A stretch of 34,762 bases of DNA from Acidobacteriota bacterium (GTDB lineage: Bacteria; Acidobacteriota; Thermoanaerobaculia; Multivoradales; JBCCEF01): assembly GCA_039028635.1 (NCBI GenBank), contig JBCCHV010000068.1:1-34762 (forward strand), read 5' to 3'. Below the pieces are notes generated by a model that worked only from the letters and a program-made list of their open reading frames with translations, was not told where the DNA came from and searched no databases. The stretch's first letter is position 1. The number at the start of each line of letters is the position of its first letter. A program made the position numbers and the translations under genes. Below, in pieces: positions 1-34,762 of this stretch.

Positions 1-13
1 CGCGTCCCGCTCC

Positions 14-76
14 GGCCCAAGAAGCGCGGTTCTTGGGCCTCCTCTCCCGTCGCGGCGGCCCTGCCGCCGGGGAGAG
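14..76. terminator. tandem hairpins downstream of the PHA granule operon
   Basis: Two inverted repeats lie side by side. The first is a perfect 10-bp stem (14-23 with 30-39, loop of 6). The second is a compound stem (42-48 with 70-76, and 54-59 with 63-68). The minus-strand operon ends at 118 and would read into both. Neither is followed by a clear U-run, so this may be a bidirectional or Rho-assisted terminator. A gene to the left of the window could also end here. Confidence 0.5.
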
Positions 77-117
77 CGAGGGGCGTCCTCCCACGGCGCT
101 GACAGGTCCTAGGATCA

Positions 118-393
118 TCAGGGCAGAGCGGAGCACTGGACCTGGTCGAGCCCGGCCTTGATGGCCCAGTCCCAGGGTCCCCGAACCACGCAACAACCGT
201 TGTCCTTGGAGATCCAAAGGAACCCCCATTCGATGTTCTTGTCGAAAGGCAACTTGGCGAACATCGAAACGTTGGCGTCGTGATCCGACTCGATGCGAAG
301 GGACTGCCCCGGCGGCAGCTCTCCGCTGGTCCAGGCTCCATCCCGCCACCAGATCGTCTGATCCGACTTGTTGACCACCGAATATGCACCCAT
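118..393 (-). CDS. small hypothetical protein (91 aa)
   Basis: I do not recognise this protein. It is 91 residues, with no signal peptide or membrane segment, rich in Trp (seven) and acidic residues, and has adjacent cysteines (NGCCVV) near residue 68 and a third near the C-terminus. The composition suggests a small beta-rich globular protein. The start is well supported: an AAAGGAG ribosome-binding site lies 9 bases upstream of the ATG at 393. Base composition looks lower in GC than the neighbouring genes, by eye. It is last in the minus-strand run of PHA granule genes but separated from the patatin gene by 211 bases, in which I see no other gene, so it may be a separate unit. The function cannot be assigned. 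Confidence 0.7.
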   Translation of the reverse strand: MGAYSVVNKSDQTIWWRDGAWTSGELPPGQSLRIESDHDANVSMFAKLPFDKNIEWGFLWISKDNGCCVVRGPWDWAIKAGLDQVQCSALP

Positions 394-604
394 GGCGTAG
401 ATCTCCTTTCATTCCATCCCGCGAAATCCCTCGAAGACCCCGACCCGACACTGCGCGAGTCCCTGGATCTCCGAGCTCACGGGCAAGAAGTGAAGGAGTG
501 GCCCTTTCCGTTTCGCCACCAGATTCGAAAGAACCGGAAGCGGCAGGCCTGCGAACAGACTCGATGGGGATTGAGCCAGCGGGAGTCCAAGCCCGCGGGC
601 CGAC

Positions 605-1798
605 CTAAGATCTCGATTGGAGGGAATCGAGAGCCGATTGCAGGCGATCGAGGGTCGAATGGAGGCGACCGGAAAGATCGTCCGAAACCTCGATGCCGTC
701 CCACAGGGAGCGTTCCTCGCGCAGGAGATCGCGTCGCAGGCCGACGCCGAAGGGCTCGAGGGCCGCAGCGATCTCGTCTTGCCGGCTGAGCAGGTGCTCG
801 CGCGTGCGCTGGTAGGCATGCTCACAGACGGCGCGGCGATCGGAGAAGCTGAAGATGTTGGTGAAGAACATCCGGAAGTCGTCGCGGCGCGGCTCGAAGA
901 GCTGGATCTCGCTGTCGGCATACTTGGTGGCGTACTTCTGGATGCCCGCCTCGAGGCGCGATCGAATCAGGGTGCGCAGGGTTTGGGACAGCACCGCCGG
1001 CAAGCCGCGATCGACCAGCTTGCCGCGCACCATCACGCCTTCCTCGACCGCCTTGGCGGTGTCCACCGGCACGATCGGGTTGACCGCCAACAGCAGGTCG
1101 GCGCCGGCCTTGAGGGCGGTCGAAGCGTGCACCGTCTTGATCAGAACGCCGTCGACGTAGTGGCGGCCATCGATGGTCACCGGCTCGAAGAAGCCCGGCA
1201 GGGCCGAGCTCGCTTGCACCGCCGTCGAAATCGGGATGTGGTCCCAGCCGGGCTCACCGAAGCGCACGGCGCGACCCGAGTCGAGGTCCGCCGCGACGAT
1301 GATCAAGGAGCGCTTGAGACTCCGGAAGTCGTTGCTGCGACCTTCGCGATCGAACACCTTCTCGAGGTAGTCGGCGATTCGCCGACTGTCGAAGACGCCC
1401 ACCGGCAGGGCCCGCCCGAGGCGCAGTACCGGTTCGAGAAAGCTGAAGTTGTCGGGCTTGCGCAGGAAGTCCCACAGCCCGCCGGCGAACAGGCCGGGCA
1501 CCATGGTGAGACGCCGGCGCAGCTCACCAAAGGCCGGAGCGAAGAAGTTCTCCGGCGCGAAGGGACCTTCGTCGGTGCCCTCCGAAGCCACGACGCGGCA
1601 AAGGTGGCGCAGCGTGATGCCGTTCGCCAGACAGGCGCCGACGAAGGCGCCGGCGCTCACCCCAACGTAGATGTCGAGGTCATTGAAGTCGAGGCCCTCG
1701 AGGGATTCCTCGAGGGCGCGGAGGGCGCCGATCTCATAGAGGGCGCCCTCCGGTCCTCCGCCGGCCAGGGCGAGGCCGATTTTTACAGCTTGGCTCAT
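605..1798 (-). CDS. patatin-like phospholipase / acyl hydrolase
   Basis: A 397-residue patatin-family serine hydrolase. The oxyanion-hole glycine loop GGGPEG is at residues 13-18, the nucleophile elbow GVSAG at 46-50 (Ser48), and the catalytic-dyad aspartate in the DG pair at 216-217. Patatins hydrolyse acyl esters of lipids with a Ser-Asp dyad. No signal peptide is visible, so a cytoplasmic location is expected. It begins 22 bases after the phasin gene at 1821-2543 and probably shares its transcript. That context suggests a role at the PHA granule surface, such as a granule-associated lipase or depolymerase; this is inference from position only. The C-terminal end (last 20 residues) has a short heptad-like LDRLQSALDSLQSR stretch that could be a coiled coil. 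The ribosome-binding site is weak, which is consistent with coupled translation. Confidence 0.9.
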   Translation of the reverse strand: MSQAVKIGLALAGGGPEGALYEIGALRALEESLEGLDFNDLDIYVGVSAGAFVGACLANGITLRHLCRVVASEGTDEGPFAPENFFAPAFGELRRRLTMVPGLFAGGLWDFLRKPDNFSFLEPVLRLGRALPVGVFDSRRIADYLEKVFDREGRSNDFRSLKRSLIIVAADLDSGRAVRFGEPGWDHIPISTAVQASSALPGFFEPVTIDGRHYVDGVLIKTVHASTALKAGADLLLAVNPIVPVDTAKAVEEGVMVRGKLVDRGLPAVLSQTLRTLIRSRLEAGIQKYATKYADSEIQLFEPRRDDFRMFFTNIFSFSDRRAVCEHAYQRTREHLLSRQDEIAAALEPFGVGLRRDLLREERSLWDGIEVSDDLSGRLHSTLDRLQSALDSLQSRS

Positions 1799-1820
1799 CG
1801 ATCTCGCGACCGGTCAGGCC

Positions 1821-2543
1821 TCAGGAGTCCGCATTCTTGGCGGCCGGCTTCGGCGCCGTCTTGGCGGTCGTCGAGCGCTTGGCAGGAGCCTTCGCCGGCG
1901 CCTTGGCGGCGGTTGTCTTGCGCGCCGTGGTCTTGGCGGCGGTGGTCTTCGCCGCCGTGGTCTTGGCAGCCGGCTTGCGGGCCGTCGCCTTGGCGGCGGT
2001 CTTGCGAGCAGCCGTCGCGGTCTTGGCAGCCGGCTTACGGGCCGTCGTGGTGCGTCGGCTGGCGGTGGTCTTGCGGGCCGCCGGCGACCGGCGAGCGGTC
2101 TTCGGTGCCGGCTCCTGACGCAGCGAGTCGACCTTCTTGGTCAGCTCTTCGACCCGATCCACCAGCGAGCGGATCTCATCGCGGGTCGGCACGCCGAAGC
2201 GGTGAAGAGCCTCGGTGAAGGTGTTCTCGACGGAATCCCCCACCTTGTCGACGCCCTCTTCGACCTTGTCCTTAGCCTTGCCGAGCTCCTCTTCGACCTT
2301 GTCCTTGGCCTTGCCGAGCTCCTCTTCGACCTTGCCCTTGGCCTTGCCGACCGTTTCACGGCCGAGGTCTTCGATCGAGCGCCCCTTGTCGACCAACGCC
2401 TGGAACATCTTGCTGCCCTGCTCCTCGACCGTCGACAGCGCTCCCAGACCGGCCAACCAAACGCGGTGCGCCGAGTCGAGAACCTCCTGTTGCTTCTGCT
2501 TCTTGGCTTTCTTCGCCTTCTTGGACTTCTTGTCTTTGCCCAT
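1821..2543 (-). CDS. phasin with histone H1-like Ala/Lys-rich tail (PhaF-like)
   Basis: A 240-residue PHA granule-associated protein. Residues about 20-60 carry the phasin signature (VWLAGLGAL, then a VEEQGSKMFQALVDKGR segment), as in the PhaI/PhaF phasin family. Residues about 65-100 contain three copies of an 11-residue helical repeat (GKAKDKVEEEL). A predicted coiled region around 120-140 is followed by about 95 residues of Ala/Lys/Thr/Arg repeats (AAKTTAAKTT type) resembling histone H1 and the tail of Pseudomonas PhaF, which binds DNA and helps partition granules at division. The N-terminus is lysine-rich (KKSKKAKKAKK). The ATG at 2543 has a GGGAGGA site 6 bases upstream. It follows the shorter phasin by 81 bases. 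Binding both granule and nucleoid is inferred from the domain composition. Confidence 0.9.
   Translation of the reverse strand: MGKDKKSKKAKKAKKQKQQEVLDSAHRVWLAGLGALSTVEEQGSKMFQALVDKGRSIEDLGRETVGKAKGKVEEELGKAKDKVEEELGKAKDKVEEGVDKVGDSVENTFTEALHRFGVPTRDEIRSLVDRVEELTKKVDSLRQEPAPKTARRSPAARKTTASRRTTTARKPAAKTATAARKTAAKATARKPAAKTTAAKTTAAKTTARKTTAAKAPAKAPAKRSTTAKTAPKPAAKNADS
2256..2354 (-). repeat. 33-bp coding tandem repeat, three copies
   Basis: Three consecutive 33-bp units (2256-2288, 2289-2321, 2322-2354) encode the 11-residue repeats of the phasin. The copies are nearly identical in DNA, differing at a few positions, which indicates recent duplication or ongoing slippage. An 11-residue period fits a right-handed helical coiled coil that could lie flat on a granule surface. 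Confidence 0.85.
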
Positions 2544-2624
2544 GACGAATCCTCCCTATAGAGACGGCCTCACAGGCCGAGTGCTTGGTTCGGGTGCGGC
2601 CGGTGGCCGCCGAAGGAGTGGTGC

Positions 2625-3008
2625 TTACGCGCGAGGCGCGGCGGCGGCCTCGTCGACCTTTTTGGTCAAGGCCTCGATGTGGCCCTGGAGGGACTGCACA
2701 TCGTCGAGGGTCGCCAGACCCATGCGATGGAGCGTGCCCTTCATGCCGTCCTCGACCGTCGACTGCACCTTGTCACCGATCTCCTGGACCTTCTGCGAGG
2801 TGCGGGCAACGGTGCGGTCGATGGCCTTGAACTGGCGCTTCTCGACCTTGCGGCCCTTCTCGACCAGATGATCGAACAGCTCTCGACCACCCTCTTCGAC
2901 TCGCGCCACGGCGCCGAGGCCGGCGAGCCAGATGCTGCGCCCGGTCTCGGTGACATCCTGGGCCAGCTCGCTGGCACTCTTGACGGTGTGTTCCTGGACC
3001 TTCTTCAT
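2625..3008 (-). CDS. phasin family protein (PhaI-like)
   Basis: A 127-residue phasin. The family core IWLAGLGAVARVEEGG is at about residues 26-41, followed by a FDHLVEKGRKVEKRQ segment that aligns with the same region of the neighbouring larger phasin. The protein is almost entirely amphipathic helix and ends in a short heptad stretch (LQGHIEALTKKVDEA). It lacks the Ala/Lys DNA-binding tail, so it is expected to coat PHA granules without binding DNA. The ATG overlaps the phaR stop codon (ATGA, 3005-3008), showing translational coupling with the repressor. An AAGGGAGAAGG site precedes it inside the phaR 3' end. The pairing of a short and a tailed phasin resembles PhaI and PhaF of pseudomonads. 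Confidence 0.92.
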   Translation of the reverse strand: MKKVQEHTVKSASELAQDVTETGRSIWLAGLGAVARVEEGGRELFDHLVEKGRKVEKRQFKAIDRTVARTSQKVQEIGDKVQSTVEDGMKGTLHRMGLATLDDVQSLQGHIEALTKKVDEAAAAPRA

Positions 3009-3478
3009 GAACCTTCTCCCTTTCTGGAAGTCGCCACGTCGGCGGTCGCCCCTTCGGGCGTCTCTTGCCGCTGGCTCTCGAGGTCGACCAGGGATGTTTC
3101 GAGCTGCTCGAGCTGCGAGCGCAAGCGCGACATCTCCTCGCGCGCCCGCCGCAGCGGCCCGACGCGATCCATCGATGCCTGCAGCAGTCGGTCGACTCCG
3201 TGTTGAACGTGTTCCATACCGCTCGATACCGCCTTCTCGCCAACCCGCACGAGCTCGTGGAGCAGCTCACTGGGAAGGAAGGAAGAGCCGCGGCGGCCTT
3301 CGTCGAGGATGATCTGCGTCAGCGTCTGTGAAGTGACATCGGCCGTGGTCGCATTGTCCACCACCTTGACCTCCTGGCCCTCACGGACCCAGGCGGCGAT
3401 CTCCTCCAGGGAGACGTAGCGACTCTCCTCCGTGTCGTAAAGCTTGCGGCTTTCATACCGCTTGATCAGCCGAATCAT
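3005..3478 (-). CDS. phaR: polyhydroxyalkanoate synthesis repressor PhaR
   Basis: A 157-residue PhaR. The N-terminal PHB accumulation regulator DNA-binding domain occupies residues about 2-62 (RLIKRYESRKLYDTEESRYV, then a VVDNATTADVTSQTL segment), nearly diagnostic for the family. The rest is helical, with a coiled coil at about 105-140. PhaR binds the promoters of phasin genes and is released when it binds nascent PHA granules. The start was set at the ATG at 3478, which has AGGAG 9 bases upstream and matches family N-termini; a longer reading to 3577 adds unrelated residues. It is the first gene of the minus-strand granule operon and overlaps the next gene by 4 bases. Autoregulation is likely because palindromic TGC/GCA elements lie just upstream. 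Confidence 0.95.
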   Translation of the reverse strand: MIRLIKRYESRKLYDTEESRYVSLEEIAAWVREGQEVKVVDNATTADVTSQTLTQIILDEGRRGSSFLPSELLHELVRVGEKAVSSGMEHVQHGVDRLLQASMDRVGPLRRAREEMSRLRSQLEQLETSLVDLESQRQETPEGATADVATSRKGEGS

Positions 3479-3784
3479 CTTCGCGATCTCCTCTTTTGAC
3501 TGTCGGCCGCGCCGGCACCGAGGATCCTCGGTGGAAGCGGGTTCGAGCCGCATTATGCCGTGCCGCGGCGCCGACAATCAAAAGATACCGCAGTGCGGCA
3601 AAACTGTCAAGACACTATTGCCGCAACGCGTCAAGAGGAGTAAATCCCCTTCAGGAAAGGATTCTCCGGCCGATTCAGTGAATCTTCCGAAGACCGTCTC
3701 GGCAGCCTGCCGCCCTTCTTGTCGCATTGCGGCACCCGGCGTCGATTGCACCGCGGGGGTGCGCCCGATAGGGTTCCGGGTACC
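3479..3784. promoter_or_regulatory. phaR/XPB intergenic region with candidate PhaR operators
   Basis: This 306-base divergent gap holds no gene I can support. It is locally AT-richer than its surroundings. It contains a perfect 11-base palindrome CCGCAGTGCGG (3588-3598), a second palindrome TTGCCGCAA (3618-3626), and a further TTGCGGCA element (3728-3734 with flanking T at 3727). Known PhaR sites are TGC/GCA-rich palindromes, so these are candidate operators for phaR autoregulation. The first two lie 110-150 bases upstream of the phaR ATG. The third is close to the helicase start and may be fortuitous. Confidence 0.5.
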
Positions 3785-5143
3785 GTGATTCATCTGACCT
3801 TCGACCGCGGCACCCTGCTGCTGCGGGGCGCGACCGAAGACTCCGCCCTGCCGCAGTGCGTCTTCGATGCCCGGGTCGACGCCTGGCGCGCTCCGGCCTC
3901 GGCCGATCGGCCGATCCTGCGGGCCCTCCACCGCCAGGAAATCGCCTTCACCGACGAGGCCCGGGGCTACCAATCCCTCGACCTCGCGTCGCGCTGGCTG
4001 CGCGAGCCCTTCCCGCATCAGGCGGAGGCCACCGATGCCTGGTGGCGACAGGGCAAGGGTGGCGTGGTGGTGCTGCCGACCGGGTCCGGCAAGACCCACG
4101 TCGCGGTCATGCTGATCGAGCGCCTGGGCCGCAGCTCCCTGGTGGTGACGCCGACCCTCGACCTGATGCGCCAATGGCTGTCGGTGCTGACCACCGCCTT
4201 CGGCCTCGAAGTCGGCCTGATCGGCGGTGGCGAGTACAATCCGCAGCCCCTGACGGTCACCACCTACGACTCGGCTCACCTCCATATGGAGCGCCTCGGA
4301 GACCGCTTCGGCTTCCTGGTCTTCGATGAATGCCACCACCTGCCGAGCCCGTCCTACGCCTTCGCCGCCGAAGCCTCCCTGGCGCCGTTCCGTCTTGGCC
4401 TGACGGCGACACCGGAACGGGAGGACGGCGCCGAGAAACGGTATCGCGACCTCATCGGGCCAATCGCCTACCGCCGTGAGATCGGCGAGCTGGCGGGCAA
4501 GTACCTGGCCGAGTACGAAACCATCACTCTCCTGGTACGCCTCGACGACGAGGAACGGCAGGCCTATCGCGAGGCCCGCGCCGTCTATCGCGACTTCGTC
4601 GCCAGCCAGGGCCTGCGGCTGGGATCACCGCAGGGCTGGAATCGCTTCCTGATGCTGACCTCGCGCAGCGAAGCGGGAAGACGCGCCTTTCTCGCCTACC
4701 GTCAACAGAAGGCCATCGCACAGGCCTCCGAGGGCAAGCTCCGGCTCCTCGCCGAGCTCCTCGAGCGCCACCGCCGCGATCGAGTGCTGATCTTCACCCA
4801 CGACAACGACACCGTGTACCGCATCTCGCGGCGCTTCCTGATCCCCGCCATCACCCATCAGACCAAGGTGCGCGAGCGCCACGACACGCTGACCCGCTTC
4901 AACGCCGGCGATTTGCCATTCGTGGTCACCTCGCGGGTGCTCAACGAAGGCGTCGACGTGCCCGCCGCCAACGTCGGCATCATCCTGTCGGGCACCGGCA
5001 GCGTGCGCGAGCACGTCCAGCGCCTGGGGCGCATCCTGCGCCGCGCCGAGGGCAAGGAGGCAGTGCTCTACGAGGTGGTGACGGAGGACACCGCCGAGAC
5101 CTACGTCAGCCAGCGGCGGCGGCGCCACAGCGCCTATCGCTGA
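3785..5143 (+). CDS. XPB/Rad25-like superfamily 2 DNA helicase
   Basis: A 452-residue SF2 helicase of the XPB type. Motif I is TGSGKT (99-104), motif II DECH (181-184), motif III TATP (207-210), directly followed by the RED triad (212-214) that marks XPB proteins. Motif VI is QRLGRILRR in the last 40 residues. The N-terminal 80 residues resemble the small damage-recognition domain of archaeal XPB. XPB proteins unwind or translocate on DNA in nucleotide excision repair. The GTG at 3785 is preferred because upstream in-frame codons add a low-complexity Arg-rich stretch and family proteins start near this point; the ribosome-binding site is weak. The 3' end overlaps the convergent membrane-protein gene by 10 bases. 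Its archaeal partner Bax1 (DUF790) is encoded 7 kb downstream on the same strand. Confidence 0.9.
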   Translation: MIHLTFDRGTLLLRGATEDSALPQCVFDARVDAWRAPASADRPILRALHRQEIAFTDEARGYQSLDLASRWLREPFPHQAEATDAWWRQGKGGVVVLPTGSGKTHVAVMLIERLGRSSLVVTPTLDLMRQWLSVLTTAFGLEVGLIGGGEYNPQPLTVTTYDSAHLHMERLGDRFGFLVFDECHHLPSPSYAFAAEASLAPFRLGLTATPEREDGAEKRYRDLIGPIAYRREIGELAGKYLAEYETITLLVRLDDEERQAYREARAVYRDFVASQGLRLGSPQGWNRFLMLTSRSEAGRRAFLAYRQQKAIAQASEGKLRLLAELLERHRRDRVLIFTHDNDTVYRISRRFLIPAITHQTKVRERHDTLTRFNAGDLPFVVTSRVLNEGVDVPAANVGIILSGTGSVREHVQRLGRILRRAEGKEAVLYEVVTEDTAETYVSQRRRRHSAYR

Positions 5144-6798
5144 AGCTCGCGGCGGGAGCGCGCCTCGAGGGTCAGAGTAGCCCCCAGGAAGCGCCCGCCG
5201 GGGATCACCTTGCCGCCCTCGATGACGACATCGAGGCGGTAGAACCGCTCGCGACCGAAGGCTACTCGCAGGTCTCGACTGCGCGCTTCGAGGGGCACTT
5301 CGAGTAGCGTGCCGTCGCGTTTGCCGGCGGAATCGAAGCGCACGCGATGAACCTCGTCGCCACCCGCGACGGTCAAGACCGCGCCCGCCGACAGGGCCCT
5401 GGCCTCGAGGACGGCGGCGGCGAGATCGGCCCGGCTGACCAGCCAGATCTCGGCCCGGCGGTCGCCGCGAAGGCGAATCTCGAGCGGCGCCTCGGAAACC
5501 ACTTCGAGGAGCGCGTGGTGCGGCACGAACCAACGACCTCGAGGGGAATCGAAGGCGCGATAGCCCAACCGTTCCGGGGCCTCGAGAGCGGTCAGCTCGA
5601 GAGGCAGCCAGCGCAAGGCCGGCCACGGCTTGGCCGCCGGCAGCAGCACCCCGGCAAGGGCCGGCAGGGTCCACAAGACCGCGGCGACGACCAGCGGCGG
5701 GATCGCCGGCGTCGCGAAACGCCGCGGGAGGAGGAAGATCAGGCAGGGAATACCCGCCACCAAGGACAAGCCGCCATAGGCGCCGCCACCGCCGACCCAA
5801 AGGCCATGCACAAACAACAGCACCAGCACCACCGCCAGGACGCCTCGGCGACCCTCGAAGCGCCCGAAGGGCAAGGCCAGGAGCGCGAAGAGCGCACCGG
5901 GGAAGAGCACGATCCAGCCGAAGTTGCGCCCGGCCAGGCGGAACCAGCTCGCCACCGCCAAGCGGCGAGCATCGCGCGTCGGGGACCGCTCCACTTGCGC
6001 CGCCAGGACCTCGGCATCGGTGTTGGTAAGCGGGAACTGCTGCTCGAAGATCCGCACCGGATCTGCCGAGAAGGCCCAGGTGGCGCCGGGGATGGTGGCC
6101 GCCAGCAGGAGGATCGGCAGTGCCGACAGCAGCGCGCCGATGGCCACCTTGGCGAGCCGATCGCGATGTCTTCGCCGGAGCAGGTCGATCACCGCCGCCA
6201 AGGGCAGGATCAGCACCACCGGCGCGATCACCCCGGCCGCGGCCCAGCCGGCGCCCGCCACCAGCCAGCTTCCGCCCTCCCCCATCCAGACCTTCGTGCC
6301 GTAGAGCAGCAACGCCATCAGCAGGAGATGGGGCTGCGGCAGCCAGGCGAACAGCAGGAGCGCCGAAGCGCCGATGAAGAGCGTCCCGAAGGGGCGGCCG
6401 AGCTCGGCTTCGGCGCTGCGCATCAGCCAGATCAAGAGCAGTCCCTGCAGCAGCACCACGCCGGCACCTCCCAGCAGCCAGTAGAAGGGCAGCATCAGCA
6501 AGGGGTAGGCTGGCGAATCGGCGAAAGAGAGCCGCCCGCCCTCGTCGGCGACGCTCAGGCGAAGCCCCCGCGGCCCGGCGCTCCAGCGCTCGACGGCGCG
6601 CTCGAGATCGTCCGCCTCGTAAACCAGATCACCATCCCAGCGCAGGCTCTCGAGCATCATCCAAGGGGTCCCTTCGGCATCCACCGGAGCCGTCCCGAGG
6701 CGAGCGGGATCGAGGGCGAGAAGCAGGCCGAGAAAGGCCACCAACCACCACCCTCGGGCGCCGAGCCAGCGGCCGGGCGCGGCGCCCGGCGTCGTCAT
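5134..6798 (-). CDS. polytopic membrane protein, GT-C glycosyltransferase-like
   Basis: A 554-residue integral membrane protein with one N-terminal segment (about 16-30), an extracytoplasmic loop of about 60 residues, then eight or more hydrophobic segments to about residue 385 and a soluble C-terminal domain of about 165 residues that looks beta-rich. The first loop holds an acidic cluster (RWDGDLVYEADDLE) followed by LSFADSPAYPLL, the layout of GT-C glycosyltransferases, where acidic residues in the first periplasmic loop bind the metal or act in catalysis. A sugar donor linked to a polyprenyl lipid would be expected. Its ATG overlaps the stop of the sulfatase-like gene (ATGA, 6795-6798), so the two are co-translated and probably act on the same envelope component. 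No family name can be assigned with certainty. Confidence 0.75.
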   Translation of the reverse strand: MTTPGAAPGRWLGARGWWLVAFLGLLLALDPARLGTAPVDAEGTPWMMLESLRWDGDLVYEADDLERAVERWSAGPRGLRLSVADEGGRLSFADSPAYPLLMLPFYWLLGGAGVVLLQGLLLIWLMRSAEAELGRPFGTLFIGASALLLFAWLPQPHLLLMALLLYGTKVWMGEGGSWLVAGAGWAAAGVIAPVVLILPLAAVIDLLRRRHRDRLAKVAIGALLSALPILLLAATIPGATWAFSADPVRIFEQQFPLTNTDAEVLAAQVERSPTRDARRLAVASWFRLAGRNFGWIVLFPGALFALLALPFGRFEGRRGVLAVVLVLLFVHGLWVGGGGAYGGLSLVAGIPCLIFLLPRRFATPAIPPLVVAAVLWTLPALAGVLLPAAKPWPALRWLPLELTALEAPERLGYRAFDSPRGRWFVPHHALLEVVSEAPLEIRLRGDRRAEIWLVSRADLAAAVLEARALSAGAVLTVAGGDEVHRVRFDSAGKRDGTLLEVPLEARSRDLRVAFGRERFYRLDVVIEGGKVIPGGRFLGATLTLEARSRRELQR

Positions 6799-8978
6799 CG
6801 GCCGGCTCCCAGGTAGCCGAGCTGTCGCAGGTTGTCGAGCTGCTCCTGATTGGCCGACGGCACCTTCGACAGGAGCCGGTTGTCAGGTCGCCAGCGCAGC
6901 TCGAGGTACCAGTCCTGGCGGGCCGATTCCTGCTCCGCCAGGCCGGGAACGTCCCGAATCGAGAGGCGGTCCGCCGGCCAGGAGGCGTCTCCCAGCCGGG
7001 CCTCGAGGGCGACCACCTCGCCAACCGAAACCGGCAGAATGATGCCCTTGACCGGTTCACCCCCGGCGATCTCCAGGCGCAACCGGTTGGAATCCACCGT
7101 CACCCGGTCACCGGCCTCCAGGAAGTAGGGCTGCCAGGCGTCGGGCGAGGCTGCCAGCCGCGCCGTCAAGGTCAGCCGCTCGCCCACCGGCAGCGCGTGA
7201 GCGACCAGCTGGAAGCCGGGCAGCTCACCGAGGAGGCGGCGATGAATCGCCGCTTCGAGGCGCGAGGCTGACGGCGAGACGGCGGTCAGAGGGTGCCGTT
7301 CCCGCGGGTCGCGCTCGAGGTCGTAGAGCTCGCGACGCTGCATCCGGCGGCGATCCATCGCCACCACCTCCCCCCAGCGACCATCGCTCGGGTAACGCTC
7401 GGCGTCGCGGTCGAAGAGAATCATCTTGAGACTGCCGAGGGTCGCCATGGCGCGCCGCGGCCCGGCATGGAGATGGCTGGCGAAGGCCAGCCGCGCGGTC
7501 TCCTTCTCGCCGCGCGCGATCGGCAGCAGGCTCTTGCCCTGCCAGTGACGGGGGGCCCTCTCGCCGGCCGCCGCCACCAGAGTGGTGGCGACGTCGAGCA
7601 GCCGCACCTGATCGTCGACCCGCTCGGCCACCGGCAGGCGTCCGTCCCAGCGCAGGATCAGGGGCACCCGCACCAGCTCGTCGTAGAGGGTGCTGGCGTG
7701 ACCCCAACCCTGGTGATCGAGGAGCTCTTCTCCATGGTCGGCGGTGAACACGATCAGGGTGTTCTCGAGCAGGGCCGGCGACAAACCGTCGAGCAGCCGA
7801 CCGATCCAGCGATCCACGTAGGCGATCTCGCTGTCGTAGAGGGCGGAGAGATGGGCCAGATCGGCGACCGGGTCGGCAAGCTCCATGGCGCCCACCCGCA
7901 GCGCCGGGACATCGGCACCGGAGACCTCCCCGCGGTACTCGGGAAAGTACGGCGAGACCCCGCCGTCGAGATCGGGCGGCGTCCAGGGGTCGTGGGGATC
8001 GATGTAGTGGAGGTAGAGAAAGAAGGGCTCGGCGCCGTGAGCGGCGAGCCAACCCTCACCGGCCCGCGAGATGGCCTCCGCCGGCAGCATGGTCGGGCTG
8101 GTGAGCACGGTCTCGAAGCCGCGCGTCAAGCCGCTCGGCGGCCGCAGGATGGGATTGCCCAGAAAGGCCGCCGTGCGATAACCCGCCGCTGCCAGATGCT
8201 CGCTCACCAGGTCGACCTCGTCGGCGACGGTGAAGACCTGCCTCGGACCGCCGAGGAACTCGCCGGGATAGCGACTCGAGAGCAGCGAGGCGACGGAGGG
8301 CGTGGTCCACGGCGCCTGGGCATAGGCGCGCTCGAAGACGACGCCTCGCCGGGCCAACAAGCGATCGATTTCCGGCGTGGTGTCCCGCTCGTAGCCATAG
8401 GAGGTCAGCCGATCCCGGCGCAAGGTGTCGACGACGATCAACAGCAGGTTGGGGCGATCCGGGCTCGCCGGCGGCGGCGGTCCCAGGGTGACCGGCGACC
8501 AGGCCACCGTCGCCTGGCTCTCGAGCCGGGCGAGGAACTCGAGCTCGACGCGGCGCCCGGCGTGGTCCGAGAGATCGATGACGCGATCCTGCCAGGAATG
8601 GTGGGACTCCAGGCGAAGGGTCTCGAGTACCTCGACTCGGGACCCCCAGCGCAGCCGGACCACCGCCCGACCGCTGGCCGAGGCATGGACCCCGAAGGCC
8701 AACCGCCCGTTCTCCGGAATGCGCCCGCGCCAGCTCCAGGAACCAACGGTCACCCAGGCTTGCCGCTGTTCTCCGCCGACCTCGACGGCCTCGAGACGAA
8801 CCGCCGACGCGAAAGAGAAGGGGCCGGCGAGGGCCGCGTCCGGCGACCAGCGATCGGCGGCGAAACCGAGCGCCGGATCCGAGCAGCCGGCAAGGGCCAG
8901 GGCGGCGACGCAGGTCGCGAGGACCGCCGCCAGCCTGTGGTAGAAGGGCCCCAAGGGGCGGAACCGATGGGTCGTCAC
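6795..8978 (-). CDS. sulfatase-fold lipoprotein with Thr in place of the sulfatase Cys/Ser
   Basis: A 727-residue lipoprotein of the alkaline phosphatase/sulfatase superfamily. The signal peptide ends in lipobox LAGC (Cys32). A beta-type domain spans about 40-165, the sulfatase domain about 175-480, and a C-terminal region with beta character follows. Metal-site residues are visible: Asp184 in IVVDTLRRDR, Asp414-His415 in FTADHGEE, and His427. The formylglycine motif C/S-x-P-x-R is replaced by Thr225-Thr-Pro-Ser-Val229, so neither the modifiable residue nor the Arg is present. Thr nucleophiles occur in the related phosphoethanolamine and lipoteichoic acid transferases, so a phosphotransferase or phosphodiesterase activity is more likely than sulfatase activity (inference). 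The GTG at 8978 is chosen because it places the lipobox correctly; the open frame to 9530 is Gln/Arg-rich antisense sequence. Confidence 0.85.
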   Translation of the reverse strand: MTTHRFRPLGPFYHRLAAVLATCVAALALAGCSDPALGFAADRWSPDAALAGPFSFASAVRLEAVEVGGEQRQAWVTVGSWSWRGRIPENGRLAFGVHASASGRAVVRLRWGSRVEVLETLRLESHHSWQDRVIDLSDHAGRRVELEFLARLESQATVAWSPVTLGPPPPASPDRPNLLLIVVDTLRRDRLTSYGYERDTTPEIDRLLARRGVVFERAYAQAPWTTPSVASLLSSRYPGEFLGGPRQVFTVADEVDLVSEHLAAAGYRTAAFLGNPILRPPSGLTRGFETVLTSPTMLPAEAISRAGEGWLAAHGAEPFFLYLHYIDPHDPWTPPDLDGGVSPYFPEYRGEVSGADVPALRVGAMELADPVADLAHLSALYDSEIAYVDRWIGRLLDGLSPALLENTLIVFTADHGEELLDHQGWGHASTLYDELVRVPLILRWDGRLPVAERVDDQVRLLDVATTLVAAAGERAPRHWQGKSLLPIARGEKETARLAFASHLHAGPRRAMATLGSLKMILFDRDAERYPSDGRWGEVVAMDRRRMQRRELYDLERDPRERHPLTAVSPSASRLEAAIHRRLLGELPGFQLVAHALPVGERLTLTARLAASPDAWQPYFLEAGDRVTVDSNRLRLEIAGGEPVKGIILPVSVGEVVALEARLGDASWPADRLSIRDVPGLAEQESARQDWYLELRWRPDNRLLSKVPSANQEQLDNLRQLGYLGAGR

Positions 8979-9047
8979 GGCGGCACGAGTCCGCGGTCTC
9001 CCGGACGCTCCCCGCCAGCCCCGCCGCGAACCAGGGCGCCTCTCTCT

Positions 9048-10763
9048 ATGCTCGATTCTCAACCCGGGGCTCTCCGCAAAGTGAAGCAGATGATAGCCCG
9101 TCCCTTTCCCCTCCTGGCCCTCACCCTGACCCTGCCGCTGTGGCTGGTGGCCTGGGGCGGGGCCGGCTCGCCGGGCTTCTTCGTGCTCTACCGCGCCCCC
9201 AAGCTGGCCGCCCTCCAGGTGCTCCTCTGGCTGCTCCTGCTGGCCCTCGCCTGGCACGGACCCGGCTTGCCTTCGTGGCGTCGCCTGGGGCGCGACCCGG
9301 TGCTCGCCCTGACGGCCCTCTTCCTCGCCTACGGCGCGCTCTCGCTGCTCTGGGCTCCGGTGGCCGAGAACGGCTTCTACGAGCTCTGTCAGTGGCTGCC
9401 GCTGTTGCTGCTGTTGGCCGCCCTGCGCCACTGGCTGCAGCGCGACCCGAAGCTCGCCGATCGCATCATCCGAATCGCCGTCCTGGCGCTGGTGCCGGTC
9501 CTCCTGATCTCGGTTCTTCAGCGCCTCCACCCGCTCCCCTGGCTACCCGCCATCGCTCCGCAATTGGGCGTCGCCCACGCCTCGCTGCTGGGCTACAAGA
9601 ACCCCCTCGCTCTGACCCTGCTCGGCCAGATCTTCTTGCTCGCCTACCTCGCCTTCGGCCGCGAGCGGCCGCGGCCGGTGTGGCTGGCGCTACTCGCCTT
9701 CGAGATCATCCTCCTCACCACCCTGCGGAGCCGCACCGTGATGGTCGCCCTGCTACTGACGGCCGCCGCCGGCAGCGTCCTCCTGGTGCTGCGCGGGCGT
9801 CGCCGGCAGGGCGCCGTGCTCGCCGTCGTCGGCCTGGTCTTCATCTCCCTGCTGGCCTCCCTGCCGGCAGCCCGGCAACGAGCCGCCACCATTCCGACTC
9901 TCCTCGGCGATTACTGGAGCAGCGATCGCGGCGTTTACTTTCGCAACACCCTGGCGATGGTGCGTCAGCATTCCGCAGGCGTCGGCCTGGGCAACTGGCA
10001 GTCCGTCTACCCGGTGTTTCGCAGCCACGACCGCTACCGCTCCTTCGACGATGAGTTTCGCGTCCGCCGGGCCCACAGCGACCATGTGCAGATTCTCGGC
10101 GAGACCGGCTGGCCGGGCCTCCTCTGCTGGCTCTTGCTGCTCGCCTGGGCCCTGGCCGCGAGCCTGAGGGCGGGTCCGCGGGCCCTCTTCATCGGCCTCC
10201 AGATCCTCGCCCTCGGCCTCGCCATGGGGACCGATTACGTGCTCGACCTGCCCTACTCGAAGCTCCAGCTAGTGGTCCTGCTGGCCCTTCTTCCGGGCCC
10301 CCGGGAAGGAGCCGCGGCGAGCGGCCGCCGGGCCCTGCGATGGCTCGTCCCGCTCGCCGCCGGCGGTATCCTTCTCGCCCTTTCGCTGGCCCTCAAGAGC
10401 CACCGCGGAGCCCACTTCCAAGCCGCCTTCGAGCACCAGCGGAGTGACGCCCGCGAGCTCGGCGAGAGCTTCGCCCGCCTTCCCGGCCACGACAAGACCT
10501 TCCACCGCCACCTGCTGGCCCTGGCTCAACTACGCTGGCAGGACGGCGAGCCCCGAGGGGCTCGCGACGCCGCCTGGCGTGCCCTCGAGCTGCACCCCTA
10601 CGACCCCACCACCTTGCGCCTGCTCGCCATCCTGACCCGCCCGCAGGATCCCCTCGCCGCCGCCGCCCTCGAAGACGGCGCGGCGTACGTCCTTCACGAA
10701 GCCACCAACGGCTACCGCAAGCCCTATCCCCGGCGCCCCTCGGAGGACTCCTTCGGCGAGTGA
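9048..10763 (+). CDS. O-antigen ligase / Wzy-type polymerase family protein
   Basis: A 571-residue polytopic membrane protein with about eleven hydrophobic segments over residues 15-450. The Wzy_C/WaaL signature is present: an Arg-rich LRSRTVMVALL helix, GVGLGNWQSVYP, and AHSDHVQILGETGWPGLL in the large periplasmic loop region. WaaL-type enzymes transfer polyprenyl-linked glycans to lipid A core, and Wzy-type enzymes polymerise them. The last 110 residues are soluble with a TPR-like helical pair (LALAQLRWQDGEPRGARDAAWRAL). The ATG at 9048 is the tentative start; GTG 9081 or ATG 9090, just before the first membrane segment, are alternatives, and none has a strong ribosome-binding site. It diverges from the sulfatase-like gene across 69 bases, so the two may share a regulatory region and an envelope glycan pathway. 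Confidence 0.85.
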   Translation: MLDSQPGALRKVKQMIARPFPLLALTLTLPLWLVAWGGAGSPGFFVLYRAPKLAALQVLLWLLLLALAWHGPGLPSWRRLGRDPVLALTALFLAYGALSLLWAPVAENGFYELCQWLPLLLLLAALRHWLQRDPKLADRIIRIAVLALVPVLLISVLQRLHPLPWLPAIAPQLGVAHASLLGYKNPLALTLLGQIFLLAYLAFGRERPRPVWLALLAFEIILLTTLRSRTVMVALLLTAAAGSVLLVLRGRRRQGAVLAVVGLVFISLLASLPAARQRAATIPTLLGDYWSSDRGVYFRNTLAMVRQHSAGVGLGNWQSVYPVFRSHDRYRSFDDEFRVRRAHSDHVQILGETGWPGLLCWLLLLAWALAASLRAGPRALFIGLQILALGLAMGTDYVLDLPYSKLQLVVLLALLPGPREGAAASGRRALRWLVPLAAGGILLALSLALKSHRGAHFQAAFEHQRSDARELGESFARLPGHDKTFHRHLLALAQLRWQDGEPRGARDAAWRALELHPYDPTTLRLLAILTRPQDPLAAAALEDGAAYVLHEATNGYRKPYPRRPSEDSFGE

Positions 10764-10788
10764 CAACGGATCCTGTCTATGGTATTTT
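10760..10788 (+). promoter_or_regulatory. candidate promoter of the first beta-propeller gene
   Basis: GTGACA (10760-10765), 17 bases, then TATTTT (10783-10788) resembles a housekeeping promoter (five and four matches of six). It overlaps the stop codon of the ligase gene. The expected start near 10795 gives a leader of about 28 bases that includes the GGGAGGGA ribosome-binding site. Confidence 0.4.
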
Positions 10789-10822
10789 CCCATCAAGATC
10801 TTCCTCGGGAGGGAACGACAGC

Positions 10823-12061
10823 ATGAACTCCAGCCGCGGCCCCCAAAGCCGCCTGAATCGCTCCTCGCTCTTCGTGCGCTTGGCGCTGGTCTGCGCACTC
10901 TTCGCCCTACCCGCCACCGGCGGCTTCCTGACCTTCCTCGGAGCCTATTTCGATGGCGGCGGCGTGCCCGATGGTCTCGATGGCGCTTCCGCCGTCAGCG
11001 TCAGCCCGGACGGACGTCACGTCTACGCCACCGGGCGCCTCGACGACGCGCTGGTGGTGTTTCGTCGTGATGCCACCAACGACCTTTTGACCTACGTCGA
11101 GACGCTGCAGGACGGCATCGGCGGCGTCTTCGGCCTCAACGGTGCCTTCGACGTCACCACCAGCCCGGACGGGCGCCACGTCTATGCGGTATCCCGCAAC
11201 AGCGACGCCCTGACCGTCTTCCGACGCGATCCTTCCGGTGACAATCTGGCCTTCGTCGGCGCCCAGGAGAACGCCGTCGGCGGGGTCTTCGGTCTCGACG
11301 GTCCCTCGGCGGTGACGGTGAGCCCCGATGGCCGGCATGTCTACGTCACCGGTGAGCGCGACGACGCCCTGGTGATCTTCCGCCGCGACCCGAGCAACGA
11401 TTCCCTCTTCTTCTACAACCTGATCGAAGACAACGGCGTGCTGGGGTTGGGCAATCCGACCTCCGTCGACGTCAGCCCGGACGATCTCCACGTCTACGTC
11501 ACCGCCGCCGACTCCCTTTCGACCTTCGCTCGCGACGCCACCACCGACGCCCTGTCCCACGTCGGCACCATCGGCGCCAACAACGACCTCGAAGGCGCTC
11601 GCTCGGTGGTGACCAGCCCGGACGGCGAGCACATTTACGTCGCAGTCGAGGACCTCGACACGATCGCCGTCTTCGAGCGCACCGCCTCGGGGCTGCCCAG
11701 TCGCATCGCCACGGTGGAGAACGGCGTCGACGGCGTCAGCGGCCTGAACGCCCCGACCTCGATCGAGTTCAGCCTCGACGGTCGAGTCGTCTTCGTCTCC
11801 GGCCGTGCCGCGCGGGCGGTGGTGGTGTTCCAGCGCGATCCCGCCTCCGGCGCGCTGATCTACCGCAAACAGCTCAACCTCGACGACAGCGGCGTCACCG
11901 GCACCGAGGGCGTCATCGACCTCGCCGCCAGCTCCGATGGCGAGCACCTCTTCGCCGCCGGTCGCGCCGCCGATTCGGTGGTGATGTTCGAGCAGTCCCT
12001 GCTGTTCACGGACGGCTTCGAGTCCGGCGACACCAGCCGCTGGAGCGACACCGAAGACTGA
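10823..12061 (+). CDS. secreted lactonase-like beta-propeller protein with FESGDTSRWS tail
   Basis: A 412-residue exported protein. A signal peptide covers about residues 1-40 (hydrophobic VRLALVCALFALPATG). The mature part consists of about seven repeats of roughly 50 residues with the core V-x-V-S-P-D-G-R-H-V-Y followed by D-A-L-V-V-F-x-R-D, the pattern of the lactonase/YncE-type seven-bladed propeller. No catalytic residues can be assigned. It ends in DGFESGDTSRWS (12011-12046) plus four residues, a tail also present in the propeller at 16139-17086. The ATG at 10823 has GGGAGGGA 8 bases upstream; an in-frame ATG-type reading from 10760 overlaps the upstream gene and has no such site. Probably located outside the cytoplasm or on the surface. 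Confidence 0.88.
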   Translation: MNSSRGPQSRLNRSSLFVRLALVCALFALPATGGFLTFLGAYFDGGGVPDGLDGASAVSVSPDGRHVYATGRLDDALVVFRRDATNDLLTYVETLQDGIGGVFGLNGAFDVTTSPDGRHVYAVSRNSDALTVFRRDPSGDNLAFVGAQENAVGGVFGLDGPSAVTVSPDGRHVYVTGERDDALVIFRRDPSNDSLFFYNLIEDNGVLGLGNPTSVDVSPDDLHVYVTAADSLSTFARDATTDALSHVGTIGANNDLEGARSVVTSPDGEHIYVAVEDLDTIAVFERTASGLPSRIATVENGVDGVSGLNAPTSIEFSLDGRVVFVSGRAARAVVVFQRDPASGALIYRKQLNLDDSGVTGTEGVIDLAASSDGEHLFAAGRAADSVVMFEQSLLFTDGFESGDTSRWSDTED

Positions 12062-12111
12062 TCGCCGGGTGGTCAGAGGTCGCGCGCTCCCCGGCGCCGC
12101 CGCGTGCCGGG

Positions 12112-12123
12112 TATTCTCGACCG
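12112..12123 (+). promoter_or_regulatory. candidate leaderless promoter (-10) of the DUF790 gene
   Basis: TATTCT (12112-12117) lies 6 bases before the ATG at 12124, and no Shine-Dalgarno sequence is present. This is the layout of leaderless genes, where transcription begins at the start codon. No convincing -35 element is visible. Confidence 0.4.
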
Positions 12124-13341
12124 ATGCTGACCAGTGACCTGATTCAAGTGCGCCGGCAGCGCGGCGAGATTCGTCCGCGCTACATCGACACCTCCGATGA
12201 CGGCCATCGGGATCTTGCGGACCAGCTCGTCACCCTCGTCGCTGATCACCAGGGCAAGCGTCGTGCGGAGCTCGATTCGGCCCTCCGCGAGCTGCTCGGG
12301 ACCGGCACCGCCTTTCTGCTCCATCGCGGCCTCGCCAAGCTCCTCCTCGACCGCTGCGAGTTCGAGACCCAGGCACCGGAAGAGCCGACGCGGCTGCGCG
12401 AGGTGGTGTTTCGCCATGCCGCCGCGCAGTGGCAACAGGGCGATCAACCCTTCGATCGCGACCGCGCCTTGGTGCAGGCGGCGGACGAACTCGCCAGCGA
12501 CTTGCCTGTGGTCGAAGCCAGCCTCTATGGCGACCTCAAGGGCGAGCAGGTGCTCACGTCCTGGAAATCCTGCACCGCCGACTGGCTCCTCAACCGCTAC
12601 AACGTCGCGTTGGCCCAAGGGGTTCTGCTGCGCGCTCAGCAGCTGACCCTCGAGGTTCCACCGCAGAATCCTCGCCGCCATCGCGCCCTGTTTCGCAAGA
12701 TCAAGTTCTTCCAGCTGATGGCGAGCGTTTCCGGCAGTCCCGAGGCGGGCTATCGCATTCGCCTCGACGGCCCCCTCTCGGTGCTCAAGGCGAGCCAGCG
12801 CTACGGCCTGCGGATGGCGACCTTCCTGCCCACCCTGCTGCACTTCTCGGGTTGGCGTCTCGAGGCGGAAGTGACCTGGGGCAAGCAGCGTCGAGAGGCG
12901 AGCTTCCGGCTTTCGCCGGACCAGGGCCTGGCCCCGATCAACCGTCTCACCGGCCAGTGGCTGCCCGATGCCCTGAGCGATCTCGCCACCAGGTTCACGG
13001 CCCTCGGCAGCGACTGGACGGTCTCCGAAGACGCCGCGCTGCTCGATCTCGGAGGCCAGGGCGTACTGGTACCGGACCTGGTGTTCCGCCATCCCGAGGG
13101 CTGCGAGGCCTACCTCGAGACCTTCGGCTTCTGGAACCGCTCGGCCCTCGAGAGTCGCCTGGCGCTCCTCGCCGAGCATGGTCCCCGCCATCTCGTGCTG
13201 GCCCTCTCGAAGGGCCTGGCCACCGATCGGGAAGAGCTCGAAGAGCTTCCGGGAGAGGTCCTCGTCTTCCGCTCGCGCCCCCTTCCCCGTAAGATCCTCG
13301 AACGCCTGGAAAGCCTGCGAACCGATCAGGAGCCGTCATGA
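12124..13341 (+). CDS. DUF790/Bax1-like nuclease, predicted XPB partner
   Basis: A 405-residue member of DUF790, the family of archaeal Bax1. The N-terminus LTSDLIQVRRQRGEIRPRY is typical. An acidic motif E131-x3-Y135-x-D137 in the N-terminal half is followed by a WLLNRYNVALAQGVLLRA segment, and the C-terminal half has a PD-(D/E)xK-like site: Pro317-Asp318, then Glu332 in YLETFGFW. Archaeal Bax1 is a structure-specific endonuclease that binds XPB and is usually encoded next to it. Here the XPB-like helicase is 7 kb upstream on the same strand. A role in DNA repair with that helicase is inferred. The gene overlaps the following DJ-1-like gene by 4 bases (ATGA at 13338-13341). Its start appears leaderless. 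Confidence 0.88.
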   Translation: MLTSDLIQVRRQRGEIRPRYIDTSDDGHRDLADQLVTLVADHQGKRRAELDSALRELLGTGTAFLLHRGLAKLLLDRCEFETQAPEEPTRLREVVFRHAAAQWQQGDQPFDRDRALVQAADELASDLPVVEASLYGDLKGEQVLTSWKSCTADWLLNRYNVALAQGVLLRAQQLTLEVPPQNPRRHRALFRKIKFFQLMASVSGSPEAGYRIRLDGPLSVLKASQRYGLRMATFLPTLLHFSGWRLEAEVTWGKQRREASFRLSPDQGLAPINRLTGQWLPDALSDLATRFTALGSDWTVSEDAALLDLGGQGVLVPDLVFRHPEGCEAYLETFGFWNRSALESRLALLAEHGPRHLVLALSKGLATDREELEELPGEVLVFRSRPLPRKILERLESLRTDQEPS

Positions 13342-14087
13342 GACTCGCCTTCGCCATCACCCTCGGTTGTCTCCTCACCGCCTGCACCACCGCCTCGGCG
13401 CCGCCCACGGTGAGCGATGCGACGCCTCTCGAGCAGGTTCGCGACCTGCCCGCGAAGCGCTCCCTGCAGGCGGCCTTCCTGGTGGTGGACGGGGTCTACA
13501 ACACCGAGCTGACGGCTCCCTTCGACATCCTCCATCACACCGTCTTCCACGTCCAGCCGGGCATCGAGGTGTTCACCGTGTCCCCGGACGGCCAGCCGGT
13601 GACGACCTTCGAGGGCATCACCCTCGAGGTCGATCACTCCTTCGAATCGGCTCCGCGGTCGATCGACATCCTGGTGGTTCCGAGCGCCGAGAACAGCATG
13701 GACTCGGACCTGCAGAACAAGGCCATGCTGGGATGGGTGCGGCGCGTCGGAGAGCGCGCCCGCTGGGTGATGTCGCTGTGCGATGGGGCCTTCGTGCTGG
13801 CTGCCGCCGGCCTGCTCGACGGCCACGCGGTCACCACCTTTCCGGGCGACCAGGATCGCTTTGCCGAGATGTTCCCGCAGCTCGATCTGCGGCGCGGCAT
13901 CTCCTATGTCCACGACGGCGCGATGATCACCTCCCAAGGTGGCGCACGCAGCTTCGATCCCGCCCTCTATCTGGTGGCCCACCTCTACGGTGACGACGTC
14001 GCTCGCGGAGTCGGCCGTGGCATGGTCCTGCCCTGGCCCCCGGTTCCCGGCACGGTGCCGGCGCTGGTGGTCTCGACCGCCCCCTGA
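13338..14087 (+). CDS. DJ-1/PfpI family lipoprotein
   Basis: A 249-residue protein of the class I glutamine amidotransferase-like DJ-1/PfpI superfamily. Unusually it begins with a lipoprotein signal: hydrophobic residues 3-15 and lipobox LTAC (Cys16). The nucleophile elbow VMSLCDGAF places the candidate catalytic Cys at 148. Preceding strands VVPSAEN and LVVDGVYN match the ThiJ/AraC-type subgroup (GATase1 domain as in transcriptional activators), but there is no DNA-binding domain. Family members include proteases, isonitrile hydratases and glyoxalase-like enzymes; the activity here is unknown. An envelope location is uncommon for this fold and follows from the lipobox. It is translationally coupled to the DUF790 gene, although a functional connection is not obvious. 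Confidence 0.85.
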   Translation: MRLAFAITLGCLLTACTTASAPPTVSDATPLEQVRDLPAKRSLQAAFLVVDGVYNTELTAPFDILHHTVFHVQPGIEVFTVSPDGQPVTTFEGITLEVDHSFESAPRSIDILVVPSAENSMDSDLQNKAMLGWVRRVGERARWVMSLCDGAFVLAAAGLLDGHAVTTFPGDQDRFAEMFPQLDLRRGISYVHDGAMITSQGGARSFDPALYLVAHLYGDDVARGVGRGMVLPWPPVPGTVPALVVSTAP

Positions 14088-14166
14088 GGCTTGGCCTCGG
14101 CAAAACGCCGGAAGCGCGGTCTCGGCGCCCCTGCAGAAGTTTCTCCGGCGGCGAGGTCGATCTCAT

Positions 14167-14216
14167 TACTTACAAAAATGTGGGTACTTGCGAAGTTCAT
14201 CATTAAGGGCTACCTT
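14167..14216 (+). promoter_or_regulatory. HxlR-like operator and promoter before the LLM/SDR pair
   Basis: A pseudo-palindrome TACTTAC-AAAAAT-GTGGGTA (14167-14186, pattern TACyyAC-N6-GTrrGTA) stands out in an otherwise GC-rich gap. One base later comes TTGCGA (14188-14193), 17 bases, then TACCTT (14211-14216), a plausible -35/-10 pair. A transcript would start near 14223. Operators of HxlR-family regulators have this TAC-rich form, and they often control oxidoreductase genes. No HxlR gene is in the window. Confidence 0.45.
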
Positions 14217-14286
14217 GTCGGCCATGGGATATTTCCCCAGGGCCCGCAAGCCAGCCGCAGCCACTCCTCCGAGCGAGGTTCCAGAC

Positions 14287-15273
14287 GTGTCTCGACCCTC
14301 GAACCCCGTTGAGCACCGCCGCCCCCGGGAGTTTCGCCGCATCAACCACGGCTTCGACAGGGTCTTCCGAACCGGGCGCATGAGCCTCGGTCTGGTGGTT
14401 CCGATCGAAGCCTACCCTCAGGGGCCGGTCCCCACCATGGCGCAGCACCTCGAGCGCGTCCGCCGCGCCGAACAGCTCGGTTTTTCTGCCGTCTGGCTGC
14501 GCGACGTGCCGTTCAACGTCGCTTCCTTCGGCGACGCCGGCCAGATCTTCGACCCCTTCGTCTACTTGGGATTCCTGGCCGGGCAAACCGAGCGCATCGC
14601 CCTCGGCGTCGCCAGCATCGTGCTGCCCTTGCGCCACCCGGCTCACGTCGCCAAGGCGGCGGCGAGCGCCGACCAGCTTTCCGGCGGCCGCCTGATCCTG
14701 GGCGTCGCCTCCGGAGACCGCCCCCAGGAGTACCCGGCCCTCGCCCTGCCCTTCGAAGATCGCGGCGAGCGCTTTCGCGCCAGCTTCGACTACATCCGGT
14801 CGATGGCCCGCACCGAGGGCCGTTTCGAGAATCCCTATGGCCGCATCGATCCGGGCGTCGATCTCCTGCCCAAGCCGTCCGCTGGGCGACTGCCCCTGTT
14901 GGTGACGGGCGGCAGCCGCCAGCATCCGGACTGGAGCGCGCAGCACGCCGATGGCTGGATGATCTATCCCCGCGCCGTCGCCCTCCAGGCTCGCGTCGTC
15001 GGCGACTGGAGGGCTCGAGTGGAGGCCGCAGGGAGCCCTCCCAAGCCGATAATGCAGCCCCTCTACGTAGATCTCACGGAAGATCCCGGACACCCGCCGC
15101 AGCCAATTCATCTCGGCCTCAGGCTCGGCAGCAACCACCTGCGAGACCATCTGAGATCGCTCGCCGCCGCCGGCATCGACCACGTGGCTCTCAACCTACG
15201 GTTCAACCGGGCGGATATCGAAGGCACGCTGGAGCGCCTCGCCGCCGACATCCTGCCGGAGTTCTCCGGCTGA
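14287..15273 (+). CDS. luciferase-like (LLM) oxidoreductase
   Basis: A 328-residue flavin-dependent luciferase-like protein. The sequence from residue about 18 (INHGFDRVF) through LRDVPF, GQIFDPFVYLG, IVLPLRHPAHVAKAAAS and ADQLSGGRLILGVASGDRP matches the luciferase-type oxidoreductase subgroup named for Bacillus BA3436. A TIM-barrel fold binding FMN or F420 is expected; the substrate is unknown. The GTG at 14287 is chosen because GAGCGAGG lies 8 bases upstream and the length fits the family. The ATG at 14224 (adding 21 Pro/Ala-rich residues) is an alternative and could be a leaderless start. The gene is followed after 14 bases by the SDR gene, so the two form an operon, likely for redox conversion of a small reactive or aldehyde-like compound (inference). 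Confidence 0.88.
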   Translation: MSRPSNPVEHRRPREFRRINHGFDRVFRTGRMSLGLVVPIEAYPQGPVPTMAQHLERVRRAEQLGFSAVWLRDVPFNVASFGDAGQIFDPFVYLGFLAGQTERIALGVASIVLPLRHPAHVAKAAASADQLSGGRLILGVASGDRPQEYPALALPFEDRGERFRASFDYIRSMARTEGRFENPYGRIDPGVDLLPKPSAGRLPLLVTGGSRQHPDWSAQHADGWMIYPRAVALQARVVGDWRARVEAAGSPPKPIMQPLYVDLTEDPGHPPQPIHLGLRLGSNHLRDHLRSLAAAGIDHVALNLRFNRADIEGTLERLAADILPEFSG

Positions 15274-15287
15274 GCGAGGACCCGACG

Positions 15288-16106
15288 ATGAAAACGATCT
15301 TGATCACCGGCTCGACGGACGGAATCGGCCTGGAGACGGCGCGCCTGCTGGCCTCCCTCGGCCATCGCATCCTGCTTCACGGACGCGATTCATCGAAGCT
15401 GGCAGCCGTCCACGGCGAGCTGACGGCCGAAACCAGCGCGGGACAGATCGAGGCCTACCGCGCCGACCTGTCGCGCCTCCAGGAAGTCGATTCCTTGGCC
15501 GCGGCGGTCTCCGTCCAGCACGATCGCCTCGACGTCTTGATCAACAACGCCGGCGTCTACAACGCCCCTTCCGCGACCACCACGGGTGGCCTCGACGTGC
15601 GCTTCGCGGTCAACACCCTGGCCCCCTTCCGGCTCACCGGACTGCTGCTGCCGCGGCTCCCCACGACGGGAAGAGTGGTCAATCTGTCGTCCGCCGCCCA
15701 GGCGCCGGTGGACCTCCGAGCCCTCACCGGAAAAGTCGCCCTCTCGGCGGGCGCCGCCTATGCCCAGAGCAAGCTCGCTCTGACCATGTGGTGCCGGCAC
15801 CTGGGACGCGAACTCGGCCCCGACGGGCCCGCGATCCTCGCCGTCAACCCCGGCTCCCTACTCGCCACCAAGATGGTGCACGACGCCTTCGGCGTCGCCG
15901 GGGGAAAGGTTCAGAAAGGTGCCGAGATCTTGCGCCGCGCCGCCCTCGACGCCGACTTTGGAGCGGCCACCGGCCAGTACTTCGACAACGACTCGGGACG
16001 CTTCGCGGATCCCCACCCGGATGCTCTCGACGAGGCCAAGGTGGCAGCCGTCGTCAGCGCCCTCGAAAGGCTGATCGCCGAACGGGGGTCACAAGAAACC
16101 GGCTGA
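15288..16106 (+). CDS. short-chain dehydrogenase/reductase (SDR)
   Basis: A 272-residue classical-type SDR. The NAD(P)-binding motif TGSTDGIG is at residues 7-14, HGRD follows beta-2 (an Arg here favours NADPH), NNAG at about 85-88, a serine in VVNLSSAAQ, and the catalytic YAQSK at about 163-167. The C-terminal region (GQYFDNDSGRF) resembles the retinol dehydrogenase/WW-domain oxidoreductase-like SDRs. The substrate is unknown. A GCGAGGA ribosome-binding site precedes the ATG by 7 bases. The gene is 14 bases behind the LLM oxidoreductase and presumably expressed from the same promoter. It converges with the propeller gene on the other strand, with a hairpin at its stop codon. Confidence 0.92.
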   Translation: MKTILITGSTDGIGLETARLLASLGHRILLHGRDSSKLAAVHGELTAETSAGQIEAYRADLSRLQEVDSLAAAVSVQHDRLDVLINNAGVYNAPSATTTGGLDVRFAVNTLAPFRLTGLLLPRLPTTGRVVNLSSAAQAPVDLRALTGKVALSAGAAYAQSKLALTMWCRHLGRELGPDGPAILAVNPGSLLATKMVHDAFGVAGGKVQKGAEILRRAALDADFGAATGQYFDNDSGRFADPHPDALDEAKVAAVVSALERLIAERGSQETG

Positions 16107-16117
16107 GGAAGCCGGTT
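16097..16117. terminator. hairpin between convergent SDR and propeller genes
   Basis: A perfect 8-bp stem (16097-16104 with 16110-16117, loop GAGGA) spans the SDR stop codon. It lies in the 32-base gap between two converging genes, so it could stop transcription from either side. There is no U-run. The right arm runs into a sequence resembling a tRNA T-loop and CCA end, discussed in the findings. Confidence 0.5.
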
Positions 16118-16138
16118 CGAATCCGACCCGTGGACCAC

Positions 16139-17086
16139 TCAGTCGCTGACTCTCAGGCTCCAGCGACGGGTGTCGCCGTACTCGAAATTGTCCGAAAAGA
16201 CGATGCGGTCGACAAAAGCGACGAAGGAAGGCTCGGCGGTCCCGATGAGGAAGCCACCGTGGCGCGAGTTCATCGTCTCGTCGGCGAAGACCACCCCACC
16301 GTTGATCGATCCCACCATCACCAAGCCGGCGCCGTTGACGTCGATCTCGGTGGGATTGTTGAGCTGGCTCGGCAGGCTGGCTTCGCCGAAGCCGAGCGGT
16401 GAGAAGCGGTGCATGGTGCCATCCAGGGAGACACCGAGGTACTGGCCGATGTGGTTGACCGACACGCCACGCACGAAGCTCTCGATGAAGACCGTCTTGT
16501 CATAGACCATGGTCACCGGATCGAAGACGTCGGTGTCGTGCTCCCCGACCTGCAGAGCGTAGAGGTTGCCGTCGAGACCGATATTGAGGTCGATGTACCC
16601 CTGGCCGACGCTGAAACGCACCGCCGAGTAGCCGTCGCTCTTGTCGAAACGCACGATGCCAGACGGCTCGCCGCTGCCCAAGGTCTCCATGTCGGTCACG
16701 AAGATGTATTGACCGTAGGTCGCGATGCCGCCGTAGCTGTACTGATTGGCGGTGCTCCAGCCAGCGAAGGTGTTGTGCTCCCAGGTCTCGGTATCCGGAT
16801 CGTAGGTCGACAGCTTGGGGAACAGGGTGCCGTTGAAGACGTGCAGCAAGCCGTCCTCGTCGATCACCAGATCGCGCGCCACCTCGCTGCCGACGTTGTC
16901 GACCGGAAAGGAGTCCACCAGAACGCCGGCCTTGGTGACCTCGTAGATGGTGTTGTCCGAGGAAACCAGAATGTTGTCGGGGTCGAAGGTACGCGCCTGG
17001 GCCGCCATGGCGAAAAGCAGCCCGATCAGCCCGACCTGAAGAAGACGACGCTGCAGCGAGCAATGCAGCCAAGAAGTGTTGAGCAT
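16139..17086 (-). CDS. secreted beta-propeller-like protein with FEYGDTRRWS tail
   Basis: A 315-residue exported protein. The signal peptide (RRLLQVGLIGLLFAMAAQA) is cleaved near residue 31. The mature part has irregular repeats with the form D-x-x-G-N-L-Y-x-L or D-E-D-G-L-L-H-V-F and ILVSSDNTIYEV, typical of propeller blades. No catalytic motif is visible. It ends with DNFEYGDTRRWS (16157-16192) plus five residues, matching the tail of the propeller at 10823-12061 in a protein that is otherwise dissimilar. The ATG at 17086 is well supported: AGGAGG lies 7 bases upstream and the signal peptide starts there. The open frame to 17689 upstream is Arg/Ser-rich antisense sequence and is not included. 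The 151-base gap to the DUF255 gene shows only weak short dyads. Confidence 0.85.
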   Translation of the reverse strand: MLNTSWLHCSLQRRLLQVGLIGLLFAMAAQARTFDPDNILVSSDNTIYEVTKAGVLVDSFPVDNVGSEVARDLVIDEDGLLHVFNGTLFPKLSTYDPDTETWEHNTFAGWSTANQYSYGGIATYGQYIFVTDMETLGSGEPSGIVRFDKSDGYSAVRFSVGQGYIDLNIGLDGNLYALQVGEHDTDVFDPVTMVYDKTVFIESFVRGVSVNHIGQYLGVSLDGTMHRFSPLGFGEASLPSQLNNPTEIDVNGAGLVMVGSINGGVVFADETMNSRHGGFLIGTAEPSFVAFVDRIVFSDNFEYGDTRRWSLRVSD

Positions 17087-17237
17087 CCACTGTCCTCCTG
17101 AGTTTCGACCGCGCCGGCGTACGGGCCCGACATCGCCTGTCGAGCGATCCAGGTACTTCGCTACTCCACCGGCGACAAGCAGAACAAAGGGCCGGCGAGG
17201 GCCGCTTCTCCAGTCTTGCGATTTTGCGGGATTCGCT

Positions 17238-19712
17238 TCAGGGCTTCGCCGGCCGTCGTTCGGACGGCGGCGGCGCGATTTCCAATTCGAGCACCTCCGG
17301 CGCCAGACAGCGGCGGTCGTCACAGGCCTGAAGCCGTAAACGCGCTCGCAGATCGATGCTGGCCTCGCCAGCCACCGGCAGGAGTGGCGCCGTGATCCGA
17401 GCTCGCCCCTGGTAGACGTCGAGGGGCTCCTCCTGAAAGGCCAGCCGCACCTCTTCGGCGGCCGGCCAGAGGATCTCGCCGAGACGCCAGGCCTCGGACC
17501 CGAGATCGAGGCGCGAGGCCAGCAGCCTCGGCTGGCGCGGCGTCGCCGAGTTGACGTGCCAACCGGGCTGCACCTCCAGATCGACGACCAGATCCCAGCC
17601 GTCGCCCCGCGGAGCCAACCATCCGCGCGCCGCCACCACGCCACCGGCACCATATTCGAGGCCACCGGTCTCGCCTCGCCGCAGGTCATCGAGTCCCATC
17701 AGGAGGTACGGAAAACCCTGCGGTCGCGCCGTCAGCGCGCCGGCAAAGGCCCCGAGGGCGGAATTGCACCAGCGGCGATAGGTGGCATCGCCGGTGCGCC
17801 GAAAGAGCCGCGCCAGGGCTCGCACGGCGACCGAGTTCCCCGACGGGACAGCGCCGTCGGCCGGGCTCTTCGGTCGCGTGATGAGGGTGGCCGCCGCATC
17901 TTCCGGAGTCATGAAGAAGCCCCCCGCCGCGTCATCCCCGAACTCTGCGATCAGGCGATCGGCCAGCCACCGGGCGCGCACCAGCCAACGCTCGTCTCGG
18001 CGCCCGTCATAGAGGGCCAGGAAGGCCTCGAGCAGGTGCGCATAGTCATCGAGCAGTGCCGCAACGGAAGTCCTCCCCTGCCACTCGATGCGCCACAGAC
18101 CGGTCGCCTCGGAGCCCCGGCGACCGCCCCGTCGCATGGTCTGCCACAACACCTCGCCGGCGCGTTCCGCCGCCAGTCGGTAGGTGTCGTCATCCAAGGC
18201 CAGGGAAGCCTCGGCCAGGGCGGTGATCATCATGCCGTTCCAGGCCACCATCACCTTGTCGTCGAGAAGCGGCGCTGGACGGCGGGCGCGCACTTCGCGG
18301 AGCCGTTCCCGAACGCGCTCGATGCGCTGCCACAGGGCCTCTTCGGTCACCCCCAGGGCGCTCGCCGAAGTGGCGAAGGGCCGCGGCACGTGGAGCACCG
18401 TCGAACCCTCGAAGTTGCCCTCCGGAGTGACCCCGAAGAGCTGTCCCGCGAGGGCCGCGTCGCGATTGCCCAGGGCGCGTGCGAGCTGCGCCGGATTCCA
18501 TACGAAGAACGCCCCTTCGCGGCCCTCGCTGTCGGCATCCGTCGCCGAATGGAAGGTGCCCTGCGACGAGGTCATGTCGCGCAGCACGTAATCGAGGGTC
18601 TGACGAGCGACTCGAGCCAGGTAGGGATCGCCGGTCAAGCGGAAAGCGGCGCTATAGGCCCGCGCCAACTGGGCCTGGTTGTAGAGCATCTTCTCGAAGT
18701 GCGGAATGCGCCAGCCGGCGTCGATGGTGTAGCGATGAAAGCCCCCGCCGACCTGATCGTGGAGCCCTCCCCGAGCCATCGCCTCGAGACTCGAGCGCAC
18801 CATCTCGAGGACCGCCTCGTCGCCCTCCCGCTCGGCCCACTGGAGGAGGAACAACAGCTCCGGCTCGTGGGGGAACTTTGGCGCCTTGCCGAGGCCACCG
18901 TGGACGCGATCGTGCCGTGCCATGAGCTGGTCGCGAGCCTGGGCGACCTGCTCTCGGCCGACCTCTTTCGCCTGGCCGCTGGCCGCCGTGGCACGGGCGA
19001 CGGCGGCGGTGACCCGGGCCGCCGTGGCTTCGAGCTCCGGCCGCTGTTCGTCCCAAGCCCGACTGACCTGCGTCAGGAGCTGGCGAAAGCGATCCGGCGG
19101 AAAGTAGGTGGCGCCGAACAACGGGCTGCCGTCGGCGAGCAAGAAGGTCGACATCGGCCAGCCCCCCTGGCCGGTGGTGATCTGCACCGCCGTCATGTAA
19201 ATCTCGTCGATGTCCGGGCGGCGCTCGCGGTCGACCTTGACGCAGACGAAGTGCTGGTTCATCAGACGCGCGATCTCCGGATCGTCGAAGCTTTCGCGCT
19301 CCATCACGTGGCACCAGTGACAGGTCGAATAGCCGATCGACAGGAAGATCAGCTTGTTGCGTCGCCGGGCCTCGGCGAAGGCCTCTTCTCCCCAGGGAAA
19401 CCAGTTGACCGGATTGTGGGCATGCTGCAGCAGGTAGGGCGAGTCTTCGAGAATCAGGCGATTGAGGTAGAGCGGCCGGCCGGAGCCATCGCGGTGCTCG
19501 GTACGCGGCCGGTAGTCGGCACCGCGTGCCTCGAGGGCGGCCGCCAGGCGGGCTTCGAGGGCGGCACTTCTCGGCGCTGTGCCCGGCAGCGGATCGGCCG
19601 CGATGGCGCCGAGCGGGAAGATCCATGGGCTGGCGAGCAGCAGCCACAAGGCGACTCTGGGAGAGCTCCCAGAGCGCCACCGGAAGGAGTCGAGGAAGTT
19701 CGAAAGGAGCAT
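17238..19712 (-). CDS. exported DUF255 thioredoxin-fold protein with DsbD-alpha-like C-terminal domain
   Basis: An 824-residue protein. A signal peptide (about 15-39, ending GAIAA) precedes the DUF255/thioredoxin domain: [17 protein letters not shown] (91-107), CHWC active site (131-134), and [12 protein letters not shown]. An (alpha/alpha)6 barrel similar to cellulase/epimerase folds covers about 240-660, as in bacterial YyaL and animal SPATA20. The last 120 residues are extra: GWHVNS followed by a beta-rich part with Cys797 and Cys802 (ACDDRRC), matching the N-terminal redox domain of DsbD. The signal peptide and this fusion suggest thiol-disulfide chemistry in the periplasm, unlike the cytoplasmic YyaL proteins; the substrate is unknown. 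The gene follows two ArsA-like genes on the same strand with a 100-base gap holding a hairpin. Confidence 0.88.
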
Positions 19713-19776
19713 CGTGCGGAGGCTCGAGGGTCGCTGGGGGCGGCCGCTTCAAGGGAGCGTTCGCTGATGTTTCCGC

Positions 19777-19795
19777 AACCGATCGGAGATCGGTT
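19777..19795 (-). terminator. small hairpin between ArsA-like and DUF255 genes
   Basis: A perfect 8-bp stem (19777-19784 with 19788-19795) with a 3-base loop lies in the 100-base gap. It has no U-run, so it may be a weak terminator, an attenuator or an mRNA processing site that separates expression of the ATPases from the downstream gene. Confidence 0.35.
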
Positions 19796-19812
19796 CACCA
19801 CCGAGCAGGGAA

Positions 19813-20859
19813 TCAGCCGGGCAAGCGCGCCACCAGCGACTGTCCAATCTCGGCCAGGGCCCGGAGATCGGTCGGTTCCTCGGCGAGCAGCGGCAGCCCG
19901 ACCAGCGGCCGCGCCTCCCCCACCAGGCCGCGCAGCATCTCGAAGCCGCGCCGATCGCGCTCCCCGAGCCAGGAGAAGAGGGCACCCGCCTCACCGACCG
20001 GTCGCTCGACCGTCGGATGCATGCGGTTGACCACGATCGGGCCCAGATGGTGTCCGGCTTCCTGGAGCTTGCGCGCGAAGAACAGGGTGTCGGCAATGCG
20101 CTCTTCACCGGGCCCCGCCACCAGCAGAAAACGCGTCCGGCTCGACCCCAGCATCTCTTCGACCTTGCGGGCACGGCGCCGGAAGCCGTCGAACAAGGGA
20201 CCGAAGGCCTGGAAGAACTCGGCCATGTCGCGCAACAGATCGAGACCGACGATCTCGTCCAGAAAGCGCTCGAAGCGACGTCCGATGGCCCCGAAGCGGG
20301 TCGTTCCGCGCAACCTCCCCTGGTCGTCGAACCAGGGTTTGAGGGCAATCCTGAGGGCCCCGCTGTCGAGAAACTGAACGATGCGCGACGGCGCCTCGAG
20401 GAAATCGAGGGCCTGGCGGGTCGGGGGCGTGTCGAGGATCACCTGCTGATAGCGGCCTTCCGACTCGACCTCGAACAAGCGCTCGACGGCCATGTACTCG
20501 AGGATGCCCGCCAGCGAGCCGGAGAGGTGCCGGTAGAAGCGGTTGTCGAGGATCCGCCGCCGCGCCGCATCGTCGGGGGCATAGCGCTCGATCAGGCGAT
20601 CGAAGGTGCGGCCGGCGTCGAGCAGGCTGGCGGCCAGGCGACCGGGACCGGCGGCCGGCACCTCGATCTCTTCGTCCCGCGCCGCCTCGCCGACGCCGAG
20701 GGCATCCTTGAGGCGCAGCGAGGGATCGAAGGTCATCACCAGCGTGTCGCGCCCGGCCTGCGCCGCCGACACCCCGAGGGAAGCCGCCAAGGTGGTCTTG
20801 CCGACGCCCCCGGAACCGACCACGATGAGCAGCGGATTCTGCTCCGACAGCAGGCTCAT
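19813..20859 (-). CDS. ArsA/Get3-like ATPase 1 (signature lysine replaced)
   Basis: A 348-residue ATPase of the ArsA/Get3 (SIMIBI) class. The P-loop is GSGGVGKT at residues 15-22; the standard deviant Walker A is GKGGVGKT, so the signature lysine that contacts the partner subunit's nucleotide is Ser16 here. Switch I region TFDPSLRLKDALG and the DTPPTRQALDFLEAP motif follow, which is typical of the bacterial ArsA-like subgroup. No metal-binding Cys triplet typical of arsenite-stimulated ArsA is evident. These proteins act as dimers that deliver or insert clients such as tail-anchored proteins, or serve arsenite pumps; no arsB is nearby. The ATG at 20859 is chosen because the P-loop starts 14 residues later, as in relatives. 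It lies 49 bases behind the second ATPase gene, in the same orientation. Confidence 0.88.
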   Translation of the reverse strand: MSLLSEQNPLLIVVGSGGVGKTTLAASLGVSAAQAGRDTLVMTFDPSLRLKDALGVGEAARDEEIEVPAAGPGRLAASLLDAGRTFDRLIERYAPDDAARRRILDNRFYRHLSGSLAGILEYMAVERLFEVESEGRYQQVILDTPPTRQALDFLEAPSRIVQFLDSGALRIALKPWFDDQGRLRGTTRFGAIGRRFERFLDEIVGLDLLRDMAEFFQAFGPLFDGFRRRARKVEEMLGSSRTRFLLVAGPGEERIADTLFFARKLQEAGHHLGPIVVNRMHPTVERPVGEAGALFSWLGERDRRGFEMLRGLVGEARPLVGLPLLAEEPTDLRALAEIGQSLVARLPG

Positions 20860-20908
20860 GGCCGGACCCCGCGAGGTCCGACCGGCGACCTTTCGGAAAC
20901 CAGCGGCA

Positions 20909-21781
20909 TCACGCCAGCCCTCCTCGGTGCAAACGCTCCGAAAGCTGCGCGATGAGCTGCGGGCCGCGATCCATCGGCAGCAAGGGCAGATCGAGGCGCG
21001 GACCGTCCCAGGCGGCATCGAGGCGCCCGAGCTCGCTCTCATTGAGGGCTCGCCGGCGCCGCCAGAGATCTTCGGCACCATCCTCCGTCGCCGCCGGATA
21101 GAGGCCGTTGACCACCAGCAGGTCGGGCTTGCGCCCGAGCTCCGCGGCCAACGCCACCCGCAGCTCGAGCACCTCTTGGACGGGCATCTCCTCGGCGGTG
21201 GTCACCGCCACCACCCCGCAGCGATCGTCGTCGGCGACGAACTCCGCCAGGCGACGGCCGAGCTCACCAAAGGGCCCCTTCTCGACCACCTCGGCGAGCA
21301 GCCCGGGGGCCGCCAGCAGCGAGACCCCATGACCGGTCGCCGGGGCATCGAGGATCACCAGATCGAAGGCCGGCCCGCCGATGCCCTCCAGACGGCGCAA
21401 GGCATGGCCCAGGATCGCCACCTCCTTGAGCCCCGGCGCACCTTCCGTGAAGTGCTCGTAGACCGGGCTCGCGATCACCCGCTTGGAGAGCAACGCGATC
21501 TTCAAGCGCTCGCGTACGATGTCGTCGACGACGTGACGCGGCTTGAGGTTCTGCACCGACAGGCCGGGAAAAACCTCCACGATCGCGCCCCCGGAGGGCG
21601 GCGTCGCGAACATCTGATGCAGGTTGTCGCGCGGGTCGACCTCGATCACCAAAACTCTCAGAGGACGGACCTTGGCCAGACGGTGGCCGAGGGCCGCGGC
21701 GACGGCGGTCTTGCCGACGCCACCCTTGCCGGTCACGACCAGCAGCCGGCGCAACGGTGAGAGGAGAGGCGATTCGTTCAT
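20909..21781 (-). CDS. ArsA/Get3-like ATPase 2
   Basis: A 290-residue ArsA/Get3-class ATPase with the canonical deviant Walker A GKGGVGKT (18-25), so it keeps signature Lys19 that its neighbour lacks. EVDPRDNLHQMF is the A-loop/switch I part, and LVILDAPATGHGVSLLAAP the switch II part. The C-terminal half has the adenine-loop-like LLVVNGLYPA. It is first in a probable operon with ATPase 1. One intact and one altered P-loop suggest a heterodimer in which one site does most of the hydrolysis, equivalent to the two halves of fused ArsA (inference). The ATG at 21781 is chosen; a start at 21877 would overlap the divergent hemB start codon. The 94-base gap to hemB should hold promoters for both directions. 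Confidence 0.88.
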   Translation of the reverse strand: MNESPLLSPLRRLLVVTGKGGVGKTAVAAALGHRLAKVRPLRVLVIEVDPRDNLHQMFATPPSGGAIVEVFPGLSVQNLKPRHVVDDIVRERLKIALLSKRVIASPVYEHFTEGAPGLKEVAILGHALRRLEGIGGPAFDLVILDAPATGHGVSLLAAPGLLAEVVEKGPFGELGRRLAEFVADDDRCGVVAVTTAEEMPVQEVLELRVALAAELGRKPDLLVVNGLYPAATEDGAEDLWRRRRALNESELGRLDAAWDGPRLDLPLLPMDRGPQLIAQLSERLHRGGLA

Positions 21782-21860
21782 CGGGAGACGGAACGCGGCA
21801 GATCTTCGCCGCAGTGCGTCGAGACTATCACCGAGCCACCTCGGAGCCATGCGCAGGGTG

Positions 21861-21875
21861 TGGTAAAACGCGCCC
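21861..21875 (+). promoter_or_regulatory. candidate extended -10 of hemB, leaderless layout
   Basis: TGGTAAAAC (21861-21869) reads as an extended -10 (TG-n-TAAAAC) and ends 6 bases before the hemB ATG. There is no Shine-Dalgarno sequence ahead of the ATG, so transcription may begin at or next to the start codon. No -35 is evident. Confidence 0.35.
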
Positions 21876-22862
21876 ATGGCGTTTCCCGAGACCCGTCTCC
21901 GCCGCCTTCGACGTCGCCCCGAGCTTCGCCGCCTGGTGCGGGAAACCCGCCTGGCGCCGGAAGACTTGGTGTTGCCGCTGTTCGTCCGCCCCGGCCAGGA
22001 CGTTGCCCAGCCGGTGCCTTCCATGCCGGGCGTCGACCAGCTCTCCGTCGACCGCCTGGTCGAGACCTGCCGGGGCGCCGTCGACGAAGGCCTCTCGGCG
22101 ATTCTGCTCTTCGGCCTGCCGGAGCACAAGGATGCCGTCGGCAGCTCGTCCTGGTCCCCGGATGGCATCGTGCAGCGAGCCCTGGAGGCCCTCGACCGCG
22201 CTCTTCCGGAGCTCGTCACCATCGTCGACCTGTGCTTCTGCGAATACACCGACCACGGCCACTGCGGGGTCCTGGCGGGAGACACCGTCGACAACGATGC
22301 CACCCTCGAAAACCTGGCCCGCCAGGCGGTCTCCTTGGCCACCGCGGGAGCCGACATCATCGCCCCGTCGGACATGATGGACGGCCGCATCGGGGTCATT
22401 CGACGGGCCCTCGACGACGCCAGCTTCACCGACACCCCGATCATGTCCTACGCTGCCAAGTTCGCCAGCGCCTTTTACGGCCCGTTCCGCGACGCCGCCG
22501 ACTCGGCACCGGCCTTTGGCGACCGGCGCAGCTACCAGCTCGACCCGGCCAATGGCCGCGAAGCGCAGCGCGAGGCGCGCCTCGACATCGACGAAGGCGC
22601 CGACCTGCTGATGGTCAAGCCAGCCCTGCCCTATCTCGATGTTCTAGCCGAACTGCGGCGCTCCTGCGATCACCCCTTGGCGGCCTACCACGTGAGTGGC
22701 GAGTACGCCATGCTGAAAGCCGCCGCCGAACGCGGCTGGATCGACGGCGATCGCGTGCTGATGGAGTCGCTGGTAGCCATTCGGCGCGCCGGCGCCGACC
22801 TGATCATCACCTACGGCGCCCGCGACGCGGCGCGCCTGCTGGCGAAAGGATGGCAACCCTGA
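21876..22862 (+). CDS. hemB: delta-aminolevulinic acid dehydratase (porphobilinogen synthase)
   Basis: A 328-residue HemB, normal length for the family. It condenses two 5-aminolevulinate molecules to porphobilinogen in the cytoplasm. The two Schiff-base lysines are Lys195 in [16 protein letters not shown] and Lys248 in [10 protein letters not shown]. The metal-site segment [14 protein letters not shown] carries Cys120, Cys122 and Cys130, so this is a zinc-dependent type, not the Asp-rich magnesium type. The ATG at 21876 gives the standard N-terminus ([20 protein letters not shown]). Its 3' end overlaps hemL by 13 bases, giving direct coupling of two steps of the C5 tetrapyrrole pathway. hemA and hemC are not in the window. 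Confidence 0.97.
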
Positions 22863-24139
22863 ATCACCTCGAACGCGCCTCGCGGGTACTGCCCGGCGGG
22901 GTCAACTCCCCGGTTCGGGCTTTCCGTGGCGTGGGCGGCGATCCGGTTTTCGTGCGCGCCGCCGAAGGGCCCTGGCTGATCGCCGAGGACGGGCGCCGCT
23001 ACATCGACTACATCGGTGGCTACGGTCCCCACATCTTGGGCCACGGCTACTCTGAAATCGCCGCCGCGGTGAGCGAAGCGCTGTCCCGCGGCACCGCCTT
23101 CGGGGCCCCGACGGTGGCCGAGATCGAGCTCGCAGAGCTGGTGATCGACGCTATTCCGTCGCTCGAGATGGTGCGCCTGGTGAACTCCGGAACGGAGGCC
23201 ACCATGTCGGCCCTGCGGGTCGCCCGGGCGGCCACCGGTCGTGACCGGTTCGTCAAGTTCGAGGGCTGCTATCACGGCCACGCCGATCCCTTTTTGGTGG
23301 CTGCCGGCTCCGGCGCCGCCACCCTCGGCGTGCCTTCCTCGCCGGGGGTCCCGGAGGCGGTGACGGCCGATACCCTGCTCGCTCCCTTCAATGACCTCGC
23401 GGCGGTTCAGGAGCTGTTCGCCCGCCACGCGGACATCGCCGCCGTCTTCCTCGAGCCGATCGCCGGCAATATGGGGCTGGTCCTACCGCAGCCGGGCTTC
23501 CTCGAAGGCCTGCGAGAGCTCTGCGACCGCCACGGTGCGCTGCTGATCTTCGACGAGGTGATGACCGGGTTCCGCGTCGCCTGGGGCGGAGCCCAGGAGA
23601 TTCTCGGCGTCCTGCCGGATCTCACCACCTTCGGGAAGGTCATCGGAGGCGGCCTGCCGACCGGCGCCTACGGCGGTCGGCGCGATCTGATGAGCATGGT
23701 CGCCCCCGCCGGCCCGGTCTACCAAGCCGGCACCCTGAGCGGCAACCCTCTAGCCGTCGCCGCCGGCCTCGCCGCCCTCCGTCAGCTCGACGGGAGCGAT
23801 GCCTACGAACGCCTGGAGGCTTCCGGAGGGAGCCTTCAGCGCGGCTTCGAGGCCGCTGCCCAGCACCACGCCATCCCACTGCAGGTGCACCGGCAGGGCT
23901 CGATGCTCGGTCTCTTCTTCACCGCCGATGAAGTGCACCGTGTCGAGGACGTCGATGCCTCCGATCACGACCGTTTCGGGCGGGTGTTCCACCACCTGTT
24001 GGCAGCCGGCGTTCACCTGCCACCTTCACCCTACGAGTGTCTTTTCATATCCCTCGCCCACGGCGAGGCCGAGATCGCGCAGACGGTCGAGAGCTTCGAC
24101 CGAGCTCTGGCGGCCGAAAAAGATCATCGGAAGAGCTGA
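22850..24139 (+). CDS. hemL: glutamate-1-semialdehyde 2,1-aminomutase
   Basis: A 429-residue PLP enzyme that converts glutamate-1-semialdehyde to 5-aminolevulinate, the substrate of HemB. Family motifs are clear: [11 protein letters not shown] (15-25), [20 protein letters not shown] (112-131), [18 protein letters not shown], and the PLP lysine Lys263 in [17 protein letters not shown]. It shows that this organism makes tetrapyrroles by the C5 route from glutamyl-tRNA. The ATG at 22850 lies inside the hemB 3' end, 13 bases of overlap; an AAAGG is immediately adjacent, too close to be a normal ribosome-binding site, so translation probably depends on reinitiation after hemB. Nothing is unusual in length or residues. 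Confidence 0.97.
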
Positions 24140-24167
24140 AGATACCCCGCGCCCATCCATCAACGGC

Positions 24168-24173
24168 TATAAT
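24168..24173 (+). promoter_or_regulatory. candidate -10 of the ferredoxin gene
   Basis: A perfect TATAAT (24168-24173) lies in the 88-base gap after hemL, 54 bases before the ferredoxin start. No good -35 is present at 16-18 bases. It suggests the ferredoxin has its own promoter. Confidence 0.45.
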
Positions 24174-24227
24174 GAAGCAGCCACCGATGGACTCGAGGTC
24201 CAAAAGGCCAGAGGAGGGATCCGAAGA

Positions 24228-24482
24228 GTGAGTCACATCATTGCAGAACCCTGTGTCGGAGTCAAAGATACGGCCTGCGTGGATGTTTGTCCCGTCGATT
24301 GCATTTACGGCAAGGACGAGGACTTCGAAATGTTGTTCATCAACCCCGAAGAGTGCATTGACTGCGGGTTGTGCGTCGATGCCTGCCCGGTGGAGGCGAT
24401 CTTCCCGGAAGAGGAGATTCCGGAGAACTGGGAAGCTTTCATCGCCAAGAACTACGAGCACTTCGAGCTCGACCCCCCCTAG
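24228..24482 (+). CDS. fdxA: 7Fe-type ferredoxin (FdxA-like)
   Basis: An 84-residue ferredoxin. The first cluster motif C-x7-C-x3-C-P (CVGVKDTACVDVCPVDC) has the spacing of a [3Fe-4S] site, and the second, CIDCGLCVDACPVEAI, is a standard [4Fe-4S] motif; the C-terminal PEEEIPENWEAFIAKNYEHF extension is typical of FdxA-type 7Fe proteins. It carries single electrons at low potential; the partner enzymes are not shown by the sequence. The GTG at 24228 is chosen because GAGGAGGGA lies 9 bases upstream and the product begins MSHIIAEPC, as in relatives. It is a single-gene unit with its own -10 and a strong terminator. Confidence 0.95.
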   Translation: MSHIIAEPCVGVKDTACVDVCPVDCIYGKDEDFEMLFINPEECIDCGLCVDACPVEAIFPEEEIPENWEAFIAKNYEHFELDPP

Positions 24483-24493
24483 GGCGAACGCCA

Positions 24494-24555
24494 GCGCCGA
24501 TCGGCGCACCCACCTCGACTCGAAGCCTGGGCGCGGAGCAATCCGCGCCCTTCCT
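24494..24555 (+). terminator. ferredoxin terminator
   Basis: A perfect 9-bp GC-rich stem (24529-24537 with 24542-24550) closes a GCAA tetraloop and is followed by TTCCT. A 14-base perfect palindrome (24494-24507) lies just upstream, 12 bases after the ferredoxin stop. The first hairpin has the geometry of an intrinsic terminator, although the U-run is poor. Confidence 0.7.
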
Positions 24556-24619
24556 GCATTAAGCCCTCACCGAATCCGCCTGCGTCCAGACGGGAATAGC
24601 CAGCCGGTGCGAATCGTTC

Positions 24620-24714
24620 TAGAATCTGAGTGCGCGAAGCTCAATTAAGTGCCTCGCACTCACACTTTCATTCCGGGGCAGCTTTGCGAAGCTGCGGATG
24701 CTGAGGAGGAGCGG
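24620..24714 (+). promoter_or_regulatory. promoter and structured leader of the dnaJ-like/clpB unit
   Basis: TAGAAT (24620-24625) is a possible -10. Downstream are two inverted repeats: TGAGTGCG with CGCACTCA (24627-24634 and 24655-24662, 20-base loop) and a perfect 7-bp hairpin with a 4-base loop (24678-24684 with 24689-24695). The second hairpin ends 7 bases before the GAGGAGGA ribosome-binding site (24703-24710). The arms are in the opposite order to a CIRCE element. Operator or temperature-sensitive RNA roles are possible for a heat-shock unit. Confidence 0.4.
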
Positions 24715-25668
24715 GTGGAATTCAAAGACTATTACGCGACCCTGGGGGTCTCGAAGACGGCCTCCGCGGACGAGATTCAAAAGGCCTACCGCAAGCTGGC
24801 CCGGAAATACCACCCGGACATCAACAAGGAGGCCGCCGCGGAAGCCCGCTTCAAGGATATCGGCGAGGCCTACGAGGTGCTCAAGGACCCCGAAAAACGC
24901 CAGCGCTACGACAACTTCGGGGCCGATTGGAGTCGCACCGGGCAGGGCCCGACGGGCAATCCCCCGCCGGGCTGGGAGCACATCTTCGATCTCGGTGGAC
25001 AGGGCTTCGGATTCGGTGGCGCGACCAGCGGCGGCGCCGCCGCCGGCGACTTCAGCTCGTTCTTCGAATCCCTCTTCGGATCCGCCGGGCCGCGGTCGCG
25101 GCGCGCCGCCGGGCGCCCCGGCAAGGGCCGCGACGTCGAAGCCAGTCTCAGCCTGAGTCTCGAAGAAGCGGCGCGCGGCGGGGCCCGCGAGGTCACCTTG
25201 CGGGATCCGCAGACCGGCGCCCGTCAGACCCTCTCGGTCAACCTGCCGGCGGGGGTCAAGCCCGGTCAGCGGGTGCGCCTTGCCGGCAAGGGAGACCCGG
25301 GAGCCGGCGGCGGCCCGGCCGGAGACTTGCTGCTCAAAGTCCAAGTGCCGCCTCACGCCAGGTTCCGACTCGATGGCAACCACCTCCACACCACCGTCGA
25401 GGTGACCCCTTGGGAGGCCGCCCTCGGCGCTCCCGTAGAGATCAGCACCCTCGACTCGAAGGTGCGGGTCAAGATCCCGCGCGGCTCGTCGTCGGGCCGC
25501 AAGATACGCCTCGCCGGCAAAGGGTTTCCGAGCAAGAACGGAACCGCCGGCGACCTTTTCGCCGAGCTCTCGATCGTGGTTCCCAACGCCGACGAGCTGA
25601 CCGAAAAGGAAGCCGAGCTGCTCGAAGAGCTCGGCCGAATCTCGAGCTTTACGCCCCGCGGCGCCTAG
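24715..25668 (+). CDS. DnaJ/CbpA-type co-chaperone (no zinc finger)
   Basis: A 317-residue class II J-domain protein. The J domain is residues 4-70 with the HPD motif at 33-35, followed by a Gly/Phe-rich linker (about 80-130) and the C-terminal client-binding domains from about 140 ([18 protein letters not shown] onward). The Cys-rich zinc-finger of DnaJ itself is absent, so it corresponds to CbpA or the DnaJ2 proteins often found beside clpB. It stimulates DnaK ATPase and hands aggregates to DnaK and ClpB. The GTG at 24715 starts the product at [12 protein letters not shown], and GAGGAGGA is 4 bases upstream; a longer reading from 24649 has no family match. It is 37 bases ahead of clpB and probably co-transcribed. 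No heat-shock sigma or CIRCE sequence was recognised. Confidence 0.94.
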
Positions 25669-25705
25669 CGCCGCCGAGGGCTTTGATGCGAAGGAGAGAT
25701 AGACC

Positions 25706-28333
<2,628 letters not shown>

Positions 28334-28344
28334 GGAAGGCTTGG

Positions 28345-28379
28345 GGCGAGCGCACGGCGTAATTCACCGCGCGCTCGCC
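28345..28379. terminator. hairpin between clpB and the convergent unknown gene
   Basis: A perfect 9-bp stem (28345-28353 with 28371-28379) encloses a 17-base loop that can add a 3-bp inner pair. It fills the gap of 50 bases between two converging genes and could act in both directions. There is no strong U-run. Confidence 0.55.
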
Positions 28380-28383
28380 GGGC

Positions 28384-29799
28384 CTACTCTTTGGACCGCG
28401 CCGGTAAATAGATCGCGAGCGGGCAGATCGGAGGTCCGACCCGCGCCAGGCGCTCGAGGATTTCCTCCGCCTTCTGCTCCTTGGGCATCGCTTGGAGCTC
28501 GGTGAGCCCGGCATAGTACAGGCGCGTACTTGCGCTTCCCCCGGTGCCTCCGACGCACGAGGCTTGGCAGCCCTGGGGCTCTATGTAGCAGTGCTTGCTG
28601 CAAGCCATCGCAAGCGCTGCCTTCAACCCTCCTTCGAGGATCTTTGGAGACGTGTAGCCGCCGGGAACATTGGCGTAGGGATTGAATCCTTCCAGCAAGT
28701 CGAGGTCGCGAAGTCCCCCGAAGTCGAAATCCACACTCGCCGTGCTCGCCGTGCTCGCCGCGGCGTGCCGGTGCCCCAGAACTACTTCCCGAGGATCATC
28801 CAAGCCCAGCGGGAACCGAGGCGATTCGAAGCGCTCGACAAGACTGGGATCGAGCCAGTGTTTCTGGTGCTGACACAGGCCTGCCGATTCGGCGATCAGG
28901 GTGTACTTCGGGTCCTCCAGGGAGAGCTTCGGCGGCTCGAAGAAGGTCCGACAGGAGAGCGGGAAACCGGCATCCGCATCGCTTTCGCTGACCTGCGGCA
29001 TGCCCCGACGGGCACCGTTGTCGAGCAGTTGCCAGTACTCCACCAGATGGTGAGACAGCGTCGTGTGCGCGGCGCCCGAAGAGCCCAACCAGGCTTTGAT
29101 CGTCGCATCGAGATCGATCGGCAAATGCATCAGCGCGATTCGCACTTCGCCGGCCTGGTCCGGCACCAGATGGATCGTCTGCTCGACCTCGGAATCCATC
29201 TTGGACAGCTTGACGGTCACCCGATCACCCGGCAGCTCGACCTCGAAGATCGCCCCGTTGGCGAGAAATTGAGAGTGAGCCACCTCCGGCGGATGGAAAG
29301 TGAAGGAGTGTTGAGTGGCCATTCCGGAAGCGTCTCCATGCTCCCCGACCAAACCACAGGGAACCACCCAGTCGAAGGAGAACTGTCCCCGAGCCGTCAC
29401 CAGGTCGGCACTCGGTACGGCGAGCAGAGCCGATTCGGTGATCGCCGCCTCGGCGTTCAACAACACGGGCAGGCTCAGGAGGTGGCCCTGGCTATGCCAG
29501 ATAGGAACCGACTTCTTGGCTCGTTCCCCCACCACGTCGACGTCTTCGCGCTCGAGCCGGCGCAAGCAGACGCCCTCGTCTTTCCAAGCGACCTGGCTGT
29601 CGTCACAGGCAACGTCGACTGTTGGATCGAGATCGCCATGCCGAAACGCGAACAGAGCTTCGTGATGGGGCACGCTGCCCCCGATGTGGCCGACATGGGA
29701 CTCGACCTCGGGAAAAATCAGCGTCACTTCATCGCTTCCCGGCTGAGTCACCACTGCCAAGAGGCCACTCACCAGGATCTTCAGGGTTATTCCGGTCAC
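28384..29799 (-). CDS. hypothetical secreted protein, Cys-rich C-terminal part
   Basis: I do not recognise this 471-residue protein. A short hydrophobic N-terminus (ITLKILVSGLLAVVTQ) looks like a signal peptide. The body is rich in His, Asp and Glu with beta-strand-like stretches (ATQHSFTFHPPE, GAIFEVELPGDRVTVKLS), and near residue 405-420 there is a Cys cluster C-x3-C-x6-C-x3-C (ACSKHCYIEPQGCQASC). A low-complexity ASTASTAS run is encoded by a 9-base tandem repeat (about 28737-28763). The start is taken as the GTG at 29799, 4 bases after GGAGGT; the GTG at 29805 abuts that site and is too close. GC content looks lower than in the neighbouring genes, by eye. It lies downstream of the CHAT gene in the same direction, but a terminator-like hairpin separates them. 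Confidence 0.7.
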   Translation of the reverse strand: MTGITLKILVSGLLAVVTQPGSDEVTLIFPEVESHVGHIGGSVPHHEALFAFRHGDLDPTVDVACDDSQVAWKDEGVCLRRLEREDVDVVGERAKKSVPIWHSQGHLLSLPVLLNAEAAITESALLAVPSADLVTARGQFSFDWVVPCGLVGEHGDASGMATQHSFTFHPPEVAHSQFLANGAIFEVELPGDRVTVKLSKMDSEVEQTIHLVPDQAGEVRIALMHLPIDLDATIKAWLGSSGAAHTTLSHHLVEYWQLLDNGARRGMPQVSESDADAGFPLSCRTFFEPPKLSLEDPKYTLIAESAGLCQHQKHWLDPSLVERFESPRFPLGLDDPREVVLGHRHAAASTASTASVDFDFGGLRDLDLLEGFNPYANVPGGYTSPKILEGGLKAALAMACSKHCYIEPQGCQASCVGGTGGSASTRLYYAGLTELQAMPKEQKAEEILERLARVGPPICPLAIYLPARSKE

Positions 29800-29826
29800 T
29801 TTCACCTCCGCACGGACAATCTTCGA

Positions 29827-29872
29827 AAAACTGCTTCCACTGCCCTGAAGATCGGACAGCGGGAGCAGTTTT
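29827..29872 (-). terminator. terminator downstream of the CHAT gene
   Basis: A 12-bp stem with one G-T pair (29827-29838 with 29861-29872, 22-base loop) lies in the 131-base gap between the CHAT gene and the unknown secreted protein. On the minus strand the stem ends in a run of T, so it can serve as an intrinsic terminator for the CHAT transcript. Confidence 0.6.
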
Positions 29873-29930
29873 CATCATCCGGCGGTGCGCTCTTGGCCGC
29901 AGGACATCCGTCCCGCGGGGGGCCGTCGGC

Positions 29931-32906
29931 TCACCCGCTGCCGAGAACCTGGAAGGCCGCCCAGACCTTCACCCACGAGGCTCCCCCGCTGCGCTCCCGA
30001 AGACGATTCAAGGTTTCGACCTGAGCCGTCTGAAGGGCCTCGGCCGGCCCCTTGTCCGCGAGCTGGTGATGGAACGTGGCCATCATCTTGAGAGTCTCGC
30101 GATCGTCAACCCTCCATTGACTCGACACCACCGAGTGACTGCCGCTGAGCAAAAAGGGCCAGGCCAAGCTGATCGTGCCCTCGCCGGCAGTGACCTCGCC
30201 GACAGCCGTCTCGCAGGCCGATAGGACGACGATGTCGAACTCGATTCCCGAGGAGTCGAGCAGGCGGGCCACGCTCACCGGATCCGCGGCAAGACGCGGG
30301 TCGGCCGAGGCCAGCAAGAGGCGGGAGGCGAGAGGTCGATCCTTGCTCGCCTGGCCGTGGGAGGCGACGTGCAGCAACCGCGACCCTGCACCTGCGGCCA
30401 CCAGGTTGTCAAAGCTGGCCTGATCGCCCAGCAGAGGCCGGCCACCATAGACGGCGGCAATCAGACGCGCTTCGTCCTCGGCGAACTCGAGCCGCCCCAG
30501 GGCATGCTCCTCGGAACCCGCGAATGCCATCACCAAGGCTTCCTCGATGCGGGATGATCGGCGGTCGAGGCGTTGCTGCAACTGCGAGTAAACGACAGCG
30601 CTCGGGCTCACCACCAGGGCGACCTCTTCGATCAGGAAGCGTTCGCCGAGAAGCGCGGCGAAGGGAACCTGGTAGAGGTTGCCGTCGGGCACGATCACCA
30701 ACCGCTCCAGATCGGCGAGCTCGACCTGGTCGAGCCACGGCGCGATCAGAGCCTTATGGAGCTGGCGCAGCCGCGGCAGGACGTGCTCCTCCTCGGCGCG
30801 CGGGTTCTCGATTCGGCGCCGCAGCTCGAGAATGGTCGCCTCGAGATCCGTCGCCCCCTGGCCCGCGCTCAGCAGCTTGGTGCGCAGTCCTCCGGCGTCG
30901 AGCCACCAGCCATAGAGTCGCCGATCGCCCCCAGCTCCCAACCAGTGGAAGCTCAGGACCGCCGTTGCCGGCGGCAGCTCGATCTCGCGGGGCGAATCGA
31001 GCTCCCCGAAAGCGCGCAGGAGGACCTGTCCGCGGCCCGATTCGCTGAACTCGAATGCGCCCTGGTCCGGGGAGTCTTCCAACGCTCCCTGCACCAGCCC
31101 GTCGTAGATCGGTCGGGCACGACGAGCCCAGAAAGCGATGTCAATCGGGCTGGCGAGCCTGTCGGCCTGTTCCTCGACCTGCTTACGGGCCTGCTCGAAT
31201 TGCTCCATCGCCAGGTCGAGATCGCCAGCCCGCAGAAAGGCCCAACCCAGCGCGGCCTGCTCGAAGGGAACTTCCTCGAACATCTGCCTCGCCTGCAGCA
31301 GACTCAATCGCTCGCCGCGGTGCTCGATCTCTTCCTCCGGCGACTCGGCGAAGGCCGCCACCATCCCGAGCTCCTGCAGGCGAACCGCATCGCGGAGGGC
31401 GTCGCCGCCGATGCGTTCGGCCGCCCTGCGGCGCTCTGCCTCGAGGTCCCGCGCCATCTCCCGTTGGCCACCTCGAAACAGAACCTTCTGCAGGTCGGCA
31501 TAGCCGTCCTGGACAAGCAGCTCATCGCTGCTCTCGAGAGCGATCGTGACCGCTTCGCCCTGAACCTCGATCGCCGCCCGCCGCAGTCCCGCCGCCGAGG
31601 CCACTCGCTCCGCGGCTTCGATCACCCGAAAGTGACTCTTGAAGGTCAGCTCGTCGAAGGTCACCCCCCAGGCCGCGGCCAGTGACTCCCAGGCTCCCGG
31701 CAGATCCTGCAGAAATTCACCCCGGACGATCGCCAGCGACGCCTCCTGATCGGCGAGGCCGCCGCCATCGCCGATCTCCTGCGCCAGCCGGCCCGCGGCC
31801 CGCAAGAAGCCAACGCCGGCCGACAGATCGCCGAGGTCCCGCTCCACCAGACCGCGGAGACGCAAGGCCAAAATCCCGACCCGCCCATCATCGGCGCTGC
31901 TCTGCCATGAACTCAGCCCCGCCAAGGTTTCCCCGTGATGCCAGCGCAGGTAGTTCCACAGGGCGCGGTAGTAGGTCAGCCACGGCTCCAGGGGCAGGTC
32001 GAGGCGCGCGATATCGCGCTCCAGCAGCGGTATCAGCTCGCTGGCCCGCTCGACCTTCCGCGGGTGGGTCAGGAGGGCCCCTTCGAACTCAATCCACCGC
32101 GAGATGGCCTCAGCGGCCCGGTCGTTGGAGCTTCTCAGGTGGTCGGCCAGGGCCACCATCGAGGCGTTCCCCGGCACAGCCCGGGAAGCGGTCTCGAACA
32201 CCGACAGAGCCTCGCGACCGGCAGCGCCCGTCGGTGCTTGGCTCCAGGCTTGGAGGGCGAGATCGGCGACCCGTAACGCCAGACTCGGAGCGACCGCAAG
32301 ATCTGCCTCGAGAGCACCTCGGCGCCAGTTCTCGAGTAGCTCAGGCCACTCGGCGGAAAGGGCCGCTCGGGGCGGTTGCTGATCTTTCTCGGCCAGCCAC
32401 TGGGCGGCCTCGTCGCCGAATCGGCCATCGTCGAGGAGTCCCTGCCAGCGCCGGCGAGCCTGGCGAGTCAAACCGAGCTGGCCTGCGATCACCGCCCGAT
32501 TGCGCTCAAAGAGTGGCTCCTCCGGAAGGGCCAACGCCAGGTCGAGAGATCGAAAGGCATCGGCGATCGATTCGCGATGGAGGAAGCGCGCCCACAGGGC
32601 GACCGAGGCCGCGTTCATGGTCCCGGGATCGACGGCCCCGGCCTCGATCTCGTCGAGTAGAGCCGCAACCTCGCGCTCCGGGAAAGCGCCCGCTGCGAAG
32701 CTCTGGCCGCGCAACAAGCTGCCATCGGCTGGATCCGAGGGAAGTTGGCGGGTGGCGTCCGTCAAAAGGGGCAGGGTTCCCTTTTGGCGTTCCAGCCAGG
32801 CGCGTAAATCCCGCAGATCGTCGGACGCCTTGTTTTCACCACAACTGAGAGCCGACAACAGCAAGATCGAGCCGAACACCACCCAGCCAAAGGATCGCTC
32901 CTTCAT
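29931..32906 (-). CDS. TPR-CHAT protein, caspase-like predicted protease, exported
   Basis: A 991-residue protein. The N-terminus is a signal or lipoprotein sequence (VVFGSILLLSALSC, Cys22; the lipobox is atypical). Residues about 60-640 are alpha-helical with TPR-like repeats (for example EIGDGGGLADQEASLA and LGWAFLRAGDLDLAMEQFEQARK). The CHAT domain covers about 700-990 with the caspase-type dyad His850 (LHVASHGQ) and Cys898 (VVLSACETAVG), and the family ending SLAWPFLLSGSHSVVSSQW, VWAAFQVLG. CHAT proteins include separase-like and CRISPR- or gasdermin-linked proteases; both catalytic residues are intact here. GAGGAG lies 5 bases upstream of the ATG. It diverges from a sigma/anti-sigma pair across 369 bases. 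A role in envelope signalling by cleaving a partner protein is inference from domain and context. Confidence 0.92.
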   Translation of the reverse strand: MKERSFGWVVFGSILLLSALSCGENKASDDLRDLRAWLERQKGTLPLLTDATRQLPSDPADGSLLRGQSFAAGAFPEREVAALLDEIEAGAVDPGTMNAASVALWARFLHRESIADAFRSLDLALALPEEPLFERNRAVIAGQLGLTRQARRRWQGLLDDGRFGDEAAQWLAEKDQQPPRAALSAEWPELLENWRRGALEADLAVAPSLALRVADLALQAWSQAPTGAAGREALSVFETASRAVPGNASMVALADHLRSSNDRAAEAISRWIEFEGALLTHPRKVERASELIPLLERDIARLDLPLEPWLTYYRALWNYLRWHHGETLAGLSSWQSSADDGRVGILALRLRGLVERDLGDLSAGVGFLRAAGRLAQEIGDGGGLADQEASLAIVRGEFLQDLPGAWESLAAAWGVTFDELTFKSHFRVIEAAERVASAAGLRRAAIEVQGEAVTIALESSDELLVQDGYADLQKVLFRGGQREMARDLEAERRRAAERIGGDALRDAVRLQELGMVAAFAESPEEEIEHRGERLSLLQARQMFEEVPFEQAALGWAFLRAGDLDLAMEQFEQARKQVEEQADRLASPIDIAFWARRARPIYDGLVQGALEDSPDQGAFEFSESGRGQVLLRAFGELDSPREIELPPATAVLSFHWLGAGGDRRLYGWWLDAGGLRTKLLSAGQGATDLEATILELRRRIENPRAEEEHVLPRLRQLHKALIAPWLDQVELADLERLVIVPDGNLYQVPFAALLGERFLIEEVALVVSPSAVVYSQLQQRLDRRSSRIEEALVMAFAGSEEHALGRLEFAEDEARLIAAVYGGRPLLGDQASFDNLVAAGAGSRLLHVASHGQASKDRPLASRLLLASADPRLAADPVSVARLLDSSGIEFDIVVLSACETAVGEVTAGEGTISLAWPFLLSGSHSVVSSQWRVDDRETLKMMATFHHQLADKGPAEALQTAQVETLNRLRERSGGASWVKVWAAFQVLGSG

Positions 32907-33275
32907 GATTTCTCCTCAAACTTCAAGCTCCGCAACGCGGGGAAATTGCCATCGGTCACGCTCTTCGAGCCCACTGCGGGATCCTCCCATCGACCGACTT
33001 ACTGCCTCTCCCAAAGCAAGACGGACTCCGGTCGCGTCCTTTGAAGCCCGCGCCGGCGCGGCTTCCAGCTCAGAGGCGACTCGCCACCCGGGACCGGTAC
33101 CACCCGGCATGTGGCCACGATCAAAGGTCTTTCCTCGGAAGCCAAGAACTTTAGAGAGGTATAATGCACCTCTATATCCTCATCAAGGGAAAAGGCTTTC
33201 AATGTAGGTCTTTCGAGAGATTTCGATGGTCGCTGGAAGGCCCGGCGAAAGGCGCCGACCAGCCTGGGAGGTTCT
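32907..33275. promoter_or_regulatory. divergent regulatory region between CHAT and sigma factor genes
   Basis: This 369-base gap has no gene I can support. A perfect TATAAT (33160-33165) lies within a dyad AGAGGT-N7-ACCTCT (33155-33173), about 110 bases before the sigma factor start, in the AT-richest part of the gap. No good -35 for a housekeeping sigma is visible at 16-18 bases. This could be the promoter and operator of the sigma gene, possibly autoregulated. I do not see a clear promoter for the CHAT gene in the left half. Confidence 0.5.
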
Positions 33276-34130
33276 TTGCGGGCAGCTCAGCTTTACGAGG
33301 AGCATTTCGAACGCATCGAGCGGAGTATCCGCCTCAATCTGGCGCGCCATGGCATCCGCGGCGCCGATCGAGACGACTATTACCAGGATGTTCACTTTTT
33401 CCTCATCGAGGATGAATATCGTCGCGTCGCTGCCTTTCGCGCCGAGAGCAGCTTCGGAGGCTTCATCGATCAGGTGGTCCGCGCCCTGGTGCGAGATCTC
33501 ATCCGGCGACAGAATGGTCGCCTCAACCGCTCGTCCGCCGCCGCTCAGCGGGCCGGTCTGACGGCCATCGAGCTGGAGCATCTGCGGCGCCAAGGTATGT
33601 CCGAGGAGGAGGCGACCCGACGGCTCCTCGATGAAGGATGTCGCAAATCGCGCCAAGAGCTCGCCGAGCTCTGGCTCGAGACCCGAGACCAGGCGCGACG
33701 GCAACTCGTGCCGGACGACCTCCTGGACAGCCATCCGGCTCCCGGTCGCCGACCGGGTGAGACGCCCGAAACCGAGCTCGAGGTCCGTCGGCAGCGCTTC
33801 GAGACCATTCTGCAGGGCATTCTGAGCATCCTCACCGGCGTCGACCTGCTGTTCGCTCAGCTGGTCTTTCGAGGAGTCCGGGTCACCGATATCGCCCCTA
33901 TGGTGGGCGAAGATCGGACCCGCCTCTACCCCAAGCGCCGCCGCCTCTTGGACCGGCTGCGCAAAGCCTGCGAAGATGAAGGGCTGAGTTGGGATCAGCT
34001 CACCGAGGTCGCGGACTGGCCGGGCCTCTATTTCGACCTCGAGGCGGACGAGCTGCCGAGGCCGCCATCGGCAGCTCGCGGGGAGTCGTCGACAAAGACA
34101 CAAAATTTCCAGCGCCGTCCGACTTCTTAA
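33276..34130 (+). CDS. ECF-like RNA polymerase sigma factor
   Basis: A 284-residue sigma-70 family protein. Region 2 is about residues 1-75: an N-terminal YEEHFERIERSIRLNLARHG helix, DRDDYYQDVHFFL (core-binding region 2.2) and FRAESSFGGFIDQVVRALVRDLIRR (2.3-2.4, -10 recognition). A long linker rich in charged helices (about 80-175) exceeds that of typical ECF factors. Region 4 is weaker: the helix-turn-helix-like part VRVTDIAPMVGEDRTRLYPKRRRLLDRLRK is near 205-235. The C-terminal tail adds about 45 residues. The TTG at 33276 is taken as start because GGGAGG is 4 bases upstream and no other start precedes region 2. A zinc-finger anti-sigma gene follows 14 bases later. Family placement is good; the subgroup is unclear. 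Confidence 0.82.
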   Translation: MRAAQLYEEHFERIERSIRLNLARHGIRGADRDDYYQDVHFFLIEDEYRRVAAFRAESSFGGFIDQVVRALVRDLIRRQNGRLNRSSAAAQRAGLTAIELEHLRRQGMSEEEATRRLLDEGCRKSRQELAELWLETRDQARRQLVPDDLLDSHPAPGRRPGETPETELEVRRQRFETILQGILSILTGVDLLFAQLVFRGVRVTDIAPMVGEDRTRLYPKRRRLLDRLRKACEDEGLSWDQLTEVADWPGLYFDLEADELPRPPSAARGESSTKTQNFQRRPTS

Positions 34131-34144
34131 GCGTAGAGCCGAAA

Positions 34145-34762
34145 ATGAATACCGCCCAACCAGATCAACCAGCGCCCTGCCTCGATGCCCAGGATCTCGC
34201 TGCCTTCGTCGAAGGGCGCCTGCCGCAGGATCGGCACCAAGCCGCGATTCGGCACCTGACGGCCTGCGAGGAGTGCCGCGAGGCGGTCGCCGACGGTGCC
34301 CTGCTGGCTCGCGAGATAACGACCGAAGAGTCAGGCCAAGAGGCACCTCCAGCCGCCCCAGCGACTTTCCCCACCGCCGTCCCAGCGCGCCCGGAACGCA
34401 AGAGCCCAGGCACCCTACGCTGGGCCTTGGGGCTGGCCGCCGCGGCGGCCCTCGCCGTCGTTGTGCTGCTGCCTCAGCGGGGTCTGACCAGGACCGACGA
34501 CTGGGTGAGCTGGATCGAGCCCGGCACAGCGATCGAGCTCGGCGATCCGGAGGTCTCCCGAACGCGAGGAACAGCCCTCGATCAGAGCTCCTTTCTGGTC
34601 GGAGTTCACTTGGTGCGACTGGCGGCCGCCGAGCGCACCGGCGACCCGGAGCAGGCGGCCATCGCCCATCGCGACCTGCTGCAGGCCCTTATTCGCGACC
34701 GATCGGCGGACGAGCTGCCAAAGAGCGTCGCCGAAGTCGAGGCCTACCTCGCCTCCCTCGAC
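34145..34762 (+). CDS. zf-HC2 membrane anti-sigma factor, partial at window end
   Basis: At least 206 residues, open at the right edge. The N-terminal zinc-binding anti-sigma domain contains H37-x3-C41-x2-C44 (RHLTACEECREAV) in a helix that follows DLAAFVEGRLP, the ZAS/zf-HC2 pattern. A Pro/Ala-rich linker leads to one membrane segment (about 92-110, LRWALGLAAAAALAVVVLLP). The extracytoplasmic part beyond it is helical (SFLVGVHLVRLAAAERTGDPEQAAIAH) and could be the sensor. The protein would bind the sigma factor at the membrane and release it on a signal, often by proteolysis. It is co-directional with the sigma gene, 14 bases away; the ribosome-binding site is weak. The C-terminus and any catalytic or sensory domain lie outside the window. 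Confidence 0.85.
   Translation, partial: MNTAQPDQPAPCLDAQDLAAFVEGRLPQDRHQAAIRHLTACEECREAVADGALLAREITTEESGQEAPPAAPATFPTAVPARPERKSPGTLRWALGLAAAAALAVVVLLPQRGLTRTDDWVSWIEPGTAIELGDPEVSRTRGTALDQSSFLVGVHLVRLAAAERTGDPEQAAIAHRDLLQALIRDRSADELPKSVAEVEAYLASLD

Follow-up and report, generated by a model that had tools for sequence, protein, structure and literature searches.

Organization of the locus

The window, by which we mean the whole stretch of DNA analysed (34,762 nucleotides), is the entire contig C68 of an Acidobacteriota genome. At its end lie three genes in the order described by the original prediction. The gene for an exported TPR-like/CHAT lipoprotein of 991 aa (29931-32906, minus strand) diverges from that for an atypical ECF-like sigma factor with a TTG start (33276-34130, plus strand), and the gene for a membrane anti-sigma factor (34145-34762) follows downstream of the latter on the same strand. 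Because the window is a whole contig, the anti-sigma gene is incomplete, its 3' end being cut by the contig end. The divergent genes are separated by 369 bp (32907-33275), in which we found no consensus promoter and no terminator-like site; a single TATAAT is located at 33160. The gap had been described as bearing a dyad, but its inverted repeat (9-nt arms, 33152-33176) was equalled in 113 of 300 shuffles, which is chance level, and we rejected it as an operator. An ORF of 473 aa behind the CHAT gene was rejected as a partner of the module, since it had no relative at E ≤ 1e-5 among the 71 other genomes of the order.

The CHAT domain of the lipoprotein (residues 712-990, 29937-30773) was detected with E = 5.8e-53 and a score of 180.6 bits, compared with the Pfam cut-off of 24. 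His850 (codon 30357-30359) lies within HVASHG and Cys898 (codon 30213-30215) within LSACE, and both aligned with the dyad of the family. The alignment contained 84 of the 85 CHAT frames from the same genome and our sample of the order, and each of the two residues was present in 83 of the 83 rows that had a letter at that column. The dyad is thus intact, as had been noticed, and by its sequence, with the domain above cut-off and the His/Cys dyad in place, the protein is a CHAT (PF12770) caspase-like protease. The TPR half of the predicted TPR-CHAT architecture was less firmly recovered: Pfam gave TPR matches below cut-off only, whereas the AlphaFold2 model (pLDDT 79.9) showed a long helical solenoid preceding the CHAT fold (approximately residues 77-632, 31011-32678), with TPR proteins among the fold matches. 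The N-terminus reads as the lipoprotein signal expected for an exported protein (residues 1-22, 32841-32906), with the lipobox LSALSC ending in Cys22, according to a crude in-house test of pattern and hydrophobicity. Such a signal was found in 61 of 85 CHAT frames, compared with 7 of 164 interior control stretches passing a like test. A cytoplasmic location, which the original prediction had named as counter-evidence, is unlikely given this signal. A scan of other genomes with the window CHAT protein returned five stretches that fit a pattern, none of them a relative. A reading as a defence system was set aside, as PADLOC gave only two BovA models on the CHAT part (E of 7e-4 and 3e-3).

The sigma factor was present as predicted, in an atypical form. 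It matched TIGR02937 with E = 1.2e-5 and 25 bits, below the cut-off of 42.9, and the sequence alone had no Pfam match. The alignment of its family, which was found in 29 of the 72 genomes of the order, matched solved structures of FliA and of ECF sigma factors, and among 14 family members Pfam region 2 was detected in 10 and region 4_2 in 11 (E ≤ 1). The unusually long linker between sigma2 and sigma4 (approximately 33516-33770; RPSaxAxRLG..LExLxRDG..EA) proved real and conserved across the family, and part of it aligns with FliA. The anti-sigma factor was aligned with 20 relatives. Its ZAS/zf-HC2 zinc-binding domain (34196-34279) contains the HxxxCxxC site as HLTACEEC, and hydropathy indicated a single transmembrane helix at approximately 34415-34471, with more of the protein following it, in keeping with the proposed zinc-finger membrane anti-sigma. 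The zf-HC2 match (E = 8e-4) scored 19.8 bits, under the cut-off of 22.2, while the relative L198 reached 30.6 bits. Gene order suggests that this protein binds the sigma factor.

Many CHAT genes lie near sigma factor genes

The same genome contains 25 CHAT and 107 sigma matches. Sixteen of the 25 CHAT stretches were within 5 kb of a sigma match, where about four were expected (p = 1.3e-7; 16.5% of the genome lies within this distance), and 11 were within 5 kb of a zf-HC2 match (p = 7e-10; 3.8% of the genome). Among relatives in the order, a sigma match lay within 5 kb of 40 of the 60 CHAT loci sampled, compared with 1 of 20 random loci (Fisher p = 9e-7); one of the sigma profiles behind this count derived from 14 sigmas encoded in the CHAT stretches of the window's own genome. 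The gene after the sigma gene encoded a separate protein with a transmembrane segment in 39 of 55 linked loci (41 when L037 and L165, whose long frames were taken as the CHAT gene itself, are included), and HxxxCxxC was present in 30 of the 55. Five relatives, further genera among them, showed a divergent pair like that of the window in which the CHAT frame is full-length; in a sixth pair (L108) the CHAT part is in a second frame.

The neighbourhood looked different from the side of the sigma factor. Of 48 loci of the sigma family in the order, 20 of them with less than 5 kb on one side, only 9 had CHAT within 5 kb, as did 12 of 30 further loci; 39 and 18 loci, respectively, were without it. 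Most sigmas of the family therefore have no CHAT neighbour, and the neighbourhood check gave a mixed answer. In the sigma-family tree the CHAT-linked members are scattered.

Anti-sigma–CHAT fusions and the relationship to DdvA

Elsewhere in the Acidobacteriota a single protein, encoded directly behind a sigma gene of the window family, combines the anti-sigma with CHAT. We detected seven distinct genes with the arrangement zinc finger-TM-TPR-CHAT, each directly after such a sigma gene, and five more in further genomes, with a sigma gene directly upstream in four of the five. None of the 85 CHAT frames of the same genome and the order sample looked fused in a test for HxxxCxxC plus a transmembrane segment. 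In a quick CHAT tree, where support was weak and long branches meet, the zinc-finger fusions did not form one clade. Since the CHAT protein is fused to the anti-sigma in related bacteria, the three window genes are probably one circuit leading from an envelope signal to gene expression.

The fusions resemble a protein of solved structure. DdvA, a transmembrane anti-sigma factor of Myxococcus xanthus, restrains the ECF sigma factor DdvS, which turns active once DdvA is inactivated (PMC4374960). The model of the window CHAT protein matched DdvA (PDB 8ROT/8RW5) along residues 55-989 with a Foldseek E of 2.4e-14, and VIA aligned 792 residues with Z = 23.1 (model 55-989 to 8rw5 107-991). The solenoid and the CHAT domain are thus alike over nearly the entire window protein. 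On Z alone Csx29 ranks above DdvA (about 31, over 500-570 residues and with a large rmsd). The two top structural matches of the fusion-protein model were DdvA. A single-sequence search of the PDB with the fusion L220 gave no match and a profile was needed; that built from window, split and fused proteins found DdvA by sequence, zinc-finger part included (E = 1.2e-38), and placed HLADCEKC, ATHG and LAAC of DdvA in alignment with these proteins. DdvA is a single polypeptide, whereas in the window the anti-sigma and the CHAT protein are separate genes, divergently transcribed, and the CHAT protein has its own lipobox. Because zinc finger, transmembrane segment and TPR-CHAT are not in one chain, the window module would work like the DdvA type and is not a member of it.

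The original interpretation was supported in part: the coupling of CHAT protein, sigma and anti-sigma is backed by the linkage, the divergent pairs, the fusions and DdvA, and the many family sigmas without CHAT speak against it.

Discussion

We read the locus as a split envelope-signalling module of the DdvA type, in which the CHAT lipoprotein would be the free exported sensor/protease half acting on the anti-sigma, and give this reading a probability of roughly 0.55. The lipoprotein solenoid would bind an envelope signal or partner, and the CHAT domain would then act on the membrane anti-sigma where it extends outside, the simplest such action being a cut. A site-2 protease and cytoplasmic proteases could then free the sigma factor, and the genome contains two M50 (site-2 type) matches. 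DdvA and the fused relatives would be the same device in one chain, acting in cis, and the window proteins would act in trans. More speculatively, and with distinctly less confidence, the first step in a regulated destruction of the anti-sigma may be carried out in trans by a free exported caspase-like lipoprotein acting as protease. Such proteins would exist in many parallel copies, as the CHAT stretches of this genome that lie by a sigma match suggest, and transcription would then be set by a network of periplasmic caspases.

The CHAT lipoprotein could instead be an output, transcribed under the sigma factor and acting on other envelope substrates with no role in sensing. Genes adjoining ECF sigma genes often belong to their regulon, the layouts vary (27 on the same strand and 13 on opposite strands among the 40 linked loci), and export signals are as common in relatives away from sigma genes (16 of 20 CHAT genes) as next to them (28 of 40), so that it is not special to the module. 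We nevertheless consider this explanation unlikely, as the anti-sigma fused to TPR-CHAT and the anti-sigma DdvA put CHAT on the side of control. Less probable again is control of the anti-sigma without proteolysis, in which CHAT would be a partner that binds a ligand and either holds the outside part of the anti-sigma or lets it go. Five distinct zinc-finger fusions, all of family f39, have lost His as well as Cys, so catalysis is not needed in those fusions, and we know of no report of DdvA cleavage; however, 7 of the 12 zinc-finger fusions keep the dyad, and a domain that did nothing but bind would hardly account for its presence in all 83 aligned CHAT rows of the same genome and the order sample. 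A chance neighbourhood, in which abundant CHAT and sigma matches made an unrelated pair in the window, is very improbable given the genome-wide and order-wide enrichment and the recurrent divergent pairs, even though most family sigmas have no CHAT gene and a same-genus sigma copy had none in the 17 kb read.

Besides DdvA, the locus can be compared with three known systems. Regulated intramembrane proteolysis of a membrane anti-sigma is known from RseA/DegS/RseP. The inferred window cascade shares with it the membrane anti-sigma, a possible first cut outside and an M50 protease in the genome, and differs in having a CHAT lipoprotein in place of a DegS-like protease. The ECF54 group likewise has CHAT in a conserved gene context, and proteolytic control was proposed, but it was proposed to act without an anti-sigma (PMC8999054), whereas the window has a zinc-finger anti-sigma. 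In the type III-E system Csx29-Csx30-CASP-sigma (Craspase), a TPR-CHAT protease likewise controls an ECF sigma via its inhibitor, Csx29 relieving the inhibition of CASP-sigma by Csx30 (PMC10028731). Craspase is RNA-guided and works with Cas7-11, whereas the window CHAT protein is exported. A Craspase/CRISPR reading is disfavoured, since the protein scored 35.7 bits with the NCBIfam Csx29 model, under the cut-off of 300, and the genome (about 95% complete) had no RAMPs (PF03787) match, which a diverged Cas7-11 could escape. In the open-licence literature searched, ECF54 (PMC8999054) and Csx29 were the only cases we found of a CHAT gene linked with the control of a sigma factor, and none was a separate exported protein.

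The window module appears as a split counterpart of DdvA, an anti-sigma of solved structure, and would thereby tie the exported caspase-like proteins of bacteria, which form a large class, to sigma-factor control. Whether CHAT signals through cleavage or through binding can be put to a natural test with the intact and the dyad-less fusions. Should cleavage be demonstrated, Csx29-Csx30 would be a single instance of something more general, the control of sigma factors by TPR-CHAT proteases.

Genes of the window

The CHAT gene (29931-32906, minus strand; 991 aa) diverges from the sigma gene (33276-34130, plus strand), and the anti-sigma gene starts at 34145 and continues up to the point where both the window and contig C68 end. 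All three were found where the original prediction had described them. The CHAT dyad was indeed intact, as His850 and Cys898 matched the aligned family dyad, and the proposed export signal was recognized at the N-terminus as a likely lipoprotein signal. The sigma linker that had been called unusually long (33516-33770) proved real and conserved across the sigma family; a profile search of the PDB aligned part of it with FliA, and it might be a sigma3 remnant. The inverted repeat claimed for the sigma-CHAT gap did not exceed chance level (113 of 300 shuffles). Behind the CHAT gene, long open frames occupy both strands (28384-29805, minus, overlapping 28492-30024, plus), and at a threshold of E<=1e-5 the 473-aa minus-strand frame had no relative in the order's 71 other genomes. 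Nearby on the plus strand are genes for a DnaJ-type chaperone (24649-25668, by Pfam) and a ClpB-like disaggregase (25706-28333, by eye); 1821-2543 (minus) encodes a phasin-like protein whose tail resembles histone HC2.

CHAT genes are linked to sigma and anti-sigma genes

Profile searches of the window's own genome yielded 25 CHAT stretches (PF12770, 24 above cut-off), 107 sigma matches (TIGR02937, E<=0.01, fragments counted) and 25 zf-HC2 matches. A sigma match lay within 5 kb of 16 of the 25 CHAT stretches, compared with 16.5% of the genome that near (p=1.3e-7); counting only above-cut-off sigma matches, the figures were 10/25 and 12.9% (p=6e-4). The zinc-finger profile was near 11/25 stretches versus 3.8% of the genome (p=7e-10). 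In gene maps drawn with a custom gene caller, the commonest layout was sigma, one-TM anti-sigma and exported CHAT on a single strand, and variants exist.

Matches to the window CHAT protein occur in at least 42 of the order's 72 genomes, a count that includes its own. Among the matches listed, 143 rows came from other genomes; 100 of these begin above position 6000, and 60 of the 100 were picked randomly. In this sample, biased toward window-like CHAT domains and searched with two sigma profiles, one made from 14 sigmas beside own-genome CHAT stretches, 40/60 loci had a sigma match within 5 kb, compared with 1/20 random loci (p=9e-7); among loci with full flanks the count was 36/51. Relative to CHAT, the sigma of the 40 linked loci was upstream on the same strand in 18, downstream on the same strand in 9, divergent in 5 and convergent in 8. 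When these were combined with 15 own-genome loci (n=55), the gene after sigma carried a TM segment in 41, or 39 after removal of L037 and L165, where that frame was taken as the CHAT frame itself, and the HxxxCxxC motif in 30.

The window sigma family has 51 matches in 29/72 genomes of the order. Of the 48 order loci, 20 of which have less than 5 kb on one side, 9 had CHAT within 5 kb, the window counted. A scan of named-species genomes gave 52 sigma loci (17 duplicates of the order set and 35 new, 30 of them confirmed members), and CHAT was within 5 kb in 12 of these 30. Four of the 12 (L202, L207, L214, L218) are labelled Gemmatimonadetes, Gemmatimonadaceae or Gemmatimonadota, and the other eight Acidobacteria, Acidobacteriota or Thermoanaerobaculia. 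The expected co-occurrence of sigma homologs with CHAT was thus borne out in part: for this sigma the partnership is recurrent in two phyla, yet is not the rule. Window-like divergent CHAT frames of 1062-1168 aa occur at L072, L089, L094, L106 and L113, the last extending to the end of its stretch. L108 (L198), also divergent, has a 433-aa CHAT part (4121-5422, minus) overlapping a 689-aa frame (5235-7304, minus) in a different reading frame, which may mean that there are two separate genes, that a frameshift splits one, or that the assembly is wrong here. The anti-sigmas of L210, L213, L219, L222, L228 and L233, with no CHAT gene within the stretch covered, carry a TPR-like C-terminal stretch, NRALAL...W..YL...W, similar to one found where the TPR part begins in the fusions described below.

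Anti-sigma and CHAT are fused in some relatives

In 7 of the 12 CHAT-linked new loci, the gene immediately after sigma is a single frame of about 1100 aa with zinc finger, TM, TPR and CHAT (by Pfam; zf-HC2 below its own cut-off in L220, L226 and L229). With the L220 fusion as query, scoring up to two candidates per genome, 82 of 396 phylum genomes matched at E<=1e-25. Twenty loci were examined from among the long matches. Five held further distinct zinc-finger fusions by Pfam (L250, L251, L255, L257, L258; zf-HC2 below its own cut-off in L251), with sigma immediately upstream in all except L257, and L254 and L256 duplicated fusions from the named-species scan. Five CHAT frames (L260, L261, L262, L264, L265) had a different N-terminal part ahead of the TM, in which HxxxCxxC was absent; three of them sit directly behind a sigma gene, and a weak zf-HC2 match was found only in L260 among three scanned. 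The remaining eight loci had no such N-terminal part. By the HxxxCxxC-plus-TM test, none of 85 CHAT frames in the own genome and order sample was fused, and the split form, with separate anti-sigma and CHAT genes, therefore seems to be the rule in the window's order.

The dyad His and Cys were kept in 83/83 rows with letters from the own genome and order sample, in an alignment that took in 84 of the 85 frames. The dyad was intact in 7/12 zinc-finger fusions and in 5/5 of the other type. Both residues were lost in the remaining five zinc-finger fusions (L216, L232, L255, L257, L258), all from genomes of a single family, f39; judged from their sequences, these are natural pseudoproteases.

The window CHAT protein resembles the anti-sigma factor DdvA

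For the window CHAT model (pLDDT 79.9, pTM 0.78, 14-row alignment), the top Foldseek matches were the two PDB entries for DdvA, a transmembrane anti-sigma factor; DdvA likewise ranked first for a fusion model (pLDDT 82.9, pTM 0.70). VIA-align gave Z 23.1 with DdvA over 792 residues (model 55-989). Z reached 31.6 with the Craspase protease Csx29, where some 500-570 residues aligned at a large rmsd, and was about 21-26 with separase. When the window, split and fused proteins were combined in one profile, it retrieved DdvA by sequence, zinc-finger part included, at E=1.2e-38, the first domain of the match having strong composition bias.

DdvA is a known example of a CHAT-bearing anti-sigma. It is described as the anti-sigma of the ECF sigma DdvS in Myxococcus xanthus, with a signal not known as of 2015 (PMC4374960). 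Other papers record a CHAT gene context for ECF54 (PMC8999054) and action of the TPR-CHAT protease of Craspase on a sigma inhibitor (PMC10028731). In the open-licence literature searched, we found no account of the separate, exported, multi-copy CHAT version or of the dyad-less zinc-finger-TM-TPR-CHAT fusions.

The analysis shows linkage, fusion, anti-sigma likeness, an export signal and dyad conservation. In the proposed mechanism, the window lipoprotein would meet the outside part of the anti-sigma and would cut it, and a site-2 protease would complete sigma release; the own genome has two M50 (site-2 type) matches. The existence of dyad-less fusions argues that binding alone can be sufficient in some forms, and conservation of the dyad elsewhere argues for catalysis in those forms.
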